Positions 1-64,000 of a stretch of DNA of 64,000 nucleotides are shown here, in pieces. Position 1 is the first letter of the stretch. Each line of letters begins with the position of its first letter. Origin of the DNA: Cellulomonas sp. GTDB lineage: Bacteria; Actinomycetota; Actinomycetes; Actinomycetales; Cellulomonadaceae. The position numbers and the translations under genes were made by a program. A model generated the notes under the pieces. That model had not been told where the DNA came from and searched no databases. It worked only from the letters and a program-made list of their open reading frames with translations. Where the stretch lies: NCBI RefSeq assembly GCF_015234515.1, contig NZ_JADGMY010000023.1, positions 494,366 through 558,365 of the forward strand. Direction: 5' to 3'.

Positions 1-69
1 GTGACTGGATTGCACTGTCACGCCTGAGGGGGAGGGGGTGCGGGTGGGGTGACTGGATTGCACTGTCAC
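1..69. repeat. Two 48-bp tandem repeats inside copA
   Basis: Copies of the core GTGACTGGATTGCACTGTCA begin at 1 and 49, separated by G-rich spacer. The 48-bp period is 16 codons, so the copA frame stays open. The core matches repeats at 7448-7604, 13391-13924 and 49864-50007. The array may continue beyond the left edge. Confidence 0.85.
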
Positions 70-1797
70 GCCTGAGGGGGAGGGGGTGCGGGAGGGGGTG
101 GGGGTCGGGGTGCTGGTGAGGAGGGTGCCGGCGATGGCGCGGGCGACCGGGTGCTCCGAGAGGTGCTCGACGGCCGCGGCGAGGCGGTGCACCTCGGCCG
201 CGTCCTCACCGGCGGCGGGCACGACGTCGACGAGCGCCATGCGCCCGGCCGTGACCGTGCCGGTCTTGTCGAGCACGACGGTGTCGACGCGCCGGGTCTC
301 CTCGAGGATCTCCGGGCCCTTGATGAGGATGCCGAGCTGGGCACCGCGTCCCGTGCCGACGAGCAGCGCGGTGGGCGTCGCCAGACCCAGTGCGCAGGGG
401 CACGCGATGATCAGCACCGCGACGGCCGCCGTGAACGCGGCCTGCACGCCGCCGCCCGTCGCGAGCCACACGACGAGCGTCCCGAGCGCGATGACCAGCA
501 CCACGGGCACGAAGACCGCGGAGATCCGGTCGGCGAGCCGCTGCACCGGCGCCTTGCCGGTCTGCGCGCGGGCGACGAGGCGGCCGATCTGCGCCAGGCG
601 CGTCTCCTCGCCGACGCGCGACGCGCGCACGACGAGGTGCCCGGCGGTGTTCAGCGTCGCACCCGTGACCTCGTCGCCGGGCCCGACGTCCACGGGGACG
701 GGCTCGCCGGTCAGCAGCGAGGTGTCGACGGCGCTGGTGCCGGACACCACGACCCCGTCGGTGGCGATCTTCTCGCCCGGCCGCACGGCGAACTCGTCGC
801 CGACCGCGAGCCGGTCCACGGGCACGCGCCGCTCGACGCGTCGCCCGTCGGGTCCCGTCACCAGCAGGGCGACGTCCTTCGCGCCCAGGTCGAGCAGGGC
901 GCGCAGCGCGTCACCGGCGCGGCGGCGTGAGCGGTGCTCGGCGTACCGGCCGGCCAGCAGGAACGTCGTGACGACGGCCGCGACCTCGAAGTACAGCTCC
1001 GGCATGGCCGTGCCGTGGCCGGCGCCCGCGGCGGGGAAGAGCGTCGGCGTCATGCGCATCCCGAGCTCGCCCGCACCGCCCAGCAGCAGCGCCCACAGCG
1101 ACCAGGCGGTCGCCGCGACGACGCCGATCGACACGAGCGTGTCCATGGTCGACGCGCCGTGCCGTGCCGCGCGGTACGCGGCCCGGTGGAACGGCCACGC
1201 CGCCCACGTCGCGACCGGCAGCGCGAGCGCCGCGACGAGCCACTGCCAGCCGCGGAACTGCGTCGCCGGGACCATGCTCAGCACGAGCACCGGCACCGTG
1301 AGCACCGCCGCGACGCGCAGGCGGCGCCGCAGGTCGGCGCCGCGCGTGTCGTCGGGCGCCGACGTGTCGTCGGAGGGGTCGTGCTCCATGCCGGCGTGCT
1401 GCATGCCGGACAGCGCGTGGGTGAGGTCGTCGTGCGCGTCATGGGAGGCGCCGTGCGACGCACCGTGCGCGACCGGGTGGTCACCGGCGCCGTCGTGCGC
1501 GTCGTGCGCATCGGGTGCCGACGCTCCCGGGCGGGTGAGCGGGCGCGCGTCGTACCCGGCGGCCTGCACGGCCGCGACCAGCGCCTCGACGGTCGGCGCA
1601 GGTGCGTCGTCCGTGGCGGTCAGGTCGACGTGCGCGGTCTCGAGCGCGAGGTTCACGGTCGCCTGTGCACCGGGCACGCGGTTGAGCCGCTTCTCGACGC
1701 GCGCGACGCACGAGGCGCACGTCATGCCCTCGATGGCCAGGTCGATGCCCGCGGCGGCCACGCCGTCCGGGGCCCGCCGGGTCGCCTCGGCGCTCAC
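1..1797 (-). CDS. copA: Copper-translocating P1B-type ATPase, 3' part beyond the left edge
   Basis: Exports Cu(I) across the membrane using ATP. The window holds about 599 residues from a GTG start that overlaps the copZ stop (GTGA). Seen: an N-terminal HMA domain with MTCASC near residue 25; a His/Met-rich stretch at about residues 97-140 with some 14 His, likely extra metal binding; the membrane CPC motif at residues 466-468 followed by ALGLATPTA; phosphorylation motif DKTGT with Asp510; and SEHPVARAI of the nucleotide-binding domain just before the edge. Straight after this motif the frame runs without a stop through two copies of a 48-bp repeat, giving a Pro/Ser/Thr-rich insertion containing GVTVQSSH twice. 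No stop codon in this frame lies in the window. It is the last gene of csoR-copZ-copA. The family and copper role are confident; whether the repeat-bearing protein is functional cannot be judged here. Confidence 0.93.
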
Positions 1798-2024
1798 AGC
1801 AGCGACCTCTCGGGTGTCACGGCGTACCCCGCCTCGGCGACGGCGGCCGCGACGGCGTCGGCGTCCATCGCGGCGTCCGACGTGACGGTGACGGGCGACG
1901 AGCCGCCCGTCACGAGCTCCACGGCGACGTCCGTGACGCCGGGCAGCGCGGACAGCTCCTCGGTCACGGCGTTCACGCAGTGGCCGCAGGTCATGCCGTC
2001 GACGCGGAAGGTGGTGGTGCTCAT
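1794..2024 (-). CDS. copZ: CopZ-like copper chaperone (HMA domain)
   Basis: A 76-residue soluble heavy-metal-associated domain protein that carries Cu(I) in the cytoplasm and hands it to CopA. The metal site MTCGHC lies at residues 11-16 (Cys13, Cys16), and the whole length is a single ferredoxin-like HMA fold, as usual for the family. Its stop overlaps the copA GTG start by 4 bases, so the two are translationally coupled. It lies downstream of csoR on the same strand, with a hairpin in the gap. Function is assigned from the motif and the operon. Confidence 0.93.
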
Positions 2025-2111
2025 GGGGGTGCTCCTTCGGTTCTCGGTGGTCCGGTGCGGCGGGGGCCCGCGCGGTGTGCGGCGGGCGGCCGGTGCGACC
2101 GGGAGGGGTGG

Positions 2112-2144
2112 GGGCGGCTCTCCTGGTGGGGGTGGGAGCCGCCC
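2112..2144 (-). promoter_or_regulatory. Hairpin between csoR and copZ
   Basis: Inverted repeat GGGCGGCTC / GAGCCGCCC with a 15-base loop, lying in the 123-base gap between the csoR stop and copZ start. It could attenuate or process the operon transcript. There is no clear U-run, so the role is uncertain. Confidence 0.35.
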
Positions 2145-2147
2145 GGT

Positions 2148-2495
2148 TCAGCTCCGGACGAGTCGGGCGATCGCGGCCGACGCCTCGCGGACCTTCTCGG
2201 CGCCCGCCTCGGGGGACTGGCGGGCCGCGTCGACGACGCAGTGCCCCAGGTGGTCCTCCACGAGGCCGATGCCCACGGCCTGCAGGGCCTTGGTGACGGC
2301 GGCGATCTGGGTGAGGACGTCGATGCAGTACACGTCCTCGTCGACCATGCGCGCGATGCCGCGGACCTGGCCCTCGACGCGGCGCAGCCGACGCAGGTAC
2401 TCGTCCTTGGCGGGGGTGTAGCCGTGAACGGGTGCGTCGTCGTGCGTCACGGGGTCGTCGACGGCGGGGTGCGAGGGTGCTGGCGTCACGCTCAT
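2148..2495 (-). CDS. csoR: Copper-sensing transcriptional repressor CsoR
   Basis: A 115-residue all-helical DUF156 repressor that leaves DNA when Cu(I) binds. The full copper ligand set is present: Cys57, His82 and Cys86 (segments VYCIDV and EDHLGHC). An upstream in-frame start would add 24 residues. I chose the ATG at 2495 because a -10 hexamer (TACCTT) sits exactly 6 bases before it, which suggests a leaderless transcript, and because the operator overlaps this promoter. The longer form would place the operator inside the coding region. It is first in the operon with copZ and copA and probably represses itself. Confidence 0.95.
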
Positions 2496-2501
2496 CCGAA
2501 C

Positions 2502-2507
2502 AAGGTA
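2502..2507 (-). promoter_or_regulatory. -10 element for csoR (leaderless)
   Basis: On the minus strand TACCTT is followed by 6 bases and then the csoR ATG. That spacing puts the transcription start at the start codon. The hexamer overlaps the CsoR operator. Confidence 0.5.
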
Positions 2508-2520
2508 CCCCCAGGGGGTA
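2506..2520. promoter_or_regulatory. CsoR operator
   Basis: Perfect palindrome TACCCCC-A-GGGGGTA, the known CsoR-type recognition sequence. It lies 10 bases upstream of the csoR start and overlaps its -10 element, as expected for copper-relieved self-repression of csoR-copZ-copA. Confidence 0.9.
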
Positions 2521-2578
2521 TTCCGACGCTCACCCGGGCGCGGGTGCCCGCCTGCGCCTCGCAGCACGTGCGGCAGGG

Positions 2579-2584
2579 GAGAAT
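2579..2584 (+). promoter_or_regulatory. Possible -10 element for the Rrf2 gene
   Basis: GAGAAT lies 6 bases before the ATG at 2591, the same geometry as several other starts in the window. The overlapping GGGGAG could equally be a ribosome binding site. Confidence 0.3.
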
Positions 2585-2590
2585 CGGCGC

Positions 2591-3049
2591 ATGCGTGTCT
2601 CGGCGAAGGCGGACTATGCGGTGCGGGCGTGCGCCGAGCTGGCGAGCAGGCCGGGGGGCGAGTCGGTCCCGAGCGACGTGCTGGCCGCCGGCCAGGGCAT
2701 CCCGACCAGCTTCCTCGAGCGGATCATGGGGGACCTGCGGCGCGGCGGTGTCGTGACGAGCGTGCGGGGGCGCTCCGGCGGGTACCTGCTGGCGCGCGGG
2801 GCGGACGAGATCACGGTGGCCGACGTGATCCGCGCGGTCGACGGGCCGCTGGTGACCGTCCGGGACGTGCGGCCGCCCGGGCTCACGTACGAGGGCTCCG
2901 CGACCGCGCTGCTCGAGGTGTGGGTGGCACTGCGGGCGTCGGTGCGCGACGTGCTCGACGTGGTCACGCTCGCCGACGTGGTGGCGCGCGACCTCCCGGA
3001 GTCGGTGCACGTCCTGGCGGCGCGCGAGGACGCGTGGGAGAACCCGTGA
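2591..3049 (+). CDS. Rrf2-family transcriptional regulator
   Basis: A 152-residue protein with the Rrf2 N-terminus (SAKADYAVRA) and a winged helix-turn-helix. The segment SFLERIMGDLRRGGVVTSVRG followed by GRSGGYLLAR is typical of the family (recognition helix and wing). The three-Cys cluster that binds [2Fe-2S] in IscR and NsrR is absent; only one early Cys is present, so this is a CymR-like or other cluster-free member. It is divergent from csoR and lies just upstream of a TauE/SafE exporter on the same strand, so control of sulfur or sulfite export is a reasonable guess but unproven. Confidence 0.88.
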   Translation: MRVSAKADYAVRACAELASRPGGESVPSDVLAAGQGIPTSFLERIMGDLRRGGVVTSVRGRSGGYLLARGADEITVADVIRAVDGPLVTVRDVRPPGLTYEGSATALLEVWVALRASVRDVLDVVTLADVVARDLPESVHVLAAREDAWENP

Positions 3050-3106
3050 CGGTCGCGGCGGTCACCGTCTGAGTCGTGGGACGACGTCTCACGATACGAA
3101 AGGGTC

Positions 3107-3136
3107 TTGTAACCCGAGCAGTCAGGTCGGAATTAT
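3107..3136 (+). promoter_or_regulatory. Candidate promoter for the TauE/SafE gene
   Basis: TTGTAA, an 18-base spacer and AATTAT resemble -35 and -10 boxes in an otherwise GC-rich gap before the exporter gene. A small hairpin (CCCGGC/GCCGGG, 3183-3200) lies just before the start codon region. Confidence 0.3.
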
Positions 3137-3219
3137 CGGAGTGCGGATGAACGTCCGCGTCCGTTCATCCCGATCCGATCGCCCGGCCACCGTGCCGGGC
3201 CGCCCCCGAGGTGGTCCCC

Positions 3220-4200
3220 GTGCCCACGATCGTCCTGCTCGCACTCGTCGGCCTCGCCGCGCAGCTCGTCGACGGGAGCCTGGGCATGGCCTACGGCGTG
3301 ACCTCGACGACGCTGCTGCTGGCGATCGGGACCAACCCCGCCGCCGCGTCGGCCACCGTCCACCTCGCCGAGATCGGCACGACGCTCGCGTCGGGCGCCG
3401 CCCACTGGAAGTTCGGCAACGTCGACTGGAAGGTCGTGCTGCGCATCGGCGTGCCCGGCGCCATCGGTGCGTTCGCCGGTGCGACGTTCCTCGCGAACCT
3501 CTCGACCGACGCCGCCAAGCCCGTCATGTCGCTGATCCTGCTGGCGCTCGGCGTGTACCTGCTGGTCCGGTTCACCCTCAAGGGTCTGCGCACCGACCGG
3601 CAGAACCTCCCGCTGCGCAAGCGGTTCCTCGCCCCGCTGGGCCTGGTCGCCGGCTTCGTCGACGCGACCGGTGGGGGCGGCTGGGGCCCGGTCGGCACCC
3701 CCGCGCTGCTGGCCAGCGGCCGCCTCGAGCCCCGCAAGGTCGTCGGCTCGATCGACACGTCCGAGTTCCTCGTCGCGATCGCCGCGAGCCTGGGCTTCCT
3801 GTTCGCGCTCGGTTCGCAGGGCGTCAACTTCACGTGGGTCCTGGCCCTGCTCATCGGCGGGCTCATCGCCGCGCCCATCGCGGCGTGGCTCGTCCGCAAG
3901 GTCCCGGGCCGTGTGCTCGGCTCCGCGGTCGGCGGCGTGATCGTCCTGACCAACACCCGCACGATCCTGCGCTCCGACTGGGTGGGCGTCGGTGACACCC
4001 CGACCGAGGGCCTCGTGCTCGGTGCCATCGCGCTGGTCTGGGTCGCGGCCGTCACGTGGTCGGTCCGCGCCTACCGCCAGGACCTCGCCGCGGGTCGCGG
4101 TGACGTCGCCGCCGTGGGCCACGGCCCGTCGACGCCCGGCGGCGCGCCGGACGACGAGCCGGAGCTCGTGGCCGCCGTCGACGAGCGACCGACCCGCTGA
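3220..4200 (+). CDS. Sulfite/anion exporter TauE/SafE family protein
   Basis: A membrane protein of about 326 residues with roughly eight hydrophobic segments in two halves. The first half opens with LVDGSLGMAYG and the second repeats the pattern as GFVDATGGGGWGP, the duplicated signature of TauE/SafE transporters, which export sulfite, sulfoacetate or similar anions. The C-terminus is hydrophilic and acidic. A GTG at 3211 is also possible; I prefer the GTG at 3220 because GAGG lies about 8 bases before it. It follows an Rrf2 regulator and converges on hemL across a strong hairpin. The exact substrate cannot be read from the sequence. Confidence 0.88.
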   Translation: MPTIVLLALVGLAAQLVDGSLGMAYGVTSTTLLLAIGTNPAAASATVHLAEIGTTLASGAAHWKFGNVDWKVVLRIGVPGAIGAFAGATFLANLSTDAAKPVMSLILLALGVYLLVRFTLKGLRTDRQNLPLRKRFLAPLGLVAGFVDATGGGGWGPVGTPALLASGRLEPRKVVGSIDTSEFLVAIAASLGFLFALGSQGVNFTWVLALLIGGLIAAPIAAWLVRKVPGRVLGSAVGGVIVLTNTRTILRSDWVGVGDTPTEGLVLGAIALVWVAAVTWSVRAYRQDLAAGRGDVAAVGHGPSTPGGAPDDEPELVAAVDERPTR

Positions 4201-4220
4201 GCCACGTCGCGGGACGACGA

Positions 4221-4253
4221 ACGGCGGGCCACCCGTACCGGGTGGCCCGCCGT
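4221..4253. terminator. Bidirectional hairpin terminator
   Basis: A 15-bp perfect stem, ACGGCGGGCCACCCG and its complement, with a 3-base loop. It lies between the convergent exporter gene and hemL, where both need transcription to end. Confidence 0.75.
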
Positions 4254-4285
4254 CGTGTCGTCAGCTGCCCGTCACCGCGGTCCGG

Positions 4286-5656
4286 TCACTCGGGCGCCCG
4301 GGCCTCCGCCGCGGCCTGCGCCGCCGTCGGCAGCGCCTCGATGACGCGGTCCAGCACGGTCTCGTCGTGCGCGGCGCTGACGAACCACGCCTCGAACGGC
4401 GACGGGGGCGCGAGCACGCCCGCGTCGAGCAGCGCGTGGAAGAACGGCCCGTACCGCCAGTGCTCCGAGGCCTGGACGCCCGCGTAGTCGCGCGCACCCT
4501 CCGCCGCGGCCTGCTCACCGAACACGACGCTGAACAGGCTGCCCGCCCACTGCAGCGCGTGCGGCACCCCCGCCTCGGCGAGTGCACCGGTGACCGCACG
4601 GCGCAGGTGCACCGCCGCCGCGTCGACCCGCGCGTACACCTCGGCGTCGGCGAGGCGCAGCGTCGCCAGGCCCGCGGCCGTGGCCACCGGGTTCCCCGAC
4701 AGCGTGCCGGCCTGGTAGACGGGCCCGACCGGTGCGAGCTGCTCCATGATGTCCGCGCGCCCGGCGACCGCGGCGACGGGCAGGCCGCCGCCGATGACCT
4801 TGCCGAACGTCAGCAGGTCCGGCGCCCACTGCTCCGACGCGCCCTCCAGCCCCCACCAGCCGGCGCGACCGACGCGGAAGCCCGTGAGCACCTCGTCCTG
4901 GATCAGCACGGCGTCGTGGTGCTGCGTGATGCGGCGCAGCTCGCGGTTGAAGCCCGGCAGCGGCGGCACGACGCCCATGTTGGCCGGCGCTGCCTCGGTG
5001 ATCACGGCGGCGATCGACGAGCCGTGCTCGTCGAACGCGGCCTGCAGCGCGGCGACGTCGTTGTAGGGGACGACGATGGTCTCGGCGGCGACGGCCGCGG
5101 TGACGCCCGCCGACCCGGGCAGCGCGAGCGTCGCGATGCCGGAGCCCGCCTCGGCGAGCAGCGAGTCGGAGTGCCCGTGGTAGCAACCGGCGAACTTCAC
5201 GATCTTGTCGCGACCCGTCCAGGCGCGGGCCAGCCGCAGGGCCGTCATCACGGCCTCGGTGCCGGTCGACACCAGGCGCACGCGCTCGGCCACCGGGACG
5301 CGGTCGCGGATCTCGTCGACGAGCTCGACCTCGGTCGTCGTCGGCGCACCGAAGCCCAGCCCGCGTGCGGCCGCCTGCTGCACCGCCTCGACGACCTGCG
5401 GGTGCGCGTGCCCGAGCAGCGCGGGGCCCCACGACCCGACCAGGTCGACGTAGTCGCGACCCTCGACGTCGCGCACGTACGCTCCGAGCGCCGACTCCAG
5501 GAACCGCGGCGTGCCGCCGACCGAGCGGTACGCCCGCACGGGTGAGTTGACGCCGCCGGGGATCACGGCGGTCGCGTGGGCGAAGGCCTCCACGCTCGTG
5601 GCCGTCCAGGCCAACGCGTTCCCCGGTGCGACGGTGTCGTCCTCCACCTGTGTCAT
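4286..5656 (-). CDS. hemL: Glutamate-1-semialdehyde 2,1-aminomutase
   Basis: A PLP enzyme of 456 residues that converts glutamate-1-semialdehyde, the HemA product after reduction, to 5-aminolevulinate in the C5 route to heme. Family marks are [10 protein letters not shown] near the N-terminus, [15 protein letters not shown] for cofactor binding, DEVLTGFR, and [11 protein letters not shown] carrying the Schiff-base lysine. The ATG at 5656 shares one base with the hemB stop (TGATG), so hemL is the last gene of a tightly coupled run hemC-hemD-hemB-hemL. A longer in-frame start inside hemB is unlikely. Confidence 0.96.
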
Positions 5657-6648
5657 CACTGCTCCTCCGCGAGCCAACCGGCCAGCTCCGTCGCCCAGTA
5701 CGTCAGGATGGCATCGGCACCGGCGCGACGGATGCTGAGCACCGACTCGGTGACTGCACTCCGACGGCCGATCCACCCCCGCGCGGACGCCGCCTCGATC
5801 ATGGCGTACTCGCCGGACACCTGGTACGCCCAGACGGGCACGGTTGAGGACGCGGCCACGTCGGCGAGCACGTCGAGGTACGACATCGCGGGCTTCACCA
5901 TGACGACGTCGGCGCCCTCGGCCACGTCGATCGCGACCTCGCGTGCGGCCTCGCGGCGGTTGGCCGGGTCCATCTGGTAGGTGCGGCGGTCGCCGTCGAG
6001 CTGCGACTCCACGGCCTCACGGAACGGGCCGTAGAACGCCGACGCGTACTTGGCGGCGTACGCCAGGACGGCGACCTCGTGGTGGCCGGCGGCGTCGAGC
6101 GCATCCCGCACGACCCCCGTCTGGCCGTCCATCATGCCGCTGAGCCCCACGAGGTGCGCCCCGGCCTCGGCCTGGGCGACGGCCATCGCCGCGTACCGCT
6201 CGAGGGTCGCGTCGTTGTCGACCACGCCGTCGGCGGTGAGCACGCCGCAGTGCCCGTGGTCGGTGAACTCGTCGAGGCACAGGTCGGCCTGCACGACGAG
6301 TGCGTCGCCGACCTCCGCGACGACGTCCGCGAGCGCGACGTTGAGGATGCCGTCCGGGTCCGTGGCGCCGGACCCGACCGCGTCGCGGTGCACCGGAACG
6401 CCGAACAGCATGATGCCGCCGATGCCGGCCGCGGCCGCGCGCGCGGCCTCCTGGCGCAGCGAGTCGCGGGTGTGCTGCACGACGCCCGGCATCGACGTCA
6501 GCGGGCGCGGTGCGTCGAGCCCCTCACGCACGAAGACCGGCAGCACGAGGTCCGCGGGGTGCAGGCGGGTCTGGGCGGCCAGGCGGCGCATCGCGGGGGT
6601 GCGGCGCAGACGCCGGGGGCGGATGCGGCCGGGCGTGGGGACGGTCAC
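5656..6648 (-). CDS. hemB: Porphobilinogen synthase (delta-aminolevulinic acid dehydratase)
   Basis: 330 residues; condenses two 5-aminolevulinate molecules to porphobilinogen. The metal region reads [14 protein letters not shown], in which one of the three zinc cysteines of the classical site is Asp. The two catalytic lysines sit in [15 protein letters not shown] and [11 protein letters not shown]. The GTG start overlaps the hemD stop (GTGA), and the stop overlaps hemL. The position between hemD and hemL confirms the role in heme synthesis. Confidence 0.96.
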
Positions 6649-7715
6649 GGGGAGTCCTCCGTGGTGGTGGGGGGCGTGCCGGGGGTGGCGCCCGTGCGGG
6701 CGACGTGGATCGCCAGTGCGTCGACGAGCCCGGCGAGGGTCTGGCGGTCGGCGACCGCGTCGACCCGCAGGCCCAGGCGGTCGGCCTCGGCCTGCGTGCT
6801 GGGTCCGATGACGACGACGCGCGTCGCCGGGGGCGGAGGGCCCAGGTGGTCGAGCAGCGCGCGCACGGTGCTCGCGGACGTGAGCAGGGCCGCGTGGACG
6901 TCGCCGCCGGCCCAGGCGTGGGCGACCTGCGGGTCGGGGGGCCCGGCGGGGACCGTGCGGTAGACGACCAGGTCGTCTACGGCCCAGCCCGCGGCCGTGA
7001 GCCCGTCGGCGAGCGTGGTGGCGGCGAGGTCGCCGCGGGGGAACAGCGTGCGCGGGCCGGCCGCGCCCGTCGCGACGAGGGCGGCGACGAGGTCCACGGC
7101 CGTCGAGCGCACGGGTGGCACGACGTCCACGCGGACGCCGAGCGCCTCGAGTGCGCGCGCCGTGCCCGGACCGACGGCCGCGACCCGCACGTCCGCGCGG
7201 CCCAGGAGGGCGGCGAGCCCGTCGTCGTGCGTCGCGGCGCGCTCGGCCAGGACGGCCACGGCCGCCTGGCTGGTCACCGTGAGCCACTCGTACCAGCCGG
7301 ACCCCAGGGCGAGCAGGGCGTCGTCGAGCGGCGTGAGGTCGTCGAGCGGGACGGTCCGGACCAGCGGCACGACGACCGGCTCGGCACCCGCGGCGACCAG
7401 CGCCATCGCGGCGGGGCTCACCGCGCCCCCGCCACCCCCCCAGCCGCGAGAGTGCGATCCAGCCACCCCCTCCTGCGCGTGAGAGTGCGATCCAGCCACC
7501 CCCTCCTGCGCGTGAGAGTGCGATCCAGCCACCCCCTCCTGCGCGTGAGAGTGCGATCCAGCCACCGCCGGGGCGCCGTCGGGGTGACTGGATTGCACTC
7601 TCACGGCCAGGTTTGTGGGTGGGGGGGTGGGTGGAGCGGGGTCGAGGGGAGGGCGGGGGACCAGGACGCGCCACCCCGTCAGCGGGCCCGTGGGTACGGG
7701 GGCGTCACCGGTCAC
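6645..7715 (-). CDS. hemD: Uroporphyrinogen-III synthase with an in-frame repeat insertion
   Basis: Cyclises hydroxymethylbilane to uroporphyrinogen III. The 356-residue product is about 100 residues longer than usual. The N-terminal strand GWRVLVPR (residues 14-21) normally leads within some 15-20 residues to the GAE-VVVPL segment. Here about 85 residues intervene, including a VRVQSSH copy and four copies of an 11-residue unit, [11 protein letters not shown] and close variants, followed by a glycine run. After the insertion the protein is normal: [49 protein letters not shown] and [14 protein letters not shown]. Both ends overlap neighbours (GTGA with hemC and with hemB). The frame is intact throughout, so the insertion is tolerated or selected. 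Confidence 0.92.
7448..7604. repeat. 33-bp tandem repeats plus one inverted copy inside hemD
   Basis: The core GAGAGTGCGATCCAGCCAC begins at 7448, 7481, 7514 and 7547, an exact 33-bp period (11 codons). A copy in the opposite orientation, GTGACTGGATTGCACTCTCA, begins at 7584. Spacers are C-rich. It belongs to the same family as the arrays at 1, 13391 and 49864. Confidence 0.95.
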
Positions 7716-8740
7716 GGGCGCGGTCCCAGGGGGGCGAGGTCGGCGGCACCGGCGGCGAGCAGGTCCTCGGCGAGGCGGGAGCCGAGGGCGTCGGCCTCCC
7801 CGTCGTCACCGGCGGGTCCGCGTGCGGCGAGGCGCAGCACGCGGGAGCCGTCCACGGCCGCGACCACGGCGTCGAGAGCGAGCGTCCCGGTCGCCTCGTC
7901 GAGCCGCCCCCACGCGCCGATGGGTGCCGCGCACCCGGCCTCCAGCCGGGCGAGCACGGCGCGCTCGGCGACGACGGCCCGGCGCGTGGGGCCGTGGTCG
8001 AGCGCGCGCAGCGCGTCGGCGAGCGGGGTGTCGGCGTCCGCGTCGCCGGTGCGGACCTCGACCGCCAGCGCACCCTGGCCGGGTGCCGGCGCGAGGACGT
8101 CGGGCTCGAACCACTCGCTGACGGCGTCGAGCCGGCCCAGCCGGCCCAGGCCCGCGGCCGCGAGCACCACGGCGTCGAGGTCGCCGCGCGGGGCGTCGGT
8201 CGCGACCCCGGGGTGCGGGGCGTCCGCGCCCACGTGCGGCCCGTCGGCGAGCGTCGTCGGGTCGAGCCCGCGGACGCGGCCCAGGCGGGTGCCGACGTTG
8301 CCGCGGATGTCCACGACGTCGAGGTCGGGGCGCAGCGCCCGCAGCTGCGCGGCCCGGCGGGGTGACCCCGTGCCGACGCGGGCGCCGGGCGGCAGGGTCG
8401 CGAGCGTCAGCCGGTCGCGGGCGCACAGGGCGTCGCGTGCGTCCGCGCGGGGCGGCACGGCCGCGACGACCAGGCCGTCGGCCGGGCCGGTCGGCAGGTC
8501 CTTGAGCGAGTGGACCGCGACGTCGCAGCGGCCGTCGAGCAGGGCGTCCCGCAGCGCGGTGACGAAGACCCCGGTGCCGCCGAGGGTCGCCAGGGACGCG
8601 CGGACCCGGTCGCCCTCGGTGCGCACGCGCACGGTCTCGACGGCCACGTCGGCGAGCGCTGCCAGCGCGTCGGCGACGTGGCCGGTCTGGGTGAGGGCCA
8701 GGGCGCTCGCGCGCGTGCCGATACGCACCTGCTGAGGCAT
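7712..8740 (-). CDS. hemC: Hydroxymethylbilane synthase (porphobilinogen deaminase)
   Basis: 342 residues; polymerises four porphobilinogens on a covalent dipyrromethane cofactor. The start at 8740 gives MPQQVRIGTRASALAL, the normal N-terminus, and an upstream extension is not family-like. Seen: the catalytic region VAVHSLKDLPT, GTGSPRRAAQL, IRGNVGTRL, PGQGALAVEVR, and the cofactor cysteine in LEAGCAAPIGAW. Between RGNVGTRL and VVLAAAGLGRLG lies an Asp/Pro/His-rich loop some 25 residues longer than in typical enzymes. It is first gene of hemC-hemD-hemB-hemL, with overlap into hemD. Confidence 0.95.
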   Translation of the reverse strand: MPQQVRIGTRASALALTQTGHVADALAALADVAVETVRVRTEGDRVRASLATLGGTGVFVTALRDALLDGRCDVAVHSLKDLPTGPADGLVVAAVPPRADARDALCARDRLTLATLPPGARVGTGSPRRAAQLRALRPDLDVVDIRGNVGTRLGRVRGLDPTTLADGPHVGADAPHPGVATDAPRGDLDAVVLAAAGLGRLGRLDAVSEWFEPDVLAPAPGQGALAVEVRTGDADADTPLADALRALDHGPTRRAVVAERAVLARLEAGCAAPIGAWGRLDEATGTLALDAVVAAVDGSRVLRLAARGPAGDDGEADALGSRLAEDLLAAGAADLAPLGPRP

Positions 8741-8950
8741 GCGTCCAGTGTCGTGCCCGAGTCCGCGGATGTCGAAACCGGCCGCCGCGTCCGGGATCAT
8801 CGCAGGTGACGGCGAAATGCACGCCGGGCATCGATGTGACGTATTGTCAGAATGACCATCACCGCGCTGCAGGAATGTGACGCACGTCATTCCGGCGGCA
8901 ATTCTGACGCCTCGTCATCTCGATGTCGAGCGCGAGGTCGGCGCCACCGG
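8741..8950. other. Intergenic region between hemC and hemY
   Basis: 210 bases, less GC-rich than the genes. It holds several TGAC/GTCA half-sites (around 8838-8925), including TGTCAGAATGAC and a spaced copy of ATTCTGAC. It probably carries the hemC promoter on the minus strand. No gene is seen. Confidence 0.4.
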
Positions 8951-10429
8951 TCAGGACGGCTCGGCCCTGCTGTCGGCGAGCAGGGCCGTCACTGCCGCCC
9001 GGGCGTCGGGGACGACCGAGGCCAGCCCGTTGCCCGCGGCCCACGCCCCGCACACCGCGACCCCGGGCATCGGGTCGACGGCCTGCCGCACCGCCGCCAC
9101 GGCTGCCCGGTGGGCAGCGCTCGGCCGCGGCAGCGACTGCGTCCACCGCACGACCGCGGACCCGCGCAGCACGTCACGCCCCAGCGGCACCCCGAGCAGC
9201 GTCGCGGCGTCCCGCAGCGCGAGCTCCAGGAACTCGTCACCCGTCGGCAGGGCGTCCGGGACCGGCTCACCGCCCGCGCGCCCGTAGGACAGCCGCACGA
9301 CGTGCCGCCCGGGTCCCGCGGCCTGCGCGACCCAGCGCCACTTCGCGCTCGCGTGCGTCAGGGCCTTCGCGCGCACGTCGACGGCACCGGGCCCCACGAG
9401 GACGCCCGTGCCCCGCGGGGCGGCGTCCAGGGCGGGCTCGTCCAGCACCAGCGTGACGAGCGTGACCGGCGCGCCGTCGTCGAGCTGCACGTCCCGCAGG
9501 TCCGCGCCGTCGAGCCCGTCGAGCAGGCCCGCGGCACCCGGCGCGGCCACGACCAGCCGCTGCGTGCGCAGGTCGCGCGACGGGCGCGGGGGATCGTGGA
9601 CGTCCTGCGTGCCGAGCGCGAGGGTGCCGTCCGCCGTCCGTGTCACCGACTCCGCGCGCGTGCGGGTCAGCAGCACGCCGCCGTGCGCGGTGATGTCGGC
9701 GACGAGCGCGTCGACCAGCCGGTGCACACCGCCCGCGACGCCCTCGACGGCGGTGCCGGCGGGCGCCGACGCGCGCAGCCGGCGCACCGCACGGGCGAGC
9801 GACCCTCCGCTCGCAGCCAGCGCCTCACGCAGCCCGGGTGCCGCCGCCTCGACGGCGAGGTCGTCGGGGTCTGCCGCGTGCACGCCGCCCACCACGGGGT
9901 GCACCAGCCGCGTCACGACGGCGTCGCCCATGCGCGCGCGGACCAGGGCGCCCAGCGTCGGCGCGTCGGTGCCCACGCGCGCCGGCAGCACGAGGTCCAG
10001 CGCGGCCCGCAGCGCGCCCGCGGTGCCCAGGGTGCGCCGCACGTCCGGGGCCAGCGGGTAGGCCGGCACCCCGAGCAGCCCGGTGCGGGGCAGGGGGCCG
10101 TCACCGCTGGTCAGGTGCGCCCAGGCACCACGCGGCTCGGGAGCCACGACGTCCTCGGCCATGCCCAGCTCGGTCAGCAGCGCGGCCACCGAGCCGTTGC
10201 GCGTCGCGTAGGACTCGGCGCCCGCGTCGAGCCGCAGCCCGGCGACGTCGTGCCCGCGGACCGCGCCGCCCGGGGCGTCGCGCTCGTCGAGGACGAGTGT
10301 CCGCAGGCCCGCGCGCGCCAGCTCCCGGGCGGCGACGAGCCCCGCGACGCCCGCCCCGACGACGACCGCCTCCCACCCGGGCGAGCCGGAGTCCGGCCCG
10401 CCGAGCCCCGGCGCGGCGTCCCCGCTCAC
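8951..10429 (-). CDS. hemY: Protoporphyrinogen/coproporphyrinogen III oxidase (FAD)
   Basis: A 492-residue FAD amine-oxidase-fold enzyme. The dinucleotide fold is VVVGAGVAGLVAARELARAG near residue 18, followed by DERDAPGGAV, and the FAD-closing C-terminal segment is VAVCGAWAAGNGLASVVPDA. In Gram-positive actinobacteria this protein (also called CgoX or HemG) oxidises coproporphyrinogen III to coproporphyrin III ahead of CpfC and ChdC; that substrate assignment is from family knowledge. The GTG start overlaps the hemE stop, so hemE-hemY form a two-gene unit separate from hemCDBL. Neither the ferrochelatase nor the decarboxylase gene is in the window. Confidence 0.93.
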   Translation of the reverse strand: MSGDAAPGLGGPDSGSPGWEAVVVGAGVAGLVAARELARAGLRTLVLDERDAPGGAVRGHDVAGLRLDAGAESYATRNGSVAALLTELGMAEDVVAPEPRGAWAHLTSGDGPLPRTGLLGVPAYPLAPDVRRTLGTAGALRAALDLVLPARVGTDAPTLGALVRARMGDAVVTRLVHPVVGGVHAADPDDLAVEAAAPGLREALAASGGSLARAVRRLRASAPAGTAVEGVAGGVHRLVDALVADITAHGGVLLTRTRAESVTRTADGTLALGTQDVHDPPRPSRDLRTQRLVVAAPGAAGLLDGLDGADLRDVQLDDGAPVTLVTLVLDEPALDAAPRGTGVLVGPGAVDVRAKALTHASAKWRWVAQAAGPGRHVVRLSYGRAGGEPVPDALPTGDEFLELALRDAATLLGVPLGRDVLRGSAVVRWTQSLPRPSAAHRAAVAAVRQAVDPMPGVAVCGAWAAGNGLASVVPDARAAVTALLADSRAEPS

Positions 10430-11511
10430 AGCGAGTGGACGAGCTGCACGAGCCGCGTCAGCACGGTCGGGTCCGTGTCGGGGGGAACGCCGTGGCCCAG
10501 GTTGACGACGTGCCCGGGCGCCGCCGCGCCGCGTCGCGCGACGTCGCGGACGTGCGCCTCGAGGACGTCCCACGGGGCGGACAGCAGCGCCGGGTCGACG
10601 TTGCCCTGCAGCGGCGTGCCGCCACCGAGGCGCGCGGACGCCTCGTCGAGCGGCACGCGGTAGTCGACGCCCATGACGTCGGCGCCCGCGTCGCGCATCG
10701 CGACGAGCAGTTCGCCCGTCGCGACGCCGAAGTGCACGGTGCGCACACCGAGCGCACGGGCCTGTGCCAGCACGCGGGCCGACGCGGGCACGCAGTGCGC
10801 CGCGTAGTCCGCGAGCGACAGCGCACCGGCCCACGAGTCGAAGAGCTGCGCGGCGCTCGCGCCGGCCGTGACCTGCGCCGCGAGGAACGCGCCGGTCACC
10901 TCCGCGGTCCAGTCCATGAGCGCCGACCACGCGGCGGGGTCGGCGTGCATGAGCCGGCGCGCGGCGAGGTGGTCGCGCGACGGCCCGCCCTCGACCAGGT
11001 ACGCGGCCAGCGTGAACGGGGCTCCCGCGAACCCGACGAGCGGGGTGCTGCCCAGCTGCGCGACGGTGCGCTCCACGCCGGCGGCGACGGGCGCGAGGCG
11101 GGCGGTGTCCAGCGGGCCCAGGTCCCGGAGCCGCGCGACGTCGTCGAGGGTGCGCACGGGCGACGCGATCACGGGGCCCGTGCCGGGCACGATCTCGACG
11201 TCGACGCCCACGAGCGTGAGCGGCACGACGATGTCCGAGAAGAACACGGCCGCGTCCACACCGTGGCGACGCACCGGCTGCAGAGTGATCTCGGAGGCCA
11301 GGTCCGGGTCCAGGCACGCGTCGAGCATCGCGGTGCCCGCGCGCGACGCGCGGTACTCGGGGAGCGAACGTCCGGCCTGCCGCATGAACCAGACCGGCAG
11401 GCGGTCGGGACGCGTGCCGGAATAGGCGGTCACGAGCGCGGAATCGCCGGTGCGGCCGTCAAGGAGCGGATGGTGTGGGGGAAGACTCACACCTGGGATT
11501 GTGCCGGACAT
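10426..11511 (-). CDS. hemE: Uroporphyrinogen decarboxylase
   Basis: 361 residues; removes four carboxyl groups from uroporphyrinogen III to give coproporphyrinogen III in the cytoplasm. It shows both classical signatures: PVWFMRQAGRSLPEYR near residue 38 with the invariant Arg residues, and GFAGAPFTLAAYLVEGG, with FFSDIVVPL holding the key Asp. It is divergent from hemA, with only 8 bases between the two start codons, and coupled to hemY through a GTGA overlap. Confidence 0.96.
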   Translation of the reverse strand: MSGTIPGVSLPPHHPLLDGRTGDSALVTAYSGTRPDRLPVWFMRQAGRSLPEYRASRAGTAMLDACLDPDLASEITLQPVRRHGVDAAVFFSDIVVPLTLVGVDVEIVPGTGPVIASPVRTLDDVARLRDLGPLDTARLAPVAAGVERTVAQLGSTPLVGFAGAPFTLAAYLVEGGPSRDHLAARRLMHADPAAWSALMDWTAEVTGAFLAAQVTAGASAAQLFDSWAGALSLADYAAHCVPASARVLAQARALGVRTVHFGVATGELLVAMRDAGADVMGVDYRVPLDEASARLGGGTPLQGNVDPALLSAPWDVLEAHVRDVARRGAAAPGHVVNLGHGVPPDTDPTVLTRLVQLVHSL

Positions 11512-11519
11512 TTCTGGGG

Positions 11520-12815
11520 ATGATTCAATCGGGTCCCGTGGTGCTCCTGTCTCTCGTCGCGAGCCACCACTCCCTCGACCTGACCGTGCTGGAACGTCTG
11601 CAGTCGGACGTCCACGCAGTGGGCAGGGAGCTCGTCGCCGCGACGAACGCCGTGACCGGTGCCGTCGTCCTCGCGACGTGCAACCGGTTCGAGCTGTACC
11701 TGGATGTCGACGACACGGCCCACACCCCGCGCGCCCGCCGGGCCGTCGCCGAGGCCGTCGCGGCCCGCTCCGGCTACAGCCCCGAGGACGTCGCCGAGCA
11801 CCTGCACCCCCTCGTCGGCGCCGACGCCAGCGAGCACCTGTTCGCCGTCGCCTCGGGGCTCGAGTCGATGGTGGTGGGGGAGCGGGAGATCGCCGGGCAG
11901 GTGCGACGCGCCCTGACCACCGCGCGCCGCGACGGCACGACGACGTCGACGCTCGAGGCGCTGTTCCAGGCCGCGTCCCGGGCGTCGCGTGCGGTCGAGA
12001 AGTCGACAGGGCTCGGCTCGACCGGCCGCTCGGTGGTCGGCGTCGCGCTCGACCTCGCGTCGCGCACGCTGCCGCAGGTCGACGGCGGCGCGGACTGGGC
12101 GTCGGTGCGGTGCGTGCTCGTCGGGACGGGCTCGTACGCCGGCGCGAGCCTCGCGGCCCTCAAGGCGCGGGGCGTCCGCGACGTGCGCGTGTTCTCGCCG
12201 AGTGGGCGGGCCGGGCCGTTCGCGTCGGCGCGGGGCGTCAGGGCGCTGCCCGCGGGTGCGGACCTGCTCGCGGAGGTCGCGTGCACGGACCTCGTCGTCG
12301 CCTGCTCCGGCGCCGCCGGGGCGGTGCTGGGCGTCGAGGCGCTCGCCGCCGCGCGTCGCGGGGTGCCGCAGCCGCTGACGGTCGTCGACCTCGCGCTGCG
12401 GCACGACGTCGACCCCGACGTCCGATCGCTGCCGGGCGTCGCGCTGGTCTCGCTGCAGTCCGTGGCGGAGCACGCGCCGGCCGAGCACGCCGCGCTGGGT
12501 CACGCGCGCGAGGTGGTGCTGCGCGCGGCCGAGGACTTCGAGGGCGACCGGCGGGTGCGCGAGTGGGACCCCGCGGTCGTCGCCGAGCGGACCCGGGTGC
12601 TCGGTGGTCTCGAGGTGGCGCTGGACGCCCTGCCGCCGGCGGACCGGGACGAGACGCTGGCCCGGTCGTTGCGGCGACGCACGCGGGCCGTGCTGCACGG
12701 GCCGACGGTGGCGGCCCGCGCCGCGGCGCGGGACGGGGACGCCGCGGGCTACGCCCGGGCGCTCGCGGAGATGGCCGCGATCGAGGTCCCGGACGTCGGC
12801 CGCGCCCTGGCCTGA
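11520..12815 (+). CDS. hemA: Glutamyl-tRNA reductase
   Basis: 431 residues from the ATG at 11520; reduces glutamyl-tRNA to glutamate-1-semialdehyde, the first and usually controlled step of heme synthesis. Seen: VLATCNRFELYL with catalytic Cys54, SGLESMVVGEREIAGQVRRAL, an NADPH-binding VLVGTGSYAGASLAALKARG, and a C-terminal dimerisation helix. A GTG at 11538 (VVLLSLVASHH) is an alternative start that would widen the very short gap to hemE. It supplies HemL, encoded on the opposite strand of the same cluster. Confidence 0.95.
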   Translation: MIQSGPVVLLSLVASHHSLDLTVLERLQSDVHAVGRELVAATNAVTGAVVLATCNRFELYLDVDDTAHTPRARRAVAEAVAARSGYSPEDVAEHLHPLVGADASEHLFAVASGLESMVVGEREIAGQVRRALTTARRDGTTTSTLEALFQAASRASRAVEKSTGLGSTGRSVVGVALDLASRTLPQVDGGADWASVRCVLVGTGSYAGASLAALKARGVRDVRVFSPSGRAGPFASARGVRALPAGADLLAEVACTDLVVACSGAAGAVLGVEALAAARRGVPQPLTVVDLALRHDVDPDVRSLPGVALVSLQSVAEHAPAEHAALGHAREVVLRAAEDFEGDRRVREWDPAVVAERTRVLGGLEVALDALPPADRDETLARSLRRRTRAVLHGPTVAARAAARDGDAAGYARALAEMAAIEVPDVGRALA

Positions 12816-12912
12816 GGTCGTCCCGGGCGTCGCCGTCTCGACGCGCGCGCCGGCCGGGACCGACGTAGCGTCGAGCGGGCACTCATCCCCGGAACGCTAC
12901 GGAGGCGACACC

Positions 12913-13380
12913 ATGGCCACGATCGACGAGACCATCGACGTCGACGTCCCGGTCCGCACCGCGTACGACCAGTGGACGCAGTTCGCCGAGTTCCCGCACT
13001 TCATGAGCGGGGTCGACGAGGTCAAGCAGATCAGCGACACGCTGACGCGCTGGACGACCAGCATCGCAGGCGTCGACCGCGAGTTCGACGCCGCGATCCT
13101 CGAGCAGCAGCCGGACGTCGTGGTCGCGTGGGCGAGCGTCGACGGCACCACGCACGCCGGACGCGTCACCTTCGAGCCGCTCGGCCCCGGGTCGACGCGG
13201 GTCACCACACACATCGAGTGGGAGCCCGAGGGCTTCCGCGAGAAGGTCGGCGCCGCGATCGGCGCCGACGACCGGCAGGTCAAGAAGGACCTGCACCGCT
13301 TCAAGGAGTTCATCGAGGGCCGCCGCACCGAGACGGGCGCGTGGCGCGGTGAGGTCCACGGCGGCCACCCCACGACCTGA
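12913..13380 (+). CDS. SRPBCC (START-like) family protein
   Basis: A 155-residue single-domain protein of the polyketide cyclase/dehydrase type. It has the typical opening (IDETIDVDVPVRTAYDQWTQ), the FPHFMSGVDEV segment and alternating strands such as RVTFEPLGPGSTRVTTHIEW, forming a helix-grip cavity for a hydrophobic ligand. The start is supported by GGAGG 7 bases upstream. The ligand and role are unknown. It follows hemA by about 100 bases and is followed by a 550-bp repeat array. Confidence 0.85.
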   Translation: MATIDETIDVDVPVRTAYDQWTQFAEFPHFMSGVDEVKQISDTLTRWTTSIAGVDREFDAAILEQQPDVVVAWASVDGTTHAGRVTFEPLGPGSTRVTTHIEWEPEGFREKVGAAIGADDRQVKKDLHRFKEFIEGRRTETGAWRGEVHGGHPTT

Positions 13381-13390
13381 CGCGCATGCG

Positions 13391-13924
13391 CTGGATCGAC
13401 CTCTCACCCCACGGGGGTGAGAGGTCGATCCAGGCCTGCCCCTCCCCTCCTCCGGGCGTGAGATGTCAATCCAGTCCGCCCGGTCCACCTCCCGTCTGGG
13501 GCGTGAGATGTCAATCCAGTCCGCCCGGTCCACCTCCCGTTGGGCGTGAGACGTCGATCCAGTCCGCCCGTGCCCGCCCCGTGGGGCGTGAGATGTCAAT
13601 CCAGTCCTGCCCGTGCCCCCCCGTGGGCGCGAGGTGTCAATCGAGTCCGCCGGCGCTCGCCCCGTGGGGGCGTGACATGTCGATCCAGTGCGCTGGTGCC
13701 CGCCCCGTCGGGCGTGAGGTGTCAATCCAGTCCGGCCCGTGCCCGCCCCGTGGGGCGCGAGGTGTCAATCCAGTCACCCCCGGCTGTCGGTCGCGGCCGT
13801 CGCCGAGGGGAGGCGCCGGTGACTGGATTGACGTCTCACGGCCTGGGTGGGGGGTGGGGCGCACTGGATTGACGTCTCGCGGCCTGAGTGAGGGGAGGTG
13901 CCAGTGACTGGATTGACGTCTCGC
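13391..13924. repeat. Intergenic array of 13 short repeats in both orientations
   Basis: Fills the 560-base gap between two convergent genes. The core GTGAGATGTCAATCCAGT (or close variants with GTCGATCC) starts at 13417, 13458, 13503, 13546, 13588, 13628, 13672, 13714 and 13757. Copies in the opposite orientation lie at 13391, 13819, 13862 and 13904. Period is 40-45 bases with C-rich (or G-rich when inverted) spacers. The first two copies form a near-perfect 17-bp hairpin. Spacers are variants of one another, not unique sequences, so this is not a CRISPR. Confidence 0.95.
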
Positions 13925-13940
13925 GGCCGGGGGGTGGGGG

Positions 13941-15992
<2,052 letters not shown>

Positions 15993-16101
15993 CTCACTCC
16001 TCGGTGCGGGAGGCGCTGGTCGCTGTCGACGCTACGCGACCGGTCCTGCTCGTGCCGCTCGTGGCGGTGACGACGGGCACACCGTCGCCGGCTCCGTCGC
16101 A

Positions 16102-16119
16102 CATACCCCCGGGGGTATG
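16102..16119. promoter_or_regulatory. CsoR/CstR-type operator
   Basis: An 18-bp perfect palindrome, CATACCCCCGGGGGTATG. It differs from the csoR operator in having no central base between the C- and G-runs. It overlaps the -10 element of the persulfide operon, whose last gene encodes a CstR-type repressor, so it is the likely self-regulated site. Confidence 0.88.
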
Positions 16120-16121
16120 GT
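16116..16121 (+). promoter_or_regulatory. -10 element for the persulfide operon (leaderless)
   Basis: TATGGT is followed by exactly 6 bases and the ATG at 16128, and it overlaps the right arm of the operator. Confidence 0.5.
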
Positions 16122-16127
16122 GGTGCC

Positions 16128-17846
16128 ATGGCCACGACAGCACCCGACGCCACCGCGCCCCGGCGCATCGTCGTCGTCGGCGGGGTCGCCGGTGGCATGA
16201 GCGCCGCCGCGCGTGCCCGCCGCCTCGACGAGTCCGCCTCCATCGTCGTCCTCGAGCAGTCGCCGTACGTCTCGTTCGCCAACTGCGGCCTGCCGTACCA
16301 CCTGTCCGGCGAGATCGAGAGCCGCGACGCCCTGCTCCTGCACACACCCGAGTCGCTGCGCGCCGCGCTCGCGCTCGACGTCCGCACCGGCAGCCGCGTG
16401 ACCGCGGTCGACCGCGACGCGCGCACCGTCACGGTCGCGACGGCCGACGGCACCTACCGGCTCGGGTACGACGCCCTGCTGCTCGCACCGGGTGCCGTCG
16501 CCGTGACGCCGCCGATCGAGGGTCTCGACCACCCGGCCGTGCACTCGCTGCGCACGATCCCCGACCTGGACTCGCTCACCGCCCGCGTGGCCGGCCTGCC
16601 CGCGGACGGCCCCCGCCGGGCCGTGGTCGTCGGCGCCGGGTTCATCGGTCTGGAGGCCGTCGAGGCGCTCGCGGGCCGCGGGCTGCAGGTCGACCTCGTC
16701 GAGCTCGCCGACCACGTGCTGCCCCCGCTCGACGCGGAGCTCGCACCCCTGCTCGCCGACGAGCTCCGGTCCCACGGGGTCGGCCTGCACCTCGGCGTCT
16801 CGGCCCGCAGCATCACGGACGACGACGGCGCCGCGCGCGTCACCCTCTCCGACGGCACGCAGGTCGTCGGGGACGTCGTGGTGGTCAACGTCGGGGTCCG
16901 CCCCGCGAGCGACCTCGCCCGCGACGCCGGCCTCGAGCTCGGCGCCCGCGGCGCGATCCGGGTGGACGCCGACCAGCGCACCTCCGACCCGCACATCTGG
17001 GCCGTCGGCGACGCGGTCGAGGTGACGCAGGCCGTCACCGGCGTCACCGGGCCCGTCCCGCTGGCCGGTCCGGCGAACCGTCAGGGCCGCCGCGCCGCCG
17101 ACGCGATGCTCGGCCGCCGCACGACGCCCCAGGCGACCGTGCTCGGCACCGCGATCGTCCGCGTCTTCGGCCTCACCGCGGCCGTGACCGGCGCGAGCCA
17201 GGTCGCGCTCGAACGTGCGGGGATCGAGCACGAGGTGGTCCGCGTCCACGCCGCCCACCACGCGGGCTACTTCCCCGGCGCCGAGCAGATCCACGTCGTG
17301 GCGAGCTTCGCCCGTGACGGGCGCCTGCTCGGGGCGCAGGCCGTCGGACGGCAGGGCGTCGACAAGCGCATCGACGTGCTCGCCACCGCGCTGCGCGCCG
17401 GGATGACCGCCGACGACCTCGCCGAGCTCGAGCTGACGTACGCACCGCCGTACGGCTCCGCCAAGGACCCGGTGAACATGCTCGGCTTCGTCGCGCAGAA
17501 CGTCCTGGACGGCACCATGCCGCAGTGGCACGCGCGGGACCTCGACGACGTCCTGACCACGAGCCTCGTCCTCGACGTCCGCTCGCGCGGTGAGTTCGCG
17601 CGCGGTCACCTCGAGGGCGCCCTCAACATCCCGCACACCGAGCTCCGCGACCGGCTCGACGAGGTCCGGGACGCGGCGGCCGGCCGCCCGGTCGCGGTGC
17701 ACTGCGCCAGCGGCGTCCGCTCCTACATCGCCACGCGCGTCCTGCTCCAGGACGGCATGGCGGCCCGCAACCTCTCGGGTGGCTGGATCAGCCTCGTCAC
17801 CACCCGCCCCGACCTCGCACGCACGCCTGAAGGAGCCCTCGTATGA
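16128..17846 (+). CDS. CoA-disulfide/persulfide reductase with C-terminal rhodanese domain
   Basis: 572 residues. An FAD/NAD(P)H flavoprotein (residues 1-460) starting with IVVVGGVAGGMSAAARARR and carrying the single active cysteine in SFANCGLPY (Cys53), as in CoA-disulfide reductases; then a rhodanese domain with VLDVRSRGEF and active loop HCASGVRSYIA. This fusion (CoADR-RHD, Npsr) reduces CoA persulfides or polysulfides with NADH. It heads a four-gene persulfide-response operon behind a CstR-type operator, and its stop overlaps the next rhodanese start (ATGA). The cytosolic detoxification role is inferred from the family and operon. Confidence 0.92.
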   Translation: MATTAPDATAPRRIVVVGGVAGGMSAAARARRLDESASIVVLEQSPYVSFANCGLPYHLSGEIESRDALLLHTPESLRAALALDVRTGSRVTAVDRDARTVTVATADGTYRLGYDALLLAPGAVAVTPPIEGLDHPAVHSLRTIPDLDSLTARVAGLPADGPRRAVVVGAGFIGLEAVEALAGRGLQVDLVELADHVLPPLDAELAPLLADELRSHGVGLHLGVSARSITDDDGAARVTLSDGTQVVGDVVVVNVGVRPASDLARDAGLELGARGAIRVDADQRTSDPHIWAVGDAVEVTQAVTGVTGPVPLAGPANRQGRRAADAMLGRRTTPQATVLGTAIVRVFGLTAAVTGASQVALERAGIEHEVVRVHAAHHAGYFPGAEQIHVVASFARDGRLLGAQAVGRQGVDKRIDVLATALRAGMTADDLAELELTYAPPYGSAKDPVNMLGFVAQNVLDGTMPQWHARDLDDVLTTSLVLDVRSRGEFARGHLEGALNIPHTELRDRLDEVRDAAAGRPVAVHCASGVRSYIATRVLLQDGMAARNLSGGWISLVTTRPDLARTPEGALV

Positions 17847-18202
17847 GCATCCGCACCCTGGTCGACCGCGTCCTGGGGCGTACGGACGACGGCACGCTCC
17901 CGTCCGCCGTCGACGGCCCGACCGCCGTGCAGCTCGTGCGCGACGGCGCCGGCCTGCTCGACGTCCGCGAGCGCTCCGAGTGGAGCACCGGTCACGCGCC
18001 GCAGGCCGTGCACGTGCCGCTGGCCAAGGTCGCCGACGCCCCGCGCCGCCTCACCGCGGGCGCCCCCGTGGTCGTCATGTGCGCGTCGGGGATGCGCTCG
18101 CGCACCGCGGCCAAGCAGCTGCGTGCCCTCGGTGTGCAGGCCACGAGCCTGTCCGGCGGCATCGGCGCCTGGCAGGCTGCCGGCGGCGGGGTCCGCCGCT
18201 AG
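17843..18202 (+). CDS. Single-domain rhodanese
   Basis: 119 residues; transfers sulfane sulfur through a persulfide on the active cysteine in VVMCASGMRSRTA. LLDVRERSEWSTGHAPQAVH and SLSGGIGAWQAAGG are standard rhodanese segments. It overlaps the flavoprotein gene by 4 bases and probably works with it on persulfides. Confidence 0.93.
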   Translation: MSIRTLVDRVLGRTDDGTLPSAVDGPTAVQLVRDGAGLLDVRERSEWSTGHAPQAVHVPLAKVADAPRRLTAGAPVVVMCASGMRSRTAAKQLRALGVQATSLSGGIGAWQAAGGGVRR

Positions 18203-18213
18203 ATCGCCCCGAG

Positions 18214-18283
18214 CCCGAGACACCCGACCCGCGACGCCCGACCCGAGACCTCCGACCCGAGACCTCCGACCCGAGACATCCGA
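18214..18283. repeat. 15-bp tandem repeat
   Basis: About four and a half imperfect copies of CCCGAGACCTCCGAC fill the gap between the rhodanese gene and the small Cys-rich gene, ending just before its ribosome binding site. Confidence 0.8.
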
Positions 18284-18295
18284 AGGAGCGCCACC

Positions 18296-18412
18296 ATGTG
18301 CAGCCCCATCCTCTGCAACCGCTGCGGCAAGGTCACCTGGACCGGCTGCGGCTTGCACGTCGACGCCGTCATGGCCGACGTGCCGCAGGAGCAGCAGTGC
18401 ACCTGCCCCTGA
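18296..18412 (+). CDS. 38-residue cysteine-rich protein
   Basis: Reads MCSPILCNRCGKVTWTGC at the start and ends QQCTCP. Six cysteines arranged C-x4-C-x2-C-x7-C, then a C-x-C pair at the C-terminus, with one His between, look like a small zinc-binding or persulfidation-prone protein. AAGGAG lies 8 bases before the ATG. Its place between a rhodanese and a CstR-type repressor suggests a role in sulfane sulfur handling. It is too short for most gene callers; I know of no assigned function. Confidence 0.82.
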   Translation: MCSPILCNRCGKVTWTGCGLHVDAVMADVPQEQQCTCP

Positions 18413-18493
18413 CGTCGCGGCTGCGCACGCGGACGCGGCCACCCCACGACACGGCGCTCGCCTGCGGTGGGCCGACGATCCGAGGAGGACACC

Positions 18494-18766
18494 GTGGAGC
18501 TTGACCCCGGCGAGATGACCAAGGTGAGCAACCGGCTCAAGCGGGCGCAGGGGCAGCTCGCCGCCGTCATCCGCATGCTCGACGGGGGCAGCAGCTGCGA
18601 GGACGTCGTCACGCAGCTGTCCGCCGTGTCACGGGCCCTCGACAGGGCGGGGTTCGCGATCATCGCGTCGGGGATGCGGCAGTGCCTCACGCAGCCGGAG
18701 TCGTCCGACGAGGCGCCCACGCTCGACGTCGCGAAGCTGGAGAAGCTGTTCCTGTCGCTGGCGTGA
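18494..18766 (+). CDS. cstR: CstR-type persulfide-sensing repressor (CsoR/DUF156 family)
   Basis: 90 residues from a GTG start with AGGAGG 8 bases upstream; a longer start at 18467 lacks such a site. The fold is the same as CsoR, but of the copper ligands only the two cysteines remain (Cys35 in SSCEDV, Cys64 in MRQC) and the His position is Gly60. That Cys-Cys pattern is the mark of CstR, which forms sulfur bridges with persulfides. It probably represses its own operon from the palindrome at 16102-16119. Confidence 0.88.
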   Translation: MELDPGEMTKVSNRLKRAQGQLAAVIRMLDGGSSCEDVVTQLSAVSRALDRAGFAIIASGMRQCLTQPESSDEAPTLDVAKLEKLFLSLA

Positions 18767-18814
18767 GCGGCCCGGGAGCCCGTGTCCGGCCGCTCCGGTA
18801 GGGGCAGGAAAAAG

Positions 18815-18855
18815 CGCACCGGGCCTGGTCGGGGGGGAGGACCAGGCCCGGTGCG
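18815..18855. terminator. Strong hairpin terminator
   Basis: A 16-bp perfect stem (CGCACCGGGCCTGGTC with its complement) and a 9-base loop. Read on the minus strand, the stem is followed by a run of T, so it can end the minus-strand gene at 18994-19857. It also stops the persulfide operon from the other side. The rest of 18767-18993 holds no gene, only a small GGTGAA/TTCACC palindrome at 18970-18983. Confidence 0.85.
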
Positions 18856-18993
18856 GTCTGTGGGCCGACGCCCCGTGGGGGCCGACCGGGTGACCGGGGC
18901 TCTTCGTCGAGTGCCGCTCGGGTTCGTGCCGGTATGTCTAGGGATGCTACGCGAAGGTGGCGTCCTGTGGGTGAAGTTTCACCGATCAGATTG

Positions 18994-19857
18994 TCACGAA
19001 TGTGCCCAGTGTCGCTCTTGTGCCGCCGGGCCGGGAGCCCACGTGTGCGGGACGACCTGGTTGGTCTCGATGTCGGTCAGCTCGGCGGCGTACACGATCG
19101 CCTCGTAGACGCCGGCCTCGACGCGGTCGAGGTGCAGGCGCTCGGCGCGCTCGATGTCGTCGCCCAGGTGCGAGATGCGCGCCACGACGTACCGCTGCGC
19201 GTCCTGCCACTGGTCGACCACGCGGACCGACAGACCGTTCCAGCGGGCCGTCAGGTCGAGCTCGAACAGCTCGGTGACGTCCTCGCGGGCCACGCGCCGG
19301 TACCAGCGGCCCGACGGCGACTGGTGGAAGCCGGTCTCCGCGAGCGGCGGGTTGGCCAGCGCGAGCACGACCGTGTGGCCACCGTCGACCACGTCCGCCT
19401 CGAGGTACGCGCCGTGCCACTTGGCGACGGGTCCGACGCACCGCGACAGCGAGGCGAGCGCGGGTCGCGGTGCGCCGAGCTGGGTGACGGTCCAGCCGGT
19501 GCCCACGTCGCCGTAGCGGGCGAGGAGCGTCGACGTGCCGTCGTCGTGCACGCGGATGAGCTCGGCGCCCGGGGGGATGCGCGAGTGCCGCAGCCACCAC
19601 AGCGGGACGATGTAGCCGGGGACGTCGCGGTACTGCAGCTGGGGCGAGGACTCGAACCGCAGGATGTCGATGGAGCGGTCGTAGGGGCTGAACGGCGAGC
19701 CGGGGTAGCCCAGGCCGTGCACCTCGAAGAGCTGGGCGGGGGTGGTCGCGAAGGCGACGTCCTCTGCGCGGACCACGTAACCGGCGATGCGGTCGTGACC
19801 CTGCGTGAGGTGAGCGTGCGCCAGCGACGGGGTGATCGCCTTCTGCATCAGTGTCAC
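18994..19857 (-). CDS. Conserved protein of unknown function
   Basis: 287 residues, soluble, no signal peptide or membrane segment. Mixed alpha/beta composition with many aromatic residues (PGYIVPLWWLRHSRIPPGAE, AKWHGAYLEADVVDG, SGRWYRRVAREDV). I do not recognise the family. A GTG at 19857 is preferred because AAGGAA lies 7 bases upstream; an ATG at 19848 is the alternative. It stands alone, downstream of purB with about 200 bases between. Confidence 0.75.
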   Translation of the reverse strand: MTLMQKAITPSLAHAHLTQGHDRIAGYVVRAEDVAFATTPAQLFEVHGLGYPGSPFSPYDRSIDILRFESSPQLQYRDVPGYIVPLWWLRHSRIPPGAELIRVHDDGTSTLLARYGDVGTGWTVTQLGAPRPALASLSRCVGPVAKWHGAYLEADVVDGGHTVVLALANPPLAETGFHQSPSGRWYRRVAREDVTELFELDLTARWNGLSVRVVDQWQDAQRYVVARISHLGDDIERAERLHLDRVEAGVYEAIVYAAELTDIETNQVVPHTWAPGPAAQERHWAHS

Positions 19858-20011
19858 GTTGGGCTTCCTTGCCGGATCGGACTGAAGGGGAGGATTCCGA
19901 CGACGCCGACGATTCTCACCCGATCCCGGGCACATGTCCAGGAGTCGAAACGTATCGACGGGGACCGCTCCCACTCCGAGGCGCGCAATTAGGCCGAACG
20001 GGTGAAGCAGA

Positions 20012-20031
20012 CGGGGGACGTTGTACCCCCG
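20012..20031 (-). terminator. Weak hairpin after purB
   Basis: CGGGGG / CCCCCG with an 8-base loop, 24 bases past the purB stop. The gap 19858-20054 otherwise shows no gene and should carry the promoter of the unknown gene. Confidence 0.4.
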
Positions 20032-20054
20032 ATCCGGACGAACCGGACGACAGG

Positions 20055-21503
20055 TTACTCCAGGTGGGCGACGAGCGACGCCGCCAGACCGGTGTACGAG
20101 CCCGGCGAGAGGTTTCGCAGCCGCTCCGCGACGTCCTGCGGGAGCCCGAGCGAGTCGACGAAGACGCGCATGTCCTGCGCCGTCAGACGGTGCCCGCGGG
20201 TCAGCTCCTTCAGTCGCTCGTAGGGGTTCTCCATGCCGGGCACGCCCGCCACGGACGCCGCCCGCATGGCGGACTGGACGGCCTCGCCCAGCACCTCCCA
20301 GTTGCCGTCGAGCTCGCGCGCGAGCATCGCCTCGTCCACCGCGAGCCCGCGCAGACCGCGGCGCACGTTGTCGATCGCGAGCAGCGAGTGCCCGAAGGCG
20401 GGGCCGATGTTGCGCTGCGTCGTGGAGTCCGTGAGGTCGCGCTGCAGGCGGCTGGTCACCAGCGTGGAGGCGAGCGTGTCGAGCAGCGCGCTGGAGATCT
20501 CGAGGTTCGCCTCGGCGTTCTCGAAGCGGATGGGGTTGACCTTGTGCGGCATCGTCGACGAGCCCGTGGCGCCCGCCACGGGGATCTGCGTGAAGACGCC
20601 CCGGCTGATGTACGTCCACACGTCGGTCGCCAGGTTGTGCAGCACCCGGTTGAACCGCGCGACGTCCGCGTACAGCTCGGCCTGCCAGTCGTGCGACTCG
20701 ATCTGCGTGGTCAGCGGGTTCCACGTCAGGCCCAGGTGCTCGACGAACGTGCGCGACACGACCTGCCAGTCGGCGTCCGGCACCGCTGCCAGGTGCGCGC
20801 CGTAGGTGCCCGTCGCGCCGTTGAGCTTGCCGAGGTACTCGTCGCCCTCGATGCGGCGCAGCTGCCGGCGCAGGCGGTGCGCGAGGACCGCGAGCTCCTT
20901 GCCGAGCGTCGTCGGGGTCGCCGGCTGGCCGTGCGTCAGGGCGAGCATCGGCACGGACGCGTGCTGCGCGGCGAGCGCCGCGACCTCGTCCGTCAGCGCG
21001 ACCGCGGCGGGGAACCAGACCTCGCGCACGGCACCGCGCACCATGAGCGCGTACGACAGGTTGTTGACGTCCTCGCTCGTCAGCGCGAAGTGCACGAGCT
21101 CGTTGACCTGGGGCAGCACGGTGTCGGCGCGCAGGGCGTCGGGCGCGGCGGCGATGCGGCGCTTGATGAAGTACTCGACGGCCTTCACGTCGTGCACCGT
21201 CGTGCGCTCGATCTCCGCGAGCTCCGCGATCTCCGCGGCGCCGAACGTCGCGACGACGTCGCGCAGGTACTGCTCCTCGTCCGGGGCCAGCTCCGGGGCG
21301 CCCGGCACCACGGCGTGCGACGTCAGGTGGATGACCCACTCGACCTCGACCTCGATGCGCGCCCGGTTGAGCGCCGCCTCCGACAGGTGGTCCACCAGTG
21401 GCGCGACCGTCGGGCGGTAGCGCCCGTCGAGCGGGCCGAGCGCGATGGCGGGGGTGACGTCGGCGAGGGGGACGCGGGGGGCAGGGGCGTCGTCGAGCGG
21501 CAT
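20055..21503 (-). CDS. purB: Adenylosuccinate lyase
   Basis: 482 residues of the fumarase/aspartase superfamily. Cleaves SAICAR and adenylosuccinate in purine synthesis. The signature loop GATGSSTMPHKVNPIRFENAE with the catalytic Ser is present, along with ALTHGQPATPTTLGKE holding a catalytic His and ALTSEDVNNLSYAL. The N-terminus PLDGRYRPTVAPL is typical of the longer bacterial form. AACACT lies 6 bases before the ATG and may be a leaderless promoter. It is monocistronic here. Confidence 0.97.
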   Translation of the reverse strand: MPLDDAPAPRVPLADVTPAIALGPLDGRYRPTVAPLVDHLSEAALNRARIEVEVEWVIHLTSHAVVPGAPELAPDEEQYLRDVVATFGAAEIAELAEIERTTVHDVKAVEYFIKRRIAAAPDALRADTVLPQVNELVHFALTSEDVNNLSYALMVRGAVREVWFPAAVALTDEVAALAAQHASVPMLALTHGQPATPTTLGKELAVLAHRLRRQLRRIEGDEYLGKLNGATGTYGAHLAAVPDADWQVVSRTFVEHLGLTWNPLTTQIESHDWQAELYADVARFNRVLHNLATDVWTYISRGVFTQIPVAGATGSSTMPHKVNPIRFENAEANLEISSALLDTLASTLVTSRLQRDLTDSTTQRNIGPAFGHSLLAIDNVRRGLRGLAVDEAMLARELDGNWEVLGEAVQSAMRAASVAGVPGMENPYERLKELTRGHRLTAQDMRVFVDSLGLPQDVAERLRNLSPGSYTGLAASLVAHLE

Positions 21504-21509
21504 GGGGTC

Positions 21510-21515
21510 AGTGTT
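21510..21515 (-). promoter_or_regulatory. Possible -10 element for purB
   Basis: On the minus strand AACACT, 6 bases, then the purB ATG. The match is weak; it is included because the spacing repeats that of other genes here. Confidence 0.3.
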
Positions 21516-21671
21516 TCAGAGCGCGGCGGGGGTCCGTCGTCGTGTCCGCGACGGCCGGTCGGCGTGTGGAGGTAGGCGTGCGGACGGCGGTCGCGAGGGG
21601 TGGTCCGGCGCGCGGACTGGTGCGTTCGGGCGACGCCGTTTGACATGGCGACTCGGCGTCGCCGACGATTC

Positions 21672-21698
21672 GTTATACGTACCACTGGTACGTATAAC
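21672..21698. promoter_or_regulatory. 27-bp perfect palindromic operator of the LacI regulator
   Basis: Arms GTTATACGTACCA and TGGTACGTATAAC flank a single central C. It lies 18 bases before the regulator gene in an AT-rich island, as expected for a LacI-family site controlling the whole 10-kb operon. The right arm (TATAAC) could also serve as the -10 box, so binding would block transcription directly. Confidence 0.88.
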
Positions 21699-21716
21699 CG
21701 ACCCGATGGAGTCTCG

Positions 21717-22793
21717 GTGGCAACGACACCCCCGCACCCCGATCCGCACAGCGGCCCGCCGCGGCGCCCGACGCAGGTCGACCTGGCCCGCGCAGCCGAG
21801 GTCTCGCAGGCGACCGTCTCCCTGATCATCAACGAGACGCCGGACCGCCCCTCGCGCGTCTCGGAGCAGACGCGCGAGCGTGTCCTGTCGGCGGCCGCCC
21901 GGCTCGGGTACACGATGAACGCCGCGGCGCGCGCGCTCAAGGGTGGGCGCAACCACCTGCTCGGGCTGTACACGTTCGAGGCGATGTTCCCCGTGGACCA
22001 GCGCGACTTCTACTTCCCCTTCCTGCTCGGCGTCGAGGAGCGAGCCGCGGAGCTCGGGTACGACCTGCTGCTCTTCAGCGCGTCCGCCGGGCGCGCACGT
22101 CGCGGCGTCTACGAGGACGGGTCCAACCGGCTCAAGGTGGCCGACGGGTGCGTCCTGCTGGGACGTCACGTGGACCGCGACGTCCTGGAGCGCATGCGCG
22201 CCGACGGCTTCCCGTTCGTCTTCATCGGACGCCGCGAGACCGAGACCGGCGCCATCGACTACGTCGCACCCGACTACCGCGGGGCGACCGCGGAGCTGGT
22301 GCGGACGCTGGCCGACACCGGCCACCGCCGGCCGGTGCTGATCCGCCAGCCCGACGGCGAGGAGCCGGGCGAGGACCGGCTGGCCGGGTTCCTCGCGGGC
22401 TGCAACCAGGCCGGGCTCGAGGTCGAGGACGCCCAGGTCGTGGAGGGCGTGCCCACGGCGGAGCAGGTCGCAGCCTGGCACCGCGACGGCGCCGACGCGC
22501 TGCTGGTCGAGCCCTCGGAGGACGACAGCGCGCTCGAGGCCGTCGAGCTGGCCTGCGCCGCTGCCGGTGTCGCGGTCCCGGCCGACCTGACGCTCGCCGT
22601 GCTCGGCGACCCGCAGCGCACGCCGGGCAGCCCCGACTGGATGCGTCTGGAGCTGCCGCGTGCCGACCTCGGCCGCGCCGCGGTCAGCCTGCTCACCGAC
22701 ATCCTCGACGACGGTGACGCACCCCGCCACCAGCTCATGGCCTGCACGCTCGTCGTCGGCGACACCTTCGCGCCGCGCGGTGCCCGCGCATGA
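21717..22793 (+). CDS. LacI-family transcriptional regulator
   Basis: 358 residues. The N-terminal helix-turn-helix TQVDLARAAEVSQATVSLIINE (about residues 19-40) and hinge AARALKGGRNHLLGLY lead into a periplasmic-binding-protein-like effector domain (DFYFPFLLGVEERAAELGYDLLLFSAS). The GTG at 21717 is chosen because GGAG lies 6 bases before it and the operator then falls upstream. The stop overlaps the first permease gene (ATGA), so the regulator belongs to the operon it presumably represses. The effector is unknown, probably a sugar derived from the transported substrate. Confidence 0.93.
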   Translation: MATTPPHPDPHSGPPRRPTQVDLARAAEVSQATVSLIINETPDRPSRVSEQTRERVLSAAARLGYTMNAAARALKGGRNHLLGLYTFEAMFPVDQRDFYFPFLLGVEERAAELGYDLLLFSASAGRARRGVYEDGSNRLKVADGCVLLGRHVDRDVLERMRADGFPFVFIGRRETETGAIDYVAPDYRGATAELVRTLADTGHRRPVLIRQPDGEEPGEDRLAGFLAGCNQAGLEVEDAQVVEGVPTAEQVAAWHRDGADALLVEPSEDDSALEAVELACAAAGVAVPADLTLAVLGDPQRTPGSPDWMRLELPRADLGRAAVSLLTDILDDGDAPRHQLMACTLVVGDTFAPRGARA

Positions 22794-23719
22794 GCCGCCT
22801 CGTCCTCAAGCGCCTCGCCGTGGGCGTCTTCGTGCTGTGGGGCGCAGTCACGCTGATGTTCGTCCTGCTCCGCCTGGCTCCCGGTGACCCGGCCACACTC
22901 ATGCTCGGCACGGACGCCTCGCCGGAGCAGATCGCGCAGATGCGGACGCGTCTGGGCCTCGACCAGTCGATGCTCCAGCAGTACGTGAACTACCTGGGTC
23001 AGGTCGTGCGGCTGGACTTCGGGGACTCCTTCCGCTTCCGGGCGCCTGCGATGGAGGTCGTCACCGGCCGGCTGGGCGCCACCATCATGCTCACGGCGGC
23101 CGCGACGGTGATCGCCGTCGTCGTCGGCATGGCACTCGGCATCGCCGCCGGTCGTCGGCCGGAGAGCCGCATGGACCGTGCCGTGTCGGCCCTCGCGATC
23201 ACCTTCCAGGCCATGCCCACCTTCTGGGTCGGCATCATGCTCGTCCTGCTGTTCACCGTCCGGCTCGGCGTCCTGCCCAGCTCCGGCACGGGCACCTGGC
23301 GTCACCTGGTGCTCCCGGCGGTGAGCCTCTCGATGCCGTTCATCGCGATCGTCGCCCGCATCGCCCGGGCGTCGATCTCGGAGTCGATGCAGTCGGGCTA
23401 CATCCAGACGGCTCGCTCCAAGGGCCTCACCGAGGGTCAGACGGTGCGCGGCCACGCGCTGCGCAACTCCATGGCCCCGGTCGTCACGATCGTCGGCCTT
23501 CAGATCGGTGCGCTGCTCGGTGGTGCGGTCGTCGTCGAGAACGTCTTCGCGTGGCCGGGGCTCGGCTCGCTGATCGTGCAGGCCGTCGCCAACCGTGACT
23601 ACGCGGTCGTGCAGGCCGCCGCCCTGCTGATCGCGGGCTTCGTCGTCGTCCTCAACCTGCTCACGGACATCTCCTACGGGCTCATCGATCCCCGCATCCG
23701 AGTGGGAGGCCGCTCATGA
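22790..23719 (+). CDS. Oligopeptide/dipeptide-type ABC permease, DppB-like
   Basis: 309 residues with six predicted membrane helices. The N-terminus MSRLVLKRLAVGVFVLWGAVTLMF and LRLAPGDPATLMLG are classic for DppB/OppB, and the cytoplasmic coupling loop is YIQTARSKGLTEGQTVRGHALRN. It pairs with the next permease and overlaps both neighbours by 4 bases. Members of this transporter class also carry sugars, sialic acids and nickel, so peptide transport should not be assumed. Confidence 0.93.
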   Translation: MSRLVLKRLAVGVFVLWGAVTLMFVLLRLAPGDPATLMLGTDASPEQIAQMRTRLGLDQSMLQQYVNYLGQVVRLDFGDSFRFRAPAMEVVTGRLGATIMLTAAATVIAVVVGMALGIAAGRRPESRMDRAVSALAITFQAMPTFWVGIMLVLLFTVRLGVLPSSGTGTWRHLVLPAVSLSMPFIAIVARIARASISESMQSGYIQTARSKGLTEGQTVRGHALRNSMAPVVTIVGLQIGALLGGAVVVENVFAWPGLGSLIVQAVANRDYAVVQAAALLIAGFVVVLNLLTDISYGLIDPRIRVGGRS

Positions 23720-24636
23720 CCACCGTCGACCGCACCTCGGAGCCCGACACCGTCGCGACCCCGCGTCGCCGCCGCCGCCGCCGTCCCGGGTTCGCGGTGG
23801 TCCCCGCGGCGGTCGTGGGCCTCTACGTCCTGGTGGCCGTGCTGGGCCCGGTGCTCGTCCCGCTCGACCCGGTCCGGGTCCAGCTCGCCGACCGGCTCCT
23901 CGCTCCCGGCTCCACCACGGCGGCCGGCTCGCTCGCGCTGATGGGCACGGACGCCGTCGGCCGCGACATCGCCGCCATGCTCGTCCACGGTGCCCGCACG
24001 TCGATCCTGATCGGCTTCCTCACCGTCGTGGTCTGCCTGGTGATCGGTGTGGTGGTCGGCATCGTCGCCGGCTACCGCGGCGGCATCACCGACTCGGTCC
24101 TCAGCCGCCTCATCGACGTGCTGCTCGCGTTCCCGAGCATCGTGCTGGCCATCGTCGTCGCGGGCCTCTTCACCCGCAGCATCGCCGTCGTCGTCATCGC
24201 GCTGGCCCTGACGGGCTGGATCAGGTTCGCGCGGCTCACGCGCGGCGAGACGCTCGCCCTGCGCGAGCGCGACTGGGTCATGGCGGCGCGCGTCCTGGGC
24301 GTCCGGTCGCTCTCGATCATGGCGCGGCACATCCTGCCGTTCCTCGTCGGCCCGATCGCCGCCCTGATCACCATCGAGTTCGGTCTGGTGGTGCTCGCCG
24401 AGGCGGGCCTGAGCTTCCTCGGGATCGGCCTGCCGGCGACCGTCGTGTCGTGGGGCCAGATGATCGCGAACGGCCGCGACTACCTCGACACGGCCTGGTG
24501 GATCTCCGCCTTCCCCGGCCTCGCGCTCGCCCTGCTCGTCGTCAGCGTCGGCCTGCTCGGCGACCACCTCAACTCCCGTTACCAGCGCGGCGGCGACATC
24601 GCCACCGCGGAGACGAACCAGAAGCCGGCGCCGTGA
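23716..24636 (+). CDS. Oligopeptide/dipeptide-type ABC permease, DppC-like
   Basis: 306 residues. An Arg-rich start (RRRRRRRPG) precedes the first helix. It has LMGTDAVGRDIAAMLVHGARTS typical of DppC/OppC and the coupling loop WVMAARVLGVRSLSIMARHILP. It forms the heterodimeric channel with the DppB-like protein. Start overlaps the upstream stop (ATGA). Confidence 0.93.
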   Translation: MTTVDRTSEPDTVATPRRRRRRRPGFAVVPAAVVGLYVLVAVLGPVLVPLDPVRVQLADRLLAPGSTTAAGSLALMGTDAVGRDIAAMLVHGARTSILIGFLTVVVCLVIGVVVGIVAGYRGGITDSVLSRLIDVLLAFPSIVLAIVVAGLFTRSIAVVVIALALTGWIRFARLTRGETLALRERDWVMAARVLGVRSLSIMARHILPFLVGPIAALITIEFGLVVLAEAGLSFLGIGLPATVVSWGQMIANGRDYLDTAWWISAFPGLALALLVVSVGLLGDHLNSRYQRGGDIATAETNQKPAP

Positions 24637-24662
24637 AGCGGCGCCCGAGGAAAGGAAGACTG

Positions 24663-26195
24663 ATGCGGAAGACCTCGAAGACGCGGTCCTCGCTGCTGGC
24701 GGCCGCCACCCTGGCGCTCGCTCTCACCCTGTCGGGGTGCGGCGGGGCCCAAGGTGCGGCGGAGGAACCCGACGCCGCAGCAACGAGCAGCACGCCGGAG
24801 GCCGGCGGGACCCTCACGGTCGCCAGCCCCTACCCGGTGGAGTCGCTCGACCCGCACGGCCCGCTCGGTGCGTCGAGCGGCACGAGCTTCGCGGCGCAGG
24901 CGATCTTCAACCGCCTCGTGCGGGTCAGCCCCGAGGGCGAGGTCATCCCCGACCTCGCCACGGAGTGGACGGCCAGCGAGGACGCGAAGGAGTGGACGTT
25001 CACCCTGCGTGACGCCACCTTCTCCGACGGCTCCCCGGTGACCTCCGCCGACGTCGCCGGCTCGTTCGAGCGCGTCCTGGAGCTCGGTGGCCCGGTGTCC
25101 GGCAACTTCGCCGGCGTCACCATCGAGGCGACGGACGACTCCACCGTCGTGTTCACCGCCGCCAACCCCGAGGCCGCGCTGCTCGGCAAGCTCTCGCTCT
25201 TCTTCGTCACCAAGGGCGACGTCACCGAGGACTCGTTCACCAGCCCCGTCGGGGCGGGACCGTTCGCGGTCGAGTCGTTCGCGCCGGGCGAGCAGATGGT
25301 GCTGAAGCCGAACGAGAAGTTCTTCGGCGACGTCCCGATCCTCGACGAGCTCGTGGTCCGCAACATCCCCGAGGTCTCGTCGCGGGTCGCGGCGCTCCAG
25401 GCCGGTGAGATCCAGGCCACCTGGAACCTGCCGGACGACCAGGTCCCCGCGATCCGTGACGCCGGCATCACCGTCGAGACGATCCCCGCGACGTCGGTCA
25501 TCACCATGTGGTTCAACTCGGGCCGCGACGCCCTGGGCTCCGCGGAGGTGCGCCGCGCCCTGTGGCAGGCCATCGACTTCCCGACGATCATCTCGGCACT
25601 GTTCCCGCAGACCGGCAGCCCGGCGGACTCGGTCGTCGCCTCGGCGATCCTGGGTCACGCCCCGCAGTCTCCGGTCGAGCACGACCCCGACGCGGCGAAG
25701 GCCGCGCTCGAGGACGCGGGCTTCGACTTCAGCCAGCGCCTCGAGCTGCAGTTCTCCGGTGCGGACTGGCGGCAGTTCACCGCCGCGGTGGCGTCCGACC
25801 TGAACGCCATCGGCGTCCAGGCCGAGGCCGTCGAGAAGGAGTCGGCGGTGTTCACGGAGGACCTGCTGGCCATGCGCTGGGACATCAACTTCCAGGCGCT
25901 GTCCACCCCGACGTTCGACGCGGCGACCAACCTCGGCCGCCTCTACACGTGCGCCGCGGGCCGCAACGGCTACTGCAACCCGGAGCTCGACGAGCTGCTC
26001 GCAGCGGCCGGCTCCAGCTCGGACCTCGCGGTCCGCGAGGCCGCCTACGCCGACGCGATCGAGATCATCTGGGACGACGCCGTGGGCATGTACCCGATGT
26101 TCATGGAGATCCCGTACGCGTGGGTCGACGGGGTCCAGGGGATCGAGCTCTCGGGCTCCTTCCTCCCGGACTTCCGGGGCGCATCGGTCCGATGA
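24663..26195 (+). CDS. ABC transporter substrate-binding lipoprotein (family 5)
   Basis: 510 residues. Lipoprotein signal with lipobox LSGC (Cys26), then a Thr/Glu-rich linker, then the SBP family 5 body: GGTLTVASPYPVESLDPHG, FNRLVRVSPEGEVIPDLATEW, DATFSDGSPVTSADVAGSFERV, and PEVSSRVAALQAGEIQATW. It captures the substrate outside the cell for the two permeases. GGAAAGGAAG upstream gives a strong ribosome binding site, fitting the higher expression such proteins need. The ligand cannot be read from sequence. Confidence 0.94.
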   Translation: MRKTSKTRSSLLAAATLALALTLSGCGGAQGAAEEPDAAATSSTPEAGGTLTVASPYPVESLDPHGPLGASSGTSFAAQAIFNRLVRVSPEGEVIPDLATEWTASEDAKEWTFTLRDATFSDGSPVTSADVAGSFERVLELGGPVSGNFAGVTIEATDDSTVVFTAANPEAALLGKLSLFFVTKGDVTEDSFTSPVGAGPFAVESFAPGEQMVLKPNEKFFGDVPILDELVVRNIPEVSSRVAALQAGEIQATWNLPDDQVPAIRDAGITVETIPATSVITMWFNSGRDALGSAEVRRALWQAIDFPTIISALFPQTGSPADSVVASAILGHAPQSPVEHDPDAAKAALEDAGFDFSQRLELQFSGADWRQFTAAVASDLNAIGVQAEAVEKESAVFTEDLLAMRWDINFQALSTPTFDAATNLGRLYTCAAGRNGYCNPELDELLAAAGSSSDLAVREAAYADAIEIIWDDAVGMYPMFMEIPYAWVDGVQGIELSGSFLPDFRGASVR

Positions 26196-27208
26196 GCTCA
26201 GTGAGCCCCACCGTCGCCCGGCCCTCGGCCGGGCCGGGCGACGGTGCCCTCCTCCAGACGCGGCGGCTGTCCGTGTCGTTCCCCACCGCCGTGGGGCCGG
26301 TGGCGGTCGTCGACGAGGTCGACGTGACGATCCGGACCGGCCGCACCCTGGGCCTGATCGGTGAGTCCGGCAGCGGCAAGACGATGCTCGCGAACGCCCT
26401 CATCGGTCTCCTGCCCGACGCGGCCGTGGTCGGGGGCGAGATCCTGTTCCGCGGCGAGGACCTCGCCGCGGTGCCCGCCGCCCGCCGACGGGCGGTCCGG
26501 GGTCGGGAGATCTCGATGGTCTTCCAGGACCCCCTGTCCGCGCTGAACCCCACGCAGCGCATCTGGAAGCAGATCTCCGAGATCCCGCGGCGGGACGGCG
26601 CCTCGCGCGCCGACGCGCGCCGCCTGGCGCTGGACAGGCTCGCCGAGGCAGGTGTGCCGGAGCCGGCACAGCGGCTCGACGTCTTCCCGCACCAGCTCTC
26701 CGGCGGTCTGCGCCAGCGCGTCATGATCGCGCTCGCGCTCGCGGGCGAGCCGGAGCTCCTCCTCGCGGACGAGCCCACGACGGCCCTCGACGTCACCGTG
26801 CAGGCGCGCATCCTGGCGCTGCTCAAGCGGCTCCAGGAGGAGCGGCACATGTCGATGCTCCTGGTCTCGCACGACCTGCGCGTCGTCTCGCACGTCGCCC
26901 ACGACCTCGTCGTCATGTACGCCGGGCGGGTGTGCGAGGCCGGTCCGGCCTCGACGGTCATCGGGCGCCCCGCCCACCCGTACACGCGGGCCCTGACGAG
27001 GTCGATCCCGTCGGTGCACCAGAAGAAGGCGCTGCCGTCGCCGCTCCCGGGCGCTCCGGCGAGCCCGTACGCCCGGCCCTCGGGGTGTGCCTTCAACCCG
27101 CGGTGCCCCATCGCCCAGGACATCTGTCGTGAGGTCGTGCCACCCGTCCGGGAGGTCGCGCCCGACCGCACCGTGGCCTGTCACTTCGCAGAGGAGGTAC
27201 TCGGATGA
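26192..27208 (+). CDS. ABC transporter ATPase, DppD-like
   Basis: 338 residues. Walker A GESGSGKTMLANAL, Q-loop MVFQDPLSALNP, signature LSGGLRQRVMIALAL, Walker B LLLADEPTTALDV, and H-loop VSHDLRVV. The C-terminal oligopeptide/dipeptide extension has a four-Cys iron-sulfur-type cluster: Cys residues in SGCAFNPRCPIAQDIC and VACHFAEE. Overlaps both neighbours by 4 bases. Confidence 0.95.
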   Translation: MSSVSPTVARPSAGPGDGALLQTRRLSVSFPTAVGPVAVVDEVDVTIRTGRTLGLIGESGSGKTMLANALIGLLPDAAVVGGEILFRGEDLAAVPAARRRAVRGREISMVFQDPLSALNPTQRIWKQISEIPRRDGASRADARRLALDRLAEAGVPEPAQRLDVFPHQLSGGLRQRVMIALALAGEPELLLADEPTTALDVTVQARILALLKRLQEERHMSMLLVSHDLRVVSHVAHDLVVMYAGRVCEAGPASTVIGRPAHPYTRALTRSIPSVHQKKALPSPLPGAPASPYARPSGCAFNPRCPIAQDICREVVPPVREVAPDRTVACHFAEEVLG

Positions 27209-27999
27209 GCGACGAACCGCTCCTGAGCGTCAGGAACCTCCGCGCCCGGTACGGCAGCCGCGGTCCGACCATCGTCGACGACGTCAGCATCGACGTCGGG
27301 ACGCGCGAGGTCGTCGCGCTGGTCGGGGAGTCGGGCTCCGGCAAGACCACCGTCGCCCGCGTCGTCGTCGGGCTGCTGCCCGCCGCCGAGGGCGTCATCT
27401 CGTTCGACGGCACGCAGCTCGTCGGATCGGCGCGCTCGTCCGAGGTGCGCCAGCTGATGCAGATGGTCTTCCAGGACCCCCGCTCGTCCCTCAACCCCCG
27501 CATGACGGTCGTCGACATCGTCGCGGAGGGGTGGCGGGTCCATCCCTCCGCCCGTCCCGCGGGCGACCGGCGCGCCGCCGTGGCCGAGCTGCTCACCCAG
27601 GTGGGGCTTCACCCGTCGGTGATGGACCGGCGCCCGTCCAAGCTCTCCGGGGGGCAGTGCCAGCGGGTGTCGATCGCCCGTGCGCTGGCGCTCAAGCCGA
27701 AGCTGCTCGTCTGCGACGAGGCCGTCTCCGCGCTCGACGTCTCCGTGCAGGCGCAGATCCTGCGGCTGCTCGTCGACCTGCGCGAGCAGCTCGACCTCTC
27801 GCTCCTCTTCATCACGCACGACCTCGGCGTCGTCCGGCAGATCTCGGACCGTGTCGCCGTCATGCAGCACGGTCGGATCGTCGAGTTCGGCGACACCGAG
27901 TCCGTCTTCACCGACCCGCAGGACCCCTACACCGTCGAGCTGCTCCAGGCTGCCCTGGACGTCGCCGACGACTCGATCGGAACACGAGGACTTCTCTGA
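27205..27999 (+). CDS. ABC transporter ATPase, DppF-like
   Basis: 264 residues. Walker A VGESGSGKTTVARVV, MVFQDPRSSLNPRM, signature LSGGQCQRVSIARAL, Walker B LLVCDEAVSALDV, and FITHDLGVV. It lacks the C-terminal Cys extension of its partner and is shorter than the usual DppF. The stop shares one base with the oxidoreductase start (TGATG), tying transport directly to catabolism. Confidence 0.94.
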   Translation: MSDEPLLSVRNLRARYGSRGPTIVDDVSIDVGTREVVALVGESGSGKTTVARVVVGLLPAAEGVISFDGTQLVGSARSSEVRQLMQMVFQDPRSSLNPRMTVVDIVAEGWRVHPSARPAGDRRAAVAELLTQVGLHPSVMDRRPSKLSGGQCQRVSIARALALKPKLLVCDEAVSALDVSVQAQILRLLVDLREQLDLSLLFITHDLGVVRQISDRVAVMQHGRIVEFGDTESVFTDPQDPYTVELLQAALDVADDSIGTRGLL

Positions 28000-29612
28000 T
28001 GACCAGCACGCAGGAGATCGACACCGACGTCCTCGTCGTCGGCGGTGGACTCGGTGGCGTCGCGGCGGCGCTCGCCGCAGCGCGTCATGGCAGGCGGGTC
28101 GTGCTCACCGAGCCCACCAAGTGGCTCGGCGGCCAGCTCACCAGCCAGGCGGTCCCGCCGGACGAGCACCCGTGGATCGAGATGTTCGGCTGCACCGCGT
28201 CGTACCGCCGGCTGCGCGACGCGATCCGCGAGCACTACCGCACCTGGTACCCGCTGACGGAGGCGGCGCGCAACGACCCGCACCTGAACCCGGGCCAGGG
28301 CCGGGTCAGCCGGCTGTGCCACGAGCCGCGCGTCGCGGCCGCCGTCATCGACAGCCTCGTCGGCCCCTACGAGGCCGCCGGGCGCCTGCGGGTGCTGCGG
28401 CACACCGAGCCCGTGGAGGCCACGTGCGACGGCGACGTCGTCACCGCCGTCCGGCTCCGGGACGCCGACGGTACGCACACGTGGGTGCGTGCCCCGTACG
28501 TGATCGACGCGACCGAGCTGGGCGACCTGCTCCCGCTGGCCGGCATCGAGCACGTGACGGGCTTCGAGTCCCGTGCGGAGACGGGGGAGCCGTCGGCCCC
28601 GGACGAGGCGCAGCCCGACAACGTCCAGGCGATGTCCTGGGTGTTCGCCCTGGAGCACCGCGAGGGCGAGAACCACGTCATCGAGCGCCCCGAGCGCTAC
28701 GACTACTTCCGGTCCGTCCACCCGGAGTTCTGGCCGGCGCCGCTGCTCAGCCTGACGGCGCCCGACCCGCGCACCCTCGAGCCGCTCGAGCGCGCGTTCG
28801 TGCCCAACGGGGTCGAGGGGCCCGTCGTCGCCGACCAGTCGAAGGACCCCGGTGACCGCGAGCTGTGGGCGTTCCGCCGCATCCTGGCCCGCTCCACGTT
28901 CCAGCCGGGCTTCCTCGACTCGGACGTCACCATCGTGAACTGGCCGATGATCGACTACCTGGACGGCCACCCGATGTCGCCGGACCCGGCGGAGGTGGCC
29001 CGGCACGTCGCCGGCGCCTACGAGCAGGCGCGCTCGTTCCTCTACTACCTGCAGACGGAGGCGCCCCGCGCCGACGGCGGTACCGGCTTCCCCGGCCTGC
29101 GCCCGCGCGGCGACGTCATGGGGTCGGCCGACGGCTTCGCGCTCGCGCCGTACATCCGTGAGGGGCGCCGCATCAAGGCGCTGACGACGGTCCGCGAGCA
29201 GGACGTCTCCCTGGAGGTGCGCGGGGAGCAGGGTGCCGTGCGCTACCCGGACTCCGTCGGCGTGGGCATGTACCGCATCGACCTGCACCCGTCGACGGGT
29301 GGGGACAACTACGTCGACGTCGCCTCGACACCGTTCTACCTGCCGCTGGGTGCGCTGATCCCGCAGCGGGTCACCAACGTGCTCGCCGGTGCCAAGAACA
29401 TCGGCACGACCCACATCACCAACGGGTGCTACCGCCTGCACCCCGTGGAGTGGAACGCGGGCGAGGCGGCGGGCCTCCTGGCCGTGCACTGCCTCGACAG
29501 GGGGCTCACGCCGCACGAGGTGCACGCCGATGCCGACAACGTGGCCGAGTTCCAGCGGGTCGTCGTCGCCGACGGGGTCGAGATCGACTGGCCCGTGGTG
29601 GGGGGCTACTGA
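27999..29612 (+). CDS. FAD-dependent oxidoreductase (FAD_oxidored family)
   Basis: 537 residues, cytosolic. N-terminal FAD fold DVLVVGGGLGGVAAALAAARHG, then KWLGGQLTSQAVPPDEHP, a pattern seen in PF12831-type flavoproteins; the middle has RAPYVIDATELGDLLPLAGIEHV and the end has AKNIGTTHITNGCYRLHPVEWNAGEAAGLLA, which closes over FAD. Members sit in many uncharacterised sugar operons and their reaction is mostly unknown. Between the ABC genes and an aldolase gene (TGATG overlaps on both sides), it likely oxidises or eliminates the imported compound before cleavage. That step is inference. Confidence 0.88.
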   Translation: MTSTQEIDTDVLVVGGGLGGVAAALAAARHGRRVVLTEPTKWLGGQLTSQAVPPDEHPWIEMFGCTASYRRLRDAIREHYRTWYPLTEAARNDPHLNPGQGRVSRLCHEPRVAAAVIDSLVGPYEAAGRLRVLRHTEPVEATCDGDVVTAVRLRDADGTHTWVRAPYVIDATELGDLLPLAGIEHVTGFESRAETGEPSAPDEAQPDNVQAMSWVFALEHREGENHVIERPERYDYFRSVHPEFWPAPLLSLTAPDPRTLEPLERAFVPNGVEGPVVADQSKDPGDRELWAFRRILARSTFQPGFLDSDVTIVNWPMIDYLDGHPMSPDPAEVARHVAGAYEQARSFLYYLQTEAPRADGGTGFPGLRPRGDVMGSADGFALAPYIREGRRIKALTTVREQDVSLEVRGEQGAVRYPDSVGVGMYRIDLHPSTGGDNYVDVASTPFYLPLGALIPQRVTNVLAGAKNIGTTHITNGCYRLHPVEWNAGEAAGLLAVHCLDRGLTPHEVHADADNVAEFQRVVVADGVEIDWPVVGGY

Positions 29613-30529
29613 TGAGCGACCACGTCCTGGCGGGTGTGTTCGTCCCGCTCGCCACGCAGATGGCGAGCCCGGGGGCTCCGGACGCCGAGCTCGCCGGCCA
29701 CCACCTCGAGGCCCTCGCCGTCGCCGGGGTGGACGGCCTGATGCTCCTCGGCTCGAACGGTGAGGGTGCGCTCGTCCCGCCGCAGCAGACCGGTGCCTTC
29801 GTCCAGGGGATCGCGCGGCGGTGGCGGGCCGCGCGGCCCGGCGGGCGGCTCATCGTCAACGTGTCGGCCGCCGGCACCGCGGAGGCCGTCGACCGTGCCC
29901 GGGCGGCGTCGGACGCCGCGCCCGACGCGCTGACCATGACGGCGCCGTCGTACTTCCGGCACCGGCCTGACGAGGTGCTCCGCCACGTCGACGCCGTCGC
30001 CCGGATCGGCATCCCCGTCATCGTCTACCACCTGCCCCGTGTCGCCGGGCCGCTCTCGCCGGAGGTCGTCGACGGTCTCGTGGCCGACGAGCGGGTCATC
30101 GGGGTCAAGGACTCCTCGGGTGACATCGAGGGCCTGGCGGCCGTCGTCGCCGCGGCCGCAGGCAGGCCCGGCTTCGGCGTCAGCCAGGGGGACGAGACCC
30201 GACTGCTCGACGGTCTGGACCGCGGTGCCGTCGGCCTGCTGCCGGGGACGGCGAACATCGCCCCCGAGCTCGCCGTCGGGCTGTACGAGGCGTGGCGTCG
30301 TGGCGACCGCGACACGGCCCAGCGGCTCCAGGACGTGACGACGGCCCTGGTCGCGATCCACCGGGTCCGCCCCGGGGTCCCGACGGTCAAGCGCATCCTC
30401 AGCGAGCGTGGACTCGGGTCGCCGGTCGTGGCGGAGCCGCTCGTGCCCTGCACGGACGCCGAGTACGAGCGGCTGCGCGACGTCCTCGACCCCCTCGAGC
30501 AGCACCTGATCCGTCCGCACCACGGGTGA
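29612..30529 (+). CDS. Class I aldolase of the DHDPS/N-acetylneuraminate lyase family
   Basis: 305 residues forming a TIM barrel. LMLLGSNGEGALV corresponds to the GxTGE carboxylate-binding motif with Asn for Thr. The conserved Tyr is in VIVYHLP, and the Schiff-base lysine in VIGVKDSSGD. It is not the biosynthetic DapA by context. In a sugar operon such enzymes cleave 2-keto-3-deoxy acids or sialic acid, releasing pyruvate; which one is open. Its start overlaps the flavoprotein stop. Confidence 0.9.
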   Translation: MSDHVLAGVFVPLATQMASPGAPDAELAGHHLEALAVAGVDGLMLLGSNGEGALVPPQQTGAFVQGIARRWRAARPGGRLIVNVSAAGTAEAVDRARAASDAAPDALTMTAPSYFRHRPDEVLRHVDAVARIGIPVIVYHLPRVAGPLSPEVVDGLVADERVIGVKDSSGDIEGLAAVVAAAAGRPGFGVSQGDETRLLDGLDRGAVGLLPGTANIAPELAVGLYEAWRRGDRDTAQRLQDVTTALVAIHRVRPGVPTVKRILSERGLGSPVVAEPLVPCTDAEYERLRDVLDPLEQHLIRPHHG

Positions 30530-30572
30530 GGAGCCCGCTCCGACCGGTGACGCCCCCCTCAGGAGGACCCGC

Positions 30573-31814
30573 ATGACCGCCGACACCCTCATCACCAGCC
30601 CGGACCACCGGGCACGGCTCGACCGCGAGGCGGCCCGGCTGCTCGCGTTCGGTGCGGGCGCCGCCCGCCCCGGGCGCGTCGGCGCCGCGTACCTCGACGC
30701 CGACGGGCACCCGGACCCGGCGCGCGGGACCCTGACGTGGATCACGTGCCGCACCGTGCACTCGTACGCGCTCGGCCACCTCCTGGGGCGCCCCGGGTGC
30801 GCAGCGGTCGCCGAGGCGGCGCTCGCGGGCCTCACCGGTCCGCTGCACGACGCGCGCGACGGCGGCTGGTTCCACTCCGTCGACGAGTCCGGGACGCCGG
30901 AGGTCACCGCCGGCAAGTCCGCGTACGACCACGCCTTCGTGATGCTCGCGGGGGCCTCCGCCACGACCGCGGGCCTGCGCGGGGGCGCGGACCTGCTCGC
31001 GGTCGCCACGTCGACCTACCTGGAGCGGTTCTGGGACGACGTGCACGGGCGGCCCGTCGACACCTGGGACGTCGCCTTCACCGACCTCGACGGCTACCGG
31101 GGTCTGAACGCCACGATGCACTCGGTCGAGGCCATGCTCGCCGTCGCGTCAGCCGTCCCTCCGGAGGAGTCCGGTGCCTGGCTGGACCGGGCGGCGCGGG
31201 CCGCGTCGTTCGTCGTCGACCTCGCACGGACCCACGACGGCCGCCTGCCCGAGCACTTCGACGCCGACTGGGTCCCGGACCTCGAGCTCAACGCCGACCG
31301 GCCCGACGACCCGTTCAAGCCCTACGGCGCGACGCCCGGTCACGGGCTGGAGTGGGCGCGGCTGCTGCTGCACCTCGAGGCGATGACCGCACGCTCCCAG
31401 GAGCTCCTCGACACGGCCACGGTGCTCTTCGACCGCGCGGCCGCCGACGCGTGGGCGGTCGACGGCGCCGACGGGTTCGTCTACACCACCGACTGGAGCG
31501 GCGCCCCGGTCGTGCGCACCCGCATGCACTGGGTCGCGACGGAGGCGATCGCGGCTGCCGCGGCCCTCTACGAGCGTACGGGCGACACGCGCTTCGCCGA
31601 CCGGTACGCGACCTGGTGGGACTACGCCGAGCGTCATCTGGTCGACGAGCGCAAGGGCTCCTGGCACCACGAGCTCGACACGGCCAACCGCCCGGCGGCC
31701 ACGGTGTGGCCCGGCAAGCCCGACGTCTACCACGCGCTGCAGTGCACCCTGATCCCGCGTCTGCCGCTCGCCCCGATGGTGGCGGGCGCCCTGCGTGACG
31801 GCGCGTTGAGATGA
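30573..31814 (+). CDS. AGE-family epimerase/isomerase (YihS/mannose isomerase-like)
   Basis: 413 residues of an (alpha/alpha)6 barrel. Family residues are seen in TWITCRTVHSYALGHL, KSAYDHAFVMLAG, GLNATMHSVEAML, ATPGHGLEWARLLL, and GSWHHELDTANRPAATVWPG followed by KPDVYHALQ. The last segment is closer to YihS and mannose isomerases than to animal N-acylglucosamine epimerase. It would interconvert an aldose and ketose, or epimers, at the end of the pathway. AGGAGG lies 8 bases before the ATG. Last gene of the LacI operon; it converges with hipA. Confidence 0.9.
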   Translation: MTADTLITSPDHRARLDREAARLLAFGAGAARPGRVGAAYLDADGHPDPARGTLTWITCRTVHSYALGHLLGRPGCAAVAEAALAGLTGPLHDARDGGWFHSVDESGTPEVTAGKSAYDHAFVMLAGASATTAGLRGGADLLAVATSTYLERFWDDVHGRPVDTWDVAFTDLDGYRGLNATMHSVEAMLAVASAVPPEESGAWLDRAARAASFVVDLARTHDGRLPEHFDADWVPDLELNADRPDDPFKPYGATPGHGLEWARLLLHLEAMTARSQELLDTATVLFDRAAADAWAVDGADGFVYTTDWSGAPVVRTRMHWVATEAIAAAAALYERTGDTRFADRYATWWDYAERHLVDERKGSWHHELDTANRPAATVWPGKPDVYHALQCTLIPRLPLAPMVAGALRDGALR

Positions 31815-31913
31815 CGGTGCGGCAACCCGACGCTGGATGACCGCGCGGGCCGGGCGCCGGCCTCATGGCGTGGAAGATCGGTGGCGGCCTCGCCTGCGGT
31901 GCGGCGGTGGGCC

Positions 31914-33161
31914 TCAGCGAGCCGGATCGCCACCGAGCAGACGTCGAACCCTGCTCTCGACCGTCGCCCAGGCGCTCTCACCGACGCCAGGGTGATCGGT
32001 GCGTGCGACCGCCGCGAGCGTCCGGTCGAGCTGTTCGAGCGTCTCGCGTACGACCCTGGAGGCGAGCCGAGGCGGCACGCCCCAGGACGCCGCCTCGGCC
32101 GTCAGGTGCGCGGACGACAGCTCGTGCATCCCGCGTCCGCCGTCGACGTCCATCGCGAACCGCTGCTCGGCATGCTCGTGGTGCATGTGCATCGCGACGT
32201 CGTACACAGGTGCGAGTCGGTGGGTGCCGTCCTCGAGATGGAGGACCGAGACGTTCTTCGCGTGGGCGTCGGCGTTGCCGATGGCCAGGTTGAACGTCGT
32301 CAGGGCGAGCAGGTCGCGCAGGGGGACACCGAGGCGGTCGAGCCGCAGAGCGATCTCCCGGAGGGCGGGCAGGCGCTTGCCGTACTGGAACTTGCGTTCG
32401 GGGTCGGAGGTGTCGAGCCCCAGCAGCTGCGCCATGTCCTCCTGGTGGACCCGCTCGGTCCGGTCGTCGAGGACGACGCGGTCGTATCTGCGCACGACGA
32501 GCGTGCGTCGCCCCGCGAACTCGCGGTGCTGGGCCTCGACGTCGCCGAGTCCGCACGCGCGGGCGAGTGCGAGCGCTGCCGCCTCGGTGTCGGTGAGGTC
32601 GGCCGAGCGCGAGTCGGCCGGTCGGGCGACCTTGAGGATGTGCGTCGAGGGTCGGTCGGGGGTCGGGTGCGCGAACCCGTCGACGGTGCTCGTCAGGACG
32701 GCCTTGGCCTCGAGGCCGGCGATGGAGGTGGGTTGGTCGGCGACACCCTGGGCGGTGGCCTCGTCGAGGAGCTCACCGATCTCGGCGTCGTCGAGTGTCC
32801 GCAGCGGGACCTTCGGTCGGTCGGGGGCGGCGCCTCGGGGCACCAGCGTGACCGCTCCGGCGGTGTCTCGGCCGTACACGGCCAGGAATCCGACGACATC
32901 GTCCGGCGGGACCCCCGCGCGTTCGGCGAGGTGGCCGCGCGCGCGGCCCTCGGGCATGAGACCGCGCAGCCAGGCGGCGACCGCGGTTGTGGACGGTGAC
33001 CGCTCGGACAACGGCAGCAGACCCGACATCACGGCGGAGCCGTGGCCCCACCGGGTGAGCGCCTCAGGTGAGAACGTCAGCCTGACGCCGTCCTCGCGAT
33101 CGCGTTCGACGTGCGCCACGAGCGTGCCGTAGAGCCAGGCGTCGAGGGCGCGGGGGCTCAT
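31914..33161 (-). CDS. hipA: HipA-family toxin kinase
   Basis: 415 residues. HipA kinases phosphorylate a protein target (glutamyl-tRNA synthetase in E. coli) and cause growth arrest. Seen: SGLLPLSERSP-type N-domain, LMPEGRAR, ATP-loop region TSIAGLEAKAVL, the ATP-binding lysine in THILKVARP, RRYDR, HQEDMAQLLGL, the catalytic loop NLAIGNADAHAKNVSVL and the metal-binding LAPVYDVA. All catalytic residues look intact. It overlaps hipB by 4 bases in the usual antitoxin-first order. A truncated second hipA lies 1.7 kb away. Confidence 0.93.
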   Translation of the reverse strand: MSPRALDAWLYGTLVAHVERDREDGVRLTFSPEALTRWGHGSAVMSGLLPLSERSPSTTAVAAWLRGLMPEGRARGHLAERAGVPPDDVVGFLAVYGRDTAGAVTLVPRGAAPDRPKVPLRTLDDAEIGELLDEATAQGVADQPTSIAGLEAKAVLTSTVDGFAHPTPDRPSTHILKVARPADSRSADLTDTEAAALALARACGLGDVEAQHREFAGRRTLVVRRYDRVVLDDRTERVHQEDMAQLLGLDTSDPERKFQYGKRLPALREIALRLDRLGVPLRDLLALTTFNLAIGNADAHAKNVSVLHLEDGTHRLAPVYDVAMHMHHEHAEQRFAMDVDGGRGMHELSSAHLTAEAASWGVPPRLASRVVRETLEQLDRTLAAVARTDHPGVGESAWATVESRVRRLLGGDPAR

Positions 33162-33394
33162 CGCGCGTGGACCTCCATGCGCACCTCGAGCAGACGCAGC
33201 AGCGCGAACAGGCGTCGTGTGTAGAGGGTCGGCGTCCCCGACTCGATCTGGTAGACGTAGCGGCGGTCGATGCCGAGCTCGTCCGCGAGGTCCTCCTGGG
33301 AGAGCCCTCGGCGCTCACGGACGTGGCGCAGGTACATCCCGAGCTCGGCCGCGCTGTTGACCGCGGCCCACGTGGGTGTGCCTTGATCGTTCAC
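33158..33394 (-). CDS. hipB: HipB-like antitoxin, XRE-family DNA-binding protein
   Basis: 78 residues from a GTG start. Helix-turn-helix LRHVRERRGLSQEDLADELG followed by IDRRYVYQIESG is a clear XRE/Cro type. It would neutralise HipA and repress the operon from a palindrome just upstream. Overlap with hipA is ATGA. Confidence 0.92.
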   Translation of the reverse strand: MNDQGTPTWAAVNSAAELGMYLRHVRERRGLSQEDLADELGIDRRYVYQIESGTPTLYTRRLFALLRLLEVRMEVHAR

Positions 33395-33412
33395 GAGAGC
33401 TCCCGTCGCTGC

Positions 33413-33424
33413 GCGAATATTCGC
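33413..33424. promoter_or_regulatory. Palindrome upstream of hipB
   Basis: GCGAATATTCGC, a perfect 12-bp palindrome 18 bases before the hipB start in the only AT-rich spot nearby. It is a likely operator for HipB. Confidence 0.6.
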
Positions 33425-33450
33425 CCATCACACGGATGCGACGATATCAG

Positions 33451-33705
33451 CCCGTGCCGCCCACGGGTAGATATCCGCGCACGTAGCGGGGCACGCGTGC
33501 CGATGTCGATGCCGGTGCCGGCGATCGCGCCGCCGAGGCGACGAGGACACGTGACTTCTGCCGCGCGAGCCGCGCCTCGACGACCGCGAGGTGGCTCGTG
33601 GCACCCCGAGCTCCACGCGGCCAACCGCCCGGCGGTCACGGTGTGGCCCGGCGGGCGGGCTGACCGTGCCCGTGCCCCCACCAAGGGTGAATACCGGCGC
33701 ACGTC
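33451..33705. other. Mosaic of fragments from neighbouring genes
   Basis: The 368-base gap between hipB and the next gene holds no intact gene. 33492-33535 matches 35643-35686 of the methyltransferase gene with about four differences. 33538-33593 matches 35771-35826 of the same gene at 52 of 56 bases, the last 41 identical. 33593-33655 resembles 31656-31718 of the AGE gene. The block is bounded by two similar segments at about 33451-33490 and 33669-33705 (GCGCACGT with GGGT upstream). It looks like recombination scrap. Confidence 0.85.
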
Positions 33706-33750
33706 GGGCGTGACCTGCGTGGACGCGGACGAGGTGGCGGCTCGGCCAGG

Positions 33751-33756
33751 CAGAAT
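33751..33756 (+). promoter_or_regulatory. Possible -10 element for the gene at 33763
   Basis: CAGAAT, 6 bases, then the ATG. It overlaps an AATGGGGG that could be a weak ribosome binding site. Confidence 0.25.
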
Positions 33757-33762
33757 GGGGGC

Positions 33763-34296
33763 ATGACAGGACCGGCCGTGACGGTCGAGGACCCGGTGCG
33801 GCGGTGGGCCGCCGACGCGGTCACCGCCCTCCGCGGGGGCACGTCGTACGTCGACCAGATCGACCTGGACGACCTGCTGGGCACCGCCTACGACGTGCGG
33901 ACCGCCGTCCCGACCGGCCTGGAGGTCCTCGCGGCCGCGCACGCGACGCTCGCCGACGCGCCGGACGTCGCGCCGCGACTGGCGGTGCCGCTGGCGGGGT
34001 CGCCGACCCTCGACGCACGGGCGCCCGCGCTCGACGACGTCGAGACGCTCCACGACACCTTCCACCCGCCGGGCCTGTACGTCGTCCGCCGCAACCTGGA
34101 ACGCCTGACGGGAGGGTGGGAGGAGTACCGCGTGGGCTACGACCGCGTCGTCCGGGACCTGGGCGACGGTCTGTGGGTGGAGGCGTCGTACAGCTGCTGG
34201 CGAGACCAGGCCGAGCGGACGAACGGGTGGTCGTTCGCCCGGACCCTGTGGTTCGACGTCCGACGCGAGGGCGACGAGGGGGCTGGCTGCCCGTGA
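33763..34296 (+). CDS. Hypothetical protein
   Basis: 177 residues, soluble and acidic, no signal peptide. Segments such as SYVDQIDLDDLLGTAYDVRTAV and WEEYRVGYDRVVRDLGDGLWVEAS suggest a compact alpha/beta protein. I recognise no family. Coupled by a GTGA overlap to the next unknown gene, so the two probably act together. They lie between HipBA and a hipA remnant, an accessory setting. Confidence 0.7.
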   Translation: MTGPAVTVEDPVRRWAADAVTALRGGTSYVDQIDLDDLLGTAYDVRTAVPTGLEVLAAAHATLADAPDVAPRLAVPLAGSPTLDARAPALDDVETLHDTFHPPGLYVVRRNLERLTGGWEEYRVGYDRVVRDLGDGLWVEASYSCWRDQAERTNGWSFARTLWFDVRREGDEGAGCP

Positions 34297-34817
34297 GCGT
34301 GACCGACGGGCTGCCCAGCGCCCGCCTGCGGCAGCTGCTCGACCACATGGCCGATGCCACGGCGTCCGCCCGTGTGCCGGGCTGGGCCGACGAGCACGAC
34401 CGCTGGCACGTCTACCAGGCGGCGGTCGCGCTGTGCGCACTGGGCCCGTCGCTGCGGGAGGCGCTCGCGTCGGAGCCCGACGAGGGCGTCGCGACCAGCG
34501 TGGTGCTGCTGGCGTTCGACCGCGATCCCGTGCGGGAACACCGGGCCCGGTGGGTCGACGCGCTACCGGCGGACCGGCGGGCGTTCGTCGCGCGCCGGGC
34601 CGACGACCTGTCCGTCCTGGAAGGCGTGTGCGACGGTTCGCTCACCGACGTCCCGGACGTCACTGCGTGGACGCACTGGCTGCAGCGCACGTCGGCCGAG
34701 CAGTCGACCGTTCCCGACGTCCTCGAGCAACTGGCCCGCGACGGACGGACGCGCAAGATCCGGAACATCGCCGCGGAGAGGCTGCGGATCCACCACGGTG
34801 CCGCCGCACGCCAGTGA
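34293..34817 (+). CDS. Hypothetical helical protein
   Basis: 174 residues from a GTG overlapping the upstream stop. Mostly alpha-helical and charged (LRQLLDHMADATASARVPGW, SVVLLAFDRDPVREHRARWVDAL, RKIRNIAAERLRIHH). The pattern of short repeated helices recalls HEAT-like repeat proteins, but I cannot assign it. It ends 9 bases before the hipA remnant. Confidence 0.7.
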   Translation: MSVTDGLPSARLRQLLDHMADATASARVPGWADEHDRWHVYQAAVALCALGPSLREALASEPDEGVATSVVLLAFDRDPVREHRARWVDALPADRRAFVARRADDLSVLEGVCDGSLTDVPDVTAWTHWLQRTSAEQSTVPDVLEQLARDGRTRKIRNIAAERLRIHHGAAARQ

Positions 34818-34826
34818 GCGGCTCGC

Positions 34827-35105
34827 GTGGAGCGGACGTGGTCACGAGCAGTGCTCCGTCCGTTGGGGCCCAAGCACCTCTCGACCGCCATCGACACAGG
34901 TGACGGCACGGCGTCCGTCGCCCTCGCGATGTCCGTCGCGCCCATGCTCCGGCTCTCCGCGGCAGACGCCGGACGCGTCCTGCGGGAGGTCGGCGCGGCC
35001 GTGCGCCCCTGGCGTGAGGTCGCAGCGCGCTGGTTGACGCCGACCGAGGTCGAGAGGATGGCGCCGGCTTTCGCGGAGCTGGACGCGGTCCCCGGCCTGC
35101 TCTGA
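34827..35105 (+). pseudogene. C-terminal remnant of a hipA-like kinase gene
   Basis: An open frame of 92 codons. The segment LSTAIDTGDGTASVALAMSV, followed by LRLSAADAGRVLREVGAAV, WREVAARW and TEVERMAPAFAEL, matches the usual C-terminal end of HipA-family kinases. The whole N-terminal and catalytic part is missing. No HipB partner is adjacent. The match rests on my reading of family patterns; a small stand-alone protein is possible but less likely. Confidence 0.72.
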
Positions 35106-35172
35106 GCGCACCGGGGAGGCGACGGTCAGCGGCGGTGCTCGTCCGCGTGCGTCCGCATGCGTCGGACAGCGC

Positions 35173-36294
35173 TCACCGCCGCGTCGACACCGTCACCGTG
35201 AACTTCGGGTCCCGCCCGACCTGCCGCGTCGGCCCGACGACCTGCTCGAGCGTCGGCCGGTAGTGCAGGTGGGAGTTCCACACCGTCCACAGCTCGCCGC
35301 CCGGCCGCAGGACGCGTGCCGCGTCGGCGAACAGGGTGCAGGCCGCCGCGGGGACCACCGCCGCCCCGACGTGGAACGGGGGGTTGAGCAGCACGAGGTC
35401 GACGCTCGCCTCGGGCAGGTCGCCCGCGCCGTCGGCGCGCGTCACGGTCACCCGGTCGGCCACGCCGTTCGCCTCGACGGTCGCGCGCGCCGACGCGACG
35501 GCGACGGCGGACTCGTCGGTCGCGACCACGGCCATCCCGGGGCGCAGGCGGGCGACCGCGACGGCCAGGACGCCCGTGCCGCACCCGAGGTCCACGGCCG
35601 TGCCGGTGGTCTGCGGCACCTGGTCGAGGTGAGCGAGCAGCGCGCGCGTCCCGATGTCGATGCCGGTGCCGGCGAACGCGCCGCCGTGCGCGCACACCAC
35701 GAGGTCCCCGTGGGTCGCGCACTCGGGCCAGCGTCGCGCGGGTCGCTCGGACGCCGGGCGCGGAGACGACGCGACGAGCGCGCGCGACTTCTGCCGCGCG
35801 AGCCGCGCCTCGACGACCGCGAGGTGCCGCCCGAGGACGTCGTTCATGGCGGTCGTCATGTGCTTGACCCGCCCGCCGGCCACGACGACGACCGACGGGT
35901 CCGCGTGCTCCGCGACGAGCGCCGCGACCTCGTCGAGCGCGTCGAGCGAGCGCGGCAGCTGCAGCAGCACGAGGCGCGCGCCGGCGACCAGCTCGGGCGT
36001 CAGCCCGTGCGACGTGAACCCACCGAGCCCGAGCCGCTCGGCGTTCGCGCGCAGCGCCCGCTCGCCGGTCAGCCGGTCCTGGTGCACGCGGACGCCCGTG
36101 ACGCCGTGGCGGGCGATCGCGCCGAGCGTCAGCGCGCCGTACCGGTCGCCGATCACGACGACGGTCCCGTCCGGGGCGTCCGCGAGCGCCGCCGCCGCCT
36201 CGTCGAGGACCAGCCGGTCCGTCGCGTCCACGGCGTAGAGGTTCGGCGCCTCGACGTCGGGGTACCGACGCAGGTCGTCGAGGACGTCGCTCAT
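35173..36294 (-). CDS. Class I SAM-dependent methyltransferase, RlmG/RsmC-like
   Basis: 373 residues in two tandem Rossmann-type halves. The N-terminal half is degenerate (VVVIGDRYGALTLGAIARHG); the C-terminal half is catalytic with VDLGCGTGVLAVAVARLRPG and the target-base motif VLLNPPFHVG. This two-lobed layout is that of RsmC (16S G1207) and RlmG (23S G1835), which methylate a guanine N2; which rRNA is targeted is not clear. The ATG at 36294 is preferred to a GTG three codons upstream. Two fragments of this gene recur at 33492-33593. Confidence 0.88.
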   Translation of the reverse strand: MSDVLDDLRRYPDVEAPNLYAVDATDRLVLDEAAAALADAPDGTVVVIGDRYGALTLGAIARHGVTGVRVHQDRLTGERALRANAERLGLGGFTSHGLTPELVAGARLVLLQLPRSLDALDEVAALVAEHADPSVVVVAGGRVKHMTTAMNDVLGRHLAVVEARLARQKSRALVASSPRPASERPARRWPECATHGDLVVCAHGGAFAGTGIDIGTRALLAHLDQVPQTTGTAVDLGCGTGVLAVAVARLRPGMAVVATDESAVAVASARATVEANGVADRVTVTRADGAGDLPEASVDLVLLNPPFHVGAAVVPAAACTLFADAARVLRPGGELWTVWNSHLHYRPTLEQVVGPTRQVGRDPKFTVTVSTRR

Positions 36295-36455
36295 CGCAGG
36301 CACCGGGATCGGGTCACCCGGCCGAGGCTAGCAACGGGGCCGGTCGCGCTCCGGAGGCGTCCTGCCGTGCCCGACGACGACGTGCGCCCGGCCGCCCGAT
36401 GCGGACGTATCGCCCGCCTCTCGCGCCGCAACGCCCGCCGGGCCGTGCGCGTGGT

Positions 36456-36461
36456 TACAGT
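36456..36461 (+). promoter_or_regulatory. -10 element for the MFS-GH2 operon (leaderless)
   Basis: TACAGT followed by exactly 6 bases and the GTG at 36468. No ribosome binding site is present, which supports a leaderless transcript and this start. Confidence 0.55.
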
Positions 36462-36467
36462 CGCGCC

Positions 36468-37766
36468 GTGCAACGGAGCCACGTGGACCGTCGCCTGTGG
36501 GTCTGGGTGGTCCTGCTGGGGCTGACCGGACAGCTGGCGTGGACGGTCGAGAACATGTACCTCAACGTCTTCGTCCACGACACGATCACCGGGTCGGCGA
36601 CGGTGCTGGCGGTCATCGTGGCGACGAGCGCGGTCGCGGCCACCCTCGCGACGCTGCTCGCGGGCGCGTACTCCGACCGCACGGGCCGGCGGCGCGAGCT
36701 CATCGCGGGCGGGTACGTGCTGTGGGGCGCGTGCACCGCGGCGTTCGGGGTCGTCGGCGTCGACACGGCCGCGTCGCTGGCCCCGGCGCTGGACGCCGTG
36801 GTGGTCGCGGTCGTCGCGATCGTCCTGCTGGACTGCGTCATGAGCGTGCTCGGCGCGACGGCCAACGACGCGGCGTTCAACGCGTGGGTCACCGACGCGA
36901 CCGACGAGACCAACCGGGGACGCGTCGAGGGCGTGCTGGCCACCCTGCCGCTGCTGGCGATGCTGCTGGTGTTCGGGGCGCTCGACCCGCTGACGCGCGA
37001 CGGGCGCTGGTCCGTGTTCTTCGCGGTGGTCGGCGGCGTGACGGCCGTGGTGGGTGTCGTGGCGTGGTTCGGGCTGCGGGCGCCGCGCGTGCCGCGCCCC
37101 GGGGGCACGTACCTCGCGTCCGTCGTGCACGGGCTGCGGCCCGGCACGGTGCGCGCCCACCCCCGGCTGTACGTCGCGCTGGCGGCGTGGGCGGTGCTCG
37201 GGACCAGCACGCAGGTGTTCATGCCGTTCCTCATCATCTACGTGCAGCGGTACCTGCAGATCGACGGCTACGCGGTGGTGCTGGCGTCGGTGCTGCTGGG
37301 CGCCGCGGTCGTCAGCGTCCTCGGTGGCCGCGTGCTCGACCGCGTCGGCCCGCACCGCGCGATCCTGCCCGTCGTCGGGGTGTACGCGGCGGGGCTGCTG
37401 CTGATGCTCCCGGCGCGCGGCATGCTCGCGGTCATCGGCGCGGGGATCGTCATGATGTCGGGCTTCATGCTGGGCGTCGCCGCGATCTCCGCGACCGTGC
37501 GCAACCTGACGCCGCCGGACCGCGCGGGCCAGGTGCAGGGCCTGCGCATGGTGGCGGCGGTGCTGATCCCGATGGTCGTCGGCCCGTTCCTGGGCGCGGC
37601 GGTCATCACGGGCGCGGACGAGACGTACGTCGACCTGGGCGTCGTCAAGCAGGTCCCCACTCCGTGGGTGTTCCTCGCGGCGGCCGTCGTCGTGGCGTTC
37701 GTCGTGATCCCGGCGCGGCGCCTGGCCCGCGCCGACCGGACGCAGGACGTGGAGGTCGTGCCGTGA
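36468..37766 (+). CDS. MFS transporter
   Basis: 432 residues with about twelve membrane helices. Loop 2-3 motif GAYSDRTGRRRELIAGG is the major facilitator signature. The second half has GGRVLDRVGPHRAILPVVG. The GTG at 36468 follows a well-placed -10 box; an upstream ATG would add an Arg-rich tail. The gene overlaps the GH2-DUF2804 gene (GTGA), so it probably imports the glycoside that this enzyme cleaves. No regulator is adjacent. Confidence 0.9.
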   Translation: MQRSHVDRRLWVWVVLLGLTGQLAWTVENMYLNVFVHDTITGSATVLAVIVATSAVAATLATLLAGAYSDRTGRRRELIAGGYVLWGACTAAFGVVGVDTAASLAPALDAVVVAVVAIVLLDCVMSVLGATANDAAFNAWVTDATDETNRGRVEGVLATLPLLAMLLVFGALDPLTRDGRWSVFFAVVGGVTAVVGVVAWFGLRAPRVPRPGGTYLASVVHGLRPGTVRAHPRLYVALAAWAVLGTSTQVFMPFLIIYVQRYLQIDGYAVVLASVLLGAAVVSVLGGRVLDRVGPHRAILPVVGVYAAGLLLMLPARGMLAVIGAGIVMMSGFMLGVAAISATVRNLTPPDRAGQVQGLRMVAAVLIPMVVGPFLGAAVITGADETYVDLGVVKQVPTPWVFLAAAVVVAFVVIPARRLARADRTQDVEVVP

Positions 37767-40549
37767 TCACCCCCTGGGGCGAGGCCCTGGACGACGACGC
37801 CCCGCTGCCGGAGCACCCGCGCCCGCAGCTCGTGCGCGACTCGTACGTCAACCTCAACGGCCGGTGGGACCACGCGTTCACGTCCGCCGACGCGCCGACC
37901 CCGGACCGCTGGGACGGCCCGATCGTCGTGCCGTTCTCGCCCGAGGCGCCGCTGTCGGGCGTCGGCCGCACGCTGCAGCCGGACGAGGCGCTGTGGTACC
38001 GCCGCGCGTTCACGCTGCCCGGCGGCTTCGTGCGCGACCGCGTGCTGCTGCACCTGGGCGCGGTCGACCAGGACGCGCAGGTGTGGGTCGACGGCACCGA
38101 CGTCGGCGGGCACCGCGGCGGGTACCTGCCGTTCACGCTCGACGTGACGGACGCCCTGGTCGGCGACGAGCACGAGGTCGTCGTGCGCGTCCGCGACGTC
38201 ACGGACACGTCGTACCGCGGCCGGGGCAAGCAGAAGCTCGCGCCCGGGGGCATCTGGTACACCGCGCAGTCGGGCATCTGGCAGACCGTGTGGCTGGAGT
38301 CGGTGCCCGCGCGGTGGGTGGACCGGCTCGTCCTCACGCCGCACCTCGCGGAGCGCGAGGTCGAGGTGACGGTCGTGGCGGGCGGCGGCGCGGGGGAGGC
38401 AGAGGTCGTCGTCTCGACCGGGGGACGCGAGGTCGTGCGCCGGACGGTCCCGACCGGCGTCCCGACGCGGTTGCCGCTCGGCGACGACGTGCGCACCTGG
38501 TCACCCGACGACCCCCACCTCTACGACGTCGAGGTCCGCCTGGGCGACGACCGCGTCACCTCCTACGTCGGGATGCGCTCGTTCGGCGTCGGCCCCGACG
38601 CGCACGGCCGCACCCGCCTGCTGCTCAACGGCGAGCCGTACCTGCACGCCGGGCTGCTCGACCAGGGCTACTGGCCCGACGGCCTGTACACGGCACCGTC
38701 CGACGACGCGCTGGTCCACGACATCCGCACCGCCAAGGACCTCGGCTTCACGATGCTGCGCAAGCACATCAAGATCGAGCCGCTGCGCTGGTACCACCAC
38801 TGCGACCGCCTCGGCATGCTGGTGTGGCAGGACATGGTCAACGGCGGCCGGACGTACCACCCGGCGGTCGTGACCGCGCCCGTCGTCACACCGCTGCGCC
38901 TCGACGACTCCCGGTACCGCGTGTTCGGCCGGCAGGACGCGCAGGGTCGCGACGAGTTCCTCGCCGAGGCCGACGCCACCGTCGAGCTGCTGCGCAGCGT
39001 GCCGTCCGTCGCGGTGTGGGTGCCGTTCAACGAGGGCTGGGGGCAGTTCGACGCCGCCGCCGCCGCGGCCCGCGTCGCCGCGCTCGACCCCACGCGGCCC
39101 GTCGACCACGCGTCCGGCTGGCACGACCAGGGCGCCGGCGACCTGGTCAGCCGGCACGTCTACTTCCGGCCCTACCGGCTGTCGCGCGCCGACGCCGCCG
39201 ACCCACGCGCCGCCGTGCTCTCGGAGTACGGCGGCTACTCGCACCGCGTCGCCGGCCACACGTGGTCCGAGCAGGAGTTCGGGTACCGGCGCTACCGCGA
39301 CCGCGGGGCCTTCGAGCGCGCGTTCCTGCGGCTGCAGCACGCGCAGGTCGGGCCGGCCGTCGACGACGGGCTCGCCGCGTTCGTCTACACGCAGCTCGCG
39401 GACGTCGAGGAGGAGACCAACGGCCTGCTGACGTACGACCGGCGGGTCGTGAAGGTGGGCGCCGACGCCGTCCGCGCCTCGAACCGGCGGCTGCGCGCCC
39501 GGCACGACGCCGCCGCGGGCGTCCGTGCCGCGCCGCCGCTGGCCGTGACCGAGCGCGAGATCACCGCGCCCGTGAGCCTCACGCTGCCCGACGGCCGCCT
39601 CAACCCCGACGCCGTCGGCTGGACCCGCACCCCGCTGGTCACCACCGACGGCATCGGCCGCGGCGCCCGCGGGCTCGGCCGCAACAAGCGGTGGGAGTAC
39701 TGGGCGGTCACGACGCCGACGCACGTCGTCGCGCTCGTCGTCTCCGCGATCGACTACGCGGCCGTGCACGGCATCTGGGTGCTCGACCGCACGACGGGGC
39801 AGGCGGTCGCGCACGACGCGATCGGCGTGCTCACCGGGTCCGCGACGCTGCCCGGCACGCTCGGCGGCGGCAAGGTCCGCGCGAGCACGCGCGCCGTGAA
39901 GATCGCGATCGACGAGGTCCCCGGCGGCACGCGGCTGCGGGCCCGCGGCGACCGCGTGCGCGTCGACGTCGTCGCGCACCGGCCCGAGGGTCACGAGTCC
40001 CTCGGGGTCGTCGTGCCCTGGAGCGAGACGCTGTTCCAGTACACGGTGAAGGACGTGGCCCGCCCTGCGACGGGCACGGTGTGGGTCGACGGCGTCGCGG
40101 CCGACGTGCCCGCGGGCGAGTCGTGGGCGACGCTCGACCACGGCCGCGGCCGTTGGCCCTACGACGTGCGCTGGAACTGGGGCGCCGGGTCGGGACGCAC
40201 CGACGGCCGCGTCATCGGCCTGCAGGTCGGCGGGCGGTGGACGGACGGCACGGGGTCGGTCGAGAACTCCCTGGTGGTCGACGGGCGCCTGACGAAGATC
40301 AGCGAGGAGCTGGTCTGGGAGTACGACCGCGACGACTGGCTCGCGCCGTGGCACGTGACCGGCACCGACGTCGAGCTCACGCTCACGCCGTTCCACCTCA
40401 AGCAGTCGGTCACCGACCTCACGGTCTTCGCGGCGCGCACCTCGCAGTGCTTCGGGCACTGGGAGGGGCGCGTGCGGGACTCGAGCGGCACGTGGGTGCC
40501 GGTGCGGGACGTCGTCGGGTGGGCGGAGGACGTGCACAACCGCTGGTGA
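37763..40549 (+). CDS. Glycoside hydrolase family 2 enzyme fused to DUF2804
   Basis: 928 residues. Residues 1-580 are a complete GH2 protein: sugar-binding domain (YRRAFTLPGGFVRDRVLLHLG, YLPFTLDVTDAL), an Ig-like domain, and the catalytic barrel with acid/base Glu424 in PFNEGWGQF and nucleophile Glu488 in LSEYGGYS. From about residue 595 a DUF2804 domain begins with TEREITAPVSLTLPDGRLNP and runs to the end (NKRWEYWAVTTPTHVV, WNWGAGSGRTDGRVIGLQVG, ENSLVVDGRLTKIS). DUF2804 usually stands alone and has no known function. No signal peptide, so it acts inside on an imported beta-galactoside or glucuronide-like substrate; the exact sugar is unknown. Confidence 0.9.
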   Translation: MITPWGEALDDDAPLPEHPRPQLVRDSYVNLNGRWDHAFTSADAPTPDRWDGPIVVPFSPEAPLSGVGRTLQPDEALWYRRAFTLPGGFVRDRVLLHLGAVDQDAQVWVDGTDVGGHRGGYLPFTLDVTDALVGDEHEVVVRVRDVTDTSYRGRGKQKLAPGGIWYTAQSGIWQTVWLESVPARWVDRLVLTPHLAEREVEVTVVAGGGAGEAEVVVSTGGREVVRRTVPTGVPTRLPLGDDVRTWSPDDPHLYDVEVRLGDDRVTSYVGMRSFGVGPDAHGRTRLLLNGEPYLHAGLLDQGYWPDGLYTAPSDDALVHDIRTAKDLGFTMLRKHIKIEPLRWYHHCDRLGMLVWQDMVNGGRTYHPAVVTAPVVTPLRLDDSRYRVFGRQDAQGRDEFLAEADATVELLRSVPSVAVWVPFNEGWGQFDAAAAAARVAALDPTRPVDHASGWHDQGAGDLVSRHVYFRPYRLSRADAADPRAAVLSEYGGYSHRVAGHTWSEQEFGYRRYRDRGAFERAFLRLQHAQVGPAVDDGLAAFVYTQLADVEEETNGLLTYDRRVVKVGADAVRASNRRLRARHDAAAGVRAAPPLAVTEREITAPVSLTLPDGRLNPDAVGWTRTPLVTTDGIGRGARGLGRNKRWEYWAVTTPTHVVALVVSAIDYAAVHGIWVLDRTTGQAVAHDAIGVLTGSATLPGTLGGGKVRASTRAVKIAIDEVPGGTRLRARGDRVRVDVVAHRPEGHESLGVVVPWSETLFQYTVKDVARPATGTVWVDGVAADVPAGESWATLDHGRGRWPYDVRWNWGAGSGRTDGRVIGLQVGGRWTDGTGSVENSLVVDGRLTKISEELVWEYDRDDWLAPWHVTGTDVELTLTPFHLKQSVTDLTVFAARTSQCFGHWEGRVRDSSGTWVPVRDVVGWAEDVHNRW

Positions 40550-40553
40550 CGTG

Positions 40554-40579
40554 CGGCCGCCCGACGTATCAGGCGGCCG
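40554..40579 (+). terminator. Hairpin after the GH2 gene
   Basis: CGGCCGCC / GGCGGCCG with a 10-base loop, starting 5 bases past the stop. No U-run follows. Confidence 0.45.
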
Positions 40580-40657
40580 GCCGGGCGATTCCTCTGGGGT
40601 GACGGCCCGGGAACCACCCGGTCCCCGCTCGACCGTCGTCTCGAGAAGGGGTCCATC

Positions 40658-41215
40658 ATGCGCAACCGCACCTGGCGGGTCGTGCTCGCGCTGCTCCTGG
40701 TCGTCGTGCCGGGACTGGCGCTCGCACCCGGCGCCGCCGCCCACCCGTACTGCGGCCTGACGTGGGGGTCGCACGACAAGGCCGCCGGCGGCATGTCCGC
40801 CGGCTCCCTCACGAACGTCCGCGCCGGACGCAACGCCTGCTACGACCGTCTCGTCCTCGACGTCGACGCACCGCTGACGGGCTGGTCCGTGCGGTACGTC
40901 GACCAGGTCGTGCAGGACGGCTCCGGGTTCGTCGTCCCGGTGCGCGGCGGTGCGCGGCTCGAGGTCGTCGCGCGGGTCGGCGTCGTCCCGACGGACTCGT
41001 GGTTCACGCCGAGCGGCTCGCTGGTGGACACGTCCTCCTACTCGACGTTCCGCGACGTGCGCTGGGCGGGCAGCTTCGAGGGCGTCAGCACCGTCGGGCT
41101 CGGTGTCCGGGCACGTCTGCCGTTCCGCGCGTTCGTGCTCGCGGGGCCGGGGGGCGGGTCACGGCTCGTCGTCGACGTGGCGCACCAGTGGTGCGAGGCG
41201 GGTCACACCTGCTGA
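40658..41215 (+). CDS. Secreted AMIN-like domain protein
   Basis: 185 residues. A signal peptide (MRNRTWRVVLALLLVVVPGL, cleavage near AAAHP) precedes a domain with the actinobacterial AMIN-like pattern: NVRAGRNACYDRLVLDVDAPLTGW, a strand-rich middle, and FRAFVLAGPGGGSRLVVDVAHQ at the end. Four cysteines could form disulfides outside the cell. AMIN-type domains often bind peptidoglycan, but this variant is uncharacterised. AGAAGGGG precedes the ATG. Confidence 0.82.
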   Translation: MRNRTWRVVLALLLVVVPGLALAPGAAAHPYCGLTWGSHDKAAGGMSAGSLTNVRAGRNACYDRLVLDVDAPLTGWSVRYVDQVVQDGSGFVVPVRGGARLEVVARVGVVPTDSWFTPSGSLVDTSSYSTFRDVRWAGSFEGVSTVGLGVRARLPFRAFVLAGPGGGSRLVVDVAHQWCEAGHTC

Positions 41216-41274
41216 CCTCGCGCCCGGTAGCCTGACGACCCGTCCGATCGCCGCCGATCGCCCCGAGGAGTCCT

Positions 41275-42003
41275 GTGCCGGCACGCCGCACCAGCGTGGC
41301 CACGGTCCTGGCCGCGCTGCTGGTGGTCGTGGGCGTGCTCGCCGCGGCGCTGAGCGGGCCGGTGTCGCTCGAGGCGCGGCCGGACGACGGGCCGACGTGG
41401 ACCCCACCGCCCGCACCGACCGTCACCACGACGGCGACCCTCCCGCCGTCCGAGGACGGCCCGGGGGAGGTGCCGCCGACCCCGCGCTGGGCCGTCTGGC
41501 TCGTCTGGGTGGTGCAGGCCCTCGTCGTGCTCGCCGTCCTGACGGCGCTCGCCCTGCTGCTGCGCCACGCGGCCCGCGGCTGGCGGGGAGTCCGCGGCGA
41601 CGACGGCGAGGACGACGTGCCGCCCGGTGACGAGACGGGCGACGAGCTGAGCGACACGGCCGTCGCCGTCCTGCGCGAGGGCGTCCGCGCCGCGACGCGG
41701 GCGCTGGAGGACGACGTCCCCCCGGGTGACGCCGTCATCGGCGCGTGGGTCGCGGTGGAGACCGCGGCGGCGCGCACGGGCGTCGTCCGCGACCCCGCGG
41801 AGACGGCCAGCGAGTTCGCCGTGCGGGTCCTCGGCGCCACGCGCGCCGACCCCTCGGCGACCCGCGAGCTGCTGGCCCTGTACCTCGGGGCACGGTTCAG
41901 TGCCCGTGGCGTCGACGCCGACGACGTCCGGCTGGCGCGCGAGCTGCTGACCGTCGTCGGGGAGGGGCTCGTGCCGCGCGCCGACGACGGGAGCGCGCCG
42001 TGA
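41275..42003 (+). CDS. DUF4129-domain membrane protein
   Basis: 242 residues. One N-terminal membrane helix, a Pro/Thr-rich external linker, a second helix (WAVWLVWVVQALVVLAVLTA) and a cytoplasmic domain with AVIGAWVAVETAAARTGVVRDPAETASEFAVRVL, the DUF4129 pattern. First gene of an operon with MoxR and DUF58. GTG start with CGAGGAG upstream. Its role in the MoxR system is unknown. Confidence 0.85.
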   Translation: MPARRTSVATVLAALLVVVGVLAAALSGPVSLEARPDDGPTWTPPPAPTVTTTATLPPSEDGPGEVPPTPRWAVWLVWVVQALVVLAVLTALALLLRHAARGWRGVRGDDGEDDVPPGDETGDELSDTAVAVLREGVRAATRALEDDVPPGDAVIGAWVAVETAAARTGVVRDPAETASEFAVRVLGATRADPSATRELLALYLGARFSARGVDADDVRLARELLTVVGEGLVPRADDGSAP

Positions 42004-42542
42004 CCCGCGTCCGACCGGTGGTGCGAGCCGGGTGGGCGCTCGTGTGGCGTCCGCTCGTGGTCGGTGCGGCGGTCGGCATCGTCGTCTGGGCGCTGGGGAT
42101 GAAGCCGTCGTCGGCGGCCGTCGTCGCGCTCGCTGCCGCCACGCTGGCCGCCGTCCTGCAGCGCGTCGACGCCACCGCCGAGCCCCGGCCCGCCCGCCGC
42201 TACCACGACGCCAGCGACGGCGCCCGCGGCGAGGTGCTGGAGCTGGCGTGGACCATGGTCGGCCGCGACGGGCGAGCCGGTGAGCGCGCGCTGCGCCGCC
42301 TGCGGGACGCCGGCGCCCGACGCGTCGCCCGGCACGGCCTGGACCTGAGGGACCCCGAGCAGGCCGACGCACTGAAGGACCTGCTCGGCACGCGCGCCCA
42401 CGCGACGCTCACGCGACGCAGCCACCCGCTGCCGAGCGTCTCCGACCTCGTGCACACCCTGGGCGTCCTGGAACGCCTGGGCGCGACCCGCACGCGCCCC
42501 GCGACGCCCGACCCCGACCCCGAACCGAGGAGCACCCGATGA
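42000..42542 (+). CDS. Small membrane protein of the MoxR operon
   Basis: 180 residues from a GTG overlapping the previous stop. Two N-terminal membrane helices (about residues 12-50) and a charged cytoplasmic helical domain (GRDGRAGERALRRLRDAGAR). No family recognised. Overlaps moxR by 4 bases, so it is expressed with it. Confidence 0.8.
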   Translation: MTRVRPVVRAGWALVWRPLVVGAAVGIVVWALGMKPSSAAVVALAAATLAAVLQRVDATAEPRPARRYHDASDGARGEVLELAWTMVGRDGRAGERALRRLRDAGARRVARHGLDLRDPEQADALKDLLGTRAHATLTRRSHPLPSVSDLVHTLGVLERLGATRTRPATPDPDPEPRSTR

Positions 42543-43519
42543 CGTCGACCCCCGAGCCGCTGCCCGTCGCCGAGGTCCAGCGCAGCGGCCGTGCCGTGCT
42601 CGACGAGGTCGCCACGGCGGTCGTCGGCATGGCGGAGCCGCTGCGGATCGCGCTCGCGGCGCTGCTGGCCGGCGGGCACGTGCTGTTCGAGGACGTGCCG
42701 GGGCTCGGCAAGACGCTCGCCGCGCGCAGCCTGGCCACGGCGCTGGGCCTGGACTTCCGGCGCATCCAGTGCACGCCGGACCTGCTGCCGTCGGACGTCA
42801 CGGGGTCGAGCGTCTTCGACCCGAAGACGTCGGAGTTCGAGTTCCGCCCCGGCCCGGTCTTCACGGGCCTGCTGCTCGCCGACGAGATCAACCGCACGGC
42901 CCCCAAGACCCAGTCCGCGCTGCTCGAGGCGATGGCCGAGCGGCAGGTCAGCGTCGACGGGACCACGCACCTGCTGCCCGCGCCGTTCCACGTCGTCGCC
43001 ACGTCGAACCCCGTGGAGTACGAGGGCACGTACCCGCTGCCCGAGGCGCAGCTCGACCGCTTCATGGTGCGGCTGGCCGTGGGGTACCCCGAGCGCGCGT
43101 CGGAGGTCGACGTGCTGGCACGGCGCCTGGCGCGGCGCCAGGAGGGTGCGTCCGTGCGGCAGGTCGTGGACGCGCAGACGCTCCTGGCGATGCAGGCGGG
43201 CGTCGAGGCCGTCGCCGTCGACGGTGACGTGCTCGCGTACTGCGTGGACCTCGCCGCGGCGACGCGCGCGCACCGGGCCGTGGAGGTCGGGGCGTCCCCG
43301 CGCGGGTCGCAGGCCCTCGTCCTCGTCGCCCGGGCGCTCGCGGTGCTCGACGGGCGCGACTTCGTGGCACCGGAGGACGTCAAGGCCGTCGCCGCGCCCG
43401 CGCTCGCGCACCGGCTGTCCCTGACGCCGCAGGCGTGGGCCGCGGGCCTGGCTCCCGAGGCGGTCGTGCGGGAGGTGCTCGCGCAGGTCGCCGGGCCGAC
43501 GACGGCACGCCGCGCGTGA
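42539..43519 (+). CDS. MoxR-family AAA+ ATPase
   Basis: 326 residues. Walker A EDVPGLGKTLAARSLA, Walker B LLLADEINRTAPKTQSALLEAM, sensor region VVATSNPVEYEGTYPLPEAQLDRFM and the C-terminal lid ASPRGSQALVLVARA. MoxR ATPases act as chaperones for assembly of cell-surface or metal enzyme complexes, usually with a VWA or DUF58 partner, which follows here with a GTGA overlap. Confidence 0.96.
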   Translation: MTSTPEPLPVAEVQRSGRAVLDEVATAVVGMAEPLRIALAALLAGGHVLFEDVPGLGKTLAARSLATALGLDFRRIQCTPDLLPSDVTGSSVFDPKTSEFEFRPGPVFTGLLLADEINRTAPKTQSALLEAMAERQVSVDGTTHLLPAPFHVVATSNPVEYEGTYPLPEAQLDRFMVRLAVGYPERASEVDVLARRLARRQEGASVRQVVDAQTLLAMQAGVEAVAVDGDVLAYCVDLAAATRAHRAVEVGASPRGSQALVLVARALAVLDGRDFVAPEDVKAVAAPALAHRLSLTPQAWAAGLAPEAVVREVLAQVAGPTTARRA

Positions 43520-44898
43520 GCGTCCCCGAGCCGCTCCCGGCACGCCCGCCCACGTGGGAGCCGGACCGGCGTCCCGACGTGGCGGCGGGCGTGGCCGCCG
43601 GGCCGTGGACGCCCGCGCTGGCCGTGACGTGCGCGTCGGCGGCGTGCCTGGTCCTCGTGGTGCTCGGCGTGCTGGCGGCGCGGCCGGACGTCGCGGTGCT
43701 GGGCGCCGCGCCGCTGGTGCTGGCGGTGCGGGCGCTGCGCGCGCGGCCGACGGGTGCGGTCGACGTCAGGTTCGAGGCGGGCGACGACGAGGACGACCCG
43801 GACGCGCGGGGCCGGGCCGGTCGTCTCCAGGCGACGCTCGTCGTCGACGGGCCCGGGCGGTGGGCCGCCGTCACGACCACCCGCCAGGGCCGCCCGGGCG
43901 CCGACGTGCTCGTGCGCACCGTCGGGCCGCGTCGGCTCCCCGTCGTCGCGCGGACCGTGCGCACCGGGCCGCAGGAGGTCGCGACGGCCGACGTGCAGGG
44001 CGTCGGGCCGGACGGCGTGTCCGTCGCCCAGCCGACCCCGCCCGTGACCCGCTCGACCGTCGTGCTGCCCGCCACGACCCCGCTGCTCGACCTGCCGCTG
44101 CCCCGACGGCTGCGCGGGCTGACCGGCCCGCACGAGTCGCGCCGTCCCGGTGAGGGTGGCGGGCTGCGCGACGTGCACCCCTGGGTCCCCGGGGACCGGC
44201 TGCGCCGCATCGACTGGCGGGTGACGGCGCGCCGGTCGCCCGACCTGTCGGAGCTGTACGTGCGTCGCGAGCACGCCCAGGCCGAGGCGGTCGTCGTGCT
44301 CGTCGTCGACTCCCGCGACGACGTGGGACCCGACCCGCGGACGTGGCGCGGGTCCGTCGCGCCGCGCCCGCAGGACGCCACCTCGTTGGACCGCGCCCGG
44401 CAGGCCGCCGCGTCGCTGGCCCGCGCGTACCTCGAGGGCGGGGACCGCGTCGGCCTGGACGACCTGGGCGTGCGGCGCCGCCCGGTGCCGCCCGGCGGAG
44501 GACGCCGGCAGCTCGACCGCATCCGGCACACGCTCGCGCTCACGGCACCGGAGGGCCAGCCCGCCGCGCGGCTGCGGCCCCCGCGGCTGCCGTCGGGCGC
44601 ACTGGTCGTCGTGTTCTCGACGTTCCTCGACGACGAGTCCGCGGCCGTCGCCGCACGCTGGCGCAACGCCGGGCACCGCGTGGTGGCCGTCGACGTGCTG
44701 CCGCGGCTGCGCGTCTCAGGGCTGTACGACCGCGAGCGGCTCGCGCTGCGCATGATGACGCTGACCCGCGAGGACCGCATGGCCGAGCTCGCCGACCAGG
44801 ACGTCGAGCTCGTGACGTGGCGCGACGAGCCCGCGGTCGCCCTGCGGGTCCTCGCGCGGCGCGCCCAGCGGCACGCCGGGGCGGGGGTGCCGCGATGA
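43516..44898 (+). CDS. DUF58-domain protein
   Basis: 460 residues. Two hydrophobic segments near residues 35-75, then a strand-rich external-type region, then the DUF58 signature GLRDVHPWVPGDRLRRIDWRVTARR and a VWA-like domain (AVVVLVVDSRDDV, ALVVVFSTFLDDES). Partner of the MoxR ATPase. GTG overlaps the moxR stop. Confidence 0.93.
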   Translation: MSVPEPLPARPPTWEPDRRPDVAAGVAAGPWTPALAVTCASAACLVLVVLGVLAARPDVAVLGAAPLVLAVRALRARPTGAVDVRFEAGDDEDDPDARGRAGRLQATLVVDGPGRWAAVTTTRQGRPGADVLVRTVGPRRLPVVARTVRTGPQEVATADVQGVGPDGVSVAQPTPPVTRSTVVLPATTPLLDLPLPRRLRGLTGPHESRRPGEGGGLRDVHPWVPGDRLRRIDWRVTARRSPDLSELYVRREHAQAEAVVVLVVDSRDDVGPDPRTWRGSVAPRPQDATSLDRARQAAASLARAYLEGGDRVGLDDLGVRRRPVPPGGGRRQLDRIRHTLALTAPEGQPAARLRPPRLPSGALVVVFSTFLDDESAAVAARWRNAGHRVVAVDVLPRLRVSGLYDRERLALRMMTLTREDRMAELADQDVELVTWRDEPAVALRVLARRAQRHAGAGVPR

Positions 44899-45515
44899 GC
44901 CTGAGGTTCGGCTCCGAGGGGTTGGGGGCGTGGGTCCTGGACCGTGTCCCGGGCGCGCGTACGCCGCGGCGCCGCGGCGAGCCCACCGAGGTCGACGTGC
45001 GCACCGGGCCGACCGTGCCGGCCGTGACCCTGCGGCTCGCGCTCGCCCTGGCGGGGGTCGCGGCCGTGCTCGTCGCCGCCACGATGCCCGGGCGCGTCGT
45101 GCCTGTGGAGGTGCTGGCGCTCATGGTGGCCGTGGGCGTGCTGCCCGCGGTGGTGCCGCGGTGGCCCGTGACGGCGGTGCTCCTGCTGGTCGTGGGCGCG
45201 CGGGTGCTGATCGCGGACCCGGCGTCGCCGCTGGTCCTGGCAGCGCTGGTGCTGCTGCTGCACGCGGTGCTGCGGCTCGCGGCCGTGGCGGCGCGCACGA
45301 CGTGGCGCACGCGCGTCGAGCTCGCCGTGCTGGCCGACGACTGGCGCGCGGCGCTCGTCGTGCAGGGTGGTGCGCAGGTGCTCGCGCTGGTGGCCGGCGG
45401 GGCGGCGGCGGCCGACGAGGACGTGTGGCGGGTGGCCGGGCTGGTCGCCGTGCTGGGCCTGTCGGTGCTGGCGCTCACCCGGCCTGCGCGGCCGTGGTGG
45501 AGCGCCCGGCCGTGA
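44895..45515 (+). CDS. Membrane protein of the MoxR operon
   Basis: 206 residues with five or six membrane helices from residue 45 on. Overlaps the DUF58 gene (ATGA) and ends the operon. No recognised domain. Confidence 0.85.
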   Translation: MSLRFGSEGLGAWVLDRVPGARTPRRRGEPTEVDVRTGPTVPAVTLRLALALAGVAAVLVAATMPGRVVPVEVLALMVAVGVLPAVVPRWPVTAVLLLVVGARVLIADPASPLVLAALVLLLHAVLRLAAVAARTTWRTRVELAVLADDWRAALVVQGGAQVLALVAGGAAAADEDVWRVAGLVAVLGLSVLALTRPARPWWSARP

Positions 45516-45597
45516 CCTGAGCCGACCCCAGCCATGTCCGTCGGCGGGCCCGTCCCCAGATCCGCCACCGCACCGGTCGTTGCCGGTGTGACCGCCC

Positions 45598-45603
45598 TAG
45601 CGT
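45598..45603 (+). promoter_or_regulatory. -10 element for the gene at 45611 (leaderless)
   Basis: TAGCGT lies 7 bases before the ATG, and no ribosome binding site is seen. Confidence 0.4.
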
Positions 45604-45610
45604 CGACGGC

Positions 45611-45880
45611 ATGTCGACCGTCATCGCAGCAGCGCTCGCCGACGTGCGCGCCCAGGTGTGGGCCGCGCAGGTCGCCGTCGTGCGGGCGGGCGCTGCCACG
45701 TGGACGGGAGGCGCCGCCGACGCCGCAGCGGTCCACCGGCAGGAGGTCCTGACCGACCTGCGGCGCTGCCTCGACGCGCTGGACGCGGCGGACCGGCTCG
45801 CGGAGGTCGCGCGTCGGGCCGAGCAGCAGTGCCTGCCGCCCCGGCCGCTCGTGCACGCGGGGGTGGCGGCGTGGGCGTGA
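45611..45880 (+). CDS. Small WXG100-like helical protein
   Basis: 89 residues, two helices around a TWTGGAADAA turn that resembles the WxG turn of WXG100 proteins. No signal peptide. Immediately upstream of, and overlapping, an alpha/beta-hydrolase with its own helical N-terminus, an arrangement seen for ESX-type cargo partners. The assignment is by pattern only; no ESX genes are in the window. Confidence 0.65.
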   Translation: MSTVIAAALADVRAQVWAAQVAVVRAGAATWTGGAADAAAVHRQEVLTDLRRCLDALDAADRLAEVARRAEQQCLPPRPLVHAGVAAWA

Positions 45881-47454
45881 GGGAGGGTCGGTCGCTCACG
45901 CTGGGGAGCGGTGGCCGCGTGCTCGTCGACGCGGCCGAGCTGGGCGTCGCGGCGCAGCGCCTGCGCGGGGCGGGCGACGGCCTCGACGTGGCGGACGCGC
46001 GGCTGCGCGCTGCGGCGTGGCACGCGGCGACGCTCGCCACCGAGGTGCCGCAGGTGCAGCCCCTGGCCGACGCGCTCGACGCGCTGCGGCGTGCGACGTG
46101 GGGGCCGGCGCGGCTGGCGCGGGACCTGGTCGACCTCGCGACGCGCACGCGTGACGCGGCCGGTGCCTACGACCTCGCGGAGACCGACGCGCAGGCGCGG
46201 TGGACGCGGGTGGTCGGCGGCCTGGGGCTCGTGCTCGGTGCCGGACCGGTCGGGGCCGCGCTGCTCAGCAGCGCGGCGTTCGGGGTCGCGGTGGGGGACC
46301 TGCTGCTCGACGAGGCGCGGCAGCTCGCCGTCGACCCGTGGGGTGCGATGTCACCGGCGGGGCTGCCGGACGACCTGGCGCGGCTCGCCTCCGTGCCGCA
46401 GCGCGTGGTCGCCGACGGGCGCGGGGCCCTGGTGCTGCAGCTCCTGGCGGCCGCGCTCGGGTCCGTGACGGGGGCGTTCGCACCGGAGCTGGACCCGGTG
46501 CGCCGGTTCTCGGCGCACGTCGCGGGCCTGCTCCCGGCGCGCGACGTCCGGCTCGTGCCGCGCGCCGACCCGCCGGACCTGCCCGCGCCGCGCGGCGTCG
46601 AGGACCTCGTGGACCTCGTCGCCCGCACCTACGACGAGGACACGGCCACGGGTGAGCCGGGCACGCCGCTCGCGACGGTCACCGTGCAGCGCCTCGATCA
46701 CGCCGACGGCACGCGCTCATGGGTGGTCGCCGTGCCCGGCACCCGGGCCGCCGGGCTCACGGGCGACGTGCCGACCGACAACGGCACCAACCTCGCGCTC
46801 GAGGGCGGCGTGCCCGACGTCATGTCACGCGCGGTGCTCGCCGCGATGGCAGAGGCGGGGATCGGGGCCGACGAGCCCGTCGCGCTCGTGGGGCACAGCC
46901 AGGGCGGCATGGTCGCGGCCAACGTCGCTGCTGCCGCGGTCGGGACGTACGCGGTGCGGCTGGTCGTGACCGCGGGGTCTCCCGACGTCCCGGCGGCACC
47001 ACCACCCGGCGTCGCGACCGTCACGCTGCGCCACCGCGAGGACGCGGTCTCGCTCCTGGACGGCAAGGTCGGTGAGCGCGGAGGTCCGCGCGCGCTGTCG
47101 GTGGTGCGCGACCTGGCGGCGACGGGCGGGCCCGCCCGCCCGTCGTTCAGCGAGGCGCACGCCGTGGCCGGTTACGTGCGGACCGGTGCGATGGTCGACG
47201 ACGCGCTCGGCGACCTGCCCGCGGACGACCCGGTGCGGCGCGCGCTCACCGACGTGCTCGGACGCGCGCCCGCGGGTGCGACGACGACGCAGACCACGGT
47301 GACGGCGGCGCCGCTGGTCGCGCCGGAACCGGTCGCGCCGGTGGTGATCCGCCCGCGCGAGGTTCCGCCGTCGGTCGTCCCGCCGTCGGTCGTCCTGCCA
47401 CTCGGGGCTCGGGAACCGTGGCCTCCGGAGCCCCGGGTGCCGTGGGCCCGATGA
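45877..47454 (+). CDS. Alpha/beta-hydrolase with helical N-terminal domain
   Basis: 525 residues. Residues 1-220 are mostly helical with Ala/Leu-rich segments, including a hydrophobic VVGGLGLVLGAGPVGAALLS stretch. A lipase-like domain follows: WVVAVPGTRAAGLT, nucleophile elbow VALVGHSQGGMVAANVA with the catalytic Ser, and TVTLRHREDAVSLLDG. The last 70 residues are Pro/Val-rich. Two GTG starts 6 bases apart are possible; 45877 gives the usual 4-base overlap with the small helical gene. It may be a secreted lipase or toxin delivered with its partner; substrate unknown. Confidence 0.82.
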   Translation: MREGRSLTLGSGGRVLVDAAELGVAAQRLRGAGDGLDVADARLRAAAWHAATLATEVPQVQPLADALDALRRATWGPARLARDLVDLATRTRDAAGAYDLAETDAQARWTRVVGGLGLVLGAGPVGAALLSSAAFGVAVGDLLLDEARQLAVDPWGAMSPAGLPDDLARLASVPQRVVADGRGALVLQLLAAALGSVTGAFAPELDPVRRFSAHVAGLLPARDVRLVPRADPPDLPAPRGVEDLVDLVARTYDEDTATGEPGTPLATVTVQRLDHADGTRSWVVAVPGTRAAGLTGDVPTDNGTNLALEGGVPDVMSRAVLAAMAEAGIGADEPVALVGHSQGGMVAANVAAAAVGTYAVRLVVTAGSPDVPAAPPPGVATVTLRHREDAVSLLDGKVGERGGPRALSVVRDLAATGGPARPSFSEAHAVAGYVRTGAMVDDALGDLPADDPVRRALTDVLGRAPAGATTTQTTVTAAPLVAPEPVAPVVIRPREVPPSVVPPSVVLPLGAREPWPPEPRVPWAR

Positions 47455-47463
47455 GCCGGCGCC

Positions 47464-47838
47464 TCAGTCGTTCGACATCGCCGACGACAGCACGAAGCTG
47501 ACGAGCGACACGATGAGCGCACCGATCACCGCCGTGCCGAAGTTGTCGATCCGCAGGCCCCAGTCCGTCTGCTCCGTGATCCACGACGTCAGCATCAGCA
47601 TCAGCGCGTTGACGACCAGCGTGAACAGACCGAGCGTGAGGATGTACAGCGGGATCGACACGAGCGCGACGATCGGCTTGACGATGGCGTTGACGATGCC
47701 GAACACCAGCGCGATGAGCAGGATCACGCCGATCCTGCCCGCTGTGGTCTGCCCGCCGATGATCTCCAGACCGGGCAGGATCAGCGACGCCAGCCAGATG
47801 GCGACCCCGCTCACGAGAACTCGCACGACGAATCCCAT
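47464..47838 (-). CDS. Phage holin family 4 / YvlD-like membrane protein
   Basis: 124 residues with four membrane helices. The pattern LASLILPGLEI, FGIVNAIVKPIVALVSIPLYILTLGLF and VNALMLMLTSWI is typical of YvlD/PF04020. Despite the holin name, these are chromosomal membrane proteins, often stress linked. The start follows AGGATCAGG. A longer start at 47913 would add a basic tail. Confidence 0.9.
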   Translation of the reverse strand: MGFVVRVLVSGVAIWLASLILPGLEIIGGQTTAGRIGVILLIALVFGIVNAIVKPIVALVSIPLYILTLGLFTLVVNALMLMLTSWITEQTDWGLRIDNFGTAVIGALIVSLVSFVLSSAMSND

Positions 47839-47929
47839 GACCTGATCCTGCCCTGTCCGGGACCGATCGCGCAGGTCCAGCGCGTTCCGGCGAGTCCTGC
47901 GGGTGGTCTTCACCCCCGCGAGCGGGCGC

Positions 47930-49240
47930 TCATGCCCCCAGCGCGACGGGAACCGGGGCCTCGTCCGACGGGTCGGTATCGCGCTCGATGCCGACGGCCT
48001 CGTCCGTGTGCGGCGACGGCTCGGTCGCGCCGCGCGTCAGGACGACGAACGCGACGATGGCGAGCGCGGCCGAGGCGACCATGGCGACACCCATGGGCAC
48101 GGCGGTCGCCTCGCCCGCGATGCCGACGAGCGGCGCGACGACGGCGGCGAGCGCGAACTGCAGGAACCCGAGGAACGCCGACCCGGTGCCGGCGTGGCGG
48201 CCGGCCTCGCCGAGCGCCAGGGCGGTGGCGTTGCCGAAGACCAGGCCGAACGAGCCCTGGAACACGGCGAGCAGGATGAGGGTGGGGACCGTCGGGACGC
48301 CGTTGAGCACGGCGACGAGCAGGGCCGCGCCGGCGAGGGCCGCGGCCACGAGTCCGGTGCCGATCATCGTGCGGTAGGGGACGCGGCCCGCGAGCGACGC
48401 CGAGATCGCCGAGGTGGCGGTGATGGCCAGGGCGTTGAGCGCGAAGACCAGCGAGTACCGGCTCTCGGACAGGCCCATGATGGTCTGCACGACGAACGGT
48501 GACGCCGAGATGTAGGCGAACAGGCCGGCGAACGAGAAGCAGAACGTCAGGACGTACCCGGTGTAGTGGCGGTTGGACAGCACCTCGCGGGCCGTCGCGA
48601 GGGTCGTGCGGATGCCGCCGCGCGTGCGGTCGGCGGGAGGCACGGTCTCACGCGCCCAGGCCGCTGCACCGACGAGCATGACGGCGACGAGCGCGCTGAT
48701 CACCCAGAACACCAGGCGCCAGCCCGACTGCGCGACCAGCAGTCCGCCGGCCAGCGGCGCGACGACGGGCGCGATGACGCTCACGATCATCAGGACGCCG
48801 AGCAGCTTGGCGGCCGCCGGGCCGCGCGAGGTGTCGGAGATGACGGCGCGTGCGAGCACGACGCCGGCGGCGCCGCCCACGCCCTGCAGGAACCGTGCGC
48901 CCGCGAGCACCTCGACGGTGGGGGCCAGTGCGCACGCGACGCTGGCGACGAGGCACAGCGCGGTGCCCCCGAGCAGCGGCCGGCGACGCCCGATGCCGTC
49001 GGAGAGCGGCCCGATGAAGAGCTGCCCGAGGCCGAGCCCCACGAGGAACGCCGTCATCGTGAGCTGGATGCCGCTCGCGGTGGTGCCGAGCTCGACCGCC
49101 ATGGCCGGGAAGCCGGGCAGGTACATGTCGATGGACAGCGGGGCGACGGCGGTGAGCAGCGCGAGGACCGCGACCAGCGCGGGGCCCAGGGGGAGCGCGG
49201 GGGCTGCGGGACGTGCAGGGGCGTCGGCGGACGCGGGCAT
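47930..49240 (-). CDS. Bcr/CflA-family drug efflux MFS transporter
   Basis: 436 residues, twelve membrane helices. PLSIDMYLPGFPAMAVELG and LGQLFIGPLSDGIGRRRPLL are the Bcr/CflA (DHA1) signatures. The C-terminus is hydrophilic and acidic. GAGAGGTC precedes the ATG. Divergent from a MarR gene, with a palindrome between, so likely repressed by MarR and induced by its substrate. Confidence 0.93.
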   Translation of the reverse strand: MPASADAPARPAAPALPLGPALVAVLALLTAVAPLSIDMYLPGFPAMAVELGTTASGIQLTMTAFLVGLGLGQLFIGPLSDGIGRRRPLLGGTALCLVASVACALAPTVEVLAGARFLQGVGGAAGVVLARAVISDTSRGPAAAKLLGVLMIVSVIAPVVAPLAGGLLVAQSGWRLVFWVISALVAVMLVGAAAWARETVPPADRTRGGIRTTLATAREVLSNRHYTGYVLTFCFSFAGLFAYISASPFVVQTIMGLSESRYSLVFALNALAITATSAISASLAGRVPYRTMIGTGLVAAALAGAALLVAVLNGVPTVPTLILLAVFQGSFGLVFGNATALALGEAGRHAGTGSAFLGFLQFALAAVVAPLVGIAGEATAVPMGVAMVASAALAIVAFVVLTRGATEPSPHTDEAVGIERDTDPSDEAPVPVALGA

Positions 49241-49288
49241 GGGTGACCTCTCGGACGGCAGGGGGATCGTGCGAGATTACTTACGAGA

Positions 49289-49300
49289 ACATACGTATGT
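49289..49300. promoter_or_regulatory. MarR operator
   Basis: ACATACGTATGT, a perfect 12-bp palindrome in the AT-rich gap between the MFS and marR genes, 24 bases before the proposed marR start. It sits where the -35 region of marR would be. Confidence 0.8.
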
Positions 49301-49312
49301 CAACATATGAAG

Positions 49313-49318
49313 TACGAT
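49313..49318 (+). promoter_or_regulatory. -10 element for marR (leaderless)
   Basis: TACGAT, 6 bases, then the ATG at 49325. Confidence 0.5.
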
Positions 49319-49324
49319 GTGAGC

Positions 49325-49837
49325 ATGGCGACACCGCACCCCAGCGCCGGTCGGCCCGAGGTCGGGCCGGGCTCGACGAGGGCGGACGTGAGCGCCGTGA
49401 TCCGCGACCTGGCGTGGACCGTCCACCGTCGCAGCCCGCAGGTCGCGGGCGTGGAGCCACTGCCCACCACCGAGCTCGCCGTGCTCATGCACGTCCTGGA
49501 GTCGCCGGGGGTGTCGGTCGGTGAGGTGTCCCGTCACCTGGGCCTGCGGCAGAGCAACACCAGCGCCGCCCTGCGCACGCTCGACGAGCGCGGCCTGGTG
49601 GCGCGCGAGCCGGACGCCGAGGACCGTCGCGTCACCCGGCTCGTCCCCACCGAGCGCGCGCAGGTCGAGCACGAGGCCATCGCCGACGCCTGGGCCGGAC
49701 CCATTGCGGAGGCCCGTGCGGCGCTCGCCCCCGAGCACGTCGCGGCCCTGGACGCGGCGGTCGGGGCGCTGCAGGCGCTCGACCGCCGGCTCCGCGCCCA
49801 GCAGGCCGTCCCGGGCGCCGACCACCCGCAGCGCTGA
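49325..49837 (+). CDS. MarR-family transcriptional regulator
   Basis: 170 residues. Winged helix with LPTTELAVLMHVLESPGVSVGEVSRHLGLRQSNTSAALRTLDERGLV and the wing REPDAEDRRVTRLVPT. An upstream ATG at 49307 would add six residues but has no ribosome site and lies against the operator; the start at 49325 fits a leaderless promoter. Controls the divergent drug exporter and itself by inference. Confidence 0.9.
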   Translation: MATPHPSAGRPEVGPGSTRADVSAVIRDLAWTVHRRSPQVAGVEPLPTTELAVLMHVLESPGVSVGEVSRHLGLRQSNTSAALRTLDERGLVAREPDAEDRRVTRLVPTERAQVEHEAIADAWAGPIAEARAALAPEHVAALDAAVGALQALDRRLRAQQAVPGADHPQR

Positions 49838-49863
49838 CCGGGCGTCGCGGGGGCGGAGGAGGA

Positions 49864-50007
49864 ACTGGATTGACATCTCAGGGCCTGGTTCGGGGGGCTG
49901 GTGGAACTGGATCGACTTCTCACGGCCTGGTTTGGGGGGCTGGTGGAACTGGATTGACATCTCACGGCCTGGGGTGGGGGGCTGGTGGGACTGGATTGAC
50001 GTCTCAC
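49864..50007. repeat. Four 42-bp tandem repeats, intergenic
   Basis: Core ACTGGATTGACATCTCAC or variant begins at 49864, 49906, 49948 and 49990, exactly 42 bases apart, with spacers of the type GGCCTGGGGTGGGGGGCTGG. All copies have the same orientation. Located between marR and hisC. Same family as the arrays at 1, 7448 and 13391. Confidence 0.95.
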
Positions 50008-50063
50008 GGCCTGGGTTGGGGGGGTGGGGTGGACGGTGAGCGCGTCGGGGGTGGGGCGGTGGC

Positions 50064-51143
50064 ATGCTGGCCGCCGTGAGCCGCGTCCCTCTCCGTCGTG
50101 CCTTCGCCGACCTGCCCTCCTACGTGCCGGGTGCGCGTGCCGCCGTCGGCGCCGCCGCGTACAAGCTGTCGTCCAACGAGAACCCGTACCCGCCGCTGCC
50201 GTCGGTGGTCGCGGCGATCGCGGACGCGGCCGTGGACGTCAACCGCTACCCGGACATGTACGCGACCGAGCTCACCGAGGCGATCGCCCACCGTCTGGGT
50301 GTCGCCCCCGAGTCCGTGGTCGCGGGCACCGGGTCGGTCGCGGTGCTCGGGCACGTGCTGACCGCGATGTGCGAGGCGGGCGACGAGGTCGTGCTGCCCT
50401 GGCGGTCGTTCGAGGCGTACCCGATCGCCGTCACGCTCGCGCACGCGCAGCAGGTCCGCGTCCCCGTCGGCGCGGACGGGCGCCTCGACCTGCCCGCGAT
50501 GGCCGCCGCGGTCACCGAGCGCACGCGCGTCGTCCTGGTCTGCACGCCCAACAACCCGACCGGTCCGGCCGTGCGCGACGCCGAGCTGCGCGCGTTCCTG
50601 GCCGCCGTGCCGCGCGACGTGCTCGTCGTCCTCGACGAGGCGTACGTCGAGTTCGTCCGCGACCCCGACGCGCCCGACGCGCTCGCCCTGCTCGCCGAGC
50701 ACCCCAACGTCGTCGTCCTGCGCACGTTCTCCAAGGCGTACGGGCTGGCCGGGCTGCGGGTCGGCTACGCGGTCGCGCGGCCCCGGCTGGCGGCGGGCAT
50801 CCGCACGGCGTCGACACCGTTCGGCGTCTCCCACGTCGCGCAGCTGGCGGCGCTCGCGTCGCTGCGCGTCGAGGCTGAGCTGCTGGCGCGTGTCGACACG
50901 ATCGTCGCCGAGCGCACCCGCATGCTCGCCGGGCTGCGTGCCCAGGGCTGGGACGTGCCGGACAGCCAGGCGAACTTCGTGTGGCTGCCGCTCGGCGACC
51001 GGGCGACGACGTTCGCGGAGCGCTGCGGCCAGGCCGGGACGATCGTGCGGCCCTTCGCCGGTGACGGCGTCCGCGTCAGCGTCGGCGAGCGGGAGGCGAC
51101 GGACATCTTCCTCGAGGTCGCCGCAGCGCACGCACCGCGCTGA
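50064..51143 (+). CDS. hisC: HisC-like aminotransferase (histidinol-phosphate/aromatic)
   Basis: 359 residues, PLP fold type I. KLSSNENPYPPLPSV, NRYPDMYATEL, CTPNNPTGPAV and VVLDEAYVEFV are shared by HisC and the actinobacterial aromatic aminotransferase Pat. The PLP lysine is in LRTFSKAYGLAGLRVGYA. It is not in a his operon, so the aromatic-acid role (Pat) is at least as likely. A GTG at 50076 is an alternative start. Confidence 0.9.
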   Translation: MLAAVSRVPLRRAFADLPSYVPGARAAVGAAAYKLSSNENPYPPLPSVVAAIADAAVDVNRYPDMYATELTEAIAHRLGVAPESVVAGTGSVAVLGHVLTAMCEAGDEVVLPWRSFEAYPIAVTLAHAQQVRVPVGADGRLDLPAMAAAVTERTRVVLVCTPNNPTGPAVRDAELRAFLAAVPRDVLVVLDEAYVEFVRDPDAPDALALLAEHPNVVVLRTFSKAYGLAGLRVGYAVARPRLAAGIRTASTPFGVSHVAQLAALASLRVEAELLARVDTIVAERTRMLAGLRAQGWDVPDSQANFVWLPLGDRATTFAERCGQAGTIVRPFAGDGVRVSVGEREATDIFLEVAAAHAPR

Positions 51144-51217
51144 CCTCGACGGACGTCTGGCCCGTCCCCGCCCGGTTTCGCCTCGCCGTGCCGAACGGCC
51201 GGGAGCACCATGAACCC

Positions 51218-51514
51218 ATGGACACCGTGCTGATGCGTCTGCCGTCGGTCGTCGACCCCTCCGACGGCGTCGATACCGCCACGCAGTGGACCGACTGGCT
51301 GGCCGGGGGCATCGGGCTGGCCGTCGTCATCGGCGCCTACGTGATCATGCTCGTCGCGTACGTGCGCATCATCCAGAAGGCCGGCTACTCCGGGTGGTGG
51401 GTGCTGGTCGGGCTCGTCCCCGTGCTCAACCTCGTGATGTTCCTGGTGTTCGCGTTCAGCACGTGGCCCGTGCTGAAGGAGAACGAGCGGCTGCGGGCGC
51501 AGGGGCGCTACTGA
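51218..51514 (+). CDS. Small membrane protein
   Basis: 98 residues with two membrane helices (GIGLAVVIGAYVIMLVAYVRI and WWVLVGLVPVLNLVMFLVFAF) separated by IQKAGYSGWW, then a short charged tail. Similar short proteins are common in actinobacteria; no function known. Its 3' end overlaps the convergent ctaG-like gene by 59 bases. Confidence 0.75.
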   Translation: MDTVLMRLPSVVDPSDGVDTATQWTDWLAGGIGLAVVIGAYVIMLVAYVRIIQKAGYSGWWVLVGLVPVLNLVMFLVFAFSTWPVLKENERLRAQGRY

Positions 51515-52340
51515 GCGGACCGGGCACCGGGCGGCCACGCCGCGCGCGCGACCCGTACCAGCCCGCCAGCACGGCGACCGCCAGCAGCACCTCCGCGACG
51601 TCCCCGCCGTAGTACATCCACTGCGCGGCGACCTCGACGTCCGCCGGGGCGTGCACCCCGCCCGGGGGCAGCCGGTCGGCGTGCGCGTACAGCAGCTTGG
51701 CGAGCGCCGCGTGGGCGCCGCCCGCGACGACGAGCACGACGAGCCGCGTCGTCGTCCCGGGGCGTCGCGGGGCCGGGTCCGGTCCCGCGAGCGCCCACGC
51801 GAAGAGGTACCCCGCGGCCAGGAAGTGCACGTGCACGGCGGCATGGGCCAGCGGTGAGCGCGTCGTCAGCGCGTACAGCGGCGTCAGGTAGAGCACGGCC
51901 ATGCTGCCGACGTGCAGGAACGCCGCCGTGACCGGGTGCGTCAGGACGTGCACGGGCCGCGCTCGCAGCACCCGGCCGACAGTCCGGCGCGCACCCGGCG
52001 GCGCGACGCCCAGGAGCAGCGTGACCGGCGCTGCGAGCACGAGCGCCAGGGGCGCCAGCATGCCGAGCAGCAGGTGCTGGAGCATGTGCCGGCTCGCGTC
52101 GTCCGGGGCGACGGCGGTCGCGGGCGACATCGCGGCGACGACCAGCGCGCACCCGGTGAGCCAGGTGACCGTGCGGGTCACGCGCCACGGACGCAGGCGG
52201 CGGCGACGGTAGGCGGCGGTCGCGGCGACGTACGTCAGCGCGGCCGTCACGGCGAGGGCGACGAGCACGACGACCCCCGGGGGCCACGCCGGCGCGCCCG
52301 CGCCGTGCCCGGCGTGCGCCACCGCCACCGCCGACGTCAT
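51456..52340 (-). CDS. CtaG-type cytochrome c oxidase assembly protein
   Basis: 294 residues, seven or so membrane helices. HMLQHLLLGMLAPLALVLAAPVTLLL, followed by HVLTHPVTAAFLHVGSM and HVHFLAAGYLFAWAL, matches the caa3 CtaG family, whose membrane His residues help supply copper to the oxidase. The His-rich start AVAHAGHGAG is also typical. The start overlaps the DUF2243 stop (ATGA). Confidence 0.9.
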   Translation of the reverse strand: MTSAVAVAHAGHGAGAPAWPPGVVVLVALAVTAALTYVAATAAYRRRRLRPWRVTRTVTWLTGCALVVAAMSPATAVAPDDASRHMLQHLLLGMLAPLALVLAAPVTLLLGVAPPGARRTVGRVLRARPVHVLTHPVTAAFLHVGSMAVLYLTPLYALTTRSPLAHAAVHVHFLAAGYLFAWALAGPDPAPRRPGTTTRLVVLVVAGGAHAALAKLLYAHADRLPPGGVHAPADVEVAAQWMYYGGDVAEVLLAVAVLAGWYGSRARRGRPVPGPLSSAPAPAAARSPSARATC

Positions 52341-52822
52341 GTCGTCGCGTCCTGCGCCGCCTCCCGTGCCGCCTGCCGCCGCGCGCGCGGCCACAGCGCG
52401 GCGCCCGCCGCGAGCAGCACGACCGCGCTGGCGGTCCACGCGACGTCGTACGGCAGCAGGTCCACGCCGTAGCGGATCTGGTGCACGCGCAGCAGCTTGT
52501 GGTCGACGAGCGCGTCGAACAGCTGGAAGGCGCCGGCACCGAGCAGGAACCCGGCCCACGCCGCGCGCACGGCGAGCACGCCGCGGCGGCGTTGGTCGAG
52601 CAGCAGGAAGAAGCCGGCGACCAGGGCGACGAGCTCGGCGGCGTGGAGCAGCCCGTCGGACAGCAGCGCCACGTCGGGGGTGCCACGGTCGTAGAAGTGG
52701 TGCCACGCGAGGACCTGGTGGAACACGATCTCGTCGATCCCCGCCATGACCCCGGCACCGACCAGCGCGGCCGCACCGGCGGACCGGCGGGGGACGGTCA
52801 GGGGTGCGGCGTCGGTGGTCAC
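52337..52822 (-). CDS. DUF2243 membrane protein
   Basis: 161 residues, four membrane helices. GVMAGIDEIVFHQVLAWHHFYD and FQLFDALVDHKLLRVHQIRYG are diagnostic for DUF2243, which co-occurs with CtaG-type proteins. GTG start with GGAGGAG upstream. Conserved His residues suggest a heme or copper role, unproven. Confidence 0.92.
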   Translation of the reverse strand: MTTDAAPLTVPRRSAGAAALVGAGVMAGIDEIVFHQVLAWHHFYDRGTPDVALLSDGLLHAAELVALVAGFFLLLDQRRRGVLAVRAAWAGFLLGAGAFQLFDALVDHKLLRVHQIRYGVDLLPYDVAWTASAVVLLAAGAALWPRARRQAAREAAQDATT

Positions 52823-52984
52823 GGCTCCTCCACGAAGGACGGGTGTGCCGAGGGTGCCGCAGGTGCGGGGCGTGCGCCACCGCAGGGGACGGCTGGGCCG
52901 ACGTCGTGCCGCCGGGCCCCCGTGGTGAGGTGTGGGATCCCGACAAGAGCGGTGCCGTGGGCTTTGTCGGTCTCGGGTCCTTCT

Positions 52985-53019
52985 AACCTACGGATGCGTA
53001 GCCTACGCTGACGTAGGTT
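52985..53019. promoter_or_regulatory. Nested palindromic operator upstream of the dehydrogenase operon
   Basis: Outer arms AACCTACG (52985-52992) and CGTAGGTT (53012-53019) enclose a second palindrome, GCGTAG-C-CTACGC (52996-53008). That gives four CTACG half-sites. TAGGTT at 53014-53019 is a likely -10 box, so bound regulator would cover the promoter. The regulator gene is not in the window. Confidence 0.7.
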
Positions 53020-53044
53020 CGCACCCCAGGTGAAGGAGAACCGC

Positions 53045-54208
53045 GTGAGCACGTCCGCACCCGCGGCCGACGGCCCCCTGACCGACGACGGTCTCGTCCA
53101 GCTGCTCACCCCAGCGGGCGAACGCGTCGCACACCCCGAGTACGACACGTGGGCCGACGACCTCGACGGTGAGCGGCTGCGCGCGATGTACCGCGACATG
53201 GTGCTGACGCGCCGGTTCGACTCCGAGGCCACGTCGCTGCAGCGCCAGGGCGAGCTGGGCCTGTGGGCGCAGTCGCTCGGGCAGGAGGCGGCGCAGGTCG
53301 GCTCCGGCCACGCGCTCGCACCGCAGGACCACGTGTTCCCCTCCTACCGCGAGCACGGCGTCGCGCACGTCCGTGGCCTGGAGATGACCGACCTGCTGCG
53401 GCTGTTCCGCGGCGTCGACCACGGCGGCTGGGACCCGGCCGACCACAACTTCCACCTGTTCACCCTCGTCATCGGCTCGCACACGCTGCACGCGACCGGC
53501 TACGCGATGGGCGTGCAGCGCGACGGCCTCGTCGGGACCGGCGACCCGACGCGCGACACCGCGGTCGTCACGTACTTCGGCGACGGCGCGACCGCGCAGG
53601 GCGACGTCAGCGAGGCGCTCGTGTTCGCGTCCGTCAACCAGGCGCCGGTCGTGCTGTTCTGCCAGAACAACCAGTTCGCGATCTCCGAGCCGACGACGCG
53701 CCAGGCGCGCGTCCCCCTCGCGGCCCGCGCCCCCGGCTTCGGCATCCCGTCCGTGCGCGTGGACGGCAACGACGTCGTCGCGTCGTACGCCGTCACGCGC
53801 CAGGCGCTCGAGCGCGCCCGCAGCGGCGGCGGCCCCACCTTCATCGAGGCGTACACCTACCGAATGGGTGCGCACACGACGTCGGACGACCCGACCCGCT
53901 ACCGCACCTCGGAGCAGGAGGAGCACTGGCGCCGCCGCGACCCGATCGAGCGGCTGCGCGTGCACCTCGAGCGCACGGGCGAGCTGCCGGAGGTGTTCCA
54001 GGCGCAGCTCGCGGCCGAGTCCGACGCGTTCGGCGAGCACATCCGCACGACCGTCCGCGCGATGGGCCACCCGTCGCCGCACACGATGTTCGACCACGTC
54101 TACGCCACGCCCAACGCCGTCGTCGACGCCGAGCGCGCGTGGTTCACCCAGTACGAGCAGTCCTTCGTCGACCACGACGGCCGCCAGACGGCAGGAGGTC
54201 ACCGATGA
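53045..54208 (+). CDS. 2-oxoacid dehydrogenase E1 component, alpha subunit
   Basis: 387 residues. TPP motif GDGATAQGDVSEALVFASVNQAPVVLFCQNN is complete. MVLTRRFDSEATSLQRQGELGLWAQSLGQEAAQVGSG and TYRMGAHTTSDDPTRYR fit the branched-chain 2-oxoacid or PdhA type. GTG start with AAGGAG 8 bases upstream. First gene of E1alpha-E1beta-E2 behind a nested operator. Pyruvate versus branched-chain substrate cannot be decided from the sequence alone; no E3 gene is nearby. Confidence 0.93.
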   Translation: MSTSAPAADGPLTDDGLVQLLTPAGERVAHPEYDTWADDLDGERLRAMYRDMVLTRRFDSEATSLQRQGELGLWAQSLGQEAAQVGSGHALAPQDHVFPSYREHGVAHVRGLEMTDLLRLFRGVDHGGWDPADHNFHLFTLVIGSHTLHATGYAMGVQRDGLVGTGDPTRDTAVVTYFGDGATAQGDVSEALVFASVNQAPVVLFCQNNQFAISEPTTRQARVPLAARAPGFGIPSVRVDGNDVVASYAVTRQALERARSGGGPTFIEAYTYRMGAHTTSDDPTRYRTSEQEEHWRRRDPIERLRVHLERTGELPEVFQAQLAAESDAFGEHIRTTVRAMGHPSPHTMFDHVYATPNAVVDAERAWFTQYEQSFVDHDGRQTAGGHR

Positions 54209-55275
54209 CCGTCACCAGCGAGCGCGCACGCCTCACCGACCTGCCGCCGGCGCCCGCCCCGGCCCCGTTCCCGACGGGCACGCAGCGCCTGCCCATGGCC
54301 AAGGCCCTCAACCTCGGCCTGCGCCGGGCGCTGGCCAACGACCCGCGCACCCTGCTCATGGGCGAGGACATCGGGCGGCTCGGGGGCGTCTTCCGGGTCA
54401 CCGACGGGCTCTTCGCGCAGTTCGGCGACGACCGCGTCGTGGACACCCCGCTCGCGGAGTCGGGCATCGTCGGCACCGCGATCGGCCTCGCGCTGCGCGG
54501 GTACCGGCCGGTGTGCGAGATCCAGTTCGACGGGTTCGTGTTCCCCGCGTTCGACCAGATCACGACCCAGCTGTCGCGCATGCACTACCGCTCGCAGGGC
54601 CGGCTGCGGCTGCCCGTCGTGATCCGCATCCCCTACGGCGGCGGCATCGGCGCCATCGAGCACCACAGCGAGTCGCCCGAGGCGCTGTTCGCGCACACGC
54701 CGGGCCTGCGCGTCGTGTCCCCGTCGAACGCGTCCGACGCCTTCACGATGATCCAGCAGGCGATCGCGTCGCCGGACCCCGTGATCTTCCTCGAGCCGAA
54801 GGGCCGGTACTGGGAGAAGGGCGACGTCGACCTCGACGCGCCGCTGCCGGCACCGCACGGCAGCTCGTCGGACCTCGACCACGCGCGCGTCGTGCGCGCC
54901 GGCACCGACGTCACGATCGTCGCGTACGGCCCCACGGTCGCCACCGCGCTCAAGGTCGCCGACGCCGCAGCCGCCGAGGGCACGAGCATCGAGGTCGTCG
55001 ACCTGCGCACGATCTCGCCGCTCGACACCGCGACGATCGCCGCGTCCGTGCGGCGCACCGGCCGGTGCATCGTCACCCACGAGGCGCCCGTGCTGTACGG
55101 GTCGGGCGCCGAGGTCGCGGCACGCATCACCGAGGAGTGCTTCTACCACCTGCAGGCACCCGTGCTGCGGGTCGGGGGCTTCCACACCCCGTACCCGGTC
55201 GCCAAGATCGAGCACGACTACCTGCCCGGACTCGACCGGCTGCTCGAGGCAGTCGACCGCGCCCTCGCGTTCTGA
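54205..55275 (+). CDS. 2-oxoacid dehydrogenase E1 component, beta subunit
   Basis: 356 residues. MGEDIGRLGGVFRVTDGL, DTPLAESGIVGTAIGLALRG and IPYGGGIGAIEHHSESPEA are characteristic, with the C-terminal transketolase domain (EVVDLRTISPLDT). Forms the alpha2beta2 E1 with the upstream product, which it overlaps by 4 bases. Confidence 0.95.
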   Translation: MTVTSERARLTDLPPAPAPAPFPTGTQRLPMAKALNLGLRRALANDPRTLLMGEDIGRLGGVFRVTDGLFAQFGDDRVVDTPLAESGIVGTAIGLALRGYRPVCEIQFDGFVFPAFDQITTQLSRMHYRSQGRLRLPVVIRIPYGGGIGAIEHHSESPEALFAHTPGLRVVSPSNASDAFTMIQQAIASPDPVIFLEPKGRYWEKGDVDLDAPLPAPHGSSSDLDHARVVRAGTDVTIVAYGPTVATALKVADAAAAEGTSIEVVDLRTISPLDTATIAASVRRTGRCIVTHEAPVLYGSGAEVAARITEECFYHLQAPVLRVGGFHTPYPVAKIEHDYLPGLDRLLEAVDRALAF

Positions 55276-55316
55276 ACTTTCGCGTTCCGACCCATCGCGC
55301 CACCGGAGAGCCTCGC

Positions 55317-56894
55317 GTGCCCACGTACCAGCAGTTCCCCCTTCCCGACGCCGGCGAAGGCCTCACCGAGGCGGACATCGTCACGTGGCACGTCGCCGTC
55401 GGCGACCGCGTCGAGGTCAACCAGACGATCGTCGAGATCGAGACGGCCAAGTCGCTGGTCGACCTGCCGTGCCCGTGGACGGGCGTCGTGACCCGGCTGC
55501 TCGTCGACGTCGGCGCGACCGTCGAGGTCGGCACGCCCATCATCGAGGTGGACGTCGACCCGGACGGCACCGCGGATGACGCGCCGTCCGACGGCGGCGC
55601 CGCGGCGGGTGTGCGCGCCCGGCACCCGCACCCCAGCCGGTCGTCGGCCGAGCCCGGGGGAGCGGACGAGGTGGACGCGGCGCGCGACGAGGTGCACGCG
55701 GCGGTGGACGAGGCGTCGGGCGGCTCCGGCGGCGGCTCCGGCGCGGTGCTCGTGGGGTACGGCGTGGCCGACGGGGGGACGGCGCGTCGACCGCGTGCGG
55801 GCGCGGCGCGGGCCGCGTCGAGCGCGGTGACCCCGGCGGCGGCATCGAGCGCGGTCGCCGCGCAGGGCTCGAGCACGCGGAGCCCGGCGGCGTCGAGCAC
55901 GCGGAGCGCGGCGACGTCGTCGAGCGGATCGGCCTCGCGCGCAGCGGTGTCGAACGTCGACGCGTCGGCGACCCGCCCCGACGGCACCGCCCACGCGCTC
56001 GCCAAGCCGCCCGTCCGCAAGCTCGCACGTGACCTCGGCGTCGACCTCGACGCCGTCACCCCCACCGGCCCGGGCGGGATCGTCACGCGTGAGGACGTGC
56101 TCGCGCACTCCGTCCGCGCCGAGGGCCGCGAGCTGGCGACGTACCCCGGCGACGACCGGCCCTGGGCCGCCGGTGGCGTGGTCAGCCCGGACGGCCGCCA
56201 GACGCGCGTCCCGGTGAAGTCGGTGCGCAAGCGGACGGCCGAGGCGATGGTGTCCAGCGCGTTCAGCGCGCCCCACGTCACGGTGTTCCACACGGTCGAC
56301 GTGACGCGGACGATGAAGCTCGTCGAGCGCCTGCGTGCCGACCGGGAGTTCGCGGACGTGCGCGTCACGCCGCTGCTCGTCGCGGCCAAGGCGCTGCTCA
56401 TGGCCGTGAACCGGCGGCCCGAGATCAACGCGTCGTGGGACGAGACGACGCAGGAGATCGTCTACAAGCACTACGTGAACCTCGGCATCGCCGCGGCGAC
56501 CCCGCGCGGGCTGGTGGTGCCGAACATCAAGGACGCGCACCGTCTCGACCTGCTGGGTCTCGCGCGCGGGCTCGGCGACCTCACGTCGACCGCCCGGGCC
56601 GGCCGCACGTCGCCGGCCGACATGTCCGACGGCACGATCACGATCACCAACGTCGGGGTGTTCGGCATCGACACCGGCACGCCGATCCTCAACCCGGGGG
56701 AGGCCGCGATCCTCGCGTTCGGGGCGATCCGGCAGCAGCCGTGGGTCCACAAGGGCAAGGTCAAGCCGCGCCACGTCACGCAGCTCGCGCTGAGCTTCGA
56801 CCACCGGCTCGTCGACGGCGAGCTCGGCAGCCGGGTCCTGGCCGACGTCGCCGCGGTGCTCGCGGACCCGTCCCAGGCGCTCGTCTGGAGCTGA
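55317..56894 (+). CDS. Dihydrolipoamide acyltransferase (E2)
   Basis: 525 residues: one lipoyl domain (residues 1-80, lipoyl Lys45 in EIETAKSLVD), a 150-residue Ala/Ser/Gly-rich linker, an E3/E1-binding domain (KPPVRKLARDLGVDLDAVTP, then GGIVTREDV), and the catalytic domain with TITNVGVFG and LSFDHRLVDGELG holding the catalytic His and Asp. The linker has Ser-Thr-Arg-Ser and Ser-Ala repeats rather than the usual Pro-Ala and varies in charge, a likely fast-evolving region. GTG start 41 bases after the E1beta stop. Confidence 0.93.
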   Translation: MPTYQQFPLPDAGEGLTEADIVTWHVAVGDRVEVNQTIVEIETAKSLVDLPCPWTGVVTRLLVDVGATVEVGTPIIEVDVDPDGTADDAPSDGGAAAGVRARHPHPSRSSAEPGGADEVDAARDEVHAAVDEASGGSGGGSGAVLVGYGVADGGTARRPRAGAARAASSAVTPAAASSAVAAQGSSTRSPAASSTRSAATSSSGSASRAAVSNVDASATRPDGTAHALAKPPVRKLARDLGVDLDAVTPTGPGGIVTREDVLAHSVRAEGRELATYPGDDRPWAAGGVVSPDGRQTRVPVKSVRKRTAEAMVSSAFSAPHVTVFHTVDVTRTMKLVERLRADREFADVRVTPLLVAAKALLMAVNRRPEINASWDETTQEIVYKHYVNLGIAAATPRGLVVPNIKDAHRLDLLGLARGLGDLTSTARAGRTSPADMSDGTITITNVGVFGIDTGTPILNPGEAAILAFGAIRQQPWVHKGKVKPRHVTQLALSFDHRLVDGELGSRVLADVAAVLADPSQALVWS

Positions 56895-56929
56895 GCGCCG
56901 CCACCGTCCGCGTGCTGGGACGAGGGCTC

Positions 56930-56989
56930 CGCGAGACCGGGCTGGGGCGTCTTACCCGGTGCCGGTCGAGGACTCAGCCCGGTCTCGCG
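56930..56989. terminator. Long-loop hairpin after E2
   Basis: A 15-bp perfect stem (CGCGAGACCGGGCTG and complement) with a 30-base loop, 36 bases after the E2 stop. Probably a terminator or mRNA 3' end structure. No U-run. Confidence 0.55.
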
Positions 56990-57121
56990 AGGGCCGGATC
57001 CCACGGATCGGACGGCCCACCGTCGGCAGCCTGCGACGACGACGGTGATCGGCCGGGGTAGCGGCCGGGGCCGGGTCGCAGCCGGGGCCGGTCAGGGGCG
57101 GGGTCGGGGGCATGCCGCGCG

Positions 57122-57211
57122 GATGAGGTGCGGGGCCCGCCGCGGGGATGAGGTGCGGGGCCTGCCGCGGGGTTGAGGTGCGGGGCCCGCCGCGGGCGTG
57201 AGGTAGGGGCC
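57122..57211. repeat. 25-bp tandem repeat
   Basis: About three and a half copies of a 25-base unit beginning GATGAGGTGCGGGGCCCGCC. The gap 56895-57294 holds the hairpin, this repeat and a small palindrome, but no gene that I can support. Confidence 0.85.
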
Positions 57212-57240
57212 TCGGTGGTGCGGTCGCGCGCGGTGGGGTG

Positions 57241-57256
57241 ACTGAAGCGATTCAGT
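57241..57256. promoter_or_regulatory. Palindrome upstream of the copper operon
   Basis: ACTGAA-GCGA-TTCAGT, 38 bases before the proposed start of the first gene. Candidate operator; regulator unknown. Confidence 0.4.
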
Positions 57257-57294
57257 GGCTGGACCCGTGCCGCGGCCCGGGCGATGTTCTGCTG

Positions 57295-58284
57295 ATGCCG
57301 GCCGACGGGAGGACCCGCGCGGGCCGGACCCCGGCGGTGCTCGCGCGCGGGGCCGGTCTGAGCGCAGCCGTGCTCACGGGTGCCGTCGTCGGCCACTGCC
57401 TGGCGGGCGGTCACGTGCCCGGACCCGCCGTGCTCGGCGCGATCGGCGCACTCGTGCTCGTCGCGGGGGTGCTCGGCGCCCGCACCGCCGACGGGACCAG
57501 CACCCGCGCCGTCGCCGTCCTGGCTGCCGCGGTCCTGGCCGTGGCCCTCCACCCCGTGCTGGCGATGCTCGCGGTCCCGCCGGGTGCCGTGCCCGTCGAC
57601 CCCCACGCCGGTCACGGTGCCGCACCGGCGCAGGAGGCTGGGGGGACGGGCGCAGGCACGGGTGCGAGTGCGGGCACGAGCGCGACGCAGGACGGAGCCG
57701 GTGACGGCGCGTTCGCCGTCGACCTCGCGTCGCTCCGGGCGGCGGGGGTCGACCTCGACGCCGTGCGCGCGGCGGGCTGGGACCTCGACGCTCTCGTCGC
57801 GGCCGGACTCGACGCCGCGACGCTCGAGGCGGCAGGCCTCGACCCGGCCGACCCGCACGCCGCGCACACCGTCGCGTCCCTCGTCGCGGCGGCCGACCGC
57901 GCAGCCGCGGCCGCAGCGGACGCGCCGGCAACAGCCGATGGTGCCGGAGTCGATGGTGCCGGAGTCGATGGGTCCGGAGTCGATGGGTCCGGAGTCGATG
58001 GTGCTGGAGCCGACGGTGCTGGAGCCGACGGTGCTGGAGCCGATGGTGCTGGAGCCGACGGTGCTGGAGCCGATGGTGCCGGAGCCGACGGTGCCGCTGC
58101 GGACCCTGCTGGAGCCGACGGTGCCGGAGCCGACGGTGCCGGAGTCGACGATCCCGTCGCGCGCACGGATGGTCGGGTCGCCGTCGGGGTCACCCTGCTC
58201 CTCACCGCTGCGCTCGCCGCGACGACGCTCGCCCTGCCCGTGCACCGTCGTCGCGGTGGTCCGCGCGCGGTGGCCCTGGCGTGA
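57295..58284 (+). CDS. Membrane protein with GADGA pentapeptide repeats
   Basis: 329 residues. Three membrane helices in the first 95 residues, a His-containing PHAGHG, an external region with internal repeats of RAAGVDLDAVRAAGWDLDAL type, then about 14 tandem pentapeptides (GADGA, GVDGA, GVDGS), then a last membrane helix (TLLLTAALAATTLAL) and basic tail. No known family. First in a run with copC and copD; a GTG at 57238 is an alternative start. Copper-related function is inferred only from position. Confidence 0.72.
   Translation: MPADGRTRAGRTPAVLARGAGLSAAVLTGAVVGHCLAGGHVPGPAVLGAIGALVLVAGVLGARTADGTSTRAVAVLAAAVLAVALHPVLAMLAVPPGAVPVDPHAGHGAAPAQEAGGTGAGTGASAGTSATQDGAGDGAFAVDLASLRAAGVDLDAVRAAGWDLDALVAAGLDAATLEAAGLDPADPHAAHTVASLVAAADRAAAAAADAPATADGAGVDGAGVDGSGVDGSGVDGAGADGAGADGAGADGAGADGAGADGAGADGAAADPAGADGAGADGAGVDDPVARTDGRVAVGVTLLLTAALAATTLALPVHRRRGGPRAVALA
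57935..58145. repeat. 15-bp coding tandem repeat (GADGA units)
   Basis: About 14 copies of GGTGCYGGAGYCGAY, where Y is C or T, in frame within the membrane protein gene. Nearly identical third positions indicate recent expansion. Confidence 0.9.
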
Positions 58285-58426
58285 GACCTGCGCGACCGGT
58301 CCCGCTGCCCCCGGGCGGCCCGCACGCGCCCCCGCGGCGAGCGAACCACCGCGCACCCGATTCGTCCCTGCCCGGGCCCGCGTGATGGGATCGGGGCGCT
58401 GTCGTCCCTGCTGGAAGGTGGTCATC

Positions 58427-59146
58427 GTGTCCCGCGTCGTCCCGACCGTCCGCGCGCGCGTCGCGCGTCGGAGCGGAGCCCTCGCCGCACTCGTGCTGCT
58501 CGTCGCCGTCCTGGCCGCGCCGCCGGCCGCCGCGCACAACAGCCTGCGGGCGACGGACCCGGCGGACGGGTCGACCGTCGAGACCGCGCCCGCCCAGGTC
58601 ACGCTGACGTTCGACCAGCCGGCGATGGAGCTCGGGACCCAGGTCGTCGTGACCGGTCCGGACGGTGCCGTCGTCAGCGACGGGCCCGTGCAGCTCGTCG
58701 ACGTGTCCGTGGTGCAGCCGCTCGTCGCCACGCTGCCTGCCGGTGCCTACACCGTGGACTGGCGCGTCACGTCGGCCGACGGGCACCCGCTCACCGGGAG
58801 CCTCGCGTTCACCGCGATTGCAGCCGCCGGGGCCGACGAGCCTGCCGCACCGACCGCGTCGGCCGAGCCCGCCGAGCCGACCGAGGCCACCGAGGCCGCA
58901 CCCCCGTCGGAGGCGCCGACGACCGAGGCGGCACCGATGGACGAGACGACGATGACCGCCGTCGAGGGCCCCCTCGACGAGGAGGGCACGTCACCGTGGG
59001 TGTGGGTCGTGCTCGCGGTCGCGACGCTCGCCGCCGGTGCCACGGTCGCCCTGCTGGCCGTGCGCCGACGCACCGGGCTGGGCGGCACCGCTGCGGGCGG
59101 GACCGCGACGGGTCCCTCGGGTGACGGGCCGTCCACCGGCGCGTGA
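58427..59146 (+). CDS. copC: CopC-domain periplasmic copper protein with C-terminal anchor
   Basis: 239 residues. Signal peptide ending AAAHNSLRA, so that mature His1 is a copper ligand as in CopC; the second site His is in TSADGHPLTGSL. The CopC beta-barrel (residues 38-135) is followed by a Thr/Glu/Pro-rich linker and one membrane helix, the YcnJ/YobA layout. GTG start with GGAAGG 8 bases upstream. Works with the CopD-like protein encoded next. Confidence 0.9.
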   Translation: MSRVVPTVRARVARRSGALAALVLLVAVLAAPPAAAHNSLRATDPADGSTVETAPAQVTLTFDQPAMELGTQVVVTGPDGAVVSDGPVQLVDVSVVQPLVATLPAGAYTVDWRVTSADGHPLTGSLAFTAIAAAGADEPAAPTASAEPAEPTEATEAAPPSEAPTTEAAPMDETTMTAVEGPLDEEGTSPWVWVVLAVATLAAGATVALLAVRRRTGLGGTAAGGTATGPSGDGPSTGA

Positions 59147-59154
59147 CGCACGCC

Positions 59155-59160
59155 TAGGCT
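59155..59160 (+). promoter_or_regulatory. -10 element for copD-ctaG (leaderless)
   Basis: TAGGCT followed by 6 bases and the GTG at 59167; no ribosome binding site is present. The gene may thus have its own promoter besides copC read-through. Confidence 0.5.
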
Positions 59161-59166
59161 GTCCGC

Positions 59167-61329
59167 GTGGACGAGTCGGTGACCCTGGTACGGCGTGGCG
59201 CGCTCGGCGTGCTCGCGGCGACGGGGACCGTCGCCGTCCTCGTCGGCGTCGCGTTCACCGGCGTGACCGCCGCGGTGGCGATCGGTGACCCCGGGGCGCT
59301 CGTGCGGTGGGGGCTGCCGGCGGTGGAGACCCTCACCGAGCTCGCGGCGTCGCTGACGGTGGGCGCGCTGCTGCTCGCGGTGTGCGTCCTGCCGCGTCGG
59401 GCACCCGCACGCGTCGCACCGGCCCGCGTGGGTGCGTCGGACACGGCCGCCACGACAGAGACCGCCCCCCCGTCGGACACGGTCGCCACGACAGGCGTCG
59501 CCCCCACGTCGGACACCGAGGACGCGCCGGTCGCCGCCACCGGCCGGGCCCCGGCCGCCGACGGCTCGGCGTACTCCCGCAGCCTCGTCCTGGCGGGTGT
59601 CGCCGCCGGTGCGTGGACGGTGCTGTCGGTCGTGCACCTCGTCCTGGCGTACGCGTCGGTCGCCGGGGCCTCGCCGACGGCGCCGTCGTTCGGTGACGAG
59701 CTCGCGGTGTTCGTCACGCAGATCGACCTGGGGCGCACGCTGCTGTCGGTGACGACGGTGGCCGCGGTCGTCACGGCGCTCGCACTGGTCGTCGCGACGC
59801 CCACGGGCGCCGCGTGGGCCGCGGCGCTGTCGCTGGTCGCGCTGTGGCAGCTCGGGCAGACGGGCCACGCGGCCGGTGCGGCGAGCCACGACCTCGCGAC
59901 GTCCGCGATGGTGCTGCACCTGGAGAGCGCCGCGGTCTGGATCGGGGCGCTCGGGGCGCTCGCGGTCCTGGTCGGCAGGCTCGGCACCGACGTCGTGCCC
60001 GCGGTCGCGCGCTACTCCGTGGTCGCGGGCTGGTGCGTCGCCGGCGTCGCGATCAGCGGCGTCGTGAACAGCGTGGTGCGGCTCGGCGGGTGGGACGGCC
60101 TGCAGACGCGCTACGGCGTGCTGCTGATCGTCAAGATCCTGCTGTTCGGTGCCCTCGCCCTGCTCGGCCTGGCGCACCGGCGCGCGACGATCCCACGACT
60201 GTCCGGGCCGCGCGGCGGCGCGCTGTTCTGGCGCGTGGTGCTGGTCGAGCTCGCGGTCATGGGGGCCGTCTCGGGTGTGGCCGTCGCGCTGGGCTCGTCA
60301 CCGCCGCCGGTACCGGAGGCCGCCGCGGCGGACACCTCTCCCGCCTACGTCCTGACCGGTCACCCCCTGCCGCCCGAGCCGACGACGCTGCGCTGGCTCA
60401 CCGAGTGGCGCTGGGACGTGCTCCTGGCGTGCGCGGCGGCCGCGGGGATCGTCGTCTACCTGCGCTGGGTCTGGCGGCTGCGGCGCCGCGGTGACGCGTG
60501 GCCCTGGCTGCGCACGGCGTCCTGGGTCGTCGGCATGCTGCTGTTCGCGTGGACGACGTCCGGCGGGCCGTCCGTCTACGGGCACCTCCTGTTCAGCGCG
60601 CACATGATCCAGCACATGGTGCTCGTCATGGTGGTGCCGCTGTTCCTCGCGCTGTCGGCACCCGTGACGCTGCTGCTGCGCGCGGTGCCCGCGCGGGCCA
60701 CGACGCTGCGCGGCGACGTGTCGCGCGGTCCGCGCGAGTGGGTCCTGACGCTCGTGCACAGCCACGTCGGCCGGTTCTTCGCGAACCCGCTGGTCGCGGC
60801 CGTGAACTTCGCCGGGTCGATGGTGCTGTTCTACTACTCCGGGCTGTTCGAGTGGTCGCTGCGGACCCAGGTGGGTCACCTGGCGATGGTCGTGCACTTC
60901 ACGCTCGCGGGGTACCTGTTCGTCAACGCGCTCGCGGGCGTCGACCCGGGGCCGACCCGCCCGCCGTACCCGATGCGGCTGCTGCTGCTGTTCGCGACCA
61001 TGGCGTTCCACGCGTTCTTCGGCGTGGCGCTGGTCGGCGGCGAGGGGCTGCTCGTGGCCGACTGGTTCGGCCTGACGGGCCGGCCGTGGGGCCCGTCGGC
61101 CATCCGGGACCAGCAGCTCGGCGGGTCGATCGCGTGGGGCATCGGGGAGATCCCGACGCTCGCGCTGGCGATCGTCGTGGCCGTGCAGTGGACGCGCGAC
61201 GACGAGCGCACGGCACGTCGTCGGGACCGCCGGGTCGACCGCGACGGCGACGACGAGATGGACGAGTACAACGCGATGCTGAGCCGGCTGGCGGACCAGG
61301 ACGCGCCGCGCACCGGAGGAACGGCATGA
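59167..61329 (+). CDS. CopD domain fused to CtaG-type oxidase assembly domain
   Basis: 720 residues with about fifteen membrane helices. The first part (to about residue 390) is the CopD copper-import domain: SLVALWQLGQTGHAAGAASHDLATSAMVLHLESAAVWIG and YSVVAGWCVAGVAISGVVNSVVRL. The second is CtaG: SAHMIQHMVLVMVVPLFLALSAPVTLLL, HSHVGRFFANPLVAAVNF, MVVHFTLAGYLFVNAL. This fusion is usual in actinobacteria. It takes copper from CopC and serves cytochrome oxidase. Stop overlaps the next gene (ATGA). Confidence 0.93.
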   Translation: MDESVTLVRRGALGVLAATGTVAVLVGVAFTGVTAAVAIGDPGALVRWGLPAVETLTELAASLTVGALLLAVCVLPRRAPARVAPARVGASDTAATTETAPPSDTVATTGVAPTSDTEDAPVAATGRAPAADGSAYSRSLVLAGVAAGAWTVLSVVHLVLAYASVAGASPTAPSFGDELAVFVTQIDLGRTLLSVTTVAAVVTALALVVATPTGAAWAAALSLVALWQLGQTGHAAGAASHDLATSAMVLHLESAAVWIGALGALAVLVGRLGTDVVPAVARYSVVAGWCVAGVAISGVVNSVVRLGGWDGLQTRYGVLLIVKILLFGALALLGLAHRRATIPRLSGPRGGALFWRVVLVELAVMGAVSGVAVALGSSPPPVPEAAAADTSPAYVLTGHPLPPEPTTLRWLTEWRWDVLLACAAAAGIVVYLRWVWRLRRRGDAWPWLRTASWVVGMLLFAWTTSGGPSVYGHLLFSAHMIQHMVLVMVVPLFLALSAPVTLLLRAVPARATTLRGDVSRGPREWVLTLVHSHVGRFFANPLVAAVNFAGSMVLFYYSGLFEWSLRTQVGHLAMVVHFTLAGYLFVNALAGVDPGPTRPPYPMRLLLLFATMAFHAFFGVALVGGEGLLVADWFGLTGRPWGPSAIRDQQLGGSIAWGIGEIPTLALAIVVAVQWTRDDERTARRRDRRVDRDGDDEMDEYNAMLSRLADQDAPRTGGTA

Positions 61330-62801
61330 GCACCGAGGACCCGACGGCGCCCGGCCCGGTGCCGCCGCCACCGCCCCCGCCGGCCGACGCGGAGCGAGCG
61401 GTGGAGCCGTTCGCTCCGCCGAGCGTCCCGCAGGCGCCCGTCGGCACGCTGCCGGGCGGCCACGGCGGCGCCGCACCGCTATACGGCACGAGCGTGGCCG
61501 CGACGGGGTCGACGGCCCAGGGGCTCACCGACCCGTACGCCGTGCGACTGCCTGACGACGGCGGTGACGACGCCCGTCACGACGACGCCCGTCCCCACGA
61601 CGCCCGTGCCCACGACGCCGGCGCCCCCGGTGCGTCCGCGCCGCCCGCGGCCCCGTCCCCCTACGGGACGCCTCCGCCGTACGGGACGCCTTCGCCGTAC
61701 GGCGCGTCGACCCCGCACGGCGCGCCCTCCCCGTACGGGGCGCCCTCGCCCTACGGCGCTCCGCCGCCGCACGGCACGCCCACCGCCGGGCCGGCACCGG
61801 TCCACGGCGGCCCCGGGGCCGTGCCCGGGACGCGGCCCGGGACAGCTGCGCTCGTCCTGGGCCTCGTCGCGCTCGTCCTGGCGTGGGTGCCGCTCGTCGG
61901 CCTGCTCGCGCTGCCGCTGGGCATCGCGGCGATCGTGGCAGGAGCCCGCGCGAGGTCCCGCGGCCGGCGCGGCCCGGTGCCCTCGTCGTCCGGGCGTGCG
62001 GCTGCGGGCATCGCGCTCGGGATCATCACGGTCGTCGTCACCGTCGTCGCGCAGGTCTCGTACGCCGTGGTCGCGACGACCTCGAGCGAGGGCCGCGGCG
62101 GCGAGGTGCTGGTCGACGGCCCGTCCGACGCTGCGGCCGACGACGACCCGGCCGACGACGACGCGGCCGACGACGGCCCGGCCGACGGCGGCACCGCCGG
62201 TGGCGAGGCAGCCGACGGTGAGGCCGTCGTGCCGCCCTGGGAGCCGTTGACGGTGGGCGAGGTGGCCTTCGGCCCGGAGCCCGACGAGCCGGGCAACTGG
62301 TGGTACGTCGTCGTGATCGACAACCCGAACCCCGAGCACCGCTTCGAGTCCGCGCAGCTGTCGGTCGAGGCGCTCGGCGCCGACGGGACGCTCATCGCGG
62401 CGGACTGGCAGTACGTCCACGCGGTGCCGGGCGAGGTCGCCGTGACCGGCCGGTTCCGCGACCTGGGGGACATGGCACCGGACCGCGTCGACGTCCGGCT
62501 GCCCGTGGCGCAGCGGGTCGCGCACGCCCCGGGGATCGGCGCGCTCACCGTCGGGGAGCTCACGTCCCGTGCCGAGTCCTGGGGCGGCGCGACCGTCGAG
62601 GGGACGGTGTCGAGCACGTTCGAGGAGGACCTGGACGGGGCGATGGTCGTCGTGGTGGCGACCGCGGGCGACGGCCGGACGGTCGCGGCGGCGCGCGGGT
62701 ACGCCGAGCAGCTGCCGGCGGGTGGCGACGCCCCGTTCGACGCGACGTTCTTCCAGGACCTGCCGGCCGGCACGACGTTCACGGCGTACGCGTCGCCCTG
62801 A
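61326..62801 (+). CDS. DUF4190-like membrane protein with proline-rich N-terminus
   Basis: 491 residues. A 170-residue cytoplasmic tail rich in Pro with repeated SPYG(A/T)P and PPYGTP units, two membrane helices of DUF4190 type (ALVLGLVALVLAWVPLVGLLALPLGIAAIVAGARAR and a second after SGRAAAGIALGIITVVV), an Asp/Ala-rich linker (DDDPADDDAADDGPAD) and an external FxLYD-like beta domain (NWWYVVVIDNPNPEHRFESAQLSVEAL). Coupled to copD-ctaG by overlap. Function unknown. Confidence 0.85.
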   Translation: MSTEDPTAPGPVPPPPPPPADAERAVEPFAPPSVPQAPVGTLPGGHGGAAPLYGTSVAATGSTAQGLTDPYAVRLPDDGGDDARHDDARPHDARAHDAGAPGASAPPAAPSPYGTPPPYGTPSPYGASTPHGAPSPYGAPSPYGAPPPHGTPTAGPAPVHGGPGAVPGTRPGTAALVLGLVALVLAWVPLVGLLALPLGIAAIVAGARARSRGRRGPVPSSSGRAAAGIALGIITVVVTVVAQVSYAVVATTSSEGRGGEVLVDGPSDAAADDDPADDDAADDGPADGGTAGGEAADGEAVVPPWEPLTVGEVAFGPEPDEPGNWWYVVVIDNPNPEHRFESAQLSVEALGADGTLIAADWQYVHAVPGEVAVTGRFRDLGDMAPDRVDVRLPVAQRVAHAPGIGALTVGELTSRAESWGGATVEGTVSSTFEEDLDGAMVVVVATAGDGRTVAAARGYAEQLPAGGDAPFDATFFQDLPAGTTFTAYASP

Positions 62802-62959
62802 CGGCTGACGGCTCGCCCGTGCCGACGCGGACGCGGACCAGGCACCGCCCGACACCGAGCTGTGACACGCAGGTCACCGTGTCGCCCCCCTGCCCGAAAC
62901 ATGACCGCGCCACCATGCACCCGTCGGTGTCACCCGGTCGAGCGAAGTGGATCCCACCT

Positions 62960-63241
62960 GTGCTGAAGAAGTCCCGTTCCGCGAAGTCCGCCACCTGCAC
63001 CCTGACGTTCGCGCTGCCCTCGACCGTGCTCGACGGTCCCGTCAGCGTCGTCGGGACGTTCAACGACTGGACGCCCGGCGTCCACCCGCTGCGTCGCCGG
63101 TCCAACGGCACCGCGAGCGCGTCCGTCGTCGTCCCTGCCGGCTCGACCGTGCGGTTCCGGTACCTCGGGACGCACGGCCGCTGGTTCGACGACGCGGACG
63201 CCGACGAGATCACGCCGGAGGGCTCGCTCGTCCGCGCGTGA
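62960..63241 (+). CDS. Isoamylase early-set (CBM48-like) domain protein
   Basis: 93 residues. GPVSVVGTFNDWTPGVHPLRRR, SASVVVPAGSTVRFRYLG and WFDDADADEI are the glycogen-binding/early-set pattern. A short protein with only this domain is a known actinobacterial type. The GTG at 62960 is chosen; an ATG at 62914 would add 15 residues. Likely binds alpha-glucan or acts as a structural partner. Confidence 0.82.
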   Translation: MLKKSRSAKSATCTLTFALPSTVLDGPVSVVGTFNDWTPGVHPLRRRSNGTASASVVVPAGSTVRFRYLGTHGRWFDDADADEITPEGSLVRA

Positions 63242-63269
63242 CGCGTCGCACGTCACATCCGTCAAGCCT

Positions 63270-63307
63270 GCCCCTGCTGCGGGCCGGGCGCGGTCCGCAG
63301 CAGGGGC
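63270..63307 (+). terminator. Hairpin terminator
   Basis: A 13-bp perfect stem GCCCCTGCTGCGG and complement with a 12-base loop, 29 bases after the CBM48 gene. The rest of 63242-63545 holds no gene apart from the palindrome below. Confidence 0.75.
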
Positions 63308-63456
63308 GCTCCGGGGCCGGTTCTTGGACGGGCGCCCATGAAGGCCAGGCGTGCTCTTGGGGTCCCCGTGGGGTGGCCGTGCCGCACGCGTCGCACGGGC
63401 TCGTGGCGCGACCCGGAAGAGACGCAGACCGCATCGACTACCCCTGGTCACGCGCG

Positions 63457-63472
63457 ATCGTATCGATACGAT
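63457..63472. promoter_or_regulatory. Operator/promoter of the MATE gene
   Basis: ATCGTATCGATACGAT, a perfect 16-bp palindrome in an AT-rich spot, 73 bases before the MATE gene. Its right end TACGAT is a good -10 box, so a bound repressor would block transcription. The regulator is probably outside the window. Confidence 0.65.
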
Positions 63473-63545
63473 AGGGCCCTGACGCGACACGGCACCGACC
63501 ACCGCGCCCCTTCACCCAGCCCCACCAGCGCGGAGTTCCACCGTC

Positions 63546-64000
63546 ATGTCGAAAGCCCTCACCACCGGTCGCCCGTGGCGCGTCATCGCGACGTTCGCGG
63601 TGCCGCTGCTCATCGGCAACGTCGTCCAGCAGCTCTACCACTTCGTCGACGCGATCGTCGTCGGGCGCGTCCTGGGCATCGAGTCCCTCGCGGCCGTGGG
63701 CGCCACCGGCAGCCTGCTGTTCCTGCTCATCGGGTTCGCCTGGGGCACGACCTCCGGTTTCGCGATCCCGACGGCCCAGGCCTTCGGCGCCGGCGACTAT
63801 GCGGCGGTACGCCGCTCGGTGGCCACCGGTGCCATCCTGACCGGGTTCATCACCGTGGTGCTGTCCGTCGGTGCGCCGTTGCTCGCCGAGCCGGCGCTGC
63901 GCATGCTGCGCACGCCGGAGGAGCTGCTGCCCGAGGCGACGACGTTCGCCGTCATCAGCTTCCTCGGTGCTGCGGCGACCATGTTCTTCAACTTCCTGTC
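63546..64000 (+). CDS. MATE-family efflux transporter, 3' part beyond the right edge
   Basis: The first 151 residues are present. WRVIATFAVPLLIGNVVQQLYHFVDAIVVGRVLG, followed by LAAVGATGSLLFLLIGFAWG, is the typical MatE N-terminus; four membrane helices are visible. Exports drugs or other cations by Na+ or H+ antiport. Preceded by a palindromic operator, so it is probably inducible. Confidence 0.93.
   Translation, partial: MSKALTTGRPWRVIATFAVPLLIGNVVQQLYHFVDAIVVGRVLGIESLAAVGATGSLLFLLIGFAWGTTSGFAIPTAQAFGAGDYAAVRRSVATGAILTGFITVVLSVGAPLLAEPALRMLRTPEELLPEATTFAVISFLGAAATMFFNFL

Follow-up and report, generated by a model that had tools for sequence, protein, structure and literature searches.

The stretch of DNA analyzed here (64,000 nucleotides, hereafter the window) comes from a Cellulomonas genome designated G000 and contains a hemD gene, the single HemD match in that genome, whose product presents the HEM4 domain and fold and is predicted from its sequence to be a uroporphyrinogen-III synthase. 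The gene forms one open frame from GTG 7715, which overlaps the stop codon of hemC (7712-7714), down to position 6645, and cores of a short repeat were located in frame inside it, as the initial annotation had claimed (Table 1). The repeats occupy the strand 1-helix 1 loop. Measured between VLVP and SPA, this loop spans 79 residues in the G000 protein, against about 6 (RPxAGx type) in the remote Cellulomonas members looked at and 12-13 in five sister species (G060, G089, G090, G007 and G034), an excess of about 66-73 residues (first estimated at 65-70).

The loop DNA consists of four forward cores at 33-bp steps and one inverted core (CGTGAGAGTGCRATCCAG), and is described by TRF as a repeat of period 33 with 4.2 copies and 96% match. 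The layout of four 33-bp repeats plus an inverted copy therefore stands as annotated, but the repeats are not all exact, since core 1 reads CGCGAGA and the last unit is incomplete, stopping right after its core. Cores were scanned with a 21-bp weight matrix, using five mononucleotide shuffles of the window as control. The hemD copies score 25-40 and the shuffled window gives none at or above 6; the hemD cores are not due to chance. Because the inverted core comes first in the hemD sense strand, it is able to form one hairpin by pairing, as sense core, with the antisense copies. In an AlphaFold2 model of the protein (mean pLDDT 83; residues 11-20, mean 97), most of the insert falls below 50 and is flanked by a well-modelled strand 1 and helix 1. 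If low pLDDT is read as disorder, the insert apparently behaves as a disordered loop, in line with the surface loop first suggested. The nearest HemD structures are 3re1, 4es6 and 1wcw/1wcx; the strand 1-helix 1 insert of the G000 protein is absent from the known structure 4es6 in the alignment.

Table 1. Coordinates of the genes, protein segments and repeat arrays discussed in the text (window positions).
Feature	Position	Strand	Remarks
hemD (predicted uroporphyrinogen-III synthase)	6645-7715	minus	356 aa including insert
Strand 1 codons (residues 16-20), 5' of insert	7656-7670	minus	V17 L18 V19 invariant in 33/33; mean pLDDT 97 for residues 11-20
Strand 1-helix 1 loop with repeat array	7419-7655	minus	79 residues; pLDDT <50 for 40-44 and 46-96
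Core copy 1 (CGCGAGAGTGCGATCCAGCCA)	7445-7465	plus	matrix scan
Core copy 2	7478-7498	plus	matrix scan
Core copy 3	7511-7531	plus	matrix scan
Core copy 4	7544-7564	plus	matrix scan
Inverted core copy	7585-7605	minus	matrix scan; RNA fold z -7.1
P-type ATPase, in-gene array	1-97 (cores 2-70)	minus	gene 1-1797, runs off window
Intergenic array, 11 cores, between convergent genes	13388-13925		matrix scan
Intergenic array, 4 cores, 42-bp spacing	49862-50008		TRF and matrix scan

Genomic context and species distribution of the core

The core (CGYGAGAGNGCRATCCAG) is often arranged as inverted pairs and tandem arrays, and its presence in intergenic arrays elsewhere, already annotated, was verified at two places in the window (Table 1). 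Its exact form GTGAGANNNNNATCCAG occurs 172 times in the 4.21-Mb G000 genome, while the reversed pattern, used as control, does not occur at all. The window and the fetched stretches of G000 cover at least 166 of these 172 exact cores (best 100 of 110 places listed) and, after removal of duplicates, contain 285 matrix-scored copies in 46 groups. Genes were called with a self-written, simple codon-usage finder trained on the window. According to these calls, 43 of the 46 groups are extragenic or at most overlap the end of a gene, and the remainder are the two in-gene arrays, in hemD and in the P-type ATPase gene, and one lone weak in-gene copy that is probably a chance match. The finder itself starts hemD at 7421, which places the array outside the gene, and was overruled here. 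A set of 402 copies treated as intergenic gives the consensus CGTGAGAGTGCAATCCAGTCC, the conserved part of the repeat being about 17-21 bp, and the direct spacing of cores centers on 30-33 bp (82 of 160).

In the G000 stretches, the 38 core-bearing intergenic gaps comprise 16 convergent, 20 tandem and 2 divergent ones, compared with 11, 61 and 28 among 100 core-free gaps in the same stretches, so that convergent gaps are enriched (Fisher test, p 1.6e-4) and divergent gaps depleted (p 0.0027). The median distance from the core to the nearest stop codon is 12.5 bp, with 27 of 36 gaps at 25 bp or less, and in 5 of the 36 the TGA of the core is itself the stop of the gene (genes at L060:2522, L064:2500, L072:2486, L082:2488 and L092:3012-3032). 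At 13388-13436, an inverted core pair forms a long, near-loopless hairpin immediately 3' of a stop codon; the same site in the relative G003 has another, G+C-rich hairpin, as if a native terminator had been replaced by the repeat. Within the array region scanned for intrinsic terminators (13300-14000), no hairpin followed by a T run was found, and an Rfam scan of the window at gathering thresholds returned no family. Several G000 contigs begin or end close to repeat arrays (e.g. the contig starts at L068, L095 and L096); given these contig ends and a 100-N gap within one array, array lengths at such places may be wrong.

More than one exact core was found, among the matches listed, in 5 of 36 Cellulomonas genomes including G000 itself (G000, G003, G007, G024 and G034), and none or one in each of 22 other genomes of the order. 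A looser pattern, searched in 28 chosen genomes, yielded, again among the matches listed, 292 copies in G000, 223 in G065, 211 in G066, 193 in G086, 145 in G074, 137 in G024, 68 in G094, 67 in G034, 65 in G003, 63 in G007, 33 in G101 and 15 in G068; the other 16 genomes gave 2-15, many of which resemble chance matches. In a 23-row tree of hemC-hemD-hemB, which includes the core-bearing species other than G007, the core-rich species and the core-poor G068 and G101 form one 11-row clade with support of 100/100. Branching within this clade is poorly settled, and the tree cannot separate one gain with losses from several gains. In G065, 36 of 37 core groups lie outside predicted genes (31 stretches, drawn from the first 100 matches out of 197). 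On contig C1 of G086, repeat sites are rare between 1.23 and 2.87 Mb, the middle 40% of a chromosome length taken as 4.1 Mb (5 of 35 sites among the matches listed, p 0.0015), and a similar mid-chromosome scarcity is seen among the matches listed for G065. A scan of a contig collection with HemD gave at least three loci among the matches listed, one of them Cellulomonas (C. avistercoris); this HemD matches the G000 protein at 89%, and the part shown is identical to that of G024.

The hemD and ATPase insertions in related species

Comparison of HemD among relatives, which the initial annotation had proposed, revealed loops that are short and core-free, long and core-free, or different in copy number. 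The hemD loop holds six cores in G066, five in G000, four in G024 and in G074, two in G003, one in G086 and one weak core in G065; the layout is one inverted pair in G003 and two pairs in G024. Across the 12 long-loop species measured, the loop ranges from 0 to 6 cores and from 28 to 111 residues. This survey covered the loci whose HemD was recognized by the search motif; among those that the motif missed, tblastn recovers an unbroken HemD from L143, L144, L147 and L148 and a partial match from each of L149-L151. A separate alignment (A1) comprises 33 HemD rows; several fetched hemD loci, L008, L106, L142 and L017 among them, do not form part of it. Its row L139 begins at the closest start codon, which could make the row too short.

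A single open frame contains the two loop flanks in each of the 12 long-loop species measured. It is this, and not the zero remainder of the loop length, which arises by construction, that constitutes evidence of a preserved frame. Stops occur in another frame in five of the seven core-bearing loops. In all seven, the first sense core is translated, in the same frame, into a VREQSSH-like peptide, which suggests that a single founding insertion may lie behind the hemD arrays of all these species.

The open frame also bears on where translation begins. Were it to start behind the repeats, at GTG 7421 or ATG 7406, the array would be a leader and not part of the protein. The codon-usage finder prefers 7421, a G-rich, Shine-Dalgarno-like tract lies 5' of that GTG, and GTG 7715 has no clear ribosome site. 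Strand 1, which such a start would exclude, is nevertheless conserved as protein: V17, L18 and V19 are invariant in all 33 rows, and base changes in the strand 1 codons fall on third positions 508 times, against 132 on first and 186 on second positions (826 pairwise changes in 15 rows, not independent of one another). A check for start codons was confined to the two positions behind the loop that read ATG or GTG in G000; 8 of 15 rows have neither codon there, including the core-bearing G086. In addition, 11 of 12 rows have an A after the start codon, which allows an xTGA overlap with a stop, identified as that of hemC in the window only, and the loop flanks remain in one open frame throughout. 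Codon usage is poor in all seven loops with cores, at log-odds of -0.18 to -0.67, the remainder of the gene scoring 0.26 to 0.45; such poor usage is expected of repeat DNA, and also of untranslated DNA. A shorter start, a possibility raised in the initial annotation, is very unlikely, and hemD is read here from its full-length start.

The core also occurs in a second gene, encoding a P-type ATPase, where it falls between the catalytic stretches. The G000 array contains a 100-N assembly gap just beyond the window, and the frame is untraceable through it. ATPase cores occur in eight species; G000 has at least three. In-frame cores number two in G066, one each in G024, G003, G074 and G086, six at 54-bp steps in G065, two in G034 (scores 14.9 and 23.7) and a single, very weak one in G094; none was found in the ATPase of G060, G090, G101 or G068. 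G065 thus mirrors G000, with six cores in the ATPase gene and one weak core in hemD. ATPase arrays also lie at L083:9836-10036 and L201:1120-1379. All 18 same-strand spacings scored in hemD and the ATPase gene, from eight arrays (one spacing across the N gap left out), are divisible by three, the steps of a tandem array not being independent, and intergenic same-strand spacings leave remainders of 0, 1 and 2 in 64, 40 and 50 cases.

The hemD loop might, on another account, be a length-variable, low-complexity linker shaped by ordinary slippage, in which the core is irrelevant. Four species do have loops without any core, of 54-57 residues in G006 and G011 and of 28-29 residues in G068 and G101. 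The long loop of G006 and G011 is built from unrelated DNA, a finding that goes partway towards the contrary case named in the initial annotation, namely the same insertion made of unrelated DNA in all relatives; seven species, however, share the core. G010, furthermore, grew a different repeat in another linker of the protein. Seven species nonetheless have, at precisely this site, the dispersed core of their own clade, and the loop of G094 contains four 42-bp tandem units that are probably a decayed core, since the score of their best stretch, though low (-4.9), exceeds the 95% level of its shuffles (-14.0). The ATPase bears the core as well, and chance does not yield it. That the core is irrelevant is therefore highly improbable, but the linker account remains right as to why the site tolerates insertion, since core-free long loops indicate that growth of any DNA is tolerated there.

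The hemD of G010 (L015:1868-2620) is enlarged, in frame, by about 800 bp, within which an unrelated 39-bp hairpin repeat (GGGTGGACTTCC...TCCACCC) occurs seven times in the second, inter-lobe linker. This repeat is not a genome-wide family: five strict matches were obtained, in 1 of 12 genomes, and four of them are in hemD. The linkers of hemD seem to be a recurrent landing place for repeats.

Growth, spread and possible roles of the arrays

Eight sites could be compared directly between G000 and G066. G066 has fewer copies at seven of them and one more at hemD, and G003 has 0, 0, 1, 1, 1 and 2 copies at the six sites covered. In the order G000/G066/G003, copy numbers are 4/1/1 at 49862, 11/4/0 at 13388, at least 3/2/1 in the ATPase gene, 4/3/0 at L083:7636, 8/2/1 at L083:2550 and 5/6/2 in hemD. 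A GTGACA variant is present in every ATPase copy of G000 and G066 alike, and a TGTCA variant at 49862 in two of the four G000 copies and in the single G066 copy. Such site-specific core variants, common to both genomes, indicate that arrays grow locally.

A Y1/RAYT transposase (PF01797) was found in none of 28 genomes, the control search being positive in 5 of 14. The marks of a MITE would be target-site duplications and a parent transposon whose ends match. The eight same-site comparisons, four of them read base by base, include no clean empty site with a target duplication, and no parent transposon was found among the ten neighboring genes scanned, which encode enzymes, two products without Pfam family, one weak HTH, one zinc ribbon and one Lsr2. 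Of the mobile or self-expanding repeat proposed in the initial annotation, expansion is borne out by copy numbers that vary among species; mobility would follow from the dispersal of the core, no mobility gene having been found. Three candidate routes were set aside: phage, with no exact match of one 20-base core form in viral contigs; plasmid, with no match for the one array queried; and general targeting of tRNA genes, only two of which occur in 38 array stretches (a tRNA-Leu, at L088, lies 27 bp from an array).

Starting from what can be read directly in the genomes, namely the copies, their frame, their distribution among species and the change in copy number at the same sites, we consider it likely that a palindromic, REP/RPE-like repeat entered a tolerant HemD loop and expanded there by in-frame duplication. 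The repeat would be a dispersed family of one Cellulomonas clade, with its usual place directly 3' of stop codons. In the history of the clade, one copy would have entered the strand 1-helix 1 loop in a stop-free frame and then acquired inverted and tandem copies, presumably by slippage or unequal recombination. Duplications that left the frame open would have survived, the outcome being a HemD of full length whose disordered loop is tolerated. The predicted enzyme presumably works with the loop in place, and the loop probably has no function of its own.

The array could also be kept for a function, either as an mRNA hairpin tuning the hemC-hemD-hemB operon or through a role of the peptide loop. 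At the mRNA level, the entire insert forms a single hairpin (z -7.1 versus dinucleotide shuffles), the five multi-core inserts fold better than their mononucleotide shuffles (z -2.8 to -5.2), and a sense core precedes the antisense cores in all five species with at least two cores. This order, however, is explained by inheritance of one inverted pair. The single-core insert of G086 has a z of 0.1, while values of -3.4 and -2.8 are reached by G094, which has no scored core, and by G065, whose only core is weak; hence, folding does not track the cores. With sister species doing without cores altogether, we regard a retained function as quite improbable.

A further reading places selection on the DNA: the core would be the binding site of a putative chromosomal protein, and in-gene copies its by-products. 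The same columns vary in the 38 in-gene copies and the 402 copies taken as intergenic (ρ = 0.72, p 2e-4), a correlation biased upward because the scan threshold favors family-like copies. The direct spacing of the cores, centered on 30-33 bp, and the scarcity of listed sites in the middle of the G086 chromosome point the same way. The range of copy numbers within the clade, from 292 to 15, is a better fit to a neutral or selfish repeat, and we consider the binding-site reading unlikely. A broader form of this reading is likewise doubtful, in which the core serves as a recognition site at the DNA level, perhaps for a putative mobility or chromosome-binding protein, and is kept by the dozen or so species of one clade. 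In that case, the DNA requirement of the core would dictate the loop residues of two proteins, an essential enzyme and a metal pump, and the protein sequence would be set by DNA-level selection or copying, not by protein function. In-gene copies that vary like the DNA family do not vary like a selected peptide. The initial annotation had considered the loop domesticated; with 0-6 cores per loop, residues that follow the DNA family consensus (the same upward-biased ρ) and sisters that do without, a tolerated loop fits better.

Comparison with known repeat families

Protein-coding palindromic repeats are best known in Rickettsia and its relatives. As described in the cited passages, Rickettsia palindromic elements (RPE), like other protein-coding MITEs, are palindromic and dispersed, both in intergenic regions and in frame within conserved enzyme genes, where they are tolerated (PMC2229807, PMC10969869), and their units measure 105-146 bp, with terminal inverted repeats and a reading frame of their own (PMC2229807). 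The Cellulomonas core resembles them, as those passages portray them, in being dispersed, palindromic and in frame in conserved genes (hemD and the P-type ATPase gene), but differs in a conserved unit of just 17-21 bp, in its variable spacers and in tandem arrays that change in number; in G000, moreover, only 2 of 46 groups are in-gene arrays. By analogy, RPE are the nearest known kind, with a different unit and array structure.

REP/BIME elements (GTAG- or CGTC-tagged), in the portion of the literature cited here, are short, extragenic repeats found behind genes and in arrays, some of them within genes (PMC3733652). The core is comparable to that description in its extragenic position behind genes and its arrays, and by this analogy may work in a REP-like manner. 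Membership among REP elements with RAYT is ruled out by the tag and transposase tests, as the consensus has neither GTAG nor CGTC tag and Y1_Tnp is absent from the 28 genomes. Mycobacterial interspersed repetitive units (MIRU) are actinobacterial tandem repeats that overlap stop codons, a likeness to the core where it contains the gene stop (the 5 of 36 gaps given above); their unit length and sequence apparently differ. The best matches listed from open-licence PMC papers include no description of this repeat and none of a repeat insert in hemD.

A free-living actinobacterial genus thus presents no core, one core, an inverted pair and a tandem array side by side at a single position in an essential gene, and these stages are repeated in the P-type ATPase gene. 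The route from a non-coding repeat to a protein segment becomes directly testable, including how such a repeat spreads without a recognized transposase. The window holds two other tandem repeats where the codon-usage finder calls no gene, a 25-bp repeat at 57107-57211 (4.2 copies) and a 15-bp repeat at 57933-58150 (14.5 copies).
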